Source: an uncultured Serinicoccus sp.
Lineage (GTDB): Bacteria; Actinomycetota; Actinomycetes; Actinomycetales; Dermatophilaceae
DNA length: 64,000 nt
Direction of reading: 5' to 3'
Assembly (NCBI RefSeq): GCF_947500995.1
Contig: NZ_CANMUA010000009.1
Span: forward strand, 124,001 to 188,000
Shown here: positions 1-64,000 of the stretch, in pieces
Layout of the letters: each line of letters starts with the position of its first letter
How positions within the stretch are numbered: position 1 is the first letter of the stretch
Translations under genes and position numbers: made by a program
The notes under the pieces: model-generated
The model's database searches: none
Told to the model about the DNA's origin: nothing
What the model saw: only the letters and a program-made list of their open reading frames with translations

Positions 1-152
1 TCCCGGGGCGAGGTGCCTACGTGCACCCCCGCACCGGGTGTGTCGAGTCGGCCGTGGCTCGCCGCGCCGTCGTCCGTGCCCTGCGCCTCTCGGCGCCGGT
101 GACGGTCGACCTCGCGGAGGTGCTCCGGCACTCGGCGGAGCAGCGCGGGTGA
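1..152 (+). CDS. ylxR: YlxR (DUF448) family RNA-binding protein, C-terminal part
   Basis: Only the last 49 codons are inside the window, read in the frame that starts at base 3 and ends with TGA at 150-152. The peptide starts PGRGAYVHPRTGC and continues into ARRAVVRALR, which is the conserved GRGAYVHP...C...A..RRA..RALR signature of the YlxR family. YlxR is a small RNA- and RNase P-associated protein normally encoded between nusA and infB, and infB follows here on the same strand. The missing 5' part and nusA should lie just upstream of the window. The identification rests on a short but diagnostic stretch and on gene order. Confidence 0.85.
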   Translation, partial: PGRGAYVHPRTGCVESAVARRAVVRALRLSAPVTVDLAEVLRHSAEQRG

Positions 153-233
153 AGGACCTCTCCGGACCGACCGGTCCGCAGAGACGCACCACGGGCGGGC
201 TACGGCCTGTCATCGAGGACACCGGAAGCGGGT

Positions 234-262
234 TTGACGCTGATGAGCACCCGATGAGTACT
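234..262 (+). promoter_or_regulatory. Candidate internal promoter and repeated mini-ORF leader before infB
   Basis: TTGACG at 234-239 lies 17 bases before AGTACT at 257-262, a plausible internal promoter for infB. The same stretch carries three copies of an 11-base unit: GATGAGCACCC at 242-252, GATGAGTACTC at 253-263 and GATGAGCACCC at 267-277. Each copy opens a tiny reading frame starting ATG-AGY-ACY. The promoter and any leader-peptide role are inferences; the repeats are seen directly. Confidence 0.35.
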
Positions 263-346
263 CAGCGATGAGCACCCACCAGCAGTAGTCGCGACCTCCC
301 CGAGCGGGTTCGGTCGTGGCGCCAGACACCAAGGAGACACCACACC

Positions 347-3166
347 GTGCCAAAGCTCAGGGTTTACGAGCTCGCCAAGGAGCTCGGGGTCGAGAGCAAA
401 GAGCTGCTCGCCCACCTGAAGGACCAGGGAGAGTTCGTGAGGTCGGCATCGTCGACCATCGAGCCCCCCGTCGTACGCAAGATCCGGGAGAACCCGCCTG
501 CGGGCTCCGGGTCCACGACCTCCGGGTCGGACCAGGCACCGGCCGCGAAGCGGTCGGGTGCCACCGCCCCCAAGCCGGGCCCGGCGCGCAGCGCCACCCC
601 GGCCCCGTCCGCCGAGAAGGAGAAGGCGGACACCCCGACGTCGGCCGCCCCCGAGGCCACGCCGGAGCCGCGCCCGAGCGAACCTGCCGCCCCGGAGCAG
701 TCCGCTCCCGAGCAGTCCGCACCGGCGACCCCCGCCGCGGAGCCCAGGCCCCAGACCCCGGCCCCGACCCCGCAGGCCCCCACTCCGCAGGCGCCGGCCG
801 CCAAGGCCGCGCCCAAGACCCCGCGACCCGGCGCCAAGCCGGGCCCGCGGCCGGGCAACAACCCCTTCAGCTCCAACCAGGGGATGGGCCAGTCCCGTGA
901 CCGCCGCGGTGGTCAGGGCGATCGCGGCGGCTCGCCGCGGCCGGGCAACAACCCGTTCGCCACCAGCCAGGGCATGCCCCGGCCCGGTGGCAGCCGAGGC
1001 TCCGAGCGCCCGGCCGCACGGCAGGGCACCGGTGCCGCCGGGCCTCGTCCCGGCGGACCCCGTCCGAACCCGGGCATGATGCCGGCCCAGGCCGCGGTGC
1101 CCCGTCCCGGCGAGCGTCCTGCGCGCGGCGGTGGCCGTGGCCGTCCCGGTGGGGGCGGACCCGGTGGCCCCGGTGCCGCGGGAGGTTTCCGTGGTCCCGG
1201 TGGCGGACGCGGTGGCGGTCCCCGTGGCCGCGGCGGCACGGCGGGTGCGTTCGGTCGAGGCGGCGGGAAGGTTCGTGGTCGCAAGTCCAAGCGGGCCAAG
1301 CGCGCCGAGTTCGAGCAGATGCAGGCGCCCGCCATCGGCGGCGTCAACGTGCCCCGCGGCAACGGCGCGACCGTCACGGTGCGTCGTGGTGCCTCGCTGA
1401 CCGACTTCGCCGACAAGATCAACGTCGACCCCGCGTCGCTGGTGACCGTCCTCTTCCACCTCGGTGAGATGGCCACGGCCACCCAGTCCCTGGACGAGGA
1501 CACCTTCGGGGTGCTCGGCGCCGAGCTCGACTACACCATCCGCGTGGTGTCGCCGGAGGAGGAGGAGCGAGAGCTGTTCAGCTCCTTCAACATCGACCTC
1601 GATGCCGAGGCGGACGCCGAGTCCGACGAGGACCTCGAGGCCCGCCCCCCGGTCGTCACGGTCATGGGTCACGTCGACCACGGCAAGACCCGGTTGCTGG
1701 ACGCCATCCGGCAGGCGGACGTGGGCGGCGACGAGGCGGGTGGCATCACCCAGCACATCGGCGCCTACCAGGTGCACACCGAGCACGACGGTCAGGAGCG
1801 CGCGATCACCTTCATCGACACCCCGGGTCACGAGGCGTTCACCGCCATGCGTGCCCGTGGTGCCAAGGTGACCGACATCGCGATCCTCGTCGTCGCCGCC
1901 GACGACGGCGTGATGCCGCAGACGATCGAGGCGCTCAACCACGCCCAGGCGGCGGACGTGCCGATCGTGGTCGCCGTCAACAAGATCGACGTCGACGGCG
2001 CGGACGCGGCCAAGGTGCGCGGTCAGCTGACCGAGTACAACCTCATCGCCGAGGAGTACGGCGGCGAGACGATGTTCGTCGACGTGTCGGCCAAGAACCA
2101 GCTCAACATCGACCAGCTGCTCGATGCCGTGCTGCTCACCGCCGACGCCGCGCTGGACCTGCGGGCCAATCCCGACAAGGACGCGCGCGGTGTGGCGATC
2201 GAGGCCAACCTGGACAAGGGCCGCGGCGCGGTCGCGACCGTGCTGGTCCAGCAGGGCACCCTGCGGGTCGGTGACGCGATCGTCTCCGGCGGCAGCCACG
2301 GTCGGGTACGTGCGCTGCTGGACGAGCACGGCACCAACGTCGACGAGGCCACCCCGTCACGCCCGGTGCAGGTGCTCGGGATGGACACCGTGGCGCGGGC
2401 GGGCGACACCTTCCTGGTGGCGCCCGACGATCGCACCGCCCGACAGATCGCCGAGAAGCGCGAGGCTGCCGACCGACAGGCCGCGCTGGCCAAGTCGCGC
2501 AAGCGGATCAGCCTCGAGGACCTCAACCAGGCCCTCGCGCAGGGCAAGGTCGAGACCCTCAACCTCATCCTCAAGGGTGACGTGTCGGGGTCCGTCGAGG
2601 CCCTGGAGGACGCGCTGCTGCAGATCGACGTCGGCGACGAGGTCGACCTGCGCATCATCGACCGAGGGGTCGGCGCGATCACGATGAACAACATCAACCT
2701 CGCGGTCGCCTCCGACGCGGTCATCCTCGGCTTCAACGTCCGGGCGGAGGGTCAGAACGCCGACTACGCCGACAAGGAAGGCGTGGAGATCCGCTACTAC
2801 TCGGTGATCTACCAGGCCATCGAGGACATCGAGAACGCCCTCAAGGGCATGCTCAAGCCCGAGTACGAAGAGGTCGAGACCGGGACGGCGGAGGTCCGCG
2901 AGATCTTCCGCAGCTCCAAGTTCGGCAACGTGGCGGGGTGCCTCGTGCGCAGCGGCGAGATGCGCCGCGGTGCCAAGGCCCGCATCACCCGCAACGGGGT
3001 CGTCATCACCGAGAACCTGCAGATCGCCGGCCTGCGGCGGTTCAAGGACGACGTCACGGAGGTCCGCGAGGGCTTCGAGTGCGGTGTCAACCTGGGGTCG
3101 TTCAACGACCTGCAGGCGGACGACCTCATCACCACCTACGAGATGCGGGAGATCCCCCGCACCTGA
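347..3166 (+). CDS. infB: Translation initiation factor IF-2
   Basis: IF-2 is the GTPase that delivers fMet-tRNA to the 30S subunit and promotes 70S assembly. At 939 residues it has the long actinobacterial form. An N-terminal IF2_N helical domain (about 1-50, [15 protein letters not shown]) is followed by a Pro/Ala-rich then Gly/Arg-rich linker. The linker contains two RPGNNPF repeats and ends in a basic patch near 305-325. A second IF2_N-like domain spans about 345-400. The G domain has GHVDHGKT near 440, DTPGHEAF near 490 and NKID near 545. The GTG start at 347 is chosen because [10 protein letters not shown] is the conserved family N-terminus and AAGGAG sits at 331-336. It is the second gene of the usual nusA-ylxR-infB order. 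Confidence 0.97.
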
Positions 3167-3180
3167 GGTGACCCGACGGA

Positions 3181-3226
3181 CGACGAGGCCGGTCCCACGC
3201 CCCAGGGCGCAGGACCGGCCTCGTCG
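3181..3226 (+). terminator. Strong hairpin after infB
   Basis: The 15-base arms at 3181-3195 and 3212-3226 are perfect reverse complements. The 16-base loop can extend the stem further (CGCCC/GGGCG). There is no T-run, as is common in actinobacteria. It lies 15 bases after the infB stop, and a -10-like TAGGAT at 3246-3251 follows for rbfA, so rbfA probably has its own promoter. Confidence 0.7.
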
Positions 3227-3304
3227 CTCGCGACGACCGGCTCCGTAGGATGGGCCGGCCCTGCCCTTCAGCCGGGGGAGGCCCGACAGCTCGAGGAGGA
3301 CGAG

Positions 3305-3757
3305 ATGGCAGACCAGGCACGCGCGCGACGCATCGCCGAGCGGACCAAGCAGCTGGTGACCCAGGGACTGTCCCAGGTGGTCAAGGACGAGAGGGTCGGC
3401 TTCGTGACGATCACCGACGTCCGGGTCACCGGCGACCTCCAGCACGCCAGCGTCTTCTACACGGTGCTCGGCAGCGACGAGGACCGGGAGGTGGCGGCGG
3501 AGATCCTCCAGACCTACCGGGGCCGGCTGCGCAGCTTCGTCGGCAAGGGTCTGGGCATCCGCCTCACGCCGACCGTCGAGTTCATCCTCGACGCGCTGCC
3601 CGAGGACGCGCAGCACATGGACGACCTGCTCCAGCAGGTGGCGCGGCGCGACGCCGAGCTCGCCGCCGGACGTCAGGCGTCGGGCTACGCCGGCGAGCCG
3701 GACCCGTACCGCAAGCCCCGGACCGCCGAGGAGGACCAGGGGTCCTCCGGCGCATGA
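3305..3757 (+). CDS. rbfA: Ribosome-binding factor A
   Basis: RbfA is a small KH-like factor that binds the 30S subunit during late 16S rRNA 5'-end maturation and cold adaptation. The 150-residue product has the family pattern: an N-terminal RARRIAERTKQLVTQGLS helix, then VTITDVRVTGDLQHASVFYTV, and the closing RLTPTVEFILD strand. A GAGGAGGACGAG stretch directly before the ATG at 3305 provides the ribosome binding site. A TAGGAT box at 3246-3251 behind the infB hairpin suggests a separate promoter. The stop overlaps the truB start by four bases (ATGA), so the two are probably translationally coupled. The C-terminal tail after about residue 125 is acidic and probably disordered. Confidence 0.96.
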   Translation: MADQARARRIAERTKQLVTQGLSQVVKDERVGFVTITDVRVTGDLQHASVFYTVLGSDEDREVAAEILQTYRGRLRSFVGKGLGIRLTPTVEFILDALPEDAQHMDDLLQQVARRDAELAAGRQASGYAGEPDPYRKPRTAEEDQGSSGA

Positions 3758-4677
3758 GCGGTCCGCAGCGGGCGCCCTTCGTGGGTGACGGCCTGCTCGT
3801 CGTGGACAAGCCCTCCGGGTGGACCAGCCACGACGTCGTCGCCCGGGCCCGCCGGCTGTGCGGGACCCGCAAGGTCGGTCATGCCGGCACGCTCGACCCG
3901 ATGGCCACCGGGGTGCTCGTCCTGGGGGTGGGCCGGGGCACCAAGCTGCTGACCTTCCTCGTGGGGAGCGACAAGGCCTACACCGCCACCGTGCGGCTGG
4001 GACAGGCCACCCTCACCGACGACGCCGAGGGTGAGGTCGTCTCCACGGCGGACGCGTCGGACCTGTCCGAGGACGAGATCGCCGCCGCGGTGCGGGACCT
4101 CACGGGCGACCTCCAGCAGGTGCCCAGCGCCGTCAGCGCCATCAAGGTCCGGGGGGAGCGCTCCTACGCCAGGGTGCGCGCGGGCCAGGACGTGCAGCTG
4201 GCCGCCCGCCCGGTCCGGGTCGCCCGCTTCGAGGTGCAGCAGGTCCGCCGGGAAGGCCCGACGGTGGACCTGGACATCGAGGTCGAGGTCTCCTCCGGGA
4301 CCTACGTCCGGGCCCTCGCCCGCGACCTCGGTGCCGCCCTCGGGGTCGGTGGCCATCTCACCGCCCTGCGACGGACCCGGGTGGGTGGGCTGCGGGTCGG
4401 GGCCGCCAGTGCGCTCGAGGCGTTGTCCGCCGACGGTGCGGTGGCCCGTCAGCTCCTCCCGCTGGCCGACGCCGCCCGCGCCACGCTCACCGCCCGGCTG
4501 CTCGACGACTCCGAGGCACAGGCCCTCGGGCACGGTCGCCGCATACCCGCCGAGCAGCCCGGACGCAGCGAGCCGGTGGCGGCGTTCGCCCCCGACGGGC
4601 ACCTGGTCGCGGTGCTCGACGAGTCTCGCGACGAGGCGCGGGCGCACGTGGTCCTGGCTCCTGCCGGGTCCGGTTAG
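3754..4677 (+). CDS. truB: tRNA pseudouridine(55) synthase
   Basis: TruB isomerises U55 in the T-loop of tRNAs to pseudouridine. The 307-residue protein opens with LLVVDKPSGWTSHDVV and contains GHAGTLDPMATGVL, in which Asp48 is the catalytic nucleophile. SGTYVRALARDLG is the later conserved motif. The chosen ATG overlaps the rbfA stop as ATGA, and longer in-frame extensions upstream would run deep into rbfA. The C-terminal region past about residue 240 (LLDDSEAQALGHGRRI) fits a PUA-like domain typical of actinobacterial TruB. It belongs to the rbfA-truB unit, with ribF following after 10 bases. Confidence 0.96.
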   Translation: MSGPQRAPFVGDGLLVVDKPSGWTSHDVVARARRLCGTRKVGHAGTLDPMATGVLVLGVGRGTKLLTFLVGSDKAYTATVRLGQATLTDDAEGEVVSTADASDLSEDEIAAAVRDLTGDLQQVPSAVSAIKVRGERSYARVRAGQDVQLAARPVRVARFEVQQVRREGPTVDLDIEVEVSSGTYVRALARDLGAALGVGGHLTALRRTRVGGLRVGAASALEALSADGAVARQLLPLADAARATLTARLLDDSEAQALGHGRRIPAEQPGRSEPVAAFAPDGHLVAVLDESRDEARAHVVLAPAGSG

Positions 4678-4680
4678 AGT
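4675..4680 (+). promoter_or_regulatory. -10 box for a possible leaderless ribF transcript
   Basis: TAGAGT ends seven bases before the ribF GTG at 4688, so a transcript starting at the usual distance would begin at or next to the start codon. No clear Shine-Dalgarno sequence precedes ribF. The -10 partly overlaps the truB stop codon. Confidence 0.45.
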
Positions 4681-4687
4681 GACGCCC

Positions 4688-5653
4688 GTGCATCGCTGGA
4701 CCAGCGTGGAGGACCTTCCCGACGACCTCGGCCCGACGGTGGCGACCCTCGGCAACTTCGACGGTGTCCACCTGGGCCACCGGGCCGTGCTGCGGACCGT
4801 CACCGACCTGGCGCGCGAGCGCGGCGTCCCGGCGGTCGCCGTCACCTTCGACCCCCACCCGGTCGCCGTGCTGCACCCGGAGCGGGCGCCCCGGGAGATC
4901 GTCGGGCTGGAGCACCGTCTGCAGCTGCTGGAGGAGGCGGGCCTCGACGGGGTGGTCGTCATCGAGTTCACCCGGGAGTACGCCCGGCTCCTGCCGGAGG
5001 ACTTCGTCGTCGAGACCTTCGTGGACGGGCTGCGGGCCGAGGTGGTCGTGGTCGGCCAGGACACGAGGTTCGGCCTGCACAACTCCGGGGACGTCGCCAC
5101 GATGCGTCAGCTGGGCGAGGTGCACGGGTTCGAGGTGGTCGTGCAGCACACGGCGGGTGCCCTGGCGGACGGGCGGCGGACGTGGTCCTCGACCGCGCTG
5201 CGTCAGGCCATCGCCGACGGGGACATGACCCTGGCCGCCCAGATCACGGACCGCCTCCACCGGGTCTCCGGGACGGTGGTGCACGGCCACCACCGCGGCC
5301 GGCAGCTCGGCTACCCCACGGCCAACCTGGGCCCCGACCGGGTGGGCATGGTGCCGGCGGACGGCGTCTACGCCGGCTGGCTGGAGCGACCCGCCGTCGA
5401 CGCCGACGACCCCGACCGCCGGCTGCCGGCGGCGATCTCGGTCGGGACCAACCCCACCTTCGACGACGTCGACGACCGCACGGTCGAGGCCTACGTCCTG
5501 GACCGCACCGACCTCGACCTCTACGGCGAGTGCGTCAGCGTGGACTTCCTGGCCCGGCTGCGGGGCAACGTGCGGTTCGGGTCCGTCGAGGAGCTCACCG
5601 AGCAGATGGCGCACGACGTGGACCGGAGCCGCGCCCTCCTCGCGGGGGACTGA
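4688..5653 (+). CDS. ribF: Bifunctional riboflavin kinase / FAD synthetase
   Basis: RibF phosphorylates riboflavin to FMN and adenylates FMN to FAD. The 321-residue product has the N-terminal nucleotidyltransferase domain with TLGNFDGVHLGHRAVL (about residues 19-34) and VTFDPHPVAVLHP. The C-terminal riboflavin kinase domain carries GYPTANLG near residue 208 and the VEAYVLDRTDLDLYGE segment. The GTG at 4688 gives MHRWTSVEDLP, a normal N-terminus. In many actinobacteria rpsO and pnp follow truB-ribF, but here an SEDS gene follows after seven bases. Confidence 0.95.
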   Translation: MHRWTSVEDLPDDLGPTVATLGNFDGVHLGHRAVLRTVTDLARERGVPAVAVTFDPHPVAVLHPERAPREIVGLEHRLQLLEEAGLDGVVVIEFTREYARLLPEDFVVETFVDGLRAEVVVVGQDTRFGLHNSGDVATMRQLGEVHGFEVVVQHTAGALADGRRTWSSTALRQAIADGDMTLAAQITDRLHRVSGTVVHGHHRGRQLGYPTANLGPDRVGMVPADGVYAGWLERPAVDADDPDRRLPAAISVGTNPTFDDVDDRTVEAYVLDRTDLDLYGECVSVDFLARLRGNVRFGSVEELTEQMAHDVDRSRALLAGD

Positions 5654-5660
5654 CCCCTCC

Positions 5661-6797
5661 GTGCGGGAGCGCTACCTCCGCACGGACTGGGCCCCCTTCG
5701 TGGCCGGGCTCGGGCTGAGCCTCGTGGGTGCCGTCCTCATCTGGTCCTCGACCCACGAGTGGGCCGGGACGGCCCTGGCCGTGCGGCACCTCGTCAACAC
5801 GGTGGTCGGCGTCGTCGTGGGCCTCGCGGTCATCGCGCTGGACGTGCGCTGGCTGCGCGCCGCAGCCCCCTGGGTCTACCTCGGGGGACTGTCCGGTCTC
5901 GTCCTGGTCCTCACGCCGGTGGGGCAGACGGTCAACGGCTCGCGGTCCTGGCTGTTCCTGCCCGGGGGCTTCTCGCTGCAGCCCGCCGAGCTCGCCAAGA
6001 TCGGCCTGGTCGTGGGGCTGGCGATGATCCTGGCCGAGGGCCGAGACCCCTACCGCCGACCGGGGTGGCGAGAGGTGCTCCCGGCGTGGGTGCTGGCGGC
6101 GGTCCCCATCGGTCTCATCATGCTGCAGCCCGACCTCGGCAGCGGCCTCGTGCTGGGTGTCCTCACCCTCGTCGTGGTCGCGACCTCCGGCGCCTCGTGG
6201 CGGTGGACCGCGGCCGCCGCCGCGGCCGTGTGCGCCACGGTCGTCGCGGCCATCCGGATCCCGCTGCTGGACCCCTACCAGGTGGACCGGCTGCTGGCCT
6301 TCCGGAACCCTGGGCTGGACCCCGAGGGCATCGGCTACCAGACGCGGCAGGCACGGTTGGCGATCGGCTCCGGAGGGTGGTCGGGCACCGGCCTGGGCGA
6401 GGGGCCCCAGACGCAGGGCGGGTTCATCCCCTTCCAGTACACCGACTTCATCTTCACCGTGGCCGGGGAGGAGCTGGGCTTCGTCGGTGCGGTCGGCCTG
6501 CTGGTGCTGCTGGGGTTCCTGGTCGTCCGAGGTCTGGTGGTCGCGCTGCGGTGCGAGGACCCCTTCGGGCGCCTGCTCGCGGTCGGGGTCTCGTCGTGGT
6601 TCGGCTTCCAGATCTTCGAGAACATCGGGATGAACCTCGGGCTCATGCCGGTCACCGGGCTGCCCCTGCCGTTCCTGTCCTACGGGGGGTCCTCGATGCT
6701 GGCCTGCTGGGTGGCGCTGGGGCTCCTGGCCTGCGCCAGCGGGCGGGACCGGGCGACGCGCCCGTCTTGGCGGCCCAGGTCGAACCTGCCAAGATGA
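5661..6797 (+). CDS. SEDS-family peptidoglycan glycosyltransferase, RodA type
   Basis: SEDS proteins (RodA/FtsW/SpoVE) are integral-membrane lipid II polymerases that work with a class B penicillin-binding protein. This 378-residue protein has about ten hydrophobic segments. Family motifs include NGSRSWLFLPGGFSLQPAELAK near residues 93-115, LQPDLGSGLVL near 155 with the essential Asp, and MNLGLMPVTGLPLPFLSYGGSS near the end. The lack of a long tail and the LPGGFSLQP form favour RodA over FtsW. Neither mreBCD nor a class B PBP is nearby, so the partner must be encoded elsewhere. The GTG start at 5661 lies seven bases after ribF, suggesting co-transcription. Confidence 0.88.
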   Translation: MRERYLRTDWAPFVAGLGLSLVGAVLIWSSTHEWAGTALAVRHLVNTVVGVVVGLAVIALDVRWLRAAAPWVYLGGLSGLVLVLTPVGQTVNGSRSWLFLPGGFSLQPAELAKIGLVVGLAMILAEGRDPYRRPGWREVLPAWVLAAVPIGLIMLQPDLGSGLVLGVLTLVVVATSGASWRWTAAAAAAVCATVVAAIRIPLLDPYQVDRLLAFRNPGLDPEGIGYQTRQARLAIGSGGWSGTGLGEGPQTQGGFIPFQYTDFIFTVAGEELGFVGAVGLLVLLGFLVVRGLVVALRCEDPFGRLLAVGVSSWFGFQIFENIGMNLGLMPVTGLPLPFLSYGGSSMLACWVALGLLACASGRDRATRPSWRPRSNLPR

Positions 6798-6831
6798 GCA
6801 TCCGCAGGACCATACGACTTGAGGAGTTGCC

Positions 6832-8670
6832 GTGGCCCGTCTCATCGATGAGCAGCCAGATCTCGCCCTGATCGAGAACCGTGTCCCGAGCGTCGGGCAC
6901 CTCTTCCGGGACCGGGTCGCCGCCACGCCGGACGCCGACGCCTTCCTCTACCCCGACGGGGAGTCGTGGCCGACCCTCAGCTGGTCCCAGGCCGGGGAGC
7001 GCGCCTACGCCCTGGCCGCCGGTCTCGTCGAGCTCGGGGTGCAGCCGGAGGAGCGGGTGGCCCTGTCGTGCTCGACCCGCATCGAGTGGGTCCTGGTCGA
7101 CCTGGCGGTGATGTGCGCCGGGGCGGCCACGACGACGATCTACCCCACCACCCTGTCTCAGGACGTCGCCTTCATCATCACCGACTCCGGCAGCCGGGTG
7201 GTCGTCGCCGAGGACGACGAGCAGGTCGCCAAGGTGCTCGAGCACCGGACCGAGCTCGGTGCCGTGCTCAAGATCGTCGTCATCGACGGGTCCGGGGACG
7301 GTGGCGACATCATCACGCTGGCCGAGCTGGAGGAGCTCGGGCGGCGCCGGCTGGAGTCCGAGCCGGGGGTGGTCGACGCCCGCATCGACGCACTCACCCC
7401 CGACCACCTCGCGACGATCATCTACACCTCCGGCACCACCGGGCGGCCCAAGGGCGTCCGGCTTCCCCACTCCGCCTGGACCTACGAGGGTGCCGGGGTG
7501 GACGCCGTCCACCTGCTCGGACCGGACGACCTCCAGTACCTCTGGCTCCCGCTGGCCCACGTCTTCGGCAAGTGCCTGCTCGTCCTGCCCCTGCAGATGG
7601 GCTTCCCGACGGCCGTGGACGGCCGGGTCGACAAGATCGTCGCGAACCTCGCCGTGGTCCGGCCGACCTTCATGGGCGCGGCCCCGCGCATCTTCGAGAA
7701 GGCCTACGGCCGCATCACCACCATGATGGCCGACGAGGGCGGGGTGAAGCAGAAGCTCTTCACCTGGGCCTCCGGGGTGGGCCAGGAGGTAGCCGAGATC
7801 CGTGCCTCCGGCGGTGAACCGGCCGGTCTGCTCAAGGCCAAGCACGCGGTCGCCGACAAGCTCGTGCTGTCCAAGATCCGGGAGCGCTTCGGCGGACGGA
7901 TCCGGTTCTTCATCTCCGGCTCCGCCGCGCTCAACCACGACATTGCCCGGTGGTTCGACGCGATGGGGCTGACGATCATCGAGGGCTACGGCCTCACCGA
8001 GTCCAGCGCCGCCTCGATCGTCAACCGTCCGCGAGCCGGCGTCAACAAGATCGGCACGGTGGGGTGGCCGCTGCCCGGGACCGAGGTGCGGATCGCCGAG
8101 GACGGCGAGCTGCTCATGCGCGGCCCCGGTGTCATGACCGGCTACCACCAGAACGACGAGGCCACGGCGGAGGCGTTGCAGGACGGCTGGCTCGCGACGG
8201 GTGACATCGCCGAGATCGACGAGGACGGCTACGTCCGCATCACCGACCGCAAGAAGGACCTCTTCAAGACCTCCGGCGGCAAGTACGTCGCGCCCTCGCG
8301 CATCGAGTCCCTGTTCAAGGGCATCTGCCCCTACGCCAGCCAGCTCATCGTCGAGGGGGACGGCCGCAACTTCGTGTCCGCGCTCATCACGCTCGACCAA
8401 GACGCCATCACCGCCTGGGCCGCCAAGAACGGCATGGCGGGGGACAGCTACGCCCAGATCGTCACCTCGGACGCCGCCCGGGAGATGGTGCAGCACCACG
8501 TCGACCAGCTCAACCAGCAGCTGGCCCGGCACGAGCAGGTCAAGCAGTTCCACATCCTGGACCACGACCTGTCGATCGAGGACGGGGACCTCACGCCGAG
8601 CATGAAGCTCAAGCGACGTGCGGTCACGGCGAAGTACAAGGACGAGCTGGACGCCTTCTACACCGGCTGA
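6832..8670 (+). CDS. Long-chain fatty-acid--CoA ligase (AMP-forming)
   Basis: The enzyme activates long-chain fatty acids to acyl-CoA through an acyl-adenylate. At 612 residues it matches the FadD15-like class of actinobacterial ligases. Motifs are the AMP-binding P-loop IIYTSGTTGRPKGVRL (about 196-211), EGYGLTES near 384, the GWLATGDIAEIDEDGY segment near 453 and the A8 hinge ITDRKKDLFKTSGGK near 473. The GTG at 6832 follows GAGGAG. The gene runs into a bidirectional hairpin shared with the convergent xylulokinase gene. The substrate chain length cannot be told from sequence. Confidence 0.93.
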   Translation: MARLIDEQPDLALIENRVPSVGHLFRDRVAATPDADAFLYPDGESWPTLSWSQAGERAYALAAGLVELGVQPEERVALSCSTRIEWVLVDLAVMCAGAATTTIYPTTLSQDVAFIITDSGSRVVVAEDDEQVAKVLEHRTELGAVLKIVVIDGSGDGGDIITLAELEELGRRRLESEPGVVDARIDALTPDHLATIIYTSGTTGRPKGVRLPHSAWTYEGAGVDAVHLLGPDDLQYLWLPLAHVFGKCLLVLPLQMGFPTAVDGRVDKIVANLAVVRPTFMGAAPRIFEKAYGRITTMMADEGGVKQKLFTWASGVGQEVAEIRASGGEPAGLLKAKHAVADKLVLSKIRERFGGRIRFFISGSAALNHDIARWFDAMGLTIIEGYGLTESSAASIVNRPRAGVNKIGTVGWPLPGTEVRIAEDGELLMRGPGVMTGYHQNDEATAEALQDGWLATGDIAEIDEDGYVRITDRKKDLFKTSGGKYVAPSRIESLFKGICPYASQLIVEGDGRNFVSALITLDQDAITAWAAKNGMAGDSYAQIVTSDAAREMVQHHVDQLNQQLARHEQVKQFHILDHDLSIEDGDLTPSMKLKRRAVTAKYKDELDAFYTG

Positions 8671-8698
8671 CCGGGAGGGCCGCCGGGCCGGTCAGCCG
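8664..8698. terminator. Bidirectional hairpin containing two stop codons
   Basis: CGGCTGACCGG at 8664-8674 pairs perfectly with CCGGTCAGCCG at 8688-8698 around a 13-base loop. The left arm contains the stop of the acyl-CoA ligase and the right arm the stop of the xylulokinase gene, so one structure can end transcription from both sides. Confidence 0.65.
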
Positions 8699-10107
8699 TG
8701 GACGGTCCGGACCAGCTCGCGGTAGCGCCCGACGACATCGTCGGCGCGCTCCGAGGGCCGGGCCTCCAGCCGGGCGGACGTGGGGACCGGCCAGTCCGGC
8801 AGCTTTTCGCCCCGCAGCGTCCAGGCCGCCTGCCGGGCGGCGCCGAGGGCGACGTACTCGCCCGCCGCCGGGACGACGACCGGCACCCCCAGGAGGTCGG
8901 CAGCGATCTCCCGGACCGCCCGGGAGGCGACCGCGCCGCCGATGAGGTGGATGCGCTCGACGGTCACGCCCTCCCGCGCCAGCGAGTCGACGCCGGCGCC
9001 CACGCCGAGGATCATGCCCTCGACCATGGCACGGGCCAGGTTCGCCGGCGTGAGGTTGTCGCGGGTGAGGCCGGACAGGGTGCCCGTCGCGTCCGGCAGG
9101 TTCGGTGTCCGCTCCCCGTCGAGGTAGGGCAGCAGCGTGAGACCACCGGCGCCCAGCTCCGCCTGCAGGGCGAGGTCCTCCAGACCCGCCAGATCGGTCC
9201 CGAGGGCCTGCGCCCCCGCGGTGAGCACCCGGGCGGCGTTGAGGGTGCACACGAGGGGCAGGAAGGTGCCGGTGGCGTCGGCGTAGGACGCCACCTCCCC
9301 GGTCGCGTCGTGGCTGGGGGAGTCGTGCCGCGCGAAGGCGGTGCCGCTCGTGCCCAGCGACATGACGACGTCGCCGGGCCGGAGCCCGAGACCGAGGGCC
9401 GCCGCCGCGTTGTCACCCGTGCCCGGCCCCAGGACCATGCCGGAGGCGGTGCGGCCCGCCTCCTCGTGCGGTCCGAGGACCTCCGGCAGCTCCAGGTCCC
9501 GGTCGACCGCCAGCCGCAGCAGGTCCCGGTCGTAGTCGCCCGTGGCGGCGTCGAAGTACCCGGTGCCGGAGGCGTCCCCCCGGTCGGTCGACCAGCCGCT
9601 CGCGGAGCCGCCGTGGTGGCGCAGGATCTGCCCGGTGAGCCAGTCGTGCGGGAGCACGCACGTGCGGGCCCGGGCGAACACCTCGGGCTCCTGCCGGGCG
9701 CTCCAGCGCAGCTTGGCGACGGTGATGGCCGCGAGCGGGACGACGCCCACCCGGTCGGCCCACGCCTGGGCGCCGCCGAGCTCCTCGACGAGCTCCCTGG
9801 CGGCCTGCGCCGAGCGGGTGTCGTTCCACAGCAGCGCGGGGCGCACGACGGCGTCGTCCTCGTCGAGGAGCACCATGCCGTGCTGCTGACCCCCGACCGA
9901 CAGGGCCGCCACGTCCTCCAGGAGACCGCCGGCGGTGGCCTCCTCGAAGGCGTCCCACCAGTGCTGCGGGTCGACCTCCGTGCCGGAGGGGTGCGTGCCA
10001 CGCCCCTCGCGGACGACCTCCCCGGTGTCGGCGTCGCAGACGACGACCTTGCAGGACTGCGTCGAGGTGTCGACGCCGGCGACGAGGGTGCGGTCAGCTC
10101 CAGTCAT
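8692..10107 (-). CDS. xylB: Xylulokinase (FGGY family)
   Basis: FGGY kinases phosphorylate C5 sugars; this one most resembles D-xylulokinase, feeding xylulose 5-phosphate into the pentose phosphate pathway. The 471-residue protein starts with the phosphate-1 motif GVDTSTQSCKVVV. It has a QQHGMVLLDEDD segment near 80 and the phosphate-2/adenosine region PGTGDNAAAALGLG with SLGTSGTAF. The ATG at 10107 is used because it follows GGAGGACC and begins directly before the conserved N-terminal strand. It overlaps the end of the upstream polyol dehydrogenase by 14 bases, so the two are probably coupled. It is the last gene of the reverse-strand polyol operon. Confidence 0.9.
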   Translation of the reverse strand: MTGADRTLVAGVDTSTQSCKVVVCDADTGEVVREGRGTHPSGTEVDPQHWWDAFEEATAGGLLEDVAALSVGGQQHGMVLLDEDDAVVRPALLWNDTRSAQAARELVEELGGAQAWADRVGVVPLAAITVAKLRWSARQEPEVFARARTCVLPHDWLTGQILRHHGGSASGWSTDRGDASGTGYFDAATGDYDRDLLRLAVDRDLELPEVLGPHEEAGRTASGMVLGPGTGDNAAAALGLGLRPGDVVMSLGTSGTAFARHDSPSHDATGEVASYADATGTFLPLVCTLNAARVLTAGAQALGTDLAGLEDLALQAELGAGGLTLLPYLDGERTPNLPDATGTLSGLTRDNLTPANLARAMVEGMILGVGAGVDSLAREGVTVERIHLIGGAVASRAVREIAADLLGVPVVVPAAGEYVALGAARQAAWTLRGEKLPDWPVPTSARLEARPSERADDVVGRYRELVRTVHG

Positions 10108-11590
10108 GGTCCTCCAGGGTGGTGCGTGCACCCACCTCGTGCAACCGCTGGAGGAAGTGGCGGTAGGCGGCGGCGAACCGCTCGTCGTGACGCAGGTCGC
10201 CGAAGAAGGTCTCGTCCTCGAGGAACGCCAGCGGTTCCTCGTCCTGCCGTGCCGCCGCGGCCATGACCCGGTCCCGGTGGCGGTCCACGACCTCGATCGG
10301 CTCCCCCTGCTCGTCCACGCCCTCGGCATACCTCGCCCAGGAGGCGACGACGAGGGCCGACCTGTCGATGGAGCCGTCGTGCTCCAGGTTGTGCCGGATG
10401 ACCGGCACCAGCCACTTCGGTATGCGGTCGCTGCTCTCGGCGCAGAGGCGGGCGAGGGTGTCGCGCACCTCGGGGTTGGCGAAGCGGTCGACCAGCGTGC
10501 GCCGGTAGTCGGCGAGGTCGACGTCCGGCACCTCCGGGAGGGTGGGGGACCCCTCGTGCTCCATGTAGCCGAGCAGGAACTCCTCGAAGAGCGGGTCCTG
10601 GGCGACCTCGTGGGCGTAGCGGTACCCCGCGAGATAGCCGAGGTAGCACAGCGCCTGGTGGCTGGCGTTGAGCAGCCGCAGCTTCATGAGCTCGTAGGGG
10701 ACCACGTCGTCGACCACCTGCACCCCGACCTCCTCGAAGGCCGGCCGGCCGGTGGGGAAGTGGTCCTCGAGCACCCACTGGGTGAACGGCTCGCAGACGA
10801 CCGGCCAGGCGTCCTCGATCCCGAACCGCTCGGCGAGGGCGTCGATGTCCTCCTGGCTGGTGACCGGGGTGATCCGGTCGACCATCGAGTTGGGGAAGGA
10901 CACCTGCTCGTCGATCCAGTCGGCCAGCCCGTCACCGGTGCGGTGCTCGTCCTGCATCCGCGCGAAGGAGGTGATCATCTGCCCGGCCACGTCCCCGTTG
11001 CCCGGCAGGTTGTCGCAGGACATGACGGTGAACGGCTCCACGCCGGCGTCCCTGCGGCGGCGCAACGCCTCGGTGATGAAGCCGAACGCGCTGCGCGGGT
11101 CCTCCTGCGGGGCCTGGATGTCGGCCTGCAGGGACTCGTCGGTGGGGTCGAACTCACCGGTCACCTGGTTGACGTGGTAGCCGCCCTCGGTGATCGTCAG
11201 GCTGACGATCCGCACGTCCGGGTCGGTCATCCTTGCCAGGACCGCCTCGGGGTCGTCAGGTGCGAAGAGGTAGGCCGACATCGCCCCGACGACCCGCGGC
11301 TCCAGGGCGCCGTCGGGGTGCTTCACCACGAGGGTGTAGAGACAGTCCTGGGCCGCCATGACGTCGCGCATCCGGGCGTCCCCGGGCATGGTGCCGACCC
11401 CGACGACCGACCATCCCTGGTGCTCCTCAGGGGCCTCGTTCATCAACCGGTCGAGGTACATCGCCTCGTGGGCGCGGTGGAAGCCACCGACGCCGAAGTG
11501 CACGATGCCGGGCCGCAGGGCGGACCGGTCGTAGGTCGGGCGTGCCACGTCCTCGGGCAGCCCCGGCAGGGTCTCCTCGCTGAGCTTCAT
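10094..11590 (-). CDS. Mannitol/arabitol dehydrogenase family protein (long-chain polyol dehydrogenase)
   Basis: Polyol-specific long-chain dehydrogenases oxidise mannitol, arabitol or related hexitols and pentitols with NAD. The 498-residue protein has the N-terminal IVHFGVGGFHRAH nucleotide-binding start, SCDNLPGNG near 145 and the catalytic pattern KxxxxNxxH in KLRLLNASH. A following xylulokinase rather than a fructokinase favours D-arabitol (giving D-xylulose) over mannitol, but this is inference. The ATG at 11590 is preferred because GGGAG lies ten bases upstream; an ATG at 11599 is directly against that site. The upstream permease gene ends 17 bases before the start. Confidence 0.88.
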   Translation of the reverse strand: MKLSEETLPGLPEDVARPTYDRSALRPGIVHFGVGGFHRAHEAMYLDRLMNEAPEEHQGWSVVGVGTMPGDARMRDVMAAQDCLYTLVVKHPDGALEPRVVGAMSAYLFAPDDPEAVLARMTDPDVRIVSLTITEGGYHVNQVTGEFDPTDESLQADIQAPQEDPRSAFGFITEALRRRRDAGVEPFTVMSCDNLPGNGDVAGQMITSFARMQDEHRTGDGLADWIDEQVSFPNSMVDRITPVTSQEDIDALAERFGIEDAWPVVCEPFTQWVLEDHFPTGRPAFEEVGVQVVDDVVPYELMKLRLLNASHQALCYLGYLAGYRYAHEVAQDPLFEEFLLGYMEHEGSPTLPEVPDVDLADYRRTLVDRFANPEVRDTLARLCAESSDRIPKWLVPVIRHNLEHDGSIDRSALVVASWARYAEGVDEQGEPIEVVDRHRDRVMAAAARQDEEPLAFLEDETFFGDLRHDERFAAAYRHFLQRLHEVGARTTLEDHDWS

Positions 11591-11607
11591 GGTCGACATT
11601 CTCCCGG

Positions 11608-12507
11608 TCACTTGACGGCGCCCATCGACAGGCCCTGCACCAGCTTGTCCTGCGCCGCGAACCCGGCCGCGAGGACCGGCAGCGAGACGACGAAGGACGC
11701 CGCGCAGACCTTGGCGAGGAAGAGGCCCTGGCTGGTGACGAAGCCGGTGAGGAAGACGGGTGCGGTGCTCGCCACCGTGCTCGTGAGCACCCGGGCCAGC
11801 AGCAGCTCGTTCCAGCTGAAGATGAAGCAGATGAGAGCGGCCGAGGCGATGCCCGGCATGACCACCGGGGCCACGACCTGGCGCAGGGTGGTCAGCAGCC
11901 CGGCGCCGTCGACCTGCGCCGCCTCGAGCATCTCCACGGGCACCTCGGAGAGGAAGGACTGCAGCATCCAGACCGCGATCGGCATGTTCATCGAGGTGTA
12001 GAGGATGATGAGCAGCCAGATGTTGTCCAGCAGGTTGGTGGCCTGGGCGAACAGGTAGATCGGCAGGATGCCGGCCACGATGGGCAGCATCTTGGTGGAG
12101 AGGAAGAAGAAGAGCACGTCGGTCCACTTCTTCACCGGCCGGATCGACAGGGCGTATGCCGCGGGGAAGGCCAGCAGGATGACCAGGATGGTGGACACCA
12201 CGCTCGCGGTCATCGAGTTGAGCAGCGGTGGCCACGGGCCGGCGGCGAAGAACGTCCGGTAGCCCTCGAGGCTGACCGGTGCGAAGAGGACCGGGGGGTT
12301 GCTGGCGGCGTCCGTCTCGGCGCGGAAGGACACCAGGACCATCCAGAGCACGGGGAAGAAGAAGAGGACGCCGACGACCCAGGCGAGGGTGGTGAGCAGC
12401 ATCCCGCGGCGCGGGGGCTTGGTCTGGACGAAGGTGCGTCCGCCCACCGTCTGGGTCGTGGTCGCGGGGGTGGTGCGGTCCCCCCTGGTCGAGGCGGTGG
12501 TGCTCAT
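11608..12507 (-). CDS. ABC sugar/polyol transporter permease, MalG type
   Basis: This is the second membrane subunit of a carbohydrate-uptake ABC transporter (CUT1). At 299 residues it has an N-terminal Thr-rich cytoplasmic tail and about six membrane segments starting with TTLAWVVGVLFFFPVLWMVL. The EAA loop that contacts the ATPase is MLEAAQVDGAGLLTTLRQVV. The start ATG at 12507 overlaps the stop of the preceding permease by four bases. No ATP-binding subunit is encoded in the operon, so a shared MsiK/MsmK-like ATPase probably energises it. Confidence 0.92.
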   Translation of the reverse strand: MSTTASTRGDRTTPATTTQTVGGRTFVQTKPPRRGMLLTTLAWVVGVLFFFPVLWMVLVSFRAETDAASNPPVLFAPVSLEGYRTFFAAGPWPPLLNSMTASVVSTILVILLAFPAAYALSIRPVKKWTDVLFFFLSTKMLPIVAGILPIYLFAQATNLLDNIWLLIILYTSMNMPIAVWMLQSFLSEVPVEMLEAAQVDGAGLLTTLRQVVAPVVMPGIASAALICFIFSWNELLLARVLTSTVASTAPVFLTGFVTSQGLFLAKVCAASFVVSLPVLAAGFAAQDKLVQGLSMGAVK

Positions 12508-13478
12508 CGGCCCTCCTCCTTGAAGATGGCGAAGGCCGTGCGCAGGGCGAACATCGCGACGACGAGGGTGCCGACCACCGTCACGACGCCTGCCGCCGAC
12601 GCCCGGCCGTAGTCCTGGGCGGTGTAGAAGGTCTGGTAGATGAAGTAGGGCAGGTTGGCGGTGCCGGTCGCCCCCGCGGTGATGGTGAAGACGTGGTCGA
12701 AGTTCTGGACCACGTAGATCGTCCCCAGCAGCGTGCTGAGCTCGATGTACTGACGCAGGTGCGGCAGCGTCATGCTGGTGAAGATCCGGAACTCGGACGC
12801 GCCGTCGATCCGCGCGGCCTCCACGACGTCCAGCGGTCGGCTCTGGAGCCCGGCGAGCAGGATGAGCATCATGAACGGCGTCCACTGCCAGACCAGCGCC
12901 GCGACCAGGGCGGGGAGCGGCATCGAGCCGACCCAGTCCGGTTGCGGGGCGTCCTCCCCGAGCACGAGCGTGAGCAGGCCGTTGAACAGTCCGTACTCGG
13001 GGTTGTAGAGGGCGTGCTTCCACAGGAGCGCGGCCGCCACCGGGACCACGAGGAAGGGGGCGATCATCATCGTGCGCACGATGCCCTGGCCCCGGAACTT
13101 GCGGTCCAGGAGCAGGGCGATCGCCAGCCCGAGCACCAGGCTGATGAGCACCGTCGAGACCGTGATGAGGATGGTGACGACGACCGCGGAGCGGGCGTTG
13201 ACGTCGGTGAACACCCGGGCGAAGTTGGAGAAGCCCGCGAACCCGCGCTCGTCGGGGTAGTAGGCGTTCCAGTTCATGAACGAGATGATGATCGTGCCCA
13301 GGAACGGCAGCTGGGTCATGACGATGACGAAGATGAGCGCCGGCAGCAGCGGGATCCGTCGCTGCCAGGAGTCGGACCTGGTCTGACGTCGCCGCGGCGG
13401 TGGGGTCGCGCCGGCCCGACCCTGCTCGGGGTTCGGGCCCGCGGTGCCCCGCTCGGACGTGTCGGTGCTGCTGCTCAT
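12504..13478 (-). CDS. ABC sugar/polyol transporter permease, MalF type
   Basis: This is the first membrane subunit of the CUT1 transporter, 324 residues. A polar N-terminal tail of about 45 residues precedes six hydrophobic segments starting RIPLLPALIFVIVMTQLPFL. The EAA motif is VEAARIDGASEFRIFTSMTL. The start at 13478 overlaps the binding-protein stop (ATGA) and its own stop overlaps the next permease (ATGA), so these three genes form a tightly coupled set. The gene order and the SmoE-like binding protein suggest polyol rather than maltodextrin transport. Confidence 0.92.
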   Translation of the reverse strand: MSSSTDTSERGTAGPNPEQGRAGATPPPRRRQTRSDSWQRRIPLLPALIFVIVMTQLPFLGTIIISFMNWNAYYPDERGFAGFSNFARVFTDVNARSAVVVTILITVSTVLISLVLGLAIALLLDRKFRGQGIVRTMMIAPFLVVPVAAALLWKHALYNPEYGLFNGLLTLVLGEDAPQPDWVGSMPLPALVAALVWQWTPFMMLILLAGLQSRPLDVVEAARIDGASEFRIFTSMTLPHLRQYIELSTLLGTIYVVQNFDHVFTITAGATGTANLPYFIYQTFYTAQDYGRASAAGVVTVVGTLVVAMFALRTAFAIFKEEGR

Positions 13479-14851
13479 TGCTGGGCCGCCCTCTCCTCGT
13501 AGCGCTCCGCGATGTCCTCGGCGACCCGCTGGCCGCGGGAGAGCGCCTCGTCGACGCTCATGCGACCGGCGATGGCCGCGCTGATGTCCTGGCTCACCTG
13601 CGTGCCCAGGTCGGGGAACTCGGGTATGCCGACGAACTGCACCCCGATCGCCGGTCGTGGCTGCACGCCCGGGTTCTCCGGGTCGGCCGACTCGATGGCC
13701 GCCCGGGTGGCCTCCGCGAAGGGGCCCGCCTCGGCGAGGTAGTCCTCGTTGTCGTAGGTCGACGAGCGCTTGCCCGCCGGGACCCGCGACCAGCCGAGCT
13801 CCTCGCCGACCAGCTCCTCGTACTCGGTGCCGGAGGCCCAGGAGACGAACTCCCAGGCGTTGTCCTGCTTCTCGCTGGCGGCCTGGATCGCCCAGGACCA
13901 GGCATACAGCCACCCGGAGCTGTCGGTCTCCATGACCGGTGCCGGGGCGTAGCCGATCTTGCCCTTCACCGGGGACCCGGGGGCCTCCAGCGACCCGGCG
14001 GCCGAGGTCGCGTCGTACCACATGGCCGAGTTGCCCTGCTGCAGGTTGTTGAGGCACTCCACGAAGCCGGAGGCCGGGGCGCCGTTCTGGCCGTGCTCGC
14101 GGACGAGGTCGACGTAGAAGTCGACCGCCTCGGTGAACTCCGGTGCGTCGACCCGAGGCGTCATGTCCTCCTCGAACCAGGTGCCGCCGAAGGTGTTGAC
14201 CACCGTGGTGAGCGGGGCCATGACCTGGCCCCAGCCGGGCTGCCCGCGCAGGCAGATGCCGCTCATGCCGGGCTCCGCGCCGTCCACCTGGGCGGCGATG
14301 TCGGCGACCTCGGGCCAGGTGGGCTGCTCCGGCATCTGCACGCCCTCCGCCTCGAGGACGTCCTGGCGGTACATGAGGAAGGAGGACTCGCCGTAGAACG
14401 GGATGCCGTAGGGCACCTCGTCCACGGAGAGGGAGGTCCGCATCGGCTCCAGGATGTCGTCGTAGGCGAACTCCTCGTCCTGGGCGATGAACTCGTCCAG
14501 CGGCGCCACCCACCCCGCCCTGGCGTAGATCGGGATCTCGAAGTTGGACAGCGAGGCGACGTCGTACTGGCCCGCCTGGCTGGTGAACTCCTGGCTGATC
14601 TTGTCGCGGACGTCGTTCTCCGGCAGCACGGTGAAGTTGACGCTGATCCCCGTCTCCGCGGTGAAGTGCTCCGCGGTGAGGTTCTGCAGGTCGACCATCT
14701 GGGGGTTGTTGACCATGAGGACGTCGATGGAGTCCGGGCCGCCGCCGCCCACGCCACCGCCTCCCCATCCGGCGCAGCCCGTGGCCACGAGGGCCGCGCA
14801 CGTCGAGCTGATGACGACCAGCGCCCTCGCTGGTCCGGGATTCCTGGGCAC
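13475..14851 (-). CDS. Extracellular sugar/polyol-binding lipoprotein of an ABC transporter
   Basis: This 458-residue solute-binding protein (family 1) would capture the substrate outside the membrane for the two permeases downstream. It has a lipoprotein signal peptide ending LVATGC, then an unusual Gly-rich linker (WGGGGVGGGG), and then the mature lobe starting DSIDVLMVNNPQMVDLQNL. Later segments such as GIPFYGESSFLMYRQDVL and WAIQAASEKQDNAWEFVSW are typical of family 1 proteins for sorbitol, mannitol or related polyols. GTG at 14851 is chosen because GAGGAGG lies seven bases upstream. It is the first gene of the operon, divergent from a SorC-type regulator. Confidence 0.9.
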   Translation of the reverse strand: MPRNPGPARALVVISSTCAALVATGCAGWGGGGVGGGGPDSIDVLMVNNPQMVDLQNLTAEHFTAETGISVNFTVLPENDVRDKISQEFTSQAGQYDVASLSNFEIPIYARAGWVAPLDEFIAQDEEFAYDDILEPMRTSLSVDEVPYGIPFYGESSFLMYRQDVLEAEGVQMPEQPTWPEVADIAAQVDGAEPGMSGICLRGQPGWGQVMAPLTTVVNTFGGTWFEEDMTPRVDAPEFTEAVDFYVDLVREHGQNGAPASGFVECLNNLQQGNSAMWYDATSAAGSLEAPGSPVKGKIGYAPAPVMETDSSGWLYAWSWAIQAASEKQDNAWEFVSWASGTEYEELVGEELGWSRVPAGKRSSTYDNEDYLAEAGPFAEATRAAIESADPENPGVQPRPAIGVQFVGIPEFPDLGTQVSQDISAAIAGRMSVDEALSRGQRVAEDIAERYEERAAQQ

Positions 14852-15028
14852 AGGCCGCCTCCTCGTCCATGCTCATCCGAGCACTGGGACGTGCACACAT
14901 GAGTATGATCAGTGAAGCCGTCACCACGGTGCTTGTCAAGGACGTGCGCAGCGCGCGTGCGACCGGGAGAATGGTCCTCCCGACCCGTCCGTCGACCCCT
15001 GGGGTCGCACACCCGCAGGAGGTTCCTC
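14852..15028. promoter_or_regulatory. Divergent promoter region between the polyol operon and its SorC-type regulator
   Basis: On the reverse strand a perfect -35 hexamer TTGACA lies at 14934-14939, without a convincing -10 at the right distance. A tight inverted repeat, CGACCCC-T-GGGGTCG at 14993-15007, sits 22 bases before the regulator start. TGATCA occurs at 14906-14911. These are candidate operators; none is proven. No open gene is visible here. Confidence 0.4.
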
Positions 15029-15970
15029 GTGGCCGTCCGGGAGGAGCATGACCTGGCCCTGGCCGTCGCCGTGGCCCGACGGCACTACGAGCAGCACCAG
15101 GCCAAGACCGACATCGCCGAGGCGCTCGGGATCAGCCGCTTCAAGGTGGCCCGGCTGCTGGACCTGGCGCACGAGGCCGGGGTCGTGCGCATCGAGATCG
15201 TCGAGCCGGACGCGCGGGACGACCGGCTCAGCGAGGACCTGCGCGCGCGCTTCTCGCTCGAGCACGCGCTGGTGGCCCCCGTCTCCTCCACCGCGCCCGA
15301 TGTGCGGGCCGAGCTGGGTCGGGCGGCGGCCGGGCTGCTCGGCCGGATCCTGCGGCCGGACGACGTCCTCGGGCTGCCGTGGAGCCGGGCGGTGCACGAC
15401 ATGGTCTACGCGCTGCAGTCCCTCCCACCGGTCGAGATCGTGCAGCTGAGCGGCGCGCTGGCGGGCATCAGCGAGGACTCCAGCTCGGTGGACCTCGTCC
15501 GCAGGGCGGGGCGCATGGCCGGGGGCGGACGACGGGTGTTCTTCGCGCCGCTCGTGATGCCCGACGCGGCTGCCGCCGAGGCCGTGCGGCGGGACCCGGC
15601 GGTGAGCGGGACGCTCGCGGCCGCCGAGAGGGTGACCGTCGCCGTGGTCGGGGTGGGCGCCTGGGAGCAAGGGCAGTCCACGATCCACGACGCGGTCGAC
15701 GAGGACTGCCGCCGGCGGGTGTCCGACGCCGGGGTCGTCGGGGAGGCCGTGGGTGCCTGCTTCGACGCGCGGGGAGTGCTGGTCCGGACGTGCCTGTCGG
15801 AACGCCTCATCGCCCTCTCGCCGGAGCAGCTGCGCGGCATCGACCGGGTCGTCGCCGTCGCCCACGGGGAGGGCAAGGTCGAGGCCCTGCGCGCCGCGAT
15901 GACCGGCGACCTCATCAACGGCCTGGTCACGACCTACGACACGGCGCAGGCCCTGCTGGGCCGGCCCTGA
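15029..15970 (+). CDS. SorC/DeoR-like sugar-binding transcriptional regulator
   Basis: The 313-residue protein has an N-terminal helix-turn-helix (about 8-50, with KTDIAEALGISRFKVARLL) and a C-terminal SorC-type sugar-phosphate-binding domain. The latter is seen in DVLGLPWSRAVHDMV, ETVQ-like VEIVQLSGAL and the closing RGIDRVVAVAHGEGK. Such regulators bind phosphorylated sugars and control the adjacent sugar operon. GTG at 15029 is preferred because AGGAGG is at 15017-15022; an upstream in-frame ATG at 14912 has no such site and would add an atypical Arg-rich peptide. Its divergent position makes the ABC-dehydrogenase-kinase operon the likely target. Confidence 0.88.
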   Translation: MAVREEHDLALAVAVARRHYEQHQAKTDIAEALGISRFKVARLLDLAHEAGVVRIEIVEPDARDDRLSEDLRARFSLEHALVAPVSSTAPDVRAELGRAAAGLLGRILRPDDVLGLPWSRAVHDMVYALQSLPPVEIVQLSGALAGISEDSSSVDLVRRAGRMAGGGRRVFFAPLVMPDAAAAEAVRRDPAVSGTLAAAERVTVAVVGVGAWEQGQSTIHDAVDEDCRRRVSDAGVVGEAVGACFDARGVLVRTCLSERLIALSPEQLRGIDRVVAVAHGEGKVEALRAAMTGDLINGLVTTYDTAQALLGRP

Positions 15971-15978
15971 GCCCGGTG

Positions 15979-16000
15979 GCGGTCACCCTCCGGTGACCGC
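15979..16000. terminator. Bidirectional hairpin between the regulator and the MFS gene
   Basis: GCGGTCACC at 15979-15987 and GGTGACCGC at 15992-16000 are perfect complements around CTCC. The left arm contains the stop codon of the reverse-strand MFS gene and lies eight bases after the regulator stop. Confidence 0.6.
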
Positions 16001-17140
16001 GTCGCCGGGCCCCTCCATCGCCGCGCCGGCCGGCATGCGCCAGGCCGCGAGAGCGGCCGGGACCGTCAGGACGAGGGCGGCCCCGGCCACCACCGGGGTG
16101 AGCTCGAGCCGCAGGGTGAGGAGCCCGACCGTCGCGAGCGTCACGAGGAAGCCGACCTCGCCGGCGACGCCCGCCACCGAGGTGATGGTGGCGCGGGCGC
16201 GGCTGGTCCGACCGATGGCGTGCTGCAGACGGGCGTCACCGGCCTCGTACAGGCTGCTGGCCGTCGCGTAGCCGAGCCCCAGCGCCCCCGCCCCCAGCCA
16301 CCCAGACCCCGCGGCTCCGAGGGCCAGGAGCACCCCCGCGAGCAGGACCACGCCGGCGTGCCGTCCGCCGGTCAGCAGGGCGACCCGGTCGCTGAGCGCG
16401 GTCCCCAGCGCCTCGAGCAGGACGATGCCCGCCATGACCAGGGCCACCCGCCCCACCGAGGCCCCGTCGTCGGCGAGCAGCAGGGGGAAGTACTCGTCGA
16501 ACCCGACGAGGGTGACGACCGCGGCATACCCCAGCAGGACCCGACGCACGGGACCGGCGGTGCGCGCCTGGGCGACCCCCTCGCGCAGCGTGGACACCCA
16601 GCCGTGCGGGGTGGGGCCCGTGAGGCCCGGGTCGGGCGCGGGGTCGACCGACCGCGGTGACGTCTCGTGCACCGGGGCGCTGCGCCCCGGGGGAGCGGGT
16701 GTGCCGCCGCGCGCCGGGGGCAGCAGCAGGGTCACCCCGACGTGCAGCACCGCCACGCCGAGGCTGGCCGCGCCCACGAGGGCGTAGCCGCCCGCCAGGT
16801 GCAGGGGTGCGGCCGCCGCGATAGCCCCGGCCATGGCCACGAGGGCGATGCTCTCCGCGCGCGCCTTGACGCGGGCGTACCGGTTGCTCTCCCCGCGGGC
16901 CGAGAGCTGCTCGAAGAGGTAGGCCTCCCAGGTCCCCGAGTGCAGGGCGTCCGAGCACGACCACAGGACGAACCCGAGCAGGAAGCCCCAGAAGCCCGGC
17001 CACACCATCCAGGTGGCGAAGGCCGCGACGTAGACGACGCCGGAGACGACGAGCAGCCGGCGCCGGTCGAGCAGGTCGGCCCACGCGCCGGAGGGGATCT
17101 CCAGCACGAAGGCGCTCAGCGACCAGACCGCCAGCAGCAC
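15983..17140 (-). CDS. MFS transporter, N-terminus cut off by an in-frame TGA (possible pseudogene)
   Basis: The 385-codon frame encodes a major facilitator protein: FVLEIPSGAWADLLDRRRLL is the loop 2-3 motif, followed by about eleven hydrophobic segments. The only usable start in the open frame is GTG at 17140, which omits the first membrane helix. The reading frame continues upstream with clearly coding sequence (see 17141-17290) but is interrupted by TGA at 17255-17257. Either the gene is inactivated, or it uses a non-standard start, or there is a base error. The substrate is unknown. It ends in a hairpin shared with the convergent SorC-type regulator. Confidence 0.6.
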   Translation of the reverse strand: MLLAVWSLSAFVLEIPSGAWADLLDRRRLLVVSGVVYVAAFATWMVWPGFWGFLLGFVLWSCSDALHSGTWEAYLFEQLSARGESNRYARVKARAESIALVAMAGAIAAAAPLHLAGGYALVGAASLGVAVLHVGVTLLLPPARGGTPAPPGRSAPVHETSPRSVDPAPDPGLTGPTPHGWVSTLREGVAQARTAGPVRRVLLGYAAVVTLVGFDEYFPLLLADDGASVGRVALVMAGIVLLEALGTALSDRVALLTGGRHAGVVLLAGVLLALGAAGSGWLGAGALGLGYATASSLYEAGDARLQHAIGRTSRARATITSVAGVAGEVGFLVTLATVGLLTLRLELTPVVAGAALVLTVPAALAAWRMPAGAAMEGPGDAVTGG

Positions 17141-17290
17141 CGAGATCTGCGCGGTGCTGAGGCCGCGGTCGGCGAAGAGCAGGGCGTAGACGCCGAAGAG
17201 CGGGATCGCCTCGTGCGTGGCACGGTAGGCGACCGCCAGCCCGGAGATCGAGGCTCAACCCTCGCCGGACGGGAACCGGGGGTGCGTCAT
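17141..17290 (-). other. Upstream part of the interrupted MFS gene with an in-frame TGA
   Basis: In the same frame as the MFS gene, ATG at 17290 (preceded by GAGGAG, though only one base away) reads MTHPRFPSGEG and then meets TGA at 17255-17257. After it the frame continues ASISGLAVAYRATHEAI and PLFGVYALLFADRGLSTAQI, which is a typical MFS first helix joined to loop 1. No ATG, GTG or TTG lies between the TGA and 17140. A single C-to-T or G-to-A change would create this TGA from CGA or TGG. Confidence 0.6.
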
Positions 17291-17310
17291 GCTCCTCACC
17301 CTAGCGGCGG

Positions 17311-17339
17311 TCCGGGCAGCGCGGGGGGTGCTGCCCGGA
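17311..17339 (-). terminator. Hairpin after serA
   Basis: TCCGGGCAGC at 17311-17320 and GCTGCCCGGA at 17330-17339 are perfect 10-base complements around a nine-base G-rich loop. It lies 21 bases downstream of the serA stop. Confidence 0.6.
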
Positions 17340-17360
17340 TCGTGTCCGCCCGGCGGCGCG

Positions 17361-18551
17361 TCAGTCGATCTTGCGAGCCCGGATGATGCCCTCGATGGCC
17401 AGGATCGAGTCCTTGAGGTCGTCCTGGACCTCGCCCTCGACGTCGACGAGGGTGTAGGCGACCTCGCCCTTGGACTTGTTGGTGAACTCGGCGACGTTGA
17501 GCCCGGCGTCGGCGAGCGTGGCGGTGATCTGGCCGATCATGTTGGGCTTGTTCTCGTTGAAGATGCCCAGCCGGGTGGTGCCGGGGGTGCGCGCCATGAC
17601 GACCTCGGGGAAGTTCACCGAGTTCCGGATGTTGCCGTGCAGCAGGTAGTCCGAGAGCTGGTCGGCGGCCATGACCGCGCAGTTGTCCTCGGCCTCGCCG
17701 GTGGAGGCGCCCAGGTGGGGCAGGGCGATGACCTTGGGGTGCACCGACCCGGCCTCGCTGGGGAAGTCGTTGACGTAGGCGTGCAGGTGCCCCGAGTCCA
17801 GGGCCTCCAGGACGGCCGCCTCGTCCACGACCCCGCCGCGGGCGAAGTTGAGGACCACCCCGCCGGCGGGCATCGTCGCGATGCGCTCGGCGTCCACCAG
17901 GCCCTTGGTCGCCTCGATGAGCGGCACGTGCAGGGTGATCATGTCGGACCGCGCGAACAGCTCCTCGACGCTGGTCACCTGCTCGACGTTGGGGGAGAGC
18001 TGCCAGGCGCGCTCCACGGTGATGGCGGGGTCGTAGCCGAGCACCTTGAGGCCCAGCGACTGCGCCGCGTTGGCGACGAGCACGCCGATGGCGCCGAGGC
18101 CGATGACGCCCAGCGTCCGGCCCGGGAGCTCGTAGCCGGCGAACTGCTTCTTGCCCGCCTCCACCTTCTGGTCCAGGTCGGTGCCGGTGAGCGACTGCTC
18201 GGCGACCAGGCCGCGGGTGTAGTCGGCGGCGTGGTAGAGGTTGCGCGCCGCCAGCAGCATGCCCGCGATGACGAGCTCCTTGACCGCGTTGGCGTTGGCG
18301 CCCGGCGTGTTGAAGACGGGGATCCCGCGCGCCGCCATCGCGTCCACCGGGATGTTGTTGGTGCCGGCGCCCGCGCGGGCGACGGCGTACAACGACTCGG
18401 GGATCTCGGCGGAGTGCAGGTCGGCCGAGCGCAGCAGGATCCCGCGGGGCTGCGCGATGTCGGTACCGATGTCGAAGACGTCCCGGTCGAGGCGCTGGAG
18501 GCCGATAGGGGAGATCGCGTTGAGGGTCTGGATCGCGTAGGTCTGGCTCAT
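17361..18551 (-). CDS. serA: D-3-phosphoglycerate dehydrogenase, short ACT-domain form
   Basis: SerA oxidises 3-phosphoglycerate to 3-phosphohydroxypyruvate, the first step of serine synthesis. The 396-residue protein has the GAGTNNIPVDAM substrate segment, the Rossmann motif GVIGLGAIG near 145, LNFARGGVVDEAAV near 230 and ALPHLGASTGEAEDN near 280 with the catalytic His. A C-terminal ACT domain begins near 320 (RLGIFNENKPNMIGQI). It lacks the intervening domain of the roughly 530-residue enzyme usual in many actinobacteria. The start ATG is 12 bases after serC, so serC-serA form one operon, with a hairpin after serA. Confidence 0.93.
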   Translation of the reverse strand: MSQTYAIQTLNAISPIGLQRLDRDVFDIGTDIAQPRGILLRSADLHSAEIPESLYAVARAGAGTNNIPVDAMAARGIPVFNTPGANANAVKELVIAGMLLAARNLYHAADYTRGLVAEQSLTGTDLDQKVEAGKKQFAGYELPGRTLGVIGLGAIGVLVANAAQSLGLKVLGYDPAITVERAWQLSPNVEQVTSVEELFARSDMITLHVPLIEATKGLVDAERIATMPAGGVVLNFARGGVVDEAAVLEALDSGHLHAYVNDFPSEAGSVHPKVIALPHLGASTGEAEDNCAVMAADQLSDYLLHGNIRNSVNFPEVVMARTPGTTRLGIFNENKPNMIGQITATLADAGLNVAEFTNKSKGEVAYTLVDVEGEVQDDLKDSILAIEGIIRARKID

Positions 18552-18563
18552 GGGAGTGGTGTC

Positions 18564-19649
18564 TCAGCCGTTCTGCTGCTCGAAGTCGGTCATGAAGTCC
18601 ACGAGGGCCTGGACGCCCTCGATCGGCATGGCGTTGTAGATGCTGGCCCGCATCCCGCCCACGCTGCGGTGCCCCGCGAGCCCGGAGAGCCCGGCCTCGG
18701 CGGCGGCCGCCACGAAGGGCTTCTCGAGGGCGCTGTCGGGCACGAGGAAGGGCACGTTCATCCAGGAGCGTGCCGCGGGCTGGACGGGGTTGGAGTAGAA
18801 GTCCGAGGCCTCGATGGCGCCGTAGAGCAGGTCGGCCTTGGCCTGGTTCCGGCGCGCCATCTCGGCCACGCCGCCCTGCTGCTCGACCCACTCCAGCACC
18901 AGCCCCACGAGGTACCACGCCAGGGTGGGCGGGGTGTTCAGCATGGAGTCGGCGTCCGCCATGGCCTTCCAGTCCAGGGCCGCGGGCACGTCCGGGCGGG
19001 CCCGGTCGAGCAGGTCACGGCGGACGACGACGACGCAGATCCCGGCGGGGCCGAGGTTCTTCTGGGCACCGGCGTAGATGACCCCGAAGCGCGAGACGTC
19101 CAGGGGGCGGGAGAGGATCGTCGAGCTCGCGTCGGTGACCACCGGCACGGCCCCCGCGTCCGGGACGTAGGGGAACTCGACCCCCCCGATGGTCTCGTTC
19201 ATCGTGTAGTGCAGGTAGGCGGCGTCCGTCGGCACCTCCAGGGAGGCCTGCGCCGGCACCGTCGAGTAGTTCGACTGCTTCTCGTCGGCGAGGACCTGCA
19301 CGTCGACGTACTTGCGGCCCTCGGAGATCGCCTTCGTCGACCAGGACCCGGTGTTCAGGTATGCGGCGGGGGCGCCGGGGGAGGCGAGGTTGAGCGGCAC
19401 GGCGGAGAACTGCCCGGTCGCCCCTCCCTGGAGGAAGAGCACCGCGTAGTCGTCGGGGACCGAGAGCAGGTCCCGCATCCGCCGCTCGGCCTCGGCCGCG
19501 ATGGTGACGAACTCCGGGCTGCGGTGGGACATCTCCATGACGGACATCCCGGACCCGCGCCAGTCGGTGAGCTCGGACTGGGCGCGCTCGAGCACCTCGA
19601 GCGGCATGGTGGCTGGACCGGCTGAGAAGTTGAAGACTCGCACGGGCAT
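18564..19649 (-). CDS. serC: Phosphoserine aminotransferase
   Basis: SerC transaminates 3-phosphohydroxypyruvate with glutamate to phosphoserine, using PLP. The 361-residue product starts VFNFSAGPATMPLEVL and carries DWRGSGMSVMEMSHRS, and FLQGGATGQFSAVPLNL. The PLP-binding Lys lies in IYAGAQKNLGPAG, and GHRSVGGMRASIYNA near the end is the substrate Arg region. It belongs to the general bacterial SerC type rather than the divergent actinobacterial branch. No clear Shine-Dalgarno precedes the ATG at 19649; the mRNA may have little or no leader. Confidence 0.94.
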   Translation of the reverse strand: MPVRVFNFSAGPATMPLEVLERAQSELTDWRGSGMSVMEMSHRSPEFVTIAAEAERRMRDLLSVPDDYAVLFLQGGATGQFSAVPLNLASPGAPAAYLNTGSWSTKAISEGRKYVDVQVLADEKQSNYSTVPAQASLEVPTDAAYLHYTMNETIGGVEFPYVPDAGAVPVVTDASSTILSRPLDVSRFGVIYAGAQKNLGPAGICVVVVRRDLLDRARPDVPAALDWKAMADADSMLNTPPTLAWYLVGLVLEWVEQQGGVAEMARRNQAKADLLYGAIEASDFYSNPVQPAARSWMNVPFLVPDSALEKPFVAAAAEAGLSGLAGHRSVGGMRASIYNAMPIEGVQALVDFMTDFEQQNG

Positions 19650-20053
19650 CTACCGTACCGTCAACCTCGGGCTGTCCCGGCCACGGGGCGACGGCTGCAC
19701 CGAGGCCGAGGGTGCCCGGGACGCCCGGTCTGTCGGTGCCGCACGCGGAGGTGGGTGTGCGATACTGCCTAGCGGTCGGACGGCGTCCCACAGCGTCGTG
19801 CGGCCCGGCACGAGCCCCTGTGGTGCGCCCCACCAGGTCAGCACGCAGGTCGTGGACGCGAGGATGACGATCGCGTCGGGAGCCCGTGCCGCACCGGAAC
19901 CGGTGCCGCGCGATCGCGCGAGCCGCAGCCGGTGACACAGGACGACTTCCGTCGTGGCCGACCGGCCAGGACGACACCGCACCCGCGTCGCGCGGCAGGG
20001 AGGCCCCCGGGCCTGGTTGTGGACCGCAGCCGTGCGGCCTGGAAGGACACCAC
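19650..20053 (+). other. 404-base gap: serC promoter side and long structured leader of rne/rng
   Basis: No convincing gene is seen. GATACT at 19761-19766 is a candidate -10 for the RNase gene, which would leave a leader of about 280 bases. Downstream structures are GCACCGG-AA-CCGGTGC at 19891-19906, a 14-base perfect palindrome CGCGCGATCGCGCG at 19907-19920 and an ACGAC-TTCC-GTCGT hairpin near 19942. RNase E autoregulates through its 5' leader in E. coli; similar control here is only a possibility. Confidence 0.4.
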
Positions 20054-22609
20054 GTGTCTGACGAACGCACCTCCGCAGGCCCCCTCGACGAGCAGTCCTC
20101 ACCCGAGCAGGCCGCCGAGGCCCCGGGCGCCGGGACCGAGACCACCGAGCCCGAGCAGCCGGTGGCCGCGGAGCCGGACGGCGAGGAGGAGGCCGAGAAC
20201 GAGGAGGACGACGCGCAGGCGCCGGCCGCCACGCCGTCCTTCGGCCTGGTGTTCCAGGCCCCCGACCTGTCGGACCTCCCGCCGCGCCGCTCGCGCCGGG
20301 CCACCTCGGCGTCCACCGCCCCGGCACCGGCGCCGGAGAGCGAGCCCGAGCCGGCCCCCGAGGACGCCCCCGCGGTTCAGGACGGCGAGGACGACGACGA
20401 CAACGGCGCGCGCGGACGGCGGCGGCGCCGCCGGGGCGGCAAGGGTCGACGCTCCCGCACCGGCGACGAGGGCACGGGGGAGCAGCAGTCGGACGACCAG
20501 CCCGACGAGGCGCCGGCAGGGTCGACGGGGCAGGACAAGCCCTCCGGCTCCTCCCGACGCCGCCGCGGTGGGGCAGGCTCCGGGGCGAAGGGCTCGGGAA
20601 GCCCTCAGGGCGACCAGAAGGGTGAGGACGCCCAGGGCGGCCAGAACGAGGAGCAGCCCGACGCGAAGGAGTCCGAGGGCGACGGGTCCGGGGGCACCAA
20701 GCGGCGGCGTCGCCGGTCGCGCAGCGGCAGCGAGCGGTCCGCCAAGGACGAAGTGTCCTCGGTCAAGGGGTCCACCCGCCTGGAGGCCAAGCGACAGCGC
20801 AGGCGCGAGGGCCGGGAGGCGGGCCGGCGCCGGACGATCATCACCGAGGCCGAGTTCCTCGCGCGGCGCGAGAGCGTCGAGCGGGTCATGGTGGTCCGCG
20901 GGCTCGAGGACCGCACCCAGATCGCGGTCCTGGAGGACGGGGTGCCGGTCGAGCACTACGTCTCGCGCTCCGCGCAGTCCACCATGGTGGGCAACGTCTA
21001 CCTGGGTCGGGTGCAGAACGTCCTGCCCAGCATGGAGGCTGCCTTCGTCGACATCGGCAAGGGCCGCAACGCGGTGCTCTACGCGGGCGAGGTCAACTGG
21101 GACGCGGCCGGTCTCGAGGGCAACCAGCCCAAGCGCATCGAGAACGCCCTGAAGTCGGGGGAGTCGGTCCTGGTGCAGGTCACCAAGGACCCGATCGGCC
21201 ACAAGGGCGCGCGGCTGACCTCGCAGGTCTCGCTGCCCGGTCGCTACCTCGTCTACGTCCCCGGCAACTCGATGACCGGCATCTCGCGCAAGCTGCCGGA
21301 CACCGAGCGCACCCGCCTGAAGAAGATCCTCAAGGAGGTCGTCCCCGGTGACGCCGGCGTCATCGTGCGCACCGCCGCCGAGGGCGCCTCGGAGGCCGAG
21401 CTGCGCGCGGACGTCGAGCGCCTCACCGCGATGTGGGAGCGGATCGAGACCAAGTCCCGGACCGCCAACGCGCCCTCGCTGCTGCACGGCGAGGCCGACA
21501 TGACCGTGCGGGTCATCCGGGACGTCTTCAACGAGGACTTCGCCAAGCTCGTCGTGTCCGGCGAGAAGGCGTGGAACGAGGTCAAGCGCTACATCGACGA
21601 CGTGGCCCCCGACCTCGCCGACCGCGTCGAGAAGGACACGGGCACCACCGACGTCTTCACGACCTACCGCGTCCACGAGGCCATCGCGAAGGCGATGGAC
21701 CGGAAGGTGTGGCTGCCCTCGGGCGGCTCCCTGGTCATCGACCGCACGGAGGCGATGACCGTCGTCGACGTCAACACCGGCAAGTTCACCGGGTCCGGCG
21801 GCAACCTCGAGGAGACGGTCACCAAGAACAACATCGAGGCCGCCGAGGAGATCGTGCGGCAGCTGCGGTTGCGGGACATCGGCGGCATCATCGTCGTCGA
21901 CTTCATCGACATGGTCCTGGAGAGCAACCGCGACCTGGTCGTCCGGCGGCTGCTGGAGTGCCTGGGTCGCGACCGCACCAAGCACCAGGTGGCGGAGGTG
22001 ACCTCGCTCGGGCTGGTCCAGATGACCCGCAAGCGGGTCGGTTCGGGTCTCATCGAGGTCTTCTCCGAGAACTGCACGCACTGCTCGGGCCGGGGTGTGG
22101 TCGTGCAGACCGAGCCGGTCGTGCGCAGCGGCGGGGACGACGGCAACGGCGGCAACGGCACCGGCGGCGGCAAGCGCCGAAGCAAGGGCCGGGGCGGCAA
22201 CGGGGGCAGCGGCGGCGGCTCCGAGCCCAAGAACGTCCTGCCCACACCCAACCCTGCCGGCCCGACCCCGGCGCAGATCGCCGCCGCGGCCCACGCCGCG
22301 GCGCTCAGTGCGGGGGCGAGCTCGGAGGCCGCGGACGCCGCCGCCGGGGCGGCCGCCCACGAGGTGGCCGACCAGGGCGAGGCCCCGGCCCCGGCCCCGC
22401 AGCAGGACGCGCCGGCCGCCGAGCCGGAGCCCAGCGCTGCCGACGTGGCCGCGCCCGCACCGTCCGCCCCGGAGGCCGTGACGGCCTCGGCGCCGGTGAC
22501 CGGGACGGCCCCGGACGCGCCGGCCCCCAAGCGTCGTCGCCGGGGACGGGTCGTCGCACCGGCCGGCCCGCCCGTGGGCGAGGACGCGACCGGCTCCGGG
22601 ACGGACTGA
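20054..22609 (+). CDS. Ribonuclease E/G family endoribonuclease
   Basis: This 851-residue RNase E/G processes rRNA precursors and starts mRNA decay. An acidic then Arg/Lys-rich disordered N-terminal arm of about 270 residues precedes the catalytic core. The core holds the S1-like segment (VGNVYLGRVQNVLPSMEAAFVD near 315), the RNase H/5'-sensor part, and the DNase I-like metal site VVDVNTGKFTGSGGNLEET near 568 and IIVVDFIDM near 613. The Zn-link is CTHCSGRG near 675. A Gly/Ala/Pro-rich arm closes the protein, as in actinobacterial RNase E. GTG at 20054 is chosen for GGAAGGA seven bases upstream; the frame is open further upstream but without a good start. rplU-rpmA follow, as usual. Confidence 0.93.
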   Translation: MSDERTSAGPLDEQSSPEQAAEAPGAGTETTEPEQPVAAEPDGEEEAENEEDDAQAPAATPSFGLVFQAPDLSDLPPRRSRRATSASTAPAPAPESEPEPAPEDAPAVQDGEDDDDNGARGRRRRRRGGKGRRSRTGDEGTGEQQSDDQPDEAPAGSTGQDKPSGSSRRRRGGAGSGAKGSGSPQGDQKGEDAQGGQNEEQPDAKESEGDGSGGTKRRRRRSRSGSERSAKDEVSSVKGSTRLEAKRQRRREGREAGRRRTIITEAEFLARRESVERVMVVRGLEDRTQIAVLEDGVPVEHYVSRSAQSTMVGNVYLGRVQNVLPSMEAAFVDIGKGRNAVLYAGEVNWDAAGLEGNQPKRIENALKSGESVLVQVTKDPIGHKGARLTSQVSLPGRYLVYVPGNSMTGISRKLPDTERTRLKKILKEVVPGDAGVIVRTAAEGASEAELRADVERLTAMWERIETKSRTANAPSLLHGEADMTVRVIRDVFNEDFAKLVVSGEKAWNEVKRYIDDVAPDLADRVEKDTGTTDVFTTYRVHEAIAKAMDRKVWLPSGGSLVIDRTEAMTVVDVNTGKFTGSGGNLEETVTKNNIEAAEEIVRQLRLRDIGGIIVVDFIDMVLESNRDLVVRRLLECLGRDRTKHQVAEVTSLGLVQMTRKRVGSGLIEVFSENCTHCSGRGVVVQTEPVVRSGGDDGNGGNGTGGGKRRSKGRGGNGGSGGGSEPKNVLPTPNPAGPTPAQIAAAAHAAALSAGASSEAADAAAGAAAHEVADQGEAPAPAPQQDAPAAEPEPSAADVAAPAPSAPEAVTASAPVTGTAPDAPAPKRRRRGRVVAPAGPPVGEDATGSGTD

Positions 22610-22771
22610 GTTTGGAGGCCGGGCGCCGCGCACGGTAGTCTGGTGCGTCGGTTCGCCCGACGGTGCGGCACCGGTCTCGGAGACGACATCCTCGTATGTC
22701 GGCTCGGCCGGGTCCCACCTACGCCGGGCGCGTCCGAGCCCACCGCGAGAGAAGCAGAAAGCGAGTTCAAC
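22610..22771 (+). promoter_or_regulatory. rplU promoter and structured 5' leader
   Basis: TAGTCT at 22636-22641 is a likely -10 box and would give a leader of about 125 bases before the L21 gene. The leader can fold into GGTGC-GGCACC and GTCTC-G-GAGAC hairpins near 22663-22683 and a GGCTCGG (22701-22707)/CCGAGCC (22734-22740) stem. L21 operons in other bacteria have regulatory leaders, so this may be one; I could not match it to a known family. Confidence 0.45.
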
Positions 22772-23086
22772 GTGTACGCGATCGTCCGTGCTGGCGGCCG
22801 CCAGGAGAAGGTCTCCGTCGGCGACGTGCTGACCATCGACAAGGTCGGCGGCAACACCGCGGCCGGCGACACCGTCGAGCTCGCGCCCGTGCTCCTGGTC
22901 GACGGTGACGCCGTGACCACCGACGCCGACGCCCTCGGCAAGGCCACCGTGACCGCCGAGGTCGTGGGCGCCGTCAAGGGTCCCAAGATCGTCATCCAGA
23001 AGTACAAGAACAAGACCGGGTACAAGAAGCGGCAGGGTCACCGCCAGCCGCTCACCCAGGTCAAGATCACCGCGATCGACGCCTGA
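22772..23086 (+). CDS. rplU: 50S ribosomal protein L21
   Basis: L21 binds 23S rRNA in the large subunit. The 104-residue product reads [20 protein letters not shown] and ends with [16 protein letters not shown], the conserved L21 signature. The GTG at 22772 is chosen because the family begins MYAIV; the in-frame extension upstream covers the leader RNA and is not protein-like. A purine-rich stretch (GAGAGAAGCAGAAAGCGAG) precedes it. rpmA follows after 30 bases. Confidence 0.97.
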
Positions 23087-23116
23087 GCGTCACCCGAGCC
23101 AAGGAGGAGTCAGCAG

Positions 23117-23386
23117 ATGGCACACAAGAAGGGTGCGTCCTCGACCCGCAACGGTCGTGACTCGAACGCGCAGCGCCTGGGCGTCAAGCGCTTCGGCGGC
23201 CAGGTCGTCGGAGCGGGCGAGATCATCGTCCGGCAGCGCGGGACCCACTTCCACCCCGGCGAGGGAGTCGGCCGCGGCGGTGACGACACGCTGTTCGCGC
23301 TCGTCCCCGGTGTCGTCGAGTTCGGCGCCAAGCGAGGCCGCAAGACCGTGAACATCGTCGGCCAGAGCGCGACCGTCGACGCCTGA
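23117..23386 (+). CDS. rpmA: 50S ribosomal protein L27
   Basis: L27 reaches the peptidyl-transferase centre with its N-terminal tail. The 89-residue product starts [20 protein letters not shown] directly, without the cleavable N-terminal extension found in Firmicutes. The core contains [27 protein letters not shown] upstream is a strong ribosome binding site. Two hairpins follow the stop before obgE. Confidence 0.98.
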
Positions 23387-23412
23387 GGCGCGGCACCACA
23401 TACCTGATGAGA

Positions 23413-23478
23413 CGCCGGGTCCGCCCGGCGCACGGCATCGGCGACGCCGGTGGGTCTGACACGACCCGCCGGCGTCGC
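23413..23478 (+). terminator. Tandem hairpins after rpmA
   Basis: CGCCGGG (23413-23419) pairs with CCCGGCG (23424-23430) around a TCCG tetraloop. A second stem of 16 pairs with one G-U joins 23441-23456 to 23463-23478 around TGACAC. Together they probably end the rplU-rpmA transcript, at least in part, before obgE. Confidence 0.65.
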
Positions 23479-23508
23479 GGTGTCTGCACCACCTGAGAGG
23501 ATCTCCCC

Positions 23509-25014
23509 ATGGCCAACTTCGTCGACCGGGTCGTGCTGCACCTGCGCGCCGGCAAGGGTGGCCACGGGGTGGCCTCGGTCCACCGCGAGAAGTTCAAGCC
23601 GCTCGGCGGCCCGGACGGCGGCAACGGCGGTCGTGGCGGTGACATCGTGCTGCGGGTGGACGCTCAGGTGACCACGCTCATCGACTACCACCACGGTCCC
23701 CACCGCAGCGCCCCCAACGGCCGTCCCGGCGAGGGTGACGAGCGCAACGGGGCCCAGGGGGAGGACCTCGTGCTCGCCGTGCCGTCGGGCACGGTCGTCA
23801 CCACCCGTCGGGGAGAGGTCCTGGCGGACCTGGTCGGGGAGGGCACCGAGTTCGTCGCCGCGCGCGGCGGTCGCGGCGGGCTCGGCAACAAGGCTCTGGC
23901 CTCGCCGCGGCGCAAGGCGCCCGGCTTCGCGCTGCTCGGGGAGCCCGGTGAGGAGACCGAGGTCGTCCTCGAGCTCAAGACGCTGGCCGACGTGGCGCTC
24001 ATCGGCTTCCCCTCGGCCGGCAAGTCCTCGCTGGTCAGCGTGCTCTCCGCCGCCAAGCCCAAGATCGCCGACTACCCCTTCACCACCTTGGTGCCCAACC
24101 TCGGGGTGGTCACGGCCGGCGGGGAGCGCTTCACCATGGCTGACGTGCCCGGGCTCATCCCCGGGGCGAGCGAGGGCAGGGGGCTGGGGCTGCAGTTCCT
24201 GCGGCACGTCGAACGCTGCCACGTCCTCGTGCACGTCATCGACTGCGCGACCCTGGAGCCGGGCCGGGACCCGCTGACCGACCTCGAGGTCATCGAGGCC
24301 GAGCTCGCGGCGTACGTGCCCCACGGCGAGCTCGGCGGCATCCCCCTCGCCGAGCGGGTGCGCGTGGTCGTCCTCAACAAGGCGGACGTCCCCGAGGCGC
24401 GGGAGCTCGCCGAGATGGTGCGCCCGGACCTGGAGGAGCAGGGGTATGAGGTGCACGTCGTGTCCGCGGTCGCGCACCAGGGCCTCAAGGAGCTGACCTT
24501 CGCGCTGGCCGGTCACGTGGCCCGGGCCCGCGCCGAGCACGTCGACACCGAGCCCGCGCGGGTCGTCATCCGGCCCCGGGCGCTGGACGACCAGGGCTTC
24601 ACCGTGCGCCGCGAGGGCGGTGGCGAGGAGGAGGTCTTCCGGGTGCTGGGGGAGCGGCCCACGCGCTGGGTGCGGCAGACCGACTTCGCCAACGACGAGG
24701 CCGTCGGCTACCTCGCCGACCGGCTCGGCCGGCTCGGCGTCGAGGAGGAGCTGCTCAAGGCGGGGGCGGTCGCCGGCTCGACGGTGCTCATCGGCCCCGA
24801 GGACGACGCCGTCGTCTTCGACTGGGAGCCGACCATGGCCGGTGGTGCCGAGCTGCTGGGCAGCCGTGGCACGGACCTGCGCCTGGACGACCGCTCCCGC
24901 CCGACCCGCGCCGAGAAGCGCGAGGCCTTCCACGACCGCAAGGACGCCGCCAGCGCGGCGCGCGAGGAGCTGCAGGCCGAGCGTCGTGCCGGCCACTGGA
25001 CGGACGACGACTGA
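23509..25014 (+). CDS. obgE: GTPase Obg (CgtA)
   Basis: Obg is an essential ribosome-associated GTPase in 50S maturation and stress signalling. The 501-residue form has the Gly-rich Obg fold (about 1-158, with [12 protein letters not shown]), then the G domain with GFPSAGKSS near 165, [16 protein letters not shown] near 211 and NKAD near 289. A C-terminal OCT domain spans about 345-425 ([18 protein letters not shown]). The last 60 residues are charged. It lies in the usual rplU-rpmA-obg order but behind tandem hairpins, so it may have its own promoter or depend on read-through. Confidence 0.96.
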
Positions 25015-25035
25015 GGCGTCCCCCCGCCGACGTGG

Positions 25036-25067
25036 ATGCATGAGTATGCATGCCGGTGGAATAGTAT
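25036..25067 (+). promoter_or_regulatory. proB promoter with an ATGCAT dyad and leaderless-type -10
   Basis: TAGTAT at 25062-25067 ends seven bases before the proB ATG, and no ribosome binding site is visible, so the transcript is probably leaderless. Just upstream, ATGCAT occurs twice (25036-25041 and 25046-25051) around GAGT, forming a 16-base dyad that could be an operator. Both elements are seen directly; function is inferred. Confidence 0.45.
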
Positions 25068-25074
25068 TCGTCCC

Positions 25075-26199
25075 ATGGCCTCGACCGTCGACCGCAGCGT
25101 CATCCGGGACGCGCACCGCATGGTCGTCAAGGTCGGCTCGTCCTCGCTGACCGGGCCGCAGGGCGGTCTGGACGGCTTCCGCCTGCAGGCGCTCGCCAGC
25201 AGCCTGGCCAAGCTGTCGCTGGGCGGGACGCAGGTCGTCCTGGTGTCCTCGGGCGCGATCGCCGCCGGCATGGTGCCGCTGGGTCTGGAGCGCAGGCCGA
25301 AGGACCTCGCGACCCAGCAGGCCGCCGCGAGCACCGGCCAAGGGGCGCTCATGGCGGCCTACACCCAGGCCTTCACCCTCCATGGGGTCCAGGTGGGACA
25401 GGTGCTGCTGACGGCTCACGACATGCACCGGCGCAGCCACTACGTCAACGCCTCACGCACCCTCGAGCGCCTGCTGGAGCTGGAGGTGGTGCCCATCATC
25501 AACGAGAACGACACGGTGGCCACCGACGAGATCCGCTTCGGTGACAACGACCGGCTCGCCGCCCTCGTCGCCCACCTGGTCGACGCGGACGCCCTGGTGC
25601 TGCTGTCCGACGTGGACGCGCTCTACACCGCCCACCCGTCCCGACCGGGATCCTCCCGCATCCCCCTGGTGGCCGGTGCCGAGGCGCTGGCCGCCGTCGA
25701 TGTGAGCAGCGCCGGGTCGAGCGTGGGCACCGGGGGGATGCAGACCAAGGTCACCGCCGCACAGATGGCCGTCGCCGAGGGCATCCCCGCCCTCGTCACC
25801 AGCACCGACCAGGTCCACCAGGCGCTGCGCGGCGAGGACGTGGGCACGCTCTTCACCCCGGTCGGCACCAAGAGCCCGGCGCGGCGGCGGTGGCTGGCGC
25901 ACGCCAGCAGCGCGACCGGCAGGGTCGTCCTCGACGACGGGGCCGTGGAGGCGGTCGTGCGGCGGCAGACCTCGCTGCTCCCCGTGGGCATCACCCGGGT
26001 CGAGGGCCGCTTCCGCGCGGGCGACACCGTCGACCTGTGCGACGAGCGGGGCCGCGTCGTGGCCCGCGGGCTCGTCGGCTACGACGCGGCGGAGCTGGGC
26101 CCGCTCGTCGGCCGCCGGCTCGTCCGTGACGCGGCGCTGCGCTCCGGCGCACCCGCACCACGGCCGGTCGTCCGCCGGGACGACCTCGTCGTCCTCTGA
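25075..26199 (+). CDS. proB: Glutamate 5-kinase
   Basis: ProB phosphorylates glutamate to gamma-glutamyl phosphate, the first and feedback-controlled step of proline synthesis. The 374-residue product has the amino-acid kinase fold ([55 protein letters not shown]). A C-terminal PUA domain begins near 275 ([13 protein letters not shown]). ATG at 25075 is chosen because of the -10 box spacing and the conserved start; an ATG at 25036 inside the ATGCAT dyad would add 13 residues without a ribosome binding site. proA follows after 44 bases. Confidence 0.95.
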
Positions 26200-26243
26200 C
26201 CACACGTCATACCGTCACCGGCCCACCGGATCAGGAGGTCCAC

Positions 26244-27524
26244 ATGAGCACCATCGCCCCCCAGGTCGTCGAGCACGTCGCCGAGGTCGCCCGGGCCGCA
26301 CGCACCGCGGCCCGCCAGCTCGCGCTGCTCACCCGTGCCGAGAAGGACGCCGCCCTGCTCGCGCTCGCGGACGCCGTCGACGCCGGCGCGGACCGGGTGG
26401 TGCAGGCCAACCAGGAGGACCTGGAGCGCGGCCGCGCCGCCGGACTGCCGGAGAACCTGCTGGACCGTCTCACCCTGGACGCGGACCGCACCCACGCCGT
26501 CGCGGACGCCCTGCGTCAGGTCGCCTCGCTGCCCGACCCCGTCGGCGAGGTGGTGCGGGGGTCCACCCTGGCCAACGGGCTGCAGATCCGCCAGGTGCGC
26601 GTCCCCATGGGGGTGGTGGGCATGATCTACGAAGCCCGCCCCAACGTCACGGTCGACGCGGCCGGGCTGGGGCTCAAGAGCGGCAACGCCGTCATCCTGC
26701 GCGGCGGGTCCGCCGCCGGGTCCACCAACGCCGCCCTCGTCGCCATCCTGCGGGCCGGCCTGGAGGAGCGGGGGATCTCGCCCGACGCCGTCAACCTGCT
26801 CTCCGAGGGCGGCCACGACGCCGCGCGGGCCCTCATGACCGCCCGCGGACTCGTCGACCTCGTCATCCCCCGCGGCGGCGCCAGCCTCATCCAGACGGTC
26901 GTCACCGAGTCGACGGTGCCGGTCATCGAGACCGGCATCGGCAACTGCCACGTCGTCGTCGACGCCAGCGCCGACCCCGACATGGCGGTCTCGATCGTCA
27001 CCAACTCCAAGACGCACCGCACCTCGGTGTGCAACGCGGCCGAGTCCCTCCTGGTCCACCGTGACGCCGCCGAGCGGGTGCTGCCCGGTGTCATGGAGCA
27101 GCTGGCGGCCGCCGGGGTGACGGTGCACGGTGACGAGCAGACGAGACGGTATGCCGAGGCCGCCGGGGCGGCGTACCAGCCGATCACCGACGAGGACGAC
27201 GACACCGAGTTCCTCTCCCTGGACATCTCGGCCAGGGTCGTCGAGGACCTGGACGCCGCCATCGCCCACGTCCAGGAGCACACCAGCGGCCACACCGAGG
27301 CCATCGTGACGGCCGACCGTGCGGCCGCGCGCCGGTTCACCACCGAGGTCGACGCCGCCGCGGTGCTGGTCAACGCCTCCACCCGGTTCACCGACGGCGG
27401 AGAGTTCGGCTTCGGTGCCGAGATCGGCATCTCCACGCAGAAGCTGCACGCCCGCGGACCCATGGCGCTGCCGGAGCTGACGACGACCAAGTGGGTCGTC
27501 GAGGGCGACGGCCAGGTGCGCTGA
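26244..27524 (+). CDS. proA: Gamma-glutamyl phosphate reductase
   Basis: ProA reduces gamma-glutamyl phosphate to glutamate semialdehyde with NADPH, the second step to proline. The 426-residue product has [20 protein letters not shown] and LILRGGSA-like [13 protein letters not shown]. The catalytic Cys lies in [39 protein letters not shown] closes the aldehyde dehydrogenase fold. AGGAGG is just before the ATG. It pairs with proB on the same strand. Confidence 0.96.
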
Positions 27525-27551
27525 GCCGCCCTGGCACCGCGTGCCGCCAGG

Positions 27552-27557
27552 TACAGT
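27552..27557 (+). promoter_or_regulatory. -10 box for the small membrane protein gene
   Basis: TACAGT ends seven bases before ATG at 27565, with no ribosome binding site between, again consistent with a leaderless transcript. Confidence 0.4.
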
Positions 27558-27564
27558 GGTCCCC

Positions 27565-27789
27565 ATGTCGCCTGCGCTGAGCCTGCACCTCCTCGCCGCC
27601 GCCGAGGAAGGCGGACACCACGTCGTCAACGAGCTGCCGTTCCCGCCGATCATGTTCGGCGTCATCGCCATGCTCGCCTTCATCCTGCTGCTGGGCTTCC
27701 TCTGGACCTTCCGCAACACCCTGGCCCTGGACCCGCACGGGGTGGCCGACGCGCACCACAACCCCGACATGGGCCGAGACCAGCACTGA
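27565..27789 (+). CDS. Small single-pass membrane protein, function unknown
   Basis: The 74-residue product has a short N-terminal part with HH near 18-19, one clear membrane helix at about 29-49 ([18 protein letters not shown]) and a His/Asp-rich tail ([13 protein letters not shown]). I do not recognise a functional family. ATG at 27565 is chosen because a -10-like TACAGT ends seven bases upstream; an in-frame GTG at 27541 would include that box. Its stop shares one base with the nadD start (TGATG), so it probably precedes nadD in one transcript. A conserved position between proA and nadD would suggest a real gene, which comparison can test. Confidence 0.7.
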
Positions 27790-28373
27790 TGCGGCTCGGA
27801 GTGATGGGTGGGACCTTCGACCCCATCCACCACGGCCACCTCGTGGCCGCGAGCGAGGCGGCCCATCTCCTCGGGCTCGACGAGGTGCTCTTCGTCCCCA
27901 CCGGGCAGCCCTACCGCAAGGACGCGAGCGAGGTGACCGACGCCGAGCACCGCTACCTCATGACGGTCATCGCGACCGCGTCCAACCCCAGCTTCACCGT
28001 CAGCCGGGTGGACGTGGACCGCGAGGGCCCCACCTACACCCTGGACACCCTGCGCGACCTGCGGGACGAACGCCCGGACGACGAGCTGTTCTTCATCACC
28101 GGTGCCGACGCGCTGGCCCAGATCCTGTCCTGGAAGGGTGTCTCCCAGCTGTGGGAGCTCGCCCACTTCGTCGGGGTCACCCGCCCGGGGCACGTCCTCA
28201 CCGACGCCGGACTGCCGGAGGACAAGGTGACCCTCCTGGAGGTCCCGGCGATGGCCATCAGCTCCACCGGGTGCCGTGAACGCACCGCGCAGGGCGAGCC
28301 GGTGTGGTACCTCGTGCCCGACGGCGTCGTCCAGTACATCGGCAAGTACGACCTCTACCGGAAGGACCCCTGA
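27789..28373 (+). CDS. nadD: Nicotinate-nucleotide adenylyltransferase
   Basis: NadD adenylates nicotinate mononucleotide to deamido-NAD in NAD synthesis. The 194-residue product opens with [18 protein letters not shown], the phosphate-binding and (H/T)xGH region. The C-terminal ISSTGCRER matches the ISSTxxR motif. Segments [15 protein letters not shown] and YTLDTLRDL are also typical. It starts within the stop of the small membrane protein gene and ends next to the rsfS start (TGAGTG). nadD-rsfS is a common bacterial pairing. Confidence 0.95.
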
Positions 28374-28757
28374 GTGGCAGCCACCCCACGTGCCGTCGAG
28401 CTGGCCCAGGCCGCGGCGGCCGCGGCCCAGGACAAGCTGGCCCAGGACGTCGTCGGTCTCGACGTGTCCGGCCAGCTCGCCCTGACCGACGTCTTCGTCA
28501 TCGCCTCGGCCCCCAACGAGCGACAGGTCGGCGCCGTCGTGGACGCCGTCGAGGAGCGGCTGCTGCAGCTGGGCGCCAAGCCGCTGCGCCGCGAGGGCCA
28601 GCACGAGGGGCGGTGGGTGCTGCTCGACTTCAGCGACATCGTCGTGCACGTCATGCACGCCGAGGACCGGGAGTTCTACGACCTCGAGCGGCTCTGGAAG
28701 GACTGCCCGCACGTGCTGGACGCCACCGCTGCTCCGGCCGCCCCCGACGAGGCCTGA
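28374..28757 (+). CDS. rsfS: Ribosome silencing factor RsfS
   Basis: RsfS binds L14 and blocks subunit joining when nutrients are scarce. The 127-residue product has VVGLDVSGQLALTDVFVIAS, APNERQVGAVVDAVEERL, and WVLLDFSDIVVHVMHAEDRE with FYDLERLW, the family signature. The GTG start immediately follows the nadD stop. The histidine phosphatase gene follows after eight bases, so nadD, rsfS and that gene probably share a transcript. Confidence 0.95.
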   Translation: MAATPRAVELAQAAAAAAQDKLAQDVVGLDVSGQLALTDVFVIASAPNERQVGAVVDAVEERLLQLGAKPLRREGQHEGRWVLLDFSDIVVHVMHAEDREFYDLERLWKDCPHVLDATAAPAAPDEA

Positions 28758-28765
28758 GCAGGGGT

Positions 28766-29413
28766 ATGCGGCGGGTCATCGTCTGGAGGCACGGCGAGAC
28801 GGCGCACAACGCCGGCGGCGTGTTCCAGGGGCAGCTGGACACCGAGCTCTCCGAGCGCGGCCGCGAGCAGGCGCGCCGGGCGGCGCGCGCCCTCGCCGGG
28901 CGCGGTGCCGCACGTCTCGTCTCCTCCGACCTCCTGCGCGCCCGGCAGACCGCCTCCGAGCTGGCGGCGGTGACCGGCCTCGAGGTCGAGCCGGACGAGC
29001 GGCTGCGCGAGATCCACGTCGGTCGCTGGCAGGGCCTGACCCACGCCGAGGTGACCTCCCGCTACCCGCAGGCCCAGCTGGCCCTCGAGCGCGGTGAGGA
29101 CGTCGTCCGGGGGGAGACGGGGGAGCGGCTCGCCGACGTCGCAGCCCGCACCCACGCCGCCTTCGAGGACGTCGTCGCCGGGCTGCACGAGCACGGCACC
29201 GCGGTGCTGGCCACCCACGGCCTGGCGACCCGCGCCCTGGTGTGCGCGGTGGTGGGCCTCGACGTGGCCCAGGCCTCCCAAGCCCTCGTGGGCCTGCGCA
29301 ACTGCCACTGGGCCGACCTCGTCGAGCACCCCACCGGGTGGCGGCTGGAGACGTGGAACACCGGTGCCCCGGACGCCCCCGCGGCGGGGACCATCGCCCA
29401 CCCCGTGCCGTGA
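28766..29413 (+). CDS. Histidine phosphatase family protein (phosphoglycerate mutase-like)
   Basis: The 215-residue product has the RHG catalytic motif at its start (VIVWRHGETAHNAGG), FQGQLDTELSERG, SDLLRARQTA and the second catalytic His in LATHGLATRALV. Such enzymes are phosphatases or mutases using a phosphohistidine. In mycobacteria the gene next to rsfS and nadD encodes glucosyl-3-phosphoglycerate phosphatase (GpgP), so that is a candidate role by position. The ATG at 28766 is used; the longer open frame upstream only covers rsfS. It precedes the tRNA-Ala gene. Confidence 0.88.
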   Translation: MRRVIVWRHGETAHNAGGVFQGQLDTELSERGREQARRAARALAGRGAARLVSSDLLRARQTASELAAVTGLEVEPDERLREIHVGRWQGLTHAEVTSRYPQAQLALERGEDVVRGETGERLADVAARTHAAFEDVVAGLHEHGTAVLATHGLATRALVCAVVGLDVAQASQALVGLRNCHWADLVEHPTGWRLETWNTGAPDAPAAGTIAHPVP

Positions 29414-29421
29414 GCAGGGAT

Positions 29422-29451
29422 TTGGCGATTGCCGAACCCGCTGGGTAAAGT
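29422..29451 (+). promoter_or_regulatory. Promoter of the tRNA-Ala gene
   Basis: TTGGCG at 29422-29427 and TAAAGT at 29446-29451 are separated by 18 bases. The expected start is about 18 bases before the tRNA. Confidence 0.6.
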
Positions 29452-29475
29452 AGCGGAGTCCTCACGGGGCGACCC

Positions 29476-29550
<75 letters not shown>

Positions 29551-29556
29551 GGATCA

Positions 29557-29582
29557 GGGCCGGGCACCCAGGTGCCCGGCCC
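29557..29582 (+). terminator. Rho-independent terminator of tRNA-Ala
   Basis: GGGCCGGGCACC (29557-29568) pairs perfectly with GGTGCCCGGCCC (29571-29582), followed by TTCTCGTT. It is one of the few hairpins here with a T-rich tail. Confidence 0.8.
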
Positions 29583-29608
29583 TTCTCGTTGCCGCAGAGA
29601 GGTGTGCC

Positions 29609-30853
29609 GTGGCCAGGCGGGGTGGTGCAGGTGCCGTCGACCCGGGGTTCCGGCTGCGGGACGTCGCGCTCCCCGCCTTCGCCCCCACGGTCGTCAACGC
29701 CGTCGGTCTGGGCGCCATCACCCCCGTGCTGGCCCTGCTCGCGCGTGACCTGGGGGCCAGCATCGGCGAGGCCGCCTTCGTCGTGGCCCTGCTCGGGGTG
29801 GGCAGCCTGCTGGGCGCTCTGCCCGCGGGGGCGCTCGTCGCCAGGATCGGGGAGCGGCGGGCCATGGTGCTCGCGGGCGTGGCCGACGCGCTGGCCCTCG
29901 TCGTCGTCGCCCTGGCGCCCTCGCTGGTGGTGCTGGGTGCGGGGGTCGTTGCCAGCGGGATGACCTGGGCGGTGTTCCTGCTGGCCCGGCAGGGCTTCCT
30001 CATCGTCGTCGCCCCCGTCCACCTGCGGGCCCGGGCCATGTCGACGCTCGGCGGCTCGCACCGCATCGGGGGGTTCCTCGGTCCGGTCCTCGGCGGCGTG
30101 CTGCTGGCGGTGACGGGGGAGCTGCGCTCGGTCTTCTGGCTGGCGGCAGCGATGGCCCTGCTCTCCGCCGTCGTCGTGCAGCTGGCGCCGGACCTCACGG
30201 CCGGGCACGAGCGCGCCGCGCGGGCAGACGGCGCCCGTCCCGCCCGCGTGCTGGCCGTGCTGCGACACCACTGGCGCACCCTGGCCTCGGTCGGCAGCGC
30301 GGTCGTCGTCATCTCCGGGGCGCGGTCCCTGCGGATGGTCCTGCTGCCGCTGTGGGCCGACCACGTGGGGATCTCCGCCGCGACGACCTCGCTCGTCTTC
30401 GGGGCCGCGGCCCTGCTGGAGATCTGCCTCTTCTACCCCGCGGGATGGGCCATGGACCGGGCCGGCCGCACCGTCGTGGCCGTGCCCGTGGTCGCGCTCA
30501 TCGGGCTGGGGGTGGTGCTGCTGCCGCTCGCCGGCGCCGTCACCGGGTTCACCCTGCTGGCGCTGCTCATGGCGGTCGGCAACGGGCTCGGCTCCGGGAT
30601 CGTCATGACGTTGGGGGCCGACACGGCCCCGGAGGAGGGCCGGGCGCAGTACCTCGGTGGCTACCGGCTCGCGGGGGACGTCGGCGGGCTCGGGGGCCCG
30701 CTGCTCGTGTCCGGGCTCTCGCTCGTGGTCCCGCTCGCCGCGGTCTGCGTCGTCGTGGGCTCCCTCTGCCTGCTCGGCACCGGTTGGGTGGCGCACCGGG
30801 TCGGCCGCATCGACCGCCGACGCCGGGTCCGGGTGGCTCAGAGCGCGGGGTAG
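29609..30853 (+). CDS. MFS transporter
   Basis: The 414-residue product has twelve likely membrane segments with the MFS loop 2-3 region AGALVARIGERRAMVLAGV and a second half starting near RTLASVGSAVVV. The pattern resembles drug or sugar efflux MFS proteins, but the substrate is not predictable. GTG at 29609 is chosen as it gives a short Arg/Gly N-terminus before the first helix and follows GAGAGG; the open frame upstream covers the tRNA. Its last 16 bases overlap the end of the convergent PemK-like gene. Confidence 0.85.
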   Translation: MARRGGAGAVDPGFRLRDVALPAFAPTVVNAVGLGAITPVLALLARDLGASIGEAAFVVALLGVGSLLGALPAGALVARIGERRAMVLAGVADALALVVVALAPSLVVLGAGVVASGMTWAVFLLARQGFLIVVAPVHLRARAMSTLGGSHRIGGFLGPVLGGVLLAVTGELRSVFWLAAAMALLSAVVVQLAPDLTAGHERAARADGARPARVLAVLRHHWRTLASVGSAVVVISGARSLRMVLLPLWADHVGISAATTSLVFGAAALLEICLFYPAGWAMDRAGRTVVAVPVVALIGLGVVLLPLAGAVTGFTLLALLMAVGNGLGSGIVMTLGADTAPEEGRAQYLGGYRLAGDVGGLGGPLLVSGLSLVVPLAAVCVVVGSLCLLGTGWVAHRVGRIDRRRRVRVAQSAG

Positions 30854-31338
30854 TGCCGGCGGACCTGCGCCACGACGCGGTCGAAGATCACCCGGTCCAG
30901 CTGTGCCCCCGTGCGGCGCACCGCGCTGGGCTCCAGCCGCAGCAGCCGGTCGACCCGGGCCTCGCTGGGCCGCCGCCGGTGGTCCCACCCGCCGCTGCCG
31001 ACGTCGATCCAGTGTCGTCCCGCCCTGGCCTCCTGCGCGGCGTCGCGGTCGTGGTCCTGGCTGGTCAGCTGCAGGGCCAGCAGCAGGGGACCCTCCCGGC
31101 CGATGACGAGCACCGGGCGGTCCTTGCCCTGGCTCGCGTCCTCCTCGTACGGCACCCACGCCCACACCACCTCGCCCGGGTCCGCCCGGTCGTCCGCGAC
31201 GGGGGCGTAGCCCAACCGGGCGCCGGTGCCCGGGCCGGGCCGGGGGCCGTCCGTCCCGTCCCGCTGCCGCCGCGTCGTCGCGCGCCCCGCCGTCCGGGCG
31301 GCACGCAGCAGCACCCGGCCCACGTCCCGTGCCCTCAT
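30838..31338 (-). CDS. PemK/MazF-like protein
   Basis: The 166-residue product has the MazF/PemK SH3-like core: GEVVWAWVPYEEDASQGKDR, PVLVIGREGPLLLALQLTS and a later DWIDVG-like HWIDVGSGGWD region. A basic N-terminal extension of about 60 residues precedes it. MazF/PemK proteins are endoribonuclease toxins, but solitary actinobacterial members with such extensions are common and may not be toxins. No antitoxin-sized gene is next to it; instead its ATG overlaps the iclR stop by four bases (ATGA). The activity is therefore uncertain. Confidence 0.75.
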   Translation of the reverse strand: MRARDVGRVLLRAARTAGRATTRRQRDGTDGPRPGPGTGARLGYAPVADDRADPGEVVWAWVPYEEDASQGKDRPVLVIGREGPLLLALQLTSQDHDRDAAQEARAGRHWIDVGSGGWDHRRRPSEARVDRLLRLEPSAVRRTGAQLDRVIFDRVVAQVRRHYPAL

Positions 31339-32084
31339 GACGCGTCGCCCAGACCGCCGGCGATGCGCCGCAGCACGGGGACGACCTCGCGGGCCCGCTC
31401 GCGGGTGAGCCGCTCGGTGGGCCCGCTGACCGACAGGGCCACCTCGAGCCCGCCGACCGGCACCGGCACCGCCACGCACCGCACCCCGAGCTCCTGCTCC
31501 TCGTCGTCGAGCGCGAAGCCCTGCTCGCGGACGGCGGCCAGCTCGGTGGTGAGCGCCGCCACGGTGGTGAGGGTATGCCGTGTCCTCGCCTCCAGCGGCC
31601 GGTGCGCCAGGAGCTCGGGCCACGTGTCGCCGGGGCGCGCGGCGAGCGCGACCTTGCCGACCGCGGTGGAGTGCAACGGCACCCGGCGGCCGACCTCGGC
31701 GAAGATCCGCAGGGTGTGGGGGGAGGGGGACTGCGCGACGTAGACCATGGCCTCCCCCTCCCGCACCGCCAGGTTGGCGGTCTCCCCGGTCTCCACGACG
31801 GCCTCGCGCAGCGCCGGAGCAGCCGCCGTGCCCAGGGCCCGGTAGGACGCGTCACCCACCCGCAGGGCCGCCGGGCCGACGGCGTACCGCCGGTCGGCGT
31901 CCTGCCGGACCCACCCGCGTGCGGCCAGCCCGGAGACGAGGCGGTGCGTCGTGCCGGGCGCCAGGCCCACCTCGCGGGCGATCTCGGTGACCCCGAGGGG
32001 GGAGGTGCTCGCGAGCAGCTCGACGATGTCGAGGGCGCGGTCGACGGACTGCACGCCGCGGGGCCGCTCGTGGTCGCGGATCAT
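31335..32084 (-). CDS. IclR family transcriptional regulator
   Basis: The 249-residue protein has an N-terminal winged helix (about 8-65: VQSVDRALDIVELLASTSPL, VTEIAREVGLAPGTTHRLVS) and a C-terminal effector domain with RIFAEVGRRVPLHSTAVGK, the IclR-type signature. ATG at 32084 overlaps the glcF stop (ATGA). As the gene sits in the aceB-glcDEF unit and IclR-family members often sense glyoxylate or related acids, it is the likely regulator of this unit. A matching palindrome lies at the aceB promoter (37968-37984). Confidence 0.92.
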   Translation of the reverse strand: MIRDHERPRGVQSVDRALDIVELLASTSPLGVTEIAREVGLAPGTTHRLVSGLAARGWVRQDADRRYAVGPAALRVGDASYRALGTAAAPALREAVVETGETANLAVREGEAMVYVAQSPSPHTLRIFAEVGRRVPLHSTAVGKVALAARPGDTWPELLAHRPLEARTRHTLTTVAALTTELAAVREQGFALDDEEQELGVRCVAVPVPVGGLEVALSVSGPTERLTRERAREVVPVLRRIAGGLGDAS

Positions 32085-33502
32085 CGGTCCGTGCCCTCCC
32101 CCCGCGGTCCTGACGACGTTCCGGGCAGCGGGACCCCGCGGATGGACGCGTCCAGCACCACCGCCGTGTGGACGAAGGGCACCGGGTGCCCGGCGCGTTC
32201 GAGCGCCCGGCTGATCTGCATGAGGCACCCGGGGTTGGCGGTGACGACGAGCCCGGCCCCGGTGCGCAGGATGCTCGCGGCCTTGCGGTCGCCGAGCTCG
32301 GTCGCCGGCTCGGGCTGGAGGATGTTGTAGACGCCCGCGGACCCGCAGCAGATCTCCCCGTCCGGGATCTCGACGAGATCCACCCCCGGTATGCCGCCGA
32401 GCAGCTCGCGCGGGGCGTCCATCACGCCCTGGGCGTGCCGCAGGTGGCAGGCGTCGTGGTAGGCAAGGGTGACGGGCGAGGTGGTCGTGGTCAGCGGGTG
32501 CCGCGGAGCCACGGGACCCAGCTCGACGAGGAGCTCGGCGAGGTCGCGCACCCGCTCGGCGAAGGCCCGGGCGCGGACGGCGTAGTCCGGGTCGTCGGCG
32601 AGCAGCTCGGCATACTCCTTCATCGTGGACCCGCATCCGGCGGAGTTGACGACGACGACGTCGACCCCGGCCTCGTCGAAGGTGTCGACGAGGCGCCGGG
32701 CGAAGGACCGGCCCTCCTCCTCGCGGCCGGTGTGCACCGAGAGCGCGCCGCAGCAGCCCTGGGTGGCGGGGGCGACCACCTCGCACCCCTCCGCGGCGAG
32801 CACCCGGACGGTCGCGGCGTTGACCTCCCCGAAGAACTCGCGCTGCACGCACCCGGTCAGCATCCCCACCACCGCGCGGCGGGGCCCCTGCGCCGGGGTG
32901 CGGGGCGGCACGGTGACCCTGGGGCCCAGCGGCGGCGCCAGGGACTGCATGACCTCCAGCCCAGGGCTGACCCGGCCCACCAGGCCGGTCCGGCGCAGCA
33001 GGCCGAGGACGCCCGAGCGCTGCGCGGCGCGCAACGGCCCCCGCAGCAGCCGCAGCCGGGCGGGGTAGGGGAAGAGGGCGAAGATGAGCGCGCGCAGGGC
33101 GCGGTCACGACGGGGCCGGGTGACCCGGCGCTCGACCTGGGCCCGGGTCTGCTCCAGGAGGCGGTCGTAGCGCACCCCCGAGGGGCAGCTCGTCACGCAG
33201 GCCATGCAGCCGAGGCAGGCGTCGAGGTGCCCGACCGTCGCGGCGGTCAGGGGAGCCCCCTCGGAGGCGGACCGGATGAGGTCGATGCGGCCCCGGGGGC
33301 TGTCCATCTCCTCGCCCCAGAGCTGGTAGGTGGGGCAGGTGGTCAGGCAGAAGCCGCAGTGCACGCAGTCGTCGAGCAGGTCCGGGTCGGGCGGCCGCAG
33401 GGCGTCGAAGGCCGGGTCGGCCACGACGGGGGAGGCGGTCCCGCGGACCCGGGGCATCCCGAGCAGCGTGCGCCGGGGGCGGGGTCCGGGCTCGGCAGTC
33501 AT
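32081..33502 (-). CDS. glcF: Glycolate oxidase iron-sulfur subunit
   Basis: GlcF passes electrons from the flavin subunits of glycolate oxidase to the respiratory chain. The 473-residue product has two 4Fe-4S motifs, CVHCGFCLTTCP near 47 and CLGCMACVTSCP near 95. Two CCG heterodisulfide-reductase-type repeats follow (QGCCGALSVHTG and ICCGSAGVYN). ATG at 33502 is chosen because GGAGG is six bases upstream; GTG at 33505 also overlaps the glcE stop. It is the third subunit gene in glcD-glcE-glcF. Confidence 0.92.
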   Translation of the reverse strand: MTAEPGPRPRRTLLGMPRVRGTASPVVADPAFDALRPPDPDLLDDCVHCGFCLTTCPTYQLWGEEMDSPRGRIDLIRSASEGAPLTAATVGHLDACLGCMACVTSCPSGVRYDRLLEQTRAQVERRVTRPRRDRALRALIFALFPYPARLRLLRGPLRAAQRSGVLGLLRRTGLVGRVSPGLEVMQSLAPPLGPRVTVPPRTPAQGPRRAVVGMLTGCVQREFFGEVNAATVRVLAAEGCEVVAPATQGCCGALSVHTGREEEGRSFARRLVDTFDEAGVDVVVVNSAGCGSTMKEYAELLADDPDYAVRARAFAERVRDLAELLVELGPVAPRHPLTTTTSPVTLAYHDACHLRHAQGVMDAPRELLGGIPGVDLVEIPDGEICCGSAGVYNILQPEPATELGDRKAASILRTGAGLVVTANPGCLMQISRALERAGHPVPFVHTAVVLDASIRGVPLPGTSSGPRGEGTDR

Positions 33503-34806
33503 CACAGTCCTCCCACGAAGCGTCCGGGGGCCAGGGTGCGTCCGGGGTCGAACTGCGCCTTCACCCGGCGCATGAGCTCCAGCCCGGGCACCGGGCCCCA
33601 GGTGCCGGCCGGGTCGAGGGCGGACTTCACCGCGGGCGGGGCGTCGAGGACGACCGTGGACCCACCCAGGCCCGTCGTGGCCGCCCGCACCGCCGCCACC
33701 GCCTCCAGGACCGCCGGTACCGGGGTCGGCTCGGGCAGCGTGGCGCGCAGCGCGCCCACCCCGGCGGACCCGGTGACGGTGAGCCCGTGGTCGTTCGCGA
33801 CCTGCACCAGCTCGGGTATGCCGCTGAGCCGCGCGGTGACCGTGAGCAGGGTGGGCCGTCCCGCGACCTCCTCGTCGGTGGACCTGGGCGCGGCGCCCGG
33901 GACGACGGGGGCGACCTCCTGGAGGTCGGTGCGCTCGGGGTCGGCGACGGCGACGGCGTCACCGGCGAGACCGGGGGCGGACAGCTCGGCGGCGAGCAGG
34001 TCGGCCCGGCGCTGCGTGCTCCCGGGGCCGCCGCCCAGGCCGACCGACACCCGGACGTCCTTCCCCGGCCGGGCGTGCAGGTCGAGGGTGTGCGGCGCGA
34101 GCTGGCCGGCGACGAGGTGCGCGAGCACCGGTGCCAGGCGCCCCCGCGGCACGAGGGCGTGCACCTGGCGGACCTCCGACGGCTCGGGGTGCAGCCGCAC
34201 GGTGACCTCGGTGATGACCGCCAAGGTGCCGAAGGACCCGGTGACCAGCTTGCCGAGGTCGTAGCCCGCGACGTTCTTGACGACCTTGCCGCCGGCCCGG
34301 GCGACGGTCCCGTCGGCGAGCACGAGACGCACCCCGATGACGAGGTCGCGCAGCGGCCCCGCCCGCAGCCGCCGGGGTCCGGAGAGGTTCGTCGCCACCG
34401 CCCCGCCGAGGGTCGAACCGCCCGCCGTCGTCCCGCGCCCGACCGCGAGGTCGTCGACCACCAGCTCGTGCCGCGCCCCGGCGAGCAGGTGGCGCAGCCG
34501 GGACAGCGGCATACCGGCACCGGCCGTCGCGACGAGGTCGCCGCGGGAGTGCTCGACGAGCTGCGCCATCGCGCCCGTCTCCAGGACGACGTCCACCCGC
34601 TCCGGCGGACGCCCCCACCCCAGCTTGCTCCCGTGGCCGCGGACCACCACGGCCAGCCCGTGCGCCGAGCACGTCCGCAGCAGCGCGGAGGTCTCCTGCG
34701 CCGACGCCGGCCGCGCCACCACCTGGGACGGGACGCCGTCGACGGCGTCCTCGTCGCCGGCCGGCCGCACGGCGCAGGTCGCCGCGAGCAGGCGCTCGAT
34801 CGTCAT
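33502..34806 (-). CDS. glcE: Glycolate oxidase FAD-binding subunit GlcE
   Basis: GlcE is the smaller flavoprotein subunit of glycolate oxidase. The 434-residue product has an FAD_binding_4 domain (VVVRGHGSKLGWG, GRGTTAGGSTLGGAVATNLSG without the ending G here) and GGKVVKNVAGYDLGKLVTGS, a GlcE hallmark. The end LMRRVKAQFDPGRTLAPGRF is the flavoprotein C-terminal signature. The ATG at 34806 shares one base with the glcD stop (TGATG). It works with GlcD and GlcF to oxidise glycolate to glyoxylate. Confidence 0.92.
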   Translation of the reverse strand: MTIERLLAATCAVRPAGDEDAVDGVPSQVVARPASAQETSALLRTCSAHGLAVVVRGHGSKLGWGRPPERVDVVLETGAMAQLVEHSRGDLVATAGAGMPLSRLRHLLAGARHELVVDDLAVGRGTTAGGSTLGGAVATNLSGPRRLRAGPLRDLVIGVRLVLADGTVARAGGKVVKNVAGYDLGKLVTGSFGTLAVITEVTVRLHPEPSEVRQVHALVPRGRLAPVLAHLVAGQLAPHTLDLHARPGKDVRVSVGLGGGPGSTQRRADLLAAELSAPGLAGDAVAVADPERTDLQEVAPVVPGAAPRSTDEEVAGRPTLLTVTARLSGIPELVQVANDHGLTVTGSAGVGALRATLPEPTPVPAVLEAVAAVRAATTGLGGSTVVLDAPPAVKSALDPAGTWGPVPGLELMRRVKAQFDPGRTLAPGRFVGGL

Positions 34807-36281
34807 CAGAAGACCTCGGCCCCGCCGACGGCCGGCTCGTCCGCGGCGTGCACCACCCGTGGGCGCTCGCCGCACATCCGCGGCGTGGGGTAGATCTTGC
34901 CCGGGTTGGCCAGGCCGTCCGGGTCGAAGGCGCACCGCAGCAGCTGCATGGTGTCGAGGTCGGCCGGCTCGAACATGCGCGGCATGTACCGCGCCTTGTC
35001 GGCACCCACCCCGTGCTCACCGGTGATGGACCCGCCGTGGGCGATGCACAGGTCGAGGATCATCCCGGACACCTCCTCGGCGCGACCGGTCGCCCCCTCC
35101 TCGTCGGCGTCGAAGAGCACGAGCGGGTGCAGGTTGCCGTCGCCGGCGTGGAAGACGTTGGCCACCCGGACCCCTCGGTCGGCGCTGATCCTGCCCATCT
35201 CCCGGAGCACCTCCGGGAGGGCGGTGCGGGGCACCACCCCGTCCTGGACGATGTAGTCCGGGGAGATCCGGCCCACCGCGGCGAACGCGGACTTGCGGCC
35301 TCGCCAGATCTCGGCGCGCTCGGCGGCGTCGGTCGCCGTCCGGAACTCCACGGCCCGCTGCTCGCGGCAGATCCGGCGTACCTGCTCCAGCTCGCCCTCG
35401 ACCTCCAGGGCCGGCCCGTCCAGCTCCACGACGAGCACCGCCCCGGCCCCCTCGGGGTAGCCGCACGACACCGCCGCCTCCGCCGCCTCGATGGCGAGGG
35501 CGTCCATGATCTCCATCGCGGCGGGCACGATCCCTGCGGCGATGATCGCGCTGGTCGCCGCTCCCGCCTCGTCGGTGCTGGCGAAACCGGCCAGGCAGGT
35601 GCGGACCTCCTCGGGCAGCCGGGTCAGTCGGAGGGTGGCCCGGGTCGCGACGCCGAGCGTCCCCTCGCTGCCGACGAAGGCGCCGAGCAGGTCGTAGCCC
35701 GGGGGGTCCGGGGCCTCGGTGCCGAGGGTGACCTGCTCGCCGTCGGGGGTGACCACCTCGAGGGAGAGCACGTGCCCGGCGGTGAAGCCGTACTTGAGAC
35801 AGTGCGCGCCGCCGGAGTTCTCCGCGACGTTGCCGCCGACGGAGCAGATCTGCTGGCTGCTGGGATCGGGCGCGAAGTAGTAGCCGTGGGGGTGCGCGGC
35901 CTTGCTCACGGCGAGGTTGACGACGCCGGGGTCCACCACGGCGCGCTGGTCCTGGGCGCGCACCTCGTGCAGCGTGCGCAGCCGGCTGGTGACGACCAGG
36001 ACGCCGTCCGCGTGGGGCAGCGCACCTCCCGACAGGCCGGTGCCGGAGCCCCGGGCGACGAAGGGGACGTGGTGGCGCGCGCAGGAGCGGAGGACCTGCG
36101 CGACGTGGTCCGCGCTCTCCACCAGGACCACCAGCGCGGGTCGGACGCGGTAGGCCGCCAGCCCGTCGCAGGCATACGTCTCGCGCTCGGCGGGGTCGGT
36201 GACCAGGACATGGTCGGGCAGGAGGCCACGCAGCTCCTGCAGGAGTGCGGGGATCCCCGTCCGTGCGTCCGTCTGCGTCAT
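34806..36281 (-). CDS. glcD: Glycolate oxidase subunit GlcD
   Basis: GlcD is the main FAD subunit that oxidises glycolate (and possibly D-lactate) to glyoxylate. The 491-residue product has PFVARGSGTGLSGGALP near 74, GGNVAENSGGAHCLKYG near 148 and the C-terminal GSITGEHGVGADKARYMP followed by FDPDGLANPGKIYP. GAGGAGG lies a few bases upstream of ATG at 36281. Only 55 bases separate it from the aceB stop, with no hairpin, so aceB-glcDEF are likely one transcript. Product glyoxylate is the substrate of the adjacent malate synthase. Confidence 0.93.
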   Translation of the reverse strand: MTQTDARTGIPALLQELRGLLPDHVLVTDPAERETYACDGLAAYRVRPALVVLVESADHVAQVLRSCARHHVPFVARGSGTGLSGGALPHADGVLVVTSRLRTLHEVRAQDQRAVVDPGVVNLAVSKAAHPHGYYFAPDPSSQQICSVGGNVAENSGGAHCLKYGFTAGHVLSLEVVTPDGEQVTLGTEAPDPPGYDLLGAFVGSEGTLGVATRATLRLTRLPEEVRTCLAGFASTDEAGAATSAIIAAGIVPAAMEIMDALAIEAAEAAVSCGYPEGAGAVLVVELDGPALEVEGELEQVRRICREQRAVEFRTATDAAERAEIWRGRKSAFAAVGRISPDYIVQDGVVPRTALPEVLREMGRISADRGVRVANVFHAGDGNLHPLVLFDADEEGATGRAEEVSGMILDLCIAHGGSITGEHGVGADKARYMPRMFEPADLDTMQLLRCAFDPDGLANPGKIYPTPRMCGERPRVVHAADEPAVGGAEVF

Positions 36282-36336
36282 CGCCTGCCTCCTCGGTGCA
36301 CCCTCGGCCCAGCGTAGGTCACCGTCGCCGGTCGGC

Positions 36337-37953
36337 TCAGGGCATCGTCTCGTAGGCCGGGACGGTGAGGAAGTCGACGAAGTCGTCAGCGACGGCCACC
36401 TGGAGGAAGAGGTCGGTGGCCGCGCGGTCCTCCGACCCCTGGCCGGGCAGGTCGGCGAGCACCTCGTCCGTGAGCCGGCGGACGAGCTCGCGCGTCACCG
36501 TCTCGCCGGTATCCGCCAGCGTGACCCCCTGGTGGAGCCACTGCCAGACCTGGCTGCGGCTGATCTCGGCGGTCGCGGCGTCCTCCATGAGGTGGTGGAT
36601 GCCGACGGCGCCTCGGCCGGTCAGCCAGGCGGAGAGGTACCGGATGCCCACCTCGATGTTGGCGCGCAGCCCTCGCTCGGTGACCTCACCGGGGGTGGCG
36701 GAGACGGCCAGCAGGTCGGCGGGACGGACCTGGACGTCCTCGCGGGTGCGGTCGAGCTGGTGCGGCCGGTCGCCCAGGACGCGGTCGAAGACCTCCCGGC
36801 AGGTGGGCACCATGCCGGGGTGCGCCACCCAGGAGCCGTCGAACCCGTCGTCGGCCTCGCGCTGCTTGTCGGCGGTGACCTTCTGGAAGGCCGCGGCGTT
36901 GACCTCCTCGTCCTTCGACGGGATGAAGGCCGCCATGCCCCCGATGGCGTGGGCACCGCGCCGGTGACAGGTCCTCACCAGCAGCTCGGTGTAGGCGCGC
37001 ATGAACGGCGCCGTCATCGTCACGGCGGCCCGGTCGGGGAGCACGAAGTCCGCACCGCGGGTGCGGTAGGTCTTGATGACGCTGAAGAGATAGTCCCAGC
37101 GGCCGGCGTTGAGCCCGGCAGAGTGCTCGCGCAGCTCCCAGAGGATCTCCTCCATCTGGAAGGCCGCCGGGAAGGTCTCGATCAGGCAGGTGGCGCGGAT
37201 CGTGCCGCGAGGCAGTCCGAGCGCCTCCTGCGCCAGGACGAAGGCGTCGTTCCACAGCCGGGCCTCGAGGTGGTGCTCCATCTTGGGCAGGTACAGGTAG
37301 GGGCCCTTGCCGGCGTCGAGCTGGGCCCGAGCGCTCGCGCACATGAAGAGGGCGAAGTCCACCAGGCCGCCGGCGACCCGCTGCCCGTCGACGGTGACGT
37401 GCTTCTCGTCCAGGTGCCAGCCCCGCGGCCGCATGACGATCGTCGGCAGACGGCCCTGGTCGGTGGTGGTCAGGGCGTACTCCTTGCCCTCGGGGGAGGT
37501 GTAGGTGATGGTGCCCAGGATCGCGTCGCGCAGGTTGATCTGGCCCTCGACGACGTTCTCCCACAACGGGGTGTTCGCATCCTCCTGGTCGGCCAGCCAC
37601 ACCCGGGCGCCGGAGTTCATCGCGTTGATCGTCATCTTGCGGTCGGTCGGTCCGGTCATCTCGACCCGCCGGTCCTCCAGCCCCGGTGCCGGGTCAGCGA
37701 CCACCCAGGTGGGGTCGGCGCGCACGTGCTCGGTCTCGGGGAGGAGGTCGAGGTCCTCCCCGGCGGAGACCCGCGCGACCACCTCCGCGCGGGCGGTGAG
37801 GCGCTGTCGGCGACGCGGCTCCAGCTCCCGGTGCAGGGTGGCGACCAGCTCGAGCGCCGACCGGCTGAGGATCTGCTCGTAGCCGGGGCGGACGGCGCCG
37901 GTGACCTGGACGCCGTCCGGCAGATCCAGGACGGGGGTGGGTGGGGTCGTCAT
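36337..37953 (-). CDS. aceB: Malate synthase A
   Basis: AceB condenses glyoxylate with acetyl-CoA to malate. The 538-residue protein is of type A: MTINAMNSGARVWLADQED near 108, RPRGWHLDEKHV near 174, IETFPAAFQMEEILWELR near 247 and NAGRWDYLFS near 272. ATG at 37953 is chosen for GGAGG five bases upstream; GTG at 37959 is an alternative. With glcDEF downstream and an IclR-type regulator in the same unit, it completes a glycolate to malate route. No isocitrate lyase is in the window. Confidence 0.95.
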   Translation of the reverse strand: MTTPPTPVLDLPDGVQVTGAVRPGYEQILSRSALELVATLHRELEPRRRQRLTARAEVVARVSAGEDLDLLPETEHVRADPTWVVADPAPGLEDRRVEMTGPTDRKMTINAMNSGARVWLADQEDANTPLWENVVEGQINLRDAILGTITYTSPEGKEYALTTTDQGRLPTIVMRPRGWHLDEKHVTVDGQRVAGGLVDFALFMCASARAQLDAGKGPYLYLPKMEHHLEARLWNDAFVLAQEALGLPRGTIRATCLIETFPAAFQMEEILWELREHSAGLNAGRWDYLFSVIKTYRTRGADFVLPDRAAVTMTAPFMRAYTELLVRTCHRRGAHAIGGMAAFIPSKDEEVNAAAFQKVTADKQREADDGFDGSWVAHPGMVPTCREVFDRVLGDRPHQLDRTREDVQVRPADLLAVSATPGEVTERGLRANIEVGIRYLSAWLTGRGAVGIHHLMEDAATAEISRSQVWQWLHQGVTLADTGETVTRELVRRLTDEVLADLPGQGSEDRAATDLFLQVAVADDFVDFLTVPAYETMP

Positions 37954-37967
37954 GAGCACCTCCGGCT

Positions 37968-37984
37968 ATTCCACACAATGGAAT
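37968..37984. promoter_or_regulatory. IclR-type palindrome upstream of aceB
   Basis: ATTCCA-CACAA-TGGAAT is a perfect 6-5-6 palindrome 15 bases before the aceB start. The TTCCA/TGGAA half-sites resemble operators of IclR-family regulators such as E. coli IclR and AllR, and an iclR gene lies in the same operon. Binding is inferred. Confidence 0.55.
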
Positions 37985-38107
37985 GATGAGTTCGCTGAGT
38001 GAAACGATGGTAGCCGCGGACGACGTCGACGTCCACCTCCGCCGCCGCCTCCGACCTCGGCCGGCGGACCCGTGGCACGAGCGATGGCGCAGGCCCGGAC
38101 GGCTGGC

Positions 38108-38113
38108 TAGGCT
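38108..38113 (+). promoter_or_regulatory. -10 box for the acetyltransferase gene
   Basis: TAGGCT ends six bases before GTG at 38120, with no ribosome binding site, suggesting a leaderless transcript. Confidence 0.4.
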
Positions 38114-38119
38114 GGCGGC

Positions 38120-38548
38120 GTGGCCGGCCACGAGATCCTCATCAGCGCTGATGACCGCCCGGGTCGCGAGGAGCTGCTCGGGCTCTACGACGCCGTGGGC
38201 TGGTCCTCCTACACGACCGACCCCGAGACCCTCGAGGCCGCGGTCGCCGGGTCGTCCCGGGTCGTCACGGCCCGCTACGGCGAGGACCTGCTCGGCCTCG
38301 CGCGGGTCATCTCCGACGGGGCGACCATCGCCTACCTCCAGGACGTCCTCGTCCGCCCCGAGCTGCAACGCGAGGGGGTGGGGCGCGCCCTCGTGGTCGC
38401 AGCCCTGGAGCCCTTCGCCCGGTGCCGCCAGAAGGTCCTGCTCACCGAGGACGAACCGGGGCAGCGTGCCTTCTACGAGTCGCTCGGGTGGACCGAGATC
38501 CGGGACCACGAGGACGGGCGGCTGCGCGCCTTCGTCCAGCTACGGTGA
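38120..38548 (+). CDS. GNAT family N-acetyltransferase
   Basis: The 142-residue product has the GNAT core: IAYLQDVLVRPELQREGVG with the acetyl-CoA loop QREGVGRALVVAAL near 88-100, then LTEDEPGQRAFYESLGW. These are the usual motifs A and B. The substrate is unknown; the small size and FYESLGW ending are common to many uncharacterised acetyltransferases. GTG at 38120 follows a -10-like TAGGCT by six bases. Confidence 0.85.
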   Translation: MAGHEILISADDRPGREELLGLYDAVGWSSYTTDPETLEAAVAGSSRVVTARYGEDLLGLARVISDGATIAYLQDVLVRPELQREGVGRALVVAALEPFARCRQKVLLTEDEPGQRAFYESLGWTEIRDHEDGRLRAFVQLR

Positions 38549-38554
38549 CCGTGG

Positions 38555-38570
38555 TGTGACCTAGATCACA
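38555..38570. promoter_or_regulatory. CRP/GlxR-type operator
   Basis: TGTGA-CCTAGA-TCACA matches the published actinobacterial GlxR consensus TGTGANNTANNTCACA at every fixed position, and the outer GG/CC extends the palindrome to 38553-38572. It lies 35 bases before the molybdopterin enzyme start. A second inverted repeat, CCAGGGT-N9-ACCCTGG (38581-38603), separates it from the ATG. Confidence 0.7.
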
Positions 38571-38605
38571 CCATCCGGAACCAGGGTCCGAGCCGAACCC
38601 TGGGC

Positions 38606-40129
38606 ATGACGACGACATCCCCTTCGCGAGGCCAGCGTGTGGCCGGAGCCGGCTCCGGACTGCTCGCCGGCGGCGCCGGGGTGCTCGCCGGGGAGGGGCT
38701 GGCTCAGCTCCTGGACGTGACCGGACCGGTCGTGGCGGTGGGCAACCGCGCGGTCGACCTCACCCCCCGCCCGCTCAAGGAGTGGGCCATCAGCACCTTC
38801 GGCCAGGCCGACAAGGCCGTCCTGCTGGGCGGGGTGCTGGTGACGCTGGTCGGGCTGCTCCTCGCCCTCGGGTGGGTCGGCGTGCGGCGCCGTGCGACCG
38901 CCCTCGTCGGCACTGCTCTCCTGGTCTTCCTGGCCGGGGTGGCGATGGTGCTCGACCCCGCGCAGGGCGGTGGTGCTCCGGCCGTCGCGGCCTCCGTTGC
39001 GGGGATGCTGCTGGTCGGGGTCGGTGGCCTCGCGTGGCTGCTCTCGGCGCTGCCGGCGCGGTCCGGGCAGGGGTCGGGGCTGGACCGGCGCCGTTTCCTC
39101 GTCGCCACGTCCAGCGTCGCCGCCCTGGGGGCGGCGGGCGGCGCCACCCGCAGCTTCGGAGGCGCGACCGGCAGTGGCGAGGTCGACCTCCCGGCGCCCG
39201 CCATGGCTGCCGAGCCGGTGCCGGACGGGGTCAGCTTCGACGTCGACGGACTCACGCCCCACGTCACGCCTACCCCTGACTTCTACCGGGTGGACACCGC
39301 CCTGCAGGTGCCGGCGGTGGACGCCGGGTCCCACGTGCTGCGGATCACCGGCATGGTGGACCGTCCGCTGGAGCTGACCCTCGAGGACCTGCTCGCCAGG
39401 GACCTCGTGGAACGTCGGATCACCCTCACCTGCGTGAGCAACGAGGTGGGCGGCGACCTGCTCGGGACCGCCACCTGGCTCGGTGTCCCGGTGCGCGAGC
39501 TGCTCGCCGAGGCAGGGGTGCAGGACGGTGCGGACGCCGTGCGCTCCGTCAGCGTCGACGGCTACACGGCCGGGACACCGCTCGGGGTGCTCACCGACGA
39601 GCGCGAGGCGCTGCTCGCCGTCGGGATGAACGGCGGCCCGCTGCCGGCCGAGCACGGCCACCCCCTGCGCATGGTCACCCCCGGGCTGTACGGCTACGTG
39701 TCGGCCACCAAGTGGCTGACCGAGCTCGAGGTCACGCGGTTCGCGGACTTCACCGCCTACTGGACCGACCGCGGGTATGCCGCGAAGGCCCCCATCAAGC
39801 TCTCCTCCCGCATCGACGTGCCGGGCTCGTTCGCCCAGCTCGAGGCCGGTGACGTGACCGTGGCCGGTGTCGCCTGGGCGCAGACCGTCGGCATCGAGCG
39901 CGTGCAGGTGCGCGCCGACGAGGGGGAGTGGCAGGACGCCGAGCTCGGCGTCGAGGACTCCGACCAGACCTGGCGCGCCTGGCGCTGGACCTGGTCGGCG
40001 GAGCCGGGCTCGCACCGGCTCGAGGTCCGCGCGACCGACCGCGCGGGCCAGACCCAGACCTCCCGGCGGGAGCCCATCGCTCCTGACGGGTCCACCGGGT
40101 GGCACAACGTGACGGTCTCCGTCTCCTGA
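38606..40129 (+). CDS. Membrane-anchored sulfite-oxidase-family molybdopterin enzyme
   Basis: The 507-residue protein has about four N-terminal membrane helices (to about residue 150), then a Tat-like [11 protein letters not shown] leading a fifth helix. An extracytoplasmic sulfite-oxidase-type Moco domain follows, with LITC-like [12 protein letters not shown] holding the probable Mo-ligand Cys near 276, [13 protein letters not shown] near 352 and [13 protein letters not shown]-terminal Mo-co dimerisation (Ig-like) domain ends with WHNVTVSVS. The substrate is unknown: sulfite, methionine sulfoxide or other S/N-oxides are all possible in this family. A GlxR-like site lies upstream and a Met-rich fasciclin lipoprotein gene follows after 28 bases. 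Confidence 0.87.
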
Positions 40130-40157
40130 GCCGCCCGACCCGATCAGAAAGGAATGC

Positions 40158-40901
40158 ATGATGCGTATCTCCAAGGGAATCCTGGCCGTCTCGATGGCCT
40201 CCGCGCTCGCCCTGTCCGCCTGTGGCGGCGAGGGTGACGACATGGCCGCCGAGGGCGGCAGCTCGGCCGAGCAGTCGACCGAGGACACGGCCTCCGAGGA
40301 CATGGAGTCCGAGGACATGGCCTCTGAGGACATGGAGTCCGAGGACGACATGGCCGACGACGAGATGGAGACCGAGGAGGACATGGCCGGCGGCGAGATG
40401 GACCCCGCGGCCAACCTCGTGGGCCCGGGCTGCGCCGACTACGCGGAGCAGGTGCCGGACGGCGACGGCTCGGTCGAGGGCATGGCCCAGGACCCGGTCG
40501 CCGTCGCCGCGGGCAACAACCCGCTGCTCACCCAGCTGACCGCCGCCGTCTCCGGCGGGGTCAACCCGGACGTCGACCTCGTCGACACCCTCAACGGCGA
40601 CGAGTTCACCGTCTTCGCCCCGGTCGACGAGGCCTTCGAGGCCATCGACCAGGAGACCATGTCCACGCTGCAGGAGGACGCCGACCTGCTCAGCTCGATC
40701 CTCACCTACCACGTCGTGCCGGGTCAGCTGACGCCGGACGAGGTCGTGAGCGAGCAGACCACGGTCCAGGGCGAGACCCTCGAGGTCACCGGCTCCGGTG
40801 ACGAGCTCATGGTCAACGACGCCTCGGTGATCTGCGGCGGCGTCCAGACCGCCAACGCCACCGTCTACCTCATCGACGGCGTGCTGATGCCGCAGGGCTG
40901 A
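40158..40901 (+). CDS. Fasciclin-domain lipoprotein with a Met/Asp/Glu-rich stalk
   Basis: The 247-residue product has a signal peptide ending in the lipobox LSAC (Cys22), so it is probably a surface lipoprotein. Residues 25-82 are strongly acidic, with Met at 49, 54, 59, 65, 70, 76 and 81, mostly as (E/D)DM units. The C-terminal part is a fasciclin (FAS1) domain: [42 protein letters not shown] and [16 protein letters not shown]. This is similar in layout to mycobacterial MPT70/MPT83. Two adjacent ATGs (40158, 40161) follow AAAGGA. It probably shares a transcript with the Moco enzyme upstream. Confidence 0.9.
40293..40355 (+). repeat. 15-base tandem repeat encoding the acidic Met stalk
   Basis: Four units start TCC/TCT-GAG-GAC-ATG at 40293, 40308, 40323 and 40338; the last has one extra GAC codon. 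They encode SEDM(E/A) repeats in the fasciclin lipoprotein. Copy-number change here would lengthen or shorten the stalk in frame. Confidence 0.7.
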
Positions 40902-40912
40902 CCTGCGGACCG

Positions 40913-40937
40913 CCCCCCGGCCCGAGACACCGGGGGG
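40913..40937 (+). terminator. Hairpin after the fasciclin gene
   Basis: CCCCCCGG (40913-40920) pairs with CCGGGGGG (40930-40937) around a nine-base loop, 12 bases after the stop. The following 140 bases to lepA hold no visible gene. Confidence 0.6.
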
Positions 40938-41081
40938 TGACCATCACGGACCTGCTCGCGCCCTTCCTTCCGGGGGACGCGGGCAGGTCCGTGCCCGTGC
41001 GGCCGGCGTGCCGTGCCCGCGCGGCTGACGTGGGAGACTGGCCCTCAGACCACCGTCCGACCACCCTGCCCCTTCTGCGAG

Positions 41082-42952
<1,871 letters not shown>

Positions 42953-42956
<4 letters not shown>

Positions 42957-43672
42957 GCGAGCCGGACGCCCTGCGTCACCCCGCGCGGACGCGCTCGTTC
43001 ACCCGTCGCGGCGGGCGCATGCTCAAGCAGTCCCACCAGGACGCCTGGGAGCGGTATGCCGAGACGCTGGTCCTCGACGTCCCGCGCCCCCGTGGCGCCG
43101 ACGGCTCGACGGGGGTGGACCCGGCATACCGGATCGATCCCGGCGAGGTGTTCGGCCGCAGCGCCCCGCTGGTCGTCGAGATCGGCTCCGGCTCCGGCGA
43201 CGCGCTGGTGCACGCCGCGACGCGACGACCGGACTGGGACTTCCTGGCCCTGGAGGTGTGGCGTCCGGGCATCGGGCACGCGATGGCCAAGATGGGCGGG
43301 CCGCTGCCCAACGTCCGGTTCCTCGAGGCCGACGCCGCCCTGGCCCTGCAGAGCCTGCTCCCGCCGGGCAGCGCCCACGAGGTGTGGACCTTCTTCCCCG
43401 ACCCGTGGCCCAAGCAGCGGCACCACAAGCGCCGCCTGGTCTCCCCGGACTTCGCCTCCACGGTGGCCGGCCTGGTGCCCTCCGGGGGGCTCTGGCGGCT
43501 GGCCACCGACTGGGGCGCCTATGCGCGCCACATGCGGCAGGTGCTGGACGGGCATCCGGACTGGGGGCTGGCCTCCACCGGGAGGGCGCCGCTGCGGCCG
43601 GTGACGCGCTTCGAGCGGCGCGGGACCGAGGCCGGGCGGGAGATCGTGGACCTGGCCTACCGGCGCGCCTGA
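42953..43672 (+). CDS. trmB: tRNA (guanosine(46)-N7)-methyltransferase
   Basis: TrmB methylates G46 in the variable loop of tRNAs using SAM. The 239-residue product has [20 protein letters not shown] at the start, the SAM motif [12 protein letters not shown] near 64 and [18 protein letters not shown] near 145, the TrmB signature. The C-terminal [11 protein letters not shown] is also conserved. GTG at 42953 overlaps the lepA stop by four bases. The gene ends six bases before the convergent ppk2 gene, with no hairpin seen between them. Confidence 0.94.
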
Positions 43673-43678
43673 GCCGCC

Positions 43679-44569
43679 TCAGTCGCCGGCGCTGTCCTTG
43701 GCCCGCTTCACGAGCCGGGGGTCGGGGCGCAGCACCACGTCGTGGTCCTTGCCCTCGTACTCGAACTGCGACAGGAAGTGGCGCATCGCGTTGATGCGCG
43801 CGCGCTTCTTGTCGTTGCTCTTGATGGTCACCCAGGGCGCCCAGTCCGAGTCGGTCCGCCGGAACATCTCCTCCTTGGCGCCCGTGTAGTCCTCCCAGCG
43901 GTCCAGGCTCTCCAGGTCCATGGGTGAGAGCTTCCACTGCCGCACCGGGTCCAGCTGGCGGATGGCGAACCGGGTGCGCTGCTCGGTCTGGGTCACCGAG
44001 AACCAGAACTTCGTGATCGACACCCCGGCGTCGACGAGCATCTGCTCGAACAGCGGCGCCTGGATCATGAACCGGTCGTACTCCGCCTGGGAGCAGAAGC
44101 CCATGACCCGCTCCACCCCGGCGCGGTTGTACCAGGAGCGGTCGAAGAGCACCAGCTCCCCGGAGGTCGGCAGGTGCTGGATGTAGCGCTGGAAGTACCA
44201 CTGCCCGGCCTCGACCTCGGTGGGCTTGTTGAGGGCCACGACGCGCGCGCCGCGCGGGTTGAGGTGCTCGGTGAAGCGCTTGATGGCCCCACCCTTGCCG
44301 GCGGCGTCGCGCCCCTCGAAGACGAGGACGTGCCGGCTGCCGTTGTCCTTGGCCCAGTACTGGAACTTCAGCAGCTCCACCTGCAGCAGCCACTTCTCGA
44401 CCTCGTAGTAGTCCCGGGTCATCCGCTCGCTGTAGGGGTAGTCCTCGCGCCAGGTGTCGACGGCACTGCCGTCGGGCGTGATGAGATCAGGGTCGGAGCC
44501 CTGGTCGTCGCGGACGGTGTAGCCCTGGTCGCGCAGACTGTCGATGTATTCACGAAGCCGCTGCTGCAC
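43679..44569 (-). CDS. ppk2: Polyphosphate kinase 2
   Basis: PPK2 enzymes transfer phosphate between polyphosphate and nucleotides. The 296-residue product has the Walker A-like FEGRDAAGKGGAIKRFTEHL near 83, the LFDRSWYNRAGVERVMGFC lid/Walker B region near 143 and RRTDSDWAPWVTIKSNDKKR near 240. Its single-domain length fits class I PPK2. The GTG at 44569 has TAGGGT ending seven bases upstream on its strand, so it may be leaderless. It is divergent from hemW, with 85 bases between the starts. Confidence 0.92.
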   Translation of the reverse strand: MQQRLREYIDSLRDQGYTVRDDQGSDPDLITPDGSAVDTWREDYPYSERMTRDYYEVEKWLLQVELLKFQYWAKDNGSRHVLVFEGRDAAGKGGAIKRFTEHLNPRGARVVALNKPTEVEAGQWYFQRYIQHLPTSGELVLFDRSWYNRAGVERVMGFCSQAEYDRFMIQAPLFEQMLVDAGVSITKFWFSVTQTEQRTRFAIRQLDPVRQWKLSPMDLESLDRWEDYTGAKEEMFRRTDSDWAPWVTIKSNDKKRARINAMRHFLSQFEYEGKDHDVVLRPDPRLVKRAKDSAGD

Positions 44570-44576
44570 ACCGCCG

Positions 44577-44582
44577 ACCCTA
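44577..44582 (-). promoter_or_regulatory. -10 box for leaderless ppk2
   Basis: On the reverse strand TAGGGT is followed by seven bases and then the GTG start of ppk2. Confidence 0.4.
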
Positions 44583-44654
44583 GCGCGCCGGGGAGCGAGG
44601 AGGAGGTCGGACCGGCGGTGCGCCGCGGGTCGGGCGGGGTGAAAGACTGGAGGT

Positions 44655-45875
44655 ATGCCCTCGAGCTTCCCCCCGGGCGACCCCGCGCCCCCGGACGGCT
44701 CGCTCCCGGCGTCCGCGCTGCAGGGTATGCCGCAGCGCCCGTTCTCGGTCTACCTGCACGTCCCCTTCTGCCGGGTCCGGTGCGGCTACTGCGACTTCAA
44801 CACCTACACCCTGCCCGAGCTGGACGACGACGGCGCCCCGCAGGGCTACCTCGCCTCCGCCCACGCCGAGATCGAGCTGGCGGCCCGGGTGCTGCGGCCG
44901 GCCGACCCACCGCCGGTCTCGACGGTCTTCGTCGGCGGCGGCACCCCGACGTTGCTGCCCGCGACGGACCTGGGCTCGCTCGTGGCCGCGGTGCGGGAGC
45001 GCTGGGGGCTGGCGCCCGACGCCGAGGTGACCACCGAGGCCAACCCCGACACCATCACCCCGGCCGTCGCCGAGCAGCTGGCGGGGGCGGGTTTCACCCG
45101 GGTCAGCGTGGGGATGCAGTCCTCGGTGCCGCACGTGCTGCGCACCCTCGACCGGACCCACGACCCGGCCGGTGTGGCGGGCGCCGTGCAGGCCCTGCGG
45201 GACGCGGGCCTGCAGGTGAGCCTCGACCTCATCTACGGCACACCGGGCGAGAGCCTCGCGGACTGGCGGGCCAGCCTGGACGCCGCGGTGGCGCTCGGCC
45301 CCGACCACGTGTCGGCCTACGCGCTGGTGGTGGAGCCGGGGACGCGGCTGCACGGACAGGTGCGTCGCGGCGAGGTGCCGGCCCCCGAGGACGACGACGA
45401 GGCGGACAAGTACGAGCTGGCCGAGGAGGTGCTCGGGGACGCGGGTTACCGCTGGTACGAGATCTCCAACTGGGCGCGGAGCCCGGAGCACCGGTGTCGG
45501 CACAACCTCGCCTACTGGCAGGGCGCCGACTGGTGGGGGGTGGGGCCCGGGGCGCACAGCCACGTCGGTGGCGTGCGCTGGTGGAACGTCAAGCACCCGC
45601 GCGCCTACGCCGACCGGCTCGGGCAGGGGCTGAGCCCGGCGCACGCGCGCGAGGTCCTCGGCCCCGAGGAGCGCCACGACGAGCGGGTCCTGCTCGGCGT
45701 CCGGCTGGGGGACGGGCTGCCGGTCGAGGACCTCCGGCCGGACGGTCGACGAGCGGTGGCGGGTCTGGTCGCCGACGGGCTGCTGGAGGGCCGGGCCGCG
45801 GTCCGCGCCCACGCCGTGCTGACGCTGCGCGGCCGCCTGCTGGCGGACACCGTCGTGCACCGGCTGCTGGTCTGA
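44655..45875 (+). CDS. hemW: Radical SAM heme chaperone HemW
   Basis: HemW (formerly HemN-like) is a radical SAM protein that binds heme and delivers it to target proteins. The 406-residue product has the CxxxCxYC cluster in VPFCRVRCGYCDFNTY near 36-51, VFVGGGTPTLLP near 92 and VSVGMQSSVPHVLRTL near 151, with DLIYGTPGESLADW. It lacks the specific residues of true coproporphyrinogen dehydrogenase, as expected for HemW. ATG at 44655 follows GGAGG closely. In actinobacteria it usually precedes hrcA; here several reverse-strand genes lie between. Confidence 0.93.
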   Translation: MPSSFPPGDPAPPDGSLPASALQGMPQRPFSVYLHVPFCRVRCGYCDFNTYTLPELDDDGAPQGYLASAHAEIELAARVLRPADPPPVSTVFVGGGTPTLLPATDLGSLVAAVRERWGLAPDAEVTTEANPDTITPAVAEQLAGAGFTRVSVGMQSSVPHVLRTLDRTHDPAGVAGAVQALRDAGLQVSLDLIYGTPGESLADWRASLDAAVALGPDHVSAYALVVEPGTRLHGQVRRGEVPAPEDDDEADKYELAEEVLGDAGYRWYEISNWARSPEHRCRHNLAYWQGADWWGVGPGAHSHVGGVRWWNVKHPRAYADRLGQGLSPAHAREVLGPEERHDERVLLGVRLGDGLPVEDLRPDGRRAVAGLVADGLLEGRAAVRAHAVLTLRGRLLADTVVHRLLV

Positions 45876-45945
45876 GCCCCGCACCGCTCGCCCCGGGTTC
45901 ACCGACACGCCACACCGGGTCCGCCGGCCCGTCGGGCGGGGGCGC

Positions 45946-46240
45946 CAGAATGACGACAGACCCTGCGGGGTATGAGCCTGCAGGGCCTGAGACCCGGACG
46001 AGAAGATGTGGCCCGGTCGGCGAAGTATGAGTTCGCCCACCGGGCCACGACCCGGGGTGATGTCACCGGGCGGTGCGCAAGGTGCCAGAGGCTCAGCTGC
46101 GCAACACCGCAGCTCCGTCCCTGCGGACGGGGTGAATCCTCGGCCAGTCTCGCGACCCGCGCTCCTCGAGGGGAGTGCGTAGGGACATGTCTACGCCCCT
46201 GCCGCCCACCCCGCAAGGGGTCGGCGACGAAATCTCCACG
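45946..46240 (+). ncRNA. Candidate structured RNA with twin GTATGAG hairpin loops
   Basis: This lies in the 422-base gene-free gap between hemW and the convergent DUF4870 gene. CAGAAT at 45946-45951 could be a -10 box. Hairpin 1 (45961-45985) has a nine-pair stem and the loop GTATGAG at 45970-45976. Hairpin 2 (46009-46047) has nine plus six pairs with one C/C mismatch and the same loop GTATGAG at 46025-46031. Then follow AGCTGCG-CAACAC-CGCAGCT (46095-46114), CCGTCC-CTGC-GGACGG (46115-46130) and GCGTAG/CTACGC (46177-46196). A 13-pair hairpin at 46241-46273 could end it. I do not recognise a known RNA family; the strand and limits are inferred from the box and terminator. Confidence 0.4.
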
Positions 46241-46273
46241 GACCCGGCGTGTCGACCGGGGACACGCCGGGTC
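46241..46273. terminator. Bidirectional hairpin between hemW side and DUF4870 gene
   Basis: GACCCGGCGTGTC (46241-46253) and GACACGCCGGGTC (46261-46273) are perfect 13-base complements around GACCGGG. It is 24 bases past the stop of the reverse-strand gene and downstream of the candidate RNA. Confidence 0.65.
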
Positions 46274-46297
46274 GCGAGACGCGTGGGGTGGCTGGGG

Positions 46298-46816
46298 TCA
46301 GCTGAGCAGGCGGATCTGGAACGGGTACTCGTAGACGCGGCCGTCCGCGGCGCGGACCGCACCCTTGATGTGGCACCACAGCTGGACGACGAACAGCGCG
46401 ATCCACGCCGGGATGGCCCAGATGAGCCCGATGAACAGCGTCAGGATGACGCTGATCCACAGCACGATGCTGATGATGGTCAGGGTCAGGTTGAAGTTGA
46501 ACGCACCGGCGGACGCCGTGCGCACGGCCGCCGACCGGTCCTTGTAGAACAACCAGATGAGCAGCGGCCCGAGGAAGGGCACCCATCCAACGCTCAGCAG
46601 CATGGCGAGCGGGGCGGAGAGGTGGGCCAGGAGCATCATGGTGCGCTCGTCGCCCTGCGGCGCGCCCGAGGGTGCGCCGGAGCCGGGAGGGGTGGACGAG
46701 GGCTGGCCGAAGGCCTGCGGCCCGGGTCCGGAGGTGGGCGGGGGGCCGGAGGGCTCGCCCGCGCGCTGCGGGTCCTGCCAGGGCTGGTCGCTGGGGGACT
46801 GCGGTGTCTGGGTCAT
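46298..46816 (-). CDS. DUF4870-type small membrane protein
   Basis: The 172-residue product has a Pro/Gly/Ser-rich cytoplasmic N-terminal tail of about 70 residues and then MMLLAHLSAPLAMLLS with three to four membrane helices and a FYKDRS loop. FNFNLTLTIISIVLWI and WCHIKGAVRAADGRVYEYPF match the DUF4870 (Tic20-like) pattern. Function is unknown. ATG at 46816 has GAGGAG eight bases upstream. It lies five bases after the DUF3097 gene on the same strand, so the two are likely co-transcribed. Confidence 0.85.
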   Translation of the reverse strand: MTQTPQSPSDQPWQDPQRAGEPSGPPPTSGPGPQAFGQPSSTPPGSGAPSGAPQGDERTMMLLAHLSAPLAMLLSVGWVPFLGPLLIWLFYKDRSAAVRTASAGAFNFNLTLTIISIVLWISVILTLFIGLIWAIPAWIALFVVQLWCHIKGAVRAADGRVYEYPFQIRLLS

Positions 46817-46821
46817 GCTGC

Positions 46822-47709
46822 TCACTCCTCGTGAGGTGGTGGAACGGTGACGAAGTCGATCAGTTCTTCGACGCTGGCGAGCAGCGTAGGTTCCAGGTCG
46901 CTGTAGGACCGCACGGTCGAGAGTATCCGTTTCCAGCCCAGGGCCACGTCGGTCTGCGACCGGTGCGGCCAACCGAGCTCGGCCAGGACGCCGTGCTTCC
47001 AGGAACGTCCGCGCTCGATCACCGGCCAGGCGTCCCTGCCGAGGCGGGCGGGCTTGACCGACTGCCAGACGTCCACGTAGGGATGGCCGAGGATGCGGAC
47101 CCACGGGCTGACCCGTTCCGCCTGCTGCACGATCCGGGTCTCCTTGGTGCCGGGCACGAGGTGGTCCACGAGGATGCCGAGGCGCCGGTCCCGGGTGGGC
47201 GCGAACTGGCGGATGAGGGAGGCCAGGTCGTCGACGCCGTCCAGCATCTCCACCACCACCCCCTCGACCCGGAGGTCGTCGCCCCAGACCTTCTCGACGA
47301 GCTCGGCGTCGTGCCGGCCCTCGACCCAGATGCGGGAGCCGCTGGCGACCCGGGCGGGTGCGTCCTGCACCCTTACCGACCCGCTGGCCGTGCGGGCGGC
47401 GGCCTGCCGGGCCTGGGCCAGCCGGGTCCTGGACTCCTGGTCCTCGGGGCGGGTGAGCACGACGGGTCGTCCGTCGACGAGGAAGCCCGGACCGAGCGGG
47501 AAGCCCTTGCGGCGGCCGCGCCGGTCCTCCAGGTGGACCACCTGCATCCCCCCGGCCCGCTCGACGCCGACCACGGCGCCGCACCACCCCGTGTCGACGT
47601 CCTCCACCACCAGACCGCGCTCGGCGGCCACCTGCTGGGCCCGGCCGCGCCGTGGGGCGCGCCAGTCCGTGGCGAGGACGTCGGAGCCGTAGCCGTAGCG
47701 GTCGTTCAC
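46822..47709 (-). CDS. DUF3097 family protein
   Basis: The 295-residue product starts VNDRYGYGSDVLATDWRAP and contains GFPLGPGFLVDGRPVVLTRP, IWVEGRHDAELVEKVWGDDL and HPYVDVWQSVKPARLG. These match the actinobacterial DUF3097 family, whose middle part resembles a Toprim-like fold (EGRHDAEL; D at the end of VDHL). The function is not established; genes of this family usually lie near hemW-hrcA. GTG at 47709 is chosen because the family starts near here and TACCGT ends eight bases upstream; the longer frame upstream covers repeats. Confidence 0.85.
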   Translation of the reverse strand: MNDRYGYGSDVLATDWRAPRRGRAQQVAAERGLVVEDVDTGWCGAVVGVERAGGMQVVHLEDRRGRRKGFPLGPGFLVDGRPVVLTRPEDQESRTRLAQARQAAARTASGSVRVQDAPARVASGSRIWVEGRHDAELVEKVWGDDLRVEGVVVEMLDGVDDLASLIRQFAPTRDRRLGILVDHLVPGTKETRIVQQAERVSPWVRILGHPYVDVWQSVKPARLGRDAWPVIERGRSWKHGVLAELGWPHRSQTDVALGWKRILSTVRSYSDLEPTLLASVEELIDFVTVPPPHEE

Positions 47710-47717
47710 AACGGACG

Positions 47718-47723
47718 ACGGTA
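47718..47723 (-). promoter_or_regulatory. -10 box for the DUF3097 gene
   Basis: On the reverse strand TACCGT is followed by eight bases and then the GTG start, consistent with a leaderless transcript. Confidence 0.35.
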
Positions 47724-47747
47724 ACGCCTGTGACGCAGGAGACCAGG

Positions 47748-47781
47748 GAGGCGCGCGAGGCGCGCGAGGCGCGCGAGGCGC
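47748..47781 (+). repeat. 9-base tandem repeat GAGGCGCGC
   Basis: Nearly four head-to-tail copies of GAGGCGCGC lie in the gap between the DUF3097 promoter and the fumC terminator. Confidence 0.8.
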
Positions 47782-47790
47782 ACCACTCAT

Positions 47791-47887
47791 CCGACCGAGC
47801 GTCGCGAATGGTTGCTCTCGCATCCCACCGAGCGTCGCGAATGGTTGCTCTCGCCGGAGCAGCCAACCATTCGCGGCGCTCGGTCGG
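47791..47887. repeat. 28-base direct repeats plus inverted copy (REP-like), also fumC terminator
   Basis: Two identical 28-base units start ACCGAGCGTCGCGAATGG at 47794-47821 and 47827-47854, 33 bases apart. A third near-copy in inverted orientation lies at 47857-47884. The outer ends CCGACCGAGCG (47791-47801) and CGCTCGGTCGG (47877-47887) are perfect complements, as are CGCGAATGGTT and AACCATTCGCG inside. The structure starts five bases after the fumC stop on the reverse strand and could end its transcript. It looks like a dispersed palindromic element, but one window cannot show dispersal. Confidence 0.7.
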
Positions 47888-47892
47888 AGGGG

Positions 47893-49296
<1,404 letters not shown>

Positions 49297-49303
49297 GGCG
49301 CTC

Positions 49304-49309
49304 ATGGTA
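49304..49309 (-). promoter_or_regulatory. -10 box for leaderless fumC
   Basis: On the reverse strand TACCAT ends seven bases before ATG at 49296. It overlaps the alternative start codon at 49305. Confidence 0.35.
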
Positions 49310-49329
49310 TGCCGTGCACCAGGCTCGCG

Positions 49330-49360
49330 TAGACTGGCACTCCGTGCCCCTGAGTGCCAG
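49330..49360 (+). promoter_or_regulatory. hrcA promoter with CIRCE operator
   Basis: CTGGCACTC (49334-49342), nine bases, GAGTGCCAG (49352-49360) is a perfect CIRCE element, the operator of HrcA. The -10-like TAGACT (49330-49335) overlaps its left arm, so HrcA bound here should block hrcA-dnaJ transcription. AAGGAGGAG at 49369-49377 then precedes the hrcA start. Confidence 0.9.
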
Positions 49361-49382
49361 CCGCGAGGAAGGAGGAGCCGCC

Positions 49383-50402
49383 GTGAGCGTGGACCGTCGC
49401 CTGGAGGTCCTGCGCGCCATCGTGCAGGACTACGTCCGGACCTCCGAGCCCGTGGGGTCCAAGGCCCTGGTGGAGCGGCACCGGCTCGGTGTGTCCGCCG
49501 CGACCGTGCGCAACGACATGGCCGCGCTGGAGGACGAGGGGCTCATCACCGCCCCCCACACGAGCGCCGGCCGCATCCCCACCGACGCGGGCTACCGCCT
49601 GTTCGTCGACCGGCTGCAGCAGATCAAGCCGATGAGCCGGGCGGAGCGCGCCGCCATCGCGCGCTTCCTCGACGGGGCGCTGGACCTGGACGACGTGGTC
49701 TCCCGGACCACCCGGCTGCTGTCCAGCCTGACCCACCAGGTCGCGGTGATGCAGTACCCCAGCCTGTCGCGCTCCACCCTGCGCCACGTCGAGCTGGTGC
49801 CGGTCGGGGGCACCCGCCTCATGATCGTCCTCATCACCAGCACCGGCCGCGTCGAGCAGCGGGTCGTCGACGTCGGCCGTGACCTCACCCTGGAGCCCGA
49901 CGTCGTGCCCACGCTGCGCACCCTGGTCAACGAGCTCGCCGTCGGCGAGCTGCTCGCCCGCATCCCCGCCCGGCTCGCCGCGGTGGAGGAGCGGGTGGCC
50001 CCGACGGACCGGCCGTTGGCCCAGATCGTCGTCGACACACTGGCCGAGGCGGCCCAGGAGCGCACCGAGGAGCGCATCGCCATGGCCGGGACGGCCAACC
50101 TGGCGCGGGTCGGCAGCGACTTCCCCACCTCGTTGTCCCAGGTGCTCGAGGCCCTCGAGGAGCACGTCACGCTGCTGCGCCTCATGGGCAGCATGGCCTC
50201 CCTCGACGACGGGGAGACCGTCGCCGTCGCGATCGGCACCGAGAACCCCTACGAGCCGCTGCGCACCACCTCGGTGGTGGCCACCACCTACGGCACCGCC
50301 GGGGGGCTGGGGGTCGTGGGGCCCACCCGCATGGACTACCCGCAGGCGATGGCCACGGTCCGGGCCGTGGCCCACTACGTCGCCGACATCCTGGACGGGT
50401 GA
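49383..50402 (+). CDS. hrcA: Heat-inducible transcriptional repressor HrcA
   Basis: HrcA represses heat-shock genes by binding CIRCE, with GroEL as its sensor. The 339-residue product starts [20 protein letters not shown] and has the winged-helix region [35 protein letters not shown] near 63 and the C-terminal [18 protein letters not shown] are HrcA signatures. GTG at 49383 follows AAGGAGGAG at the right distance; GTG at 49344 lies inside the CIRCE spacer and is rejected. dnaJ follows after 94 bases, and both are probably under CIRCE control. Confidence 0.96.
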
Positions 50403-50496
50403 GCCACCTCACGGCATACCCGCGCCCGTCCGACCGTTGCACCATCCGGACCCGCACCAGACCGCACACGACGAGACCGCAAGGACGTCCCACGCT

Positions 50497-51621
50497 GTGA
50501 ACGACTACTACGCCGACCTCGGCGTCGCCCGCGAGGCCACCCCCGAGGACATCAAGAAGGCCTACCGCAAGAAGGCCCGCCAGCTGCACCCCGACGTCAA
50601 CCCCGGGGCCGAGGCCGAGGCCGAGTTCAAGAGGGTGAGCCAGGCCTACGACGTGCTCGGCGACGCCGCCAAGCGCGCCTCCTACGACCGCGGCCAGGAC
50701 CCCTACGGCGGTGCCACCGGTGGCTTCGGCCAGGGCTTCACCTTCAGCGACATCATGGACGCGTTCTTCGGCGGCACGGCGGCCGGTGCCCGAGGACCAC
50801 GCTCGCGCACCCAGCGGGGCCACGACGCGCTCATCCGGCTCGACATCGACCTGCCCACGGCGGCCTTCGGGGGGGAGCAGACCCTGCAGATCGACACCGC
50901 GGTGGTGTGCAGCACCTGCTCCGGCGCCGGGGCGCAGCCGGGCAGCGGGACCCGCACCTGCGACGTCTGCAGCGGTCGCGGAGAGGTCCAGCAGGTCCAG
51001 CGCTCGTTCCTCGGCCAGGTGATGACCTCCCGCCCGTGCCAGGCGTGCCGCGGCTTCGGCAACGTCATCGAGCACCCCTGCTTCGACTGCTCGGGCGAGG
51101 GCCGGGTCCGTACCCGTCGCGACCTCACCCTCAAGGTCCCCGGCGGCGTCGACACCGGGACCCGGATCGCGCTCCAGGGCGAGGGCGAGGTGGGTCCCTT
51201 CGGCGGGGAGCCGGGTGACCTCTACGTCGAGATCCAGGTGGAGCCGCACGAGGTGTTCACCCGTCGCGGCGACGACCTGCACTGCACCCTCGAGGTGCCG
51301 ATGACCGCGGCCGCCCTGGGGGCCACGCTGCCCGTGGAGACCCTCGACGGCCCGGTCGAGGTCGACCTCCGCCCCGGCACGCAGCCCGGCCAGACGGTGC
51401 CGCTCGCCGGCAAGGGCGTCAGCCACCTGCGCGGCGAGGGCCGCGGTGACCTGATCGTCCACCTCGACGTCAAGGTGCCCACCCGGCTCAACGACACCCA
51501 GCGCGAGCTGCTGGCGCAGCTGGCCGAGAGCCGCGGCGAGTCGAGCCCGACCGGGCGCATGGGCGCGGCCGGCGGGGTGGGCCGCAAGCACAGCCTCTGG
51601 GATGCGCTGCGTGGCAGGTAG
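50497..51621 (+). CDS. dnaJ: Chaperone protein DnaJ
   Basis: DnaJ stimulates DnaK ATPase and binds unfolded clients. The 374-residue product has the J domain ([19 protein letters not shown] with HPD at 32-34), a Gly/Phe-rich stretch ([13 protein letters not shown]) and four CxxCxGxG zinc motifs between about 137 and 205 ([32 protein letters not shown]). The C-terminal client-binding domains follow. Linkage to hrcA rather than dnaK marks it as the DnaJ2 type of actinobacteria. The GTG at 50497 has AAGGA about 13 bases upstream, a rather long spacing. Confidence 0.95.
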
Positions 51622-51624
51622 GCC

Positions 51625-52362
51625 GTGAGCGACCCGCTCTTCCTGCTGCCCACGTCCTCCCTCGTCGGTGACGACCTCGTCCTGGACGGTCCCGAGGGTC
51701 GGCACGCGGCGACCGTGCAGCGCATCGCGGTGGGGGAGAGCGTGGTCGTGTCCGACGGCGCCGGACAGGGGGCCCGGTGCCTCGTCGTCGGTGCTGGTGG
51801 CGACGAGCTGCGCCTCCGGGTGACCGAGCGCCTGGCGGACGACGAGCCTCGGCTGCGGCTCGTGCTGGCCCAGGCGCTCGCCAAGGGCGACCGCGACCTG
51901 CAGGCCGTCGAGACGGCGACCGAGCTGGACGTCACCGAGGTCGTCCCGTGGCAGGCCGACCGCAGCATCGTGCGGTGGCGTGGCGAGCGGGCGGCCAAGG
52001 CCCTGCGCCGGTGGGACCAGACGATCGTCGCCGCCACGAAGCAGTCGCGGCGGCTGCGCCGGCCGCGGCTCGCCGACCCGGTGGGGCGGCGCGGACTGCT
52101 GGAGCGCGCCGCCGGGGCCGACCTCGTCCTGGTGCTGCACGAGGAGGCGACCGAGCCGCTCAGCACCGTCCGGCTGCCGGAGGCCGGGGAGGTGCTCCTC
52201 GTCGTGGGCCCGGAGGGCGGGATCGCGCCGGAGGAGCTGTCCGACCTCGTGGCCGCCGGGGGGCGCGCCGTGCGGCTGGGGCGCAGCGTCCTGCGCACGT
52301 CCACGGCCGGCCCGGCGGCGCTGGCCGTCCTCGCAGCCGCCGCGTCACGGTCGTGGCGATGA
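51625..52362 (+). CDS. rsmE: 16S rRNA (uracil(1498)-N3)-methyltransferase
   Basis: RsmE methylates N3 of U1498 in 16S rRNA. The 245-residue product has the PUA-like N-terminus (EGRHAATVQRIAVGESV) and the SPOUT domain with LAKGDRDLQAVETATELDVT near 89 and the knot motif VVGPEGGIAPEEL near 193, then LGRSVLRTSTAGPAAL. GTG at 51625 starts three bases after dnaJ, the usual neighbour. Its stop overlaps the next gene's ATG (ATGA). Confidence 0.94.
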   Translation: MSDPLFLLPTSSLVGDDLVLDGPEGRHAATVQRIAVGESVVVSDGAGQGARCLVVGAGGDELRLRVTERLADDEPRLRLVLAQALAKGDRDLQAVETATELDVTEVVPWQADRSIVRWRGERAAKALRRWDQTIVAATKQSRRLRRPRLADPVGRRGLLERAAGADLVLVLHEEATEPLSTVRLPEAGEVLLVVGPEGGIAPEELSDLVAAGGRAVRLGRSVLRTSTAGPAALAVLAAAASRSWR

Positions 52363-53756
52363 GCACCCCCACCCGCGCGGCCGGGGTGCGGGAGGAGCCG
52401 CGGTCGATCTTCTCGCCCGGGGTCCGCAGCGCGTCGGTCGGCGCGACCGTGCTCATCGCGATCTTCGCGCTGGAGTACATCGCGGTCGGCGCGGCCATGC
52501 CCACGGTGGCGGCCGCCCTGGACGGCTACCACCTCTACAACATGGCCTTCGGTGCGACCGTCGCCGCCAGCGTCGTGGGGATGATCGTCGGCGGCTGGTG
52601 GTCGGACCGCTCCGGCCCGCGACCGGTGGTGCTCGGCGGCGGTGCCGCCTTCGTCGCCGGGCTGCTGGTGGCCGGGTTGGCCACCTCCATGGAGGTGTTC
52701 GTCGTCGGGCGCGGCCTGCAGGGTCTCGGGAGCGGGCTGGCCAGCGTGGCGCTCTACGTCGTCATCGCCCAGCGGGTCCCGGACGCGCTCCGGCCCGCGG
52801 TCTTCTCCCTGCTGGCCGCGGCCTGGGTGCTGCCGGGGCTCGCCGGGCCCCTGCTCACCGGTCTGGTCGTCGAGCACCTGTCCTGGCGCTGGGTGTTCCT
52901 CGGGGTGGCGCCGGGCTTCGTGCTGGCCCTCGGGGTGCTCCGTCCGGCGCTGCGGGCCACCCGTCCCAGCAGCGACGCCGGCCACCTCCGGCCGGGCATC
53001 ATCGGCTGGGCGGTCGTTGCCGCCATCGGGGTCGGCCTGCTCAACCTCGCCGGCGAGCGCATCCAGCCGTGGGAGTACGCCCTGGGCGCGGCGCTGCTGG
53101 TGCTGCTCGCCGTCGCGGCGCACCACCTCCTGCCCCGCGGGGCACTCGTGCTCGCGCGCGGGCTGCCCTCGGTCGTGGGTGTCCGGGCCGCGCTGGGCGC
53201 CTCCTTCGTCGCGGCCGAGGCCTACCTCCCGCTCATGCTGCGCGACGAGCACGGCTACAGCCCGGCGCAGGCGGGCGGCGTGCTCGCCGCCGCCTCGGTC
53301 ACCTGGGCCCTCGGGTCGTGGTTCCAGGGCCGGGCCGCTCCCGAGACCGACCGCTACCGGTTGATGCTCGCCGGCGTCCTGGGGTATGCCGTGATCATGA
53401 CGGTCCTGGGGGTCGGGGTCTGGGGGTCCTGGCCCGGGTGGGTCGTCATCGCCCTCTACGGCCTGGCGACCTTCGGGGTGGGTGTCGCCTACCCCAACAC
53501 CTCCGTCCTGACGCTGCGGCTCTCCAGGGAGCAGGAGGTGGGCCGCAACTCCTCGGCCCTGCAGGTGGGCGAGGCGCTCGCCAGCGCGCTCGCCCTGGCC
53601 GCGACCGGGGTGGTCTTCGGCCTCACCTACGGGAGCGCGCCGCACACCGCCTTCGTCGGGACGCTGGTCGTCTCCGTCGCCGTCGGTCTGCTCTCGGTGC
53701 TCAGCGCAGCACGGGCGCGGCCCGCGGGGACGGCGTCGGTCGGCCCCGGCGTCTAG
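52359..53756 (+). CDS. MFS transporter (DHA2/EmrB-like efflux type)
   Basis: The 465-residue product has FALEYIAVGAAMPTVAAAL as helix 1, GGWWSDRSGPRPVVLGG as the loop 2-3 motif, and about fourteen hydrophobic segments. This length and layout fit the DHA2-type multidrug/proton antiporter group, but a substrate cannot be named. The ATG at 52359 overlaps the rsmE stop by four bases, so it is translationally coupled. It lies inside the dnaJ-rsmE-phoH block, where such a gene is not universal, so it may be an insertion. Confidence 0.86.
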   Translation: MSTPTRAAGVREEPRSIFSPGVRSASVGATVLIAIFALEYIAVGAAMPTVAAALDGYHLYNMAFGATVAASVVGMIVGGWWSDRSGPRPVVLGGGAAFVAGLLVAGLATSMEVFVVGRGLQGLGSGLASVALYVVIAQRVPDALRPAVFSLLAAAWVLPGLAGPLLTGLVVEHLSWRWVFLGVAPGFVLALGVLRPALRATRPSSDAGHLRPGIIGWAVVAAIGVGLLNLAGERIQPWEYALGAALLVLLAVAAHHLLPRGALVLARGLPSVVGVRAALGASFVAAEAYLPLMLRDEHGYSPAQAGGVLAAASVTWALGSWFQGRAAPETDRYRLMLAGVLGYAVIMTVLGVGVWGSWPGWVVIALYGLATFGVGVAYPNTSVLTLRLSREQEVGRNSSALQVGEALASALALAATGVVFGLTYGSAPHTAFVGTLVVSVAVGLLSVLSAARARPAGTASVGPGV

Positions 53757-53769
53757 ACTGGAGACCCTG

Positions 53770-54825
53770 ATGACGCAGACCGACACCAGCCCACAACCCC
53801 AGCCCACGCATACCGTCGTCATCCCCGACGAGGTGCCCATGGTCACCCTCCTCGGCCCCCGCGACGAGCTGCTGCGCACCGTCGAGCGCGCCTTCCCCCG
53901 GGTGGACGTGCACGTGCGCGGCAACGAGTTCCGGCTCACCGGCGACTCCGCCGAGCTGGCCCTCGTCGAGCGCCTCGTCGACGAGCTGCTCGCCATCGTC
54001 GGACGCGGACAGCCGCTCAACCGGGACGCCGTCGAGCGCAGCATCGGCATGCTGCGGACCGCGACCTCGGACCGGCCGGCGGACGTGCTGACGATGAACA
54101 TCGTCTCGAGCCGGGGCAAGACCATCCGGCCCAAGACCCTCAACCAGAAGCACTACGTCGACGCCATCGACGCGCACACCATCGTCTTCGGGCTCGGCCC
54201 GGCGGGCACCGGCAAGACCTACCTGGCGATGGCCAAGGCGGTCGCCGCGCTGCAGGCCAAGCAGGTCAACCGCATCATCCTCACCCGACCGGCGGTCGAG
54301 GCGGGGGAGCGCCTGGGCTTCCTCCCGGGCACCCTCACCGACAAGATCGACCCCTACCTGCGCCCCCTCTACGACGCGCTGCACGACATGGTCGACAGCG
54401 AGTCGATGTCCAAGCTCATGGCGGCGGGCACCATCGAGGTGGCCCCGCTGGCCTACATGCGCGGGCGCAGCCTCAACGACGCCTTCATCATCCTCGACGA
54501 GGCCCAGAACACCTCTCCCGAGCAGATGAAGATGTTCCTCACCCGCCTCGGGTTCGGGTCCAAGATGGTGGTCACGGGTGACACCACGCAGGTCGACCTG
54601 CCCGGCGGCACGCAGTCCGGTCTGCGGGTGGTCCAGGACATCCTGGACGGCGTGGAGGACATCCACTTCTCCCACCTCACCAGCCAGGACGTCGTGCGTC
54701 ACCGGCTGGTCAGCGACATCGTCGACGCCTACGGACGGTTCGACGAGCGACGCCAGCGGCGGGGCCCGCGGCGCCAGGCCTCCGGGTCGGCCGCCGGAGG
54801 GTCGTCCCCCCACGAGGACACCTGA
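53770..54825 (+). CDS. PhoH-like ATPase
   Basis: The 351-residue PhoH/YbeZ-type protein has an N-terminal KH-like region, then the P-loop [18 protein letters not shown] near 140, [19 protein letters not shown] near 177 and Walker [18 protein letters not shown] near 238. PhoH proteins are RNA-associated ATPases/helicases paired with YbeY in rRNA maturation. TAGACT at 53754-53759 is a candidate -10, and GGAG at 53760-53763 a ribosome binding site. Its stop shares one base with ybeY (TGATG). Confidence 0.93.
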
Positions 54826-55346
54826 TGATCGAGGTCCTCAACGAGTCGGGGGAGGTCCCGGCCCCGGTGCCGGAGCAGGAGCTCGCGGACCTGGGCCGAC
54901 ACGTGCTGGACCAGCTCCGGGTCAACCCCCGGGCCGAGCTCACCATCACCCTCGTGGACGAGGAGACGATGGCCCACCTGCACCAGCGCTGGATGGACCT
55001 GCCCGGGCCCACCGACGTCATGAGCTTCCCCATGGACGAGCTGCGCCCCGGCGGCAGCGCGGGCCGACCCGAGGACGACGCGGGCACCGAGGCCGGGGTC
55101 CTCGGCGACGTCGTGCTCTGCCCGTCCGTCGCGCGAGCCCAGGCCCAGCAGGCGGGCCACGCGGTCGGTGACGAGATGCTCCTGCTCACGACGCACGGCA
55201 TCCTCCACCTGCTCGGCTTCGACCACGCCGAGAAGGCCGAGGAGCGGGAGATGTTCGACCTGCAGCGGACGTTGCTGCTGACCTTCCTGGCCCAGAGGGG
55301 CCGGACCACCCGGGCGGCCGACGACGACGTGGTGGGGCGCCCGTGA
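54825..55346 (+). CDS. ybeY: Endoribonuclease YbeY
   Basis: YbeY is a metal-dependent RNase needed for 16S rRNA 3'-end maturation and ribosome quality control. The 173-residue product has LTITLVDEETMAHLHQRWM, PTDVMSFPMDE and the zinc motif HGILHLLGFDH near 125-135. A Pro/Gly/acidic insertion lies between DELRP and LGDVVLCP. It overlaps phoH upstream by one base and the CNNM/CBS gene downstream (GTGA), the usual phoH-ybeY-corC-era arrangement. Confidence 0.95.
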   Translation: MIEVLNESGEVPAPVPEQELADLGRHVLDQLRVNPRAELTITLVDEETMAHLHQRWMDLPGPTDVMSFPMDELRPGGSAGRPEDDAGTEAGVLGDVVLCPSVARAQAQQAGHAVGDEMLLLTTHGILHLLGFDHAEKAEEREMFDLQRTLLLTFLAQRGRTTRAADDDVVGRP

Positions 55347-56779
55347 CCACGCTCGTGCTCGTGGCGGTCGTGACGACGACCATCGCCTTCCTGCTCACGG
55401 CGGGCGAGACCGCGTTGCAGCGGGTCAGCCTGCGGCGGGCCGAGCAGCTCGTCGAGGAGGGTCGCACCGGGGCCCGGGCGCTGGAGCGCATCGCGGGCGG
55501 CGCCGCGCCATACCTCGCGGTCGCCGCCTTCGTCCGCGTCGCCGCCGAGGCGGCCACGGCCGTCCTGGTGACCGTCGCCGTCGACATCCGCACGGACTCC
55601 CACCTGCAGACCGCGCTCATCGCCGTCGGCATCATGGTCGTCGTGACCTTCGTGGTGGTGGGGGTCTCCCCGCGGACGCTGGGGCGCCAGCACACCGAGC
55701 CGGTGGCGCTCGTCGCCGCTCCCGTGGTCCGCCTGCTGCGCCTCTTCCTCGGGCCGGTCGCCAAGCTGCTCGTGCTCTTCGGCAACGCGGTGACCCCGGG
55801 CCGGGGGTATGCCGAGGGGCCGTTCGCCAACGAGACCGAGCTGCGCGAGCTGGTCGACCTGGCCGGGGAGTCCTCGGTGATCGAGGACGACGAGCGGGAG
55901 ATGATCCACTCGATCTTCGAGCTCGGTGACACCGTGGCCCGGGAGGTCATGGTGCCCCGCCCGGACCTGGTGACCATCAAGGGCGAGAAGGTGCTGCGGC
56001 AGGCGATGTCGCTGCTGCTGCGCTCGGGCTTCTCCCGGGTCCCCGTGGTGGGGGAGGACACCGACGACGTGCTCGGGATGCTCTACTTCAAGGACGTGGC
56101 GCGCGCGGTCAACAGCCGTCCCGAGGCGGCCGGCGTCGTGGCGGTCACCGACGTCATGCGGCCCGTGCAGCGGATCCCCGAGATGAAGCGGGTCGACGAG
56201 CTGCTCAAGGAGATGCAGCGCGGCCGGCAGCACGTCGCCGTCGTCATCGACGAGTACGGCGGCACCGCCGGCCTCGTCACCATCGAGGACATCGTCGAGG
56301 AGATCGTGGGCGAGATCACCGACGAGTACGACCGCGACAGCGTCGACGTCGAGGAGGTCGTCCTCGACGACGGGACGTCGCGCACGCGGGTCCCGGCGAA
56401 CCTGCCGGTGGACGACCTGGCGCAGATGTTCGACGTCGAGATCGAGACCGAGGACGTCGACTCCGTCGGCGGGCTGCTCTCCACGGCCATCGGCATGGTG
56501 CCCATCCAGGGTGCGGTCGGCGAGGTCGCGGGGCTGGAGCTGACCGCGGAGCGGATGGCAGGTCGTCGGCGCCGGGTCGCGACCGTCCTCGTGCGCCGGG
56601 TCCCCGTCCCCGAGCCGGAGCTGGAGGACCCGCGCGCCGGCCGCGGCGAGGCGGGCGCGGACCACCCGCGCGCGGAGCCGCAGGACGGGCGGGCTGCGGA
56701 GCCTGCCACCGACGCCCTCGTCCCCCGGGGCGAGCGGTCCACCCACCACGAGGACGAGGTGAGCACCAGTGCCCGATGA
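55343..56779 (+). CDS. CNNM/CBS-domain membrane protein (CorC/HlyC family)
   Basis: The 478-residue product has an N-terminal DUF21/CNNM region with about four hydrophobic helices, then two CBS domains (REVMVPRPDLVTIKGEKV near 208; VTDVMRPVQRIPEMKRVDEL near 267). A HlyC/CorC domain follows with DDLAQMFDVEIE. Members are linked to Mg or Co homeostasis and transport. A variable Arg/Glu/His-rich tail ends the protein. GTG at 55343 overlaps ybeY, and its last 11 bases overlap era. Confidence 0.92.
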   Translation: MTTLVLVAVVTTTIAFLLTAGETALQRVSLRRAEQLVEEGRTGARALERIAGGAAPYLAVAAFVRVAAEAATAVLVTVAVDIRTDSHLQTALIAVGIMVVVTFVVVGVSPRTLGRQHTEPVALVAAPVVRLLRLFLGPVAKLLVLFGNAVTPGRGYAEGPFANETELRELVDLAGESSVIEDDEREMIHSIFELGDTVAREVMVPRPDLVTIKGEKVLRQAMSLLLRSGFSRVPVVGEDTDDVLGMLYFKDVARAVNSRPEAAGVVAVTDVMRPVQRIPEMKRVDELLKEMQRGRQHVAVVIDEYGGTAGLVTIEDIVEEIVGEITDEYDRDSVDVEEVVLDDGTSRTRVPANLPVDDLAQMFDVEIETEDVDSVGGLLSTAIGMVPIQGAVGEVAGLELTAERMAGRRRRVATVLVRRVPVPEPELEDPRAGRGEAGADHPRAEPQDGRAAEPATDALVPRGERSTHHEDEVSTSAR

Positions 56780-57689
56780 GCAGCCCTACCGCGCGGGGTT
56801 CGTCAGCCTGGTCGGACGGCCCAACGCCGGCAAGTCGACCCTGACCAACGCCCTCGTGGGGAGCAAGGTCGCGATCACCTCCTCCAAGCCGCAGACCACG
56901 CGGCACGCGATCCGCGGCATCCGGACGACCGAGGCCTCCCAGCTCATCCTGGTCGACACCCCTGGCCTGCACCGACCGCGCTCGCTGCTGGGCCAGCGGC
57001 TCAACGACCTGGTCCGCGAGACCCTGCTCTCGGTGGACGTCATCGGCTTCTGCATGCCCAGCGACCAGCGGGTCGGTCCGGGCGACACCTTCATCGCCCG
57101 CGACCTGGCCGACCTCCACCAGGCCCGCCGGGTGCCCGTCGTCGCCATCGCCACCAAGTCCGACGCGGTGAGCCGGGACCGCCTGGCCGAGCACCTGGTG
57201 GCCATCGACCAGCTGGGGGAGTGGGACGCGATCATCCCGTGCTCGGCCACCCGTGGCGACCAGGTCGAGGAGGTGGCCGACCTGCTGGCGTCCTACCTGC
57301 CCGAGTCGCCGCAGCTCTACCCCGCCGACCAGGTCACCGACGAGTCGACCCTCGTGCAGATCGCCGAGCTGGTGCGCGAGGCGGCTCTCGAGGGCGTGCG
57401 CGACGAGCTCCCGCACAGCCTGGCCGTGCAGGTCGAGGAGATCGTCCTTCGACCGGACCGCCCGGAGGACTCGCCGCTGTCGGACGTCCGCGTCAACGTC
57501 TTCGTCGAACGCCCGAGCCAGAAGGCCATCATCATCGGCCGGGGCGGCTCCCGGCTGCGCGACGTCGGCACCGAGGCCCGGCAGGGGATCGAAGAGCTCA
57601 TGGGGCACCGGGTGCACCTGGACCTGCACGTCAAGGTGGCCAAGGACTGGCAGCGCGACCCCAAGGCCCTGGACCGGCTCGGCTTCTGA
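56769..57689 (+). CDS. era: GTPase Era
   Basis: Era binds 16S rRNA near its 3' end and guides 30S assembly. The 306-residue product has GRPNAGKSTLTNALVG near 17, TTRHAIRGIRT (G2), DTPGLHRPRSLLGQ near 62 and a degenerate (N/T)KxD in ATKSDAV near 121. The C-terminal KH domain has KAIIIGRGGSRLRDVGTEAR near 260. The GTG at 56769 lies inside the end of the CNNM/CBS gene. A large stem-loop follows the gene at 57769-57840. Confidence 0.95.
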   Translation: MPDEQPYRAGFVSLVGRPNAGKSTLTNALVGSKVAITSSKPQTTRHAIRGIRTTEASQLILVDTPGLHRPRSLLGQRLNDLVRETLLSVDVIGFCMPSDQRVGPGDTFIARDLADLHQARRVPVVAIATKSDAVSRDRLAEHLVAIDQLGEWDAIIPCSATRGDQVEEVADLLASYLPESPQLYPADQVTDESTLVQIAELVREAALEGVRDELPHSLAVQVEEIVLRPDRPEDSPLSDVRVNVFVERPSQKAIIIGRGGSRLRDVGTEARQGIEELMGHRVHLDLHVKVAKDWQRDPKALDRLGF

Positions 57690-57768
57690 GTCTCCACCCG
57701 CGCCGGGCAGGGTGCGCCAGCGGGGAACCCGCCACGGTCTGCGCGGCGCCGAAGGCCCAGCCCGTCCC

Positions 57769-57840
57769 GACGACACGCCCACCGCGACCGGCTCAGCCAC
57801 GCACGTGCGCGCCTGAGCCGGTGCGGCCGGGTGTGTCGTC
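57769..57840 (+). terminator. Large stem-loop after era, with a flanking direct repeat
   Basis: GACGACAC at 57769-57776 pairs with GTGTCGTC at 57833-57840, and inside ACCGGCTCAG (57787-57796) pairs with CTGAGCCGGT (57813-57822); the segments between are mostly paired too. It starts 80 bases after era and probably ends the operon. Part of it (29 bases from 57802) is repeated with two mismatches at 57853-57881. The remainder of the gap to dhaK (57690-57963) holds no visible gene. Confidence 0.6.
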
Positions 57841-57963
57841 GGCCGTGGCGTTCACGTGCGCGCATGGGCCGGTGCGGCCGGCGTGCGGTGGGGACGGAGG
57901 CGGCACCGACCGACCGGGGTCAGGGCATACCCGGGAGCGCCGTTCCGTGGCAGAGTGGGCACC

Positions 57964-58965
<1,002 letters not shown>

Positions 58966-58969
58966 GGGC

Positions 58970-59596
58970 ATGGCTGACCTCACCGCATTCCAGTCCTGGA
59001 TCGCCGCGTGCTCGGAGAGCATCACGGCCCACGCCGACGACCTGACCGAGCTCGACCGGGCGATCGGCGACGCCGACCACGGGAGCAACATGAGGAGGGG
59101 CATGACCGCCTGCGCGGCCCTGGCCGAGCAGGAGGACTTCTCCAGCATCGACGCCTACCTCAAGAAGGTCGGGATGACCCTGGTGAGCACGGTCGGTGGC
59201 GCCTCCGGGCCGCTCTACGGCACCTTCTTCCTGCGGCTGGCCGGGCCGCTGGCCGCCAGCGAGGACGTCGGTGCCCGGGAGTTCGGCCAGGCATTGCGCG
59301 CGGGTGTCGAGGGCATCGTCGCCCGCGGCAAGGCCGAGGCCGGCGACAAGACGATGTATGACGCGTTCTCTCCTGCGCTGGACGCGTTCGAGTCCACGGC
59401 CGGGTCCGGGTCCGAGCTCGCCGAGGCACTCCGTGCGGCAGCGGACGCAGCGGCGCAAGGCCGGGACGCGACCGAGCCGATGGTCGCCCGCAAGGGCCGC
59501 GCGTCCTACCTCGGGGAGCGCAGCGCAGGCCACCAGGACCCCGGGGCCACCAGCGCCACCCTGCTCATCGAGGCCGCCGCGAAGACCCTGTCGTGA
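58970..59596 (+). CDS. dhaL: Dihydroxyacetone kinase subunit DhaL
   Basis: DhaL carries ADP as a cofactor and transfers phosphate from DhaM to DhaK-bound dihydroxyacetone. The 208-residue product has LTELDRAIGDADHGSNMRRG near 27, in which Asp residues bind Mg, then GGASGPLYGTFFLR near 73 and GDKTMYDAFSPAL near 123. GERSAGHQDPGATSATLL closes it. ATG at 58970 lies four bases after dhaK. The ADP-binding form is implied by the presence of dhaM rather than a fused DhaK-DhaL ATP-dependent enzyme. Confidence 0.95.
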   Translation: MADLTAFQSWIAACSESITAHADDLTELDRAIGDADHGSNMRRGMTACAALAEQEDFSSIDAYLKKVGMTLVSTVGGASGPLYGTFFLRLAGPLAASEDVGAREFGQALRAGVEGIVARGKAEAGDKTMYDAFSPALDAFESTAGSGSELAEALRAAADAAAQGRDATEPMVARKGRASYLGERSAGHQDPGATSATLLIEAAAKTLS

Positions 59597-59606
59597 GCCG
59601 ACCTCG

Positions 59607-62105
59607 ATGATCTCCCTGGTCGTCGTCTCCCACAGCCGTGCCCTGGCGCGGGCCGCCGTCGCCCTCGCCGCCGAGATGAGCCCGGAGGACGGACCTCGTC
59701 TGGAGGTGGCCGCCGGGCTGGACGAGGAGACGACCGGCACCGACGCGGTCGCCATCGCCGAGGCCCTGGGCCGGGCGGACGACGCGTCCGAGGGCGCCGG
59801 GGTCCTCGTGCTCGTCGACCTGGGCAGCGCCGTCCTGTCCACGGAGATGGCGCTGGAGATGATCGACCCCGAGGTCGCCGGTCGGGTCAGGGTCAGCCCG
59901 GCGCCGCTGGTGGAGGGGCTGGTCGCCGCCACCGTGGCCGCGGGCACCGGCGCCGACCTGGCGACCTGCGCCCTCGAGGCGCGGCGCGGCCTCGACGCCA
60001 AGACCTCCCACCTGGGGGACACCCCGGACCCCGCCGAGCCTGTGGCCGGGGGCGGGACCGGCGACGCGACCGACGACGAGGAACCCGGCGAATGGGCGGG
60101 GGTCGAGGTCTCGGTGACGGGCGAGCACGGCCTGCACGCCCGCCCCGCTGCGCGCCTCGTGTCCACGGCCGCCGCCGCCTCGCCCGGCACCCGGGTACGC
60201 GTGCGCAACGTGACCACCGGGACCGGGCCGGTCGACGCCCTGAGCCTCTCCGGCGTCGCGACGCTGGGTGCCCGCCAGGGCCACGTGCTCGGGGTGGAGG
60301 CGACGGGCGACCGCGCCGACGAGGTGCTCCGCCAGATCGAGCAGCTGGCGGCGACCGCCTTCGGGGACGAGCCCGGCCCGGCACAGCCGCTGGCCGACGA
60401 CGACGCACCGGCCCCCTCGGTGAGCGAGGAGCCGGGGGTGGCCGGCTCCGGGCTGGAGGCGGCCATGGGCCCGGCCGTGCTCGACCGGACGGTGCCGGAC
60501 CCCGACGACGTCGTCGCCGGCAGCGAGCAGGAGGAGCAGGACCGGCTCGACGCCGCGGTCGCCGACGCGCTGGACGCCCTGGAGCAGCTGTCGGCACGCG
60601 CGCGCCGCCATCTCGGCGACGGGCAGGCGGAGGTGTTCGAGGCCCACGCGGCGCTGCTGCGGGACCCCGAGCTGCTCGGCGACGTCGCCCGGCGGATCTC
60701 CGCGGGACAGGCCGCGGCCCTCGCCTGGCAGGACGCCGTGCAGGAGGTCGCCGGACGGTTCGAGGCGCTGCCCGACGCCTATCTGCAGGAGCGCGCGCAG
60801 GACGTGCGCAGTATCGGTGAGCGGGTGATGCGGGTGCTGCTCGACGTCGGCGAGGCCGAGGCGCTCGGCGAGGGCGTGCTCGTCGTGGACGAGCTCGACC
60901 CGGCGCTGGCGATCTCGCTGGACGCGGGCGCCATCCGCGGGGTCGTGACGCGTCAGGGCGGGGCCCTGGGGCACGGGGTGCTCATCGCCCGGGCGCGCGG
61001 GCTCCCGGTGCTGACCGGTGCCGGAGCACGCGCCGACGTCGCGGCGGGCACGCTCATCGCCTTCGACGCGCGGGCCGGGCGGTTGGAGATCGACCCCGCC
61101 CCCGAGGTGCAGACCGCCTTCTCCCAGATGCTCGAGAGGCGCGCCGCCGAGCGCCAGCAGGCGCTCGCCGACACCCACCTGCCCGTCGTGACGCGCGACG
61201 GGGCGCGGGTGACGGTCAAGGCCAACGTGTCCTCGGTCGCGACCGCCCGGCTGGGTGCCGGGCTCGGGGCCGAGGGGTCCGGGCTGGTCCGCACCGAGGC
61301 CGTGTTCGCCCAGTGGCACCGGGCCCCGACCGTCGACCAGCAGGTCGAGGTCTACTCCGCGATCGCCCAGGCCTTCGACCCGCATGCCGTGACCATCCGC
61401 ACGTGGGACGTCGGCGGTGACAAGCCGCTGGACTTCATCCCCATCGAGGAGGAGACCAACCCCTTCCTCGGCGTGCGGGGGATCCGCGCCTTCCGCGAGG
61501 ACCCCTCGTTGCTGCTCGACCAGCTCGAGGCGCTGTGCCGGGTCGCGCGGGGGCAGCGCCTCAACGTGCTCTTCCCCATGGTCACCTCCCTGGACGACGT
61601 CGACTGGGCCCGGGCCCGGCTCCAGGAGGCGGCCCGCCGCGTGGGGCTGTCGGCACCTCCCCACCAGCTGGGCGTCGGCATCATGGTGGAGGTGCCCGCC
61701 GTCGCGGTGCGCCTGGCGCGCCTGGCCCACGGTCTCGACGTCATCTCGATCGGCAGCAACGACCTGAGCCAGTACACCCTGGCCGCCGAGCGCGGCAACC
61801 CGCATGTCGCCGCGTGGTCGGACGGGCTGGACCCGGCGGTGCTGCAGCTCATCCGGCTGATCTGCGACCGCGCGCCCGAGGGCGTCGTCGTCAGCCTGTG
61901 CGGCGAGCTGGCCAGCGACCCGGACGTCGCCGGGCTCCTCGTGGGCCTGGGCGTGCGCGAGCTGAGCGCCGCGCCCAGCGCGGTCCCGACCATCAAGGCC
62001 CGGCTCCGGGCCGGGTCCCTGCGGGGGATGCAGGACCTCGCGGCGAGCGCCGTCACCGCCCGTGACGCCGCGGCGGTCCGTGACCTCCTCGCCCTGCACG
62101 CCTGA
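59607..62105 (+). CDS. dhaM: DhaM-HPr-Enzyme I fusion, complete PEP-dependent phosphorelay for dihydroxyacetone kinase
   Basis: The 832-residue protein joins three phosphocarrier modules. Residues 1-140 are DhaM (EIIA-mannose-like) with His9 in VVVSHSRALA. Residues about 162-245 are HPr with His177 in GLHARPAARLV. From about 270 to the end is a full Enzyme I: phospho-His456 in GALGHGVLIAR, the PEP-binding segment ISIGSNDLSQYTLA near 715, and Cys765 in SLCGELASDP. E. coli DhaM stops after a truncated EI domain and needs separate EI and HPr; this one appears self-sufficient from PEP to DhaL. ATG at 59607 lies ten bases after dhaL. Acidic linkers separate the modules. Confidence 0.92.
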   Translation: MISLVVVSHSRALARAAVALAAEMSPEDGPRLEVAAGLDEETTGTDAVAIAEALGRADDASEGAGVLVLVDLGSAVLSTEMALEMIDPEVAGRVRVSPAPLVEGLVAATVAAGTGADLATCALEARRGLDAKTSHLGDTPDPAEPVAGGGTGDATDDEEPGEWAGVEVSVTGEHGLHARPAARLVSTAAAASPGTRVRVRNVTTGTGPVDALSLSGVATLGARQGHVLGVEATGDRADEVLRQIEQLAATAFGDEPGPAQPLADDDAPAPSVSEEPGVAGSGLEAAMGPAVLDRTVPDPDDVVAGSEQEEQDRLDAAVADALDALEQLSARARRHLGDGQAEVFEAHAALLRDPELLGDVARRISAGQAAALAWQDAVQEVAGRFEALPDAYLQERAQDVRSIGERVMRVLLDVGEAEALGEGVLVVDELDPALAISLDAGAIRGVVTRQGGALGHGVLIARARGLPVLTGAGARADVAAGTLIAFDARAGRLEIDPAPEVQTAFSQMLERRAAERQQALADTHLPVVTRDGARVTVKANVSSVATARLGAGLGAEGSGLVRTEAVFAQWHRAPTVDQQVEVYSAIAQAFDPHAVTIRTWDVGGDKPLDFIPIEEETNPFLGVRGIRAFREDPSLLLDQLEALCRVARGQRLNVLFPMVTSLDDVDWARARLQEAARRVGLSAPPHQLGVGIMVEVPAVAVRLARLAHGLDVISIGSNDLSQYTLAAERGNPHVAAWSDGLDPAVLQLIRLICDRAPEGVVVSLCGELASDPDVAGLLVGLGVRELSAAPSAVPTIKARLRAGSLRGMQDLAASAVTARDAAAVRDLLALHA

Positions 62106-62147
62106 CACCGCACCGGCACGCGCGGCGGGGCCGCACCGGAGGTGTTC

Positions 62148-62783
62148 TCAGCGCACCCCGCGGGGCCGGAACTGGATGCTGATCCGCGGGCCGACGGGGG
62201 CGGAGGTCTTGGGGACGCAGTGGTCCCAGGTCCGCTGGCAGGAGCCGCCCATGACCAGCAGGTCGCCGTGGCCGAGGACGTGCCGGATGCTCGTCCCGCC
62301 GCCGCGGGGGCGCAGGAGCAGGGCGCGGGGAGCCCCCAGCGACACGATCGCCACCATGGTGTCGTGCTCCTTGCTGCGACCGATCCGGTCACCGTGCCAG
62401 GCCACGCTGTCGCGCCCGTCGCGGTAGAGACACATGCCCGCGGTGACAAACGGCTCGCCCAGCTCGTCGGCATACCGGCGGCTCAGCTCCTCCCGCGCCG
62501 CGGTCAGCACCGGGTCCGGGAGCCGCTCGCGCTCGGCGTAGAAGCGCAGCAGCCGGGGCGTCGTCACCTGACGGTCCCACATCTGTCGTTCCTCGCCGCG
62601 CCACTGCACGCCCGCCGGGCCGCCGAGCGCGAGCCGGGAGAAGAGCTCGTCCGAGCCGGTGACCCAACCCGGTCGGACGTCCACCCACGCGCCGTGGTCG
62701 AGGACGGTGCGGCGCAGCCCGCCGGCGAGGGGGCGCAGGCCGACCTCGTCGACCTGGTCCAGCAGCGATCCCTGGAGCATCAT
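62148..62783 (-). CDS. AlkB-like 2-oxoglutarate/Fe(II) dioxygenase
   Basis: AlkB-type enzymes repair alkylated bases by oxidative demethylation. The 211-residue product has the HxD iron motif in VAWHGDRIGRS near 130, the distal His in RTWDHCVPK near 187 and the RISIQFRPR arginine pair that binds 2-oxoglutarate. It resembles the single-domain bacterial AlkB2-like group. The ATG at 62783 is chosen because TACAGT ends six bases upstream; GTG at 62801 would include that box. It converges on dhaM and is divergent from recO. Confidence 0.88.
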   Translation of the reverse strand: MMLQGSLLDQVDEVGLRPLAGGLRRTVLDHGAWVDVRPGWVTGSDELFSRLALGGPAGVQWRGEERQMWDRQVTTPRLLRFYAERERLPDPVLTAAREELSRRYADELGEPFVTAGMCLYRDGRDSVAWHGDRIGRSKEHDTMVAIVSLGAPRALLLRPRGGGTSIRHVLGHGDLLVMGGSCQRTWDHCVPKTSAPVGPRISIQFRPRGVR

Positions 62784-62789
62784 GGCCCT

Positions 62790-62795
62790 ACTGTA
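62790..62795 (-). promoter_or_regulatory. -10 box for the AlkB-like gene
   Basis: On the reverse strand TACAGT is followed by six bases and the ATG, consistent with a leaderless transcript. Confidence 0.4.
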
Positions 62796-62887
62796 GAACA
62801 CGTGTACGAAGAGCGCCAGGGTGTGGTCGCCGCGGTCCCCGGTGCGGGATGCCCACCCACGGGGGCGCTCGGTGGGACACTGGGGGT

Positions 62888-63619
62888 ATGCCGACCTACC
62901 GCGACGCCGCGATCGTGCTGCGGACGTACAAGCTCGGTGAGGCGGACCGCATCGTCATCCTGCTCGGGCGCACCCGCGGCCGGATCCGCGCGGTCGCGAA
63001 GGGGATACGGCGCACCTCCAGCAAGTTCGGGGCTCGGCTCGAGCCTGGCATGGTGGTCGACGTCCAGTGCTACGAGGGACGCACCCTCGACACCATTACC
63101 CAGGCCGACGGGCTGGCGCCCTACGGCGATGCCATCGCCCGCGACTACCCGGCCTGGACCGCGGCCAGCGTCATGCTGGAGACCTGCGAGCAGCTCACCG
63201 AGGAGGGGACGCCCGCGCTGCAGCACTTCCGGCTGCTCGCGGGGGGTCTGGCGGCGCTCGCCGCCGGGGACCACGACGCCCGCCTCGTCCTGGACTCCTA
63301 CCTGCTGCGGGCGCTGGCCATCGCCGGCTGGCGGGCGAGCTTCGTCCACTGCGCGCGCTGCGGCATGACCGGGCCGCACCGCGCGTTCCACGTCCCGTCC
63401 GGCGGCTCGGTCTGCCCGGTATGCCGTCCGCCCGGCTCCACCGCGCCCGCGCCGGAGACCATGGCGCTGCTCGCCGCCCTGTTCACCAGCGACTGGGCCG
63501 TCGCCGACGCCAGCCAGAGCCGGCACCGCGGCGAGGCGAGCGGCCTCGTGGCGGCATACCTGCAGTGGCACCTGGAGCGTGGCGTGCGCTCGTTGCGACA
63601 CCTGGAGAGGACCCCCTGA
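62888..63619 (+). CDS. recO: DNA repair protein RecO
   Basis: RecO works with RecR to load RecA at gaps. The 243-residue product has the OB-fold start YRDAAIVLRTYKLGEADRIV and KGIRRTSSKFGARLEPG. The zinc-binding part has HCARCGMTG and VCPVCRPP near 156-182, then the helical end. ATG at 62888 is preceded by GGGGG and lies within a conserved start. Its stop is next to the uppS GTG (TGAGTG), matching the common era-recO-uppS order even though dha and alkB genes intervene after era. Confidence 0.94.
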   Translation: MPTYRDAAIVLRTYKLGEADRIVILLGRTRGRIRAVAKGIRRTSSKFGARLEPGMVVDVQCYEGRTLDTITQADGLAPYGDAIARDYPAWTAASVMLETCEQLTEEGTPALQHFRLLAGGLAALAAGDHDARLVLDSYLLRALAIAGWRASFVHCARCGMTGPHRAFHVPSGGSVCPVCRPPGSTAPAPETMALLAALFTSDWAVADASQSRHRGEASGLVAAYLQWHLERGVRSLRHLERTP

Positions 63620-64000
63620 GTGAGCACCCACCCCCGGCAGCCCTTCGCCCACCCCTCGGGTGCGACGCCGCCGCCGGTGCCGCGCGACCTCGTCCCGCGC
63701 CACGTCGCCGTCGTCATGGACGGCAACGGTCGGTGGGCCAACCAGCGGGGCCTGAAGCGCACGCAGGGGCACGAGGCGGGGGAGGCCTCGCTGCTGGACG
63801 TCATCGCCGGCGGCATCGAGATCGGCGTGCAGTGCATCAGCGCCTACGCGTTCTCCACCGAGAACTGGCGGCGCAGCCCCGACGAGGTCCGCTTCCTCAT
63901 GGGCTTCAACCGGGCGGTCATCCACCGCCGTCGCGAGGAGCTCGACTCCTGGGGGGTGCGGGTGGTCTGGTCCGGGCGCCGGCCGCGGTTGTGGAGATCG
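63620..64000 (+). CDS. uppS: Isoprenyl transferase (UppS-like), 5' part
   Basis: These cis-prenyltransferases make long isoprenyl diphosphates used as cell-wall carrier lipids. The first 127 codons are in the window, read from GTG at 63620, and the frame is open to the edge. After a Pro-rich N-terminus come [20 protein letters not shown] with the catalytic Asp, then [12 protein letters not shown] and [20 protein letters not shown], all UppS signatures. The GTG directly follows the recO stop. Whether the product is decaprenyl or undecaprenyl diphosphate cannot be told from this part. Confidence 0.93.

Follow-up and report, generated by a model that had tools for sequence, protein, structure and literature searches.

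A Moco oxidoreductase and an MPT83-type fasciclin lipoprotein with a methionine-patterned tether: a candidate SigK-regulon envelope redox pair

We describe a two-gene locus of an uncultured Serinicoccus sp., located in the window (i.e., the whole 64,000-nt stretch of DNA that was analysed), which couples a molybdenum-cofactor (Moco) oxidoreductase to a fasciclin (FAS1) lipoprotein borne on a long acidic stalk with regularly spaced methionines. Its gene order, upstream motif, enzyme fold and stalk statistics are read from sequence; SigK control, Tat export and a role in envelope redox stress are what we infer. We favor, with a probability of about 0.6, the reading that the two genes specify an envelope redox pair of the SigK regulon, in which the lipoprotein carries a Met-patterned tether that is under selection of its own and perhaps acts as an oxidant sink.

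The gene pair and its sigma/anti-sigma linkage in relatives

As the earlier note had stated, the Moco oxidoreductase gene is followed after an intergenic gap of 28 nt by the fasciclin gene (Table 1), with the assignments supported by matches to PF00174 and PF02469 and by a lipobox, LSAC, at residues 19–22 of the latter protein. The FAS1 part (residues 86–246) aligns with MPT70 (1nyo_A; phmmer E = 8.8e-56), by which the lipoprotein is assigned to the MPT70/MPT83 type; it differs from MPT70 (1nyo) in its long acidic Met stalk, the 1nyo chain having no stalk in the aligned record. It is the product of the only FAS1 gene recovered in the window's genome by a PF02469 search. The enzyme shows 95% identity (best segment) to its counterparts in S. 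chungangensis and an uncultured Serinicoccus (L002 and L006). In Ornithinimicrobium sp. INDO-MA30-4 (L007/L052) the fasciclin frame is broken into two frames. The inverted repeat beyond the fasciclin gene may mark the end of the operon. Elsewhere in the window, positions 47748–47854 hold 3.8 copies of a 9-nt repeat (100% matches) and, after them, two copies of a 33-nt repeat at 97%.

Table 1. Coordinates of the operon and its sequence elements in the window
Feature	Position	Strand	Description or basis
TGTGACCTAGATCACA, perfect CRP/GlxR-type palindrome TGTGA-N6-TCACA	38555..38570		exact match
CCATCC-N16-CCGAAC, ECF (SigK-type) promoter-like motif	38571..38598	+	7 nt 5' of ATG
Moco oxidoreductase gene	38606..40129	+	507 aa; PF00174, E 1.4e-41
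FAS1 lipoprotein gene, MPT70/MPT83-type	40158..40901	+	247 aa; PF02469, E 1.1e-27; lipobox LSAC
Acidic stalk with eight Met, residues 23–83	40224..40406	+	translation
15-nt tandem repeat inside stalk, 4.5 copies	40279..40346	+	Tandem Repeats Finder
GC-rich inverted repeat 3' of fasciclin gene	40911..40937		by eye, unscored

The pairing seen in the window proved to be an old, conserved unit. We retrieved 160 FAS1 loci, namely 80 from the same family, where 114 of 186 genomes have a FAS1 relative (E≤1e-10), and 80 picked among the matches listed for the class set (E≤1e-15; 133 of 296 genomes). In 125 of these loci (family 78/80, class set 47/80), a Moco gene of this kind is found no more than 3 kb upstream of the FAS1 gene and in the same orientation; the distance is at most 450 nt in 122 of the 125. 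Downstream of the FAS1 gene, again within 3 kb, 83 of the 160 loci (59/80 family, 24/80 class) encode an ECF sigma factor and an RskA-type anti-sigma factor, whose Pfam identity comes from one example each (Sigma70_r2/r4_2 and RskA_C); 79 of these 83 are also Moco-paired. Across the 296 class genomes, FAS1 and Moco genes co-occur in 119, with FAS1 only in 14, Moco only in 49 and neither in 114 (odds ratio 19.8, p=1.6e-26, this and our other p-values being too small because the loci share ancestry). One genome (G267) is scored here as Moco-free at E≤1e-40 despite a weaker relative within its own FAS1 locus (L177).

Given the frequency of the Moco gene upstream and of the sigma/anti-sigma genes downstream, the Moco gene as head extends the published mpt83-sigK-rskA cassette (PMC7509140, citing Veyrier 2008). 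The likeness to that cassette lies in the succession of an MPT83-type FAS1 lipoprotein and the sigma and RskA-type anti-sigma factors, and the difference in the Moco oxidoreductase heading the operon: a search of the accessible text for the word 'oxidoreductase' gave 0 matches. Among the titles and abstract openings listed by our literature searches, none mentions a SigK cassette with a Moco enzyme or an MPT83 stalk rich in Met, although Veyrier 2008 may already contain some of these findings. A further difference is that the regulators are detached in the window's lineage, with sigma/anti-sigma genes beside FAS1 in none of the 14 loci nearest the window (L039–L052); in the window's genome, a pair of this kind is located at another place (L213). 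On a mobilizable Arthrobacter plasmid (L285) the order is FAS1-sigma-anti-sigma-Moco, the promoter-like motif precedes both the FAS1 and the Moco gene, and the stalk has several spaced Met. A Sphingomonas plasmid (L290) encodes sigma, anti-sigma and fasciclin in a row, with no Moco gene in the stretch shown.

The motif upstream of the window operon, CCATCC-N16-CCGAAC, is what we take to be the SigK consensus. Among the 125 paired Moco genes, 45 have the strict form on their 5' side and 83 a relaxed form, for which the remainder of the loci predicts 0.012 occurrences per 210 bp; within the 210 bp scanned, 42 of the 125 lack even the relaxed form. Unpaired FAS1 genes have it in 21/35 cases (strict, 9/35) over a longer scan of 350 bp. 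Another copy in the window's genome adjoins the sigma/anti-sigma pair (L222 5222–6872), standing before a CHRD-like gene (a marginal match, 24.8 bits vs a cut-off of 24.1) that is followed by a sortase gene; no motif was seen directly before the sigma gene itself. These occurrences suggest that the window operon would be under SigK control. PMC7509140 holds mycobacterial SigK to be modulated by oxidation of its cysteines (a Cys pair). The sigma domain of the factor encoded by the window's genome (L213) is devoid of Cys, and redox sensing through such a pair would accordingly not apply to it.

The palindrome TGTGACCTAGATCACA, presumably a GlxR site, abuts the promoter-like motif on its upstream side and is the sole match in the window when up to one mismatch is allowed, where 0.69 would be expected. 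By eye, all eight nearest loci (L039–L046) retain it with no more than one change, and it was not seen in L047–L049, L051 and L052.

The enzyme as a distinct branch within the sulfite-oxidase fold

The sole Pfam match of the enzyme is Oxidored_molyb (PF00174, 142 bits), and this Moco domain, with a Mo-ligand Cys (Cys276) that is invariant among the aligned enzymes, places it within the sulfite-oxidase fold. The membrane anchor claimed previously is apparent as three clear TM segments by hydropathy (KD 1.6; residues 67–151), to which the predicted model (mean pLDDT 74) adds two helices: it has five long N-terminal helices (8–35, 55–92, 96–116, 124–147 and 161–184), probably all membrane-embedded, followed by the sulfite-oxidase-fold domain. 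A twin-Arg (R161-R162) precedes the last helix, with each Arg present in 99% of the 104 aligned enzymes, and all 104, the window's included, have an RR pair 60–150 residues before the Cys, which suggests export via the Tat pathway. The signature CVSNxVGG is found in 102 of the 104; the Cys pattern used for the alignment left out 22 of 126 enzymes, and the 12 of these that were inspected have Asn or Ala before the Cys and the same CVSNxVGG.

This layout agrees with that of the dual Sec/Tat protein Sco3746, which PMC5449189 describes as having N-terminal membrane helices, a twin-Arg before the last of them and a C-terminal Moco domain. However, the Sco3746 type bears b haems, and the alignment of 104 enzymes has no conserved His column in TM2–TM4 that could supply their ligands; its sole His column, residue 30, is occupied in 53/104 and is a Glu in the window enzyme. 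A haem-bearing enzyme of this type was hence rejected.

The earlier note had likened the enzyme to MsrP (YedY), and the two do have the sulfite-oxidase fold in common. The likeness did not extend to identity: the enzyme scores 42.6 bits with the MsrP model NCBIfam NF003767 against a cut-off of 207, and none of the three NF003767 matches in the window's genome (best 44.1 bits) passes it. Moreover, its active-site signature, TCVSNxVGG, stands where MsrP has RLRCVE[AG]WSM (compared with L218 and L219, both over the MsrP cut-off). CVSNxVGG is also unlike the corresponding stretch of the aligned sulfite-oxidase-like proteins.

An alternative is that the enzyme is a sulfite dehydrogenase with the lipoprotein as its docking partner. 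The predicted model does match the sulfite dehydrogenase 2blf (E = 7.1e-22) better than MsrP 1xdq (E = 1.3e-08), and SorA and SoxC are the best matches. Nevertheless, the scores for SorA (112 bits vs 600), SoxC (107 vs 420) and SorT (71 vs 570) all fall far below the equivalog cut-offs, the enzyme is without the seven residues, an Arg among them, that follow the Mo-ligand Cys in SorA, and we know of no redox cofactor for FAS1 domains; we thus regard this alternative as highly improbable. Since none of the four cut-offs tested (MsrP, SorA, SoxC and SorT) is reached, the signature is distinct and the haem-ligand His are missing, the enzyme is best classed, by sequence and predicted structure, as a branch of its own within the sulfite-oxidase fold rather than as an MsrP.

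The methionine pattern of the stalk

The stalk spans the lipid Cys to the FAS1 part and has Met at residues 29, 49, 54, 59, 65, 70, 76 and 81. The spacing of 5–6 residues claimed by the earlier note holds for the last seven; its count of seven falls short, the total being eight. The 15-base tandem repeat that it saw under the stalk was recovered by Tandem Repeats Finder (period 15, 83% matches, score 94). The composition of the stalk suggests that it is disordered; the AF2 model of the lipoprotein, built from six sequences, was poor (mean pLDDT 45.6) and was not used.

The Met content is a distinguishing trait of these linkers. With one cutting rule for both sets, Met makes up 452 of 6335 residues in 154 FAS1 linkers vs 4 of 1153 in 39 linkers of other lipoproteins, a density about 20-fold higher, and at least two Met occur in 114/154 vs 1/39. 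The controls come from 74 lipobox loci of the window's genome (14/14 matches) and 20 relatives (30/127 and 30/92), of which 52 were accepted, two FAS1 proteins removed, and 39 of the remaining 50 had a linker of at least 15 residues. The single control with two Met (L129) is another lipoprotein of the window's genome, with an acidic linker (MDDM). In 144 non-redundant stalks, 372 Met stand against 15 residues of I, L, V, F, Y and W together, i.e., Met is almost the sole bulky hydrophobic residue. The Met-Met gaps in this set peak at 5–6 (99/233), and gaps below three residues are depleted fourfold relative to shuffled stalks (13 vs 52). With the Serinicoccus group removed, a gap of 6 occurs 42 times vs 12 in shuffles and a gap of 1 three times vs 21.

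These regularities bear on the possibility that the stalk is an inert spacer in which slippage of short repeats has multiplied the Met. Even in the absence of selection, regular spacing and a low content of hydrophobic residues follow when a unit with a single Met is duplicated in tandem, and such duplication accounts for part of the regularity of the spacing. Consistent with this, the stalk is encoded by a tandem repeat, its length varies from 43 to 61 residues among the eight nearest loci (L039–L046), and stalks without Met occur (31/165). These Met-free stalks also count against the favored reading, as do ten stalks with 0–3 Met in a family of the class set taken as mycobacteria-like (f10). 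However, slippage leaves unexplained the enrichment over other lipoprotein linkers, its presence alike in acidic stalks (8.5% Met), Ser-rich ones (6.6%) and the remainder (6.1%), and the near absence of I, L and V, which are one base away from Met. Hence, we consider an inert spacer unlikely, and the Met pattern, which the earlier note had singled out, is real and, by these statistics, probably selected.

The Met crowd toward the FAS1 end (decile counts from 16 to 81; 100/153 stalks with a Met among their final six residues), and the boundary with the domain may be responsible for some of the signal; with the last eight residues dropped, Met still accounts for 262 of 4482 residues. This crowding, together with the lack of redox Cys in the genome's own sigma factor, slightly lowers our confidence in the SigK redox-module reading. 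Five plasmid FAS1 proteins from Alpha- and Betaproteobacteria and Deinococcus have no Met-bearing lipoprotein stalk in their first 130 residues and therefore provide no outgroup.

The spaced Met could instead serve as ligands for copper(I) or a different soft metal, with or without a contribution from the acidic residues. The retention of Met as nearly the only bulky hydrophobic residue would fit such a role, as would the Met-Ser-His units in the stalk of one relative (L113); but the peak spacing of 5–6 is wider than that of the known Mets motifs and His makes up just 0.06% of stalk residues, rendering metal binding improbable.

The earlier note had further tied the stalk Met to the enzyme and suggested asking whether the Met content tracks it. 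Such a tie did not withstand the comparison of neighborhoods: Met makes up 330 of 4759 residues in 125 paired stalks (6.9%) and 89 of 1335 in 40 unpaired ones (6.7%; Mann-Whitney p=0.76), where seven of the 35 unpaired loci gave no stalk of at least 20 residues and were left out and 12 stalks were added from 20 further loci. Smaller unpaired sets gave p=0.31 and 0.26, and removal of the 14 nearest loci left the paired stalks lower (6.0% vs 7.5%, p=0.08). Pairs with a Met-free stalk, which that note itself had named as counting against its proposal, amount to 22/125, and 53/125 paired stalks have at most one Met. Conversely, nine Met in 47 residues are found in a lipoprotein without a Moco neighbor (L138), whose genome (G407) has a Moco gene elsewhere. 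Of the 14 FAS1 genomes that are Moco-free at E≤1e-40, six were fetched and yielded four stalks, with four Met in 28 residues (G423), three (G253), two (G382) and none (G366). In favor of the proposal, stalk Met is highest, at 12.3%, in the lineage of the window itself (14 loci). The spaced Met thus go with the lipoprotein family and not with the adjacent enzyme; in FAS1 genomes other than the Moco-free ones, the enzyme might act on the stalk in trans.

MsrP is associated with MrpX, a Met-rich partner peptide, and has a sigma/anti-sigma link. The system described here is reminiscent of it in combining a Met-rich partner with such a link, but the partner is a FAS1 lipoprotein rather than a free peptide, and its Met are not tied to the enzyme. 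A comparable cycle, in which the stalk Met are oxidized and the adjoining Moco enzyme reduces the methionine sulfoxide, would draw on the fold match to 1xdq, the conserved pairing, the Met-richest stalks of the window's lineage and the genome co-occurrence, which permits action in trans in most genomes without adjacency. Set against this are the failure of the MsrP model here and genome-wide, the replaced active-site signature, sulfite dehydrogenases as the nearest solved structures, the indifference of stalk Met to adjacency (with the paired stalks, if anything, poorer once the 14 nearest loci are removed) and the paired stalks that lack Met. Accordingly, we deem this cycle very unlikely.

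A proposed envelope redox module

Returning to the favored reading, we propose that the two genes constitute an envelope module of the SigK regulon, whose first product would be a membrane-anchored, Tat-exported Moco oxidoreductase facing outward and whose second would be a FAS1 lipoprotein of the MPT83 type on a flexible tether. Many relatives have an operon that runs on into the genes for the ECF sigma and RskA-type anti-sigma factors, whereas the window's lineage has these genes at another place and retains a SigK-type promoter motif before the operon. The spaced Met would be a trait of the tether of this lipoprotein family, selected with or without the enzyme as a neighbor. Our first guess for their role is an oxidant sink, with metal binding and an inert spacer as the main rivals: as exposed, renewable residues the Met might spare the FAS1 domain and nearby proteins from oxidation, with some reductase restoring them. 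A more specific version is that actinobacterial lipoproteins of the MPT83 type have a dedicated redox tether, in which Met set about every 5–6 residues along a disordered stalk scavenge oxidant or, once oxidized, act as a switch of the tether, and are restored by the SigK-regulated, Tat-exported Moco enzyme, be it adjacent or distant. This strikes us as quite unlikely; were it true, it would represent a Gram-positive counterpart of MsrP/MrpX that is built from unrelated components and switched by SigK.

MPT70 and MPT83 are well-known antigens for which, to our knowledge, no function has been established. The Moco enzyme would enter the SigK regulon, and this partner and the class-wide Met pattern offer two direct handles on the function of MPT70/MPT83.
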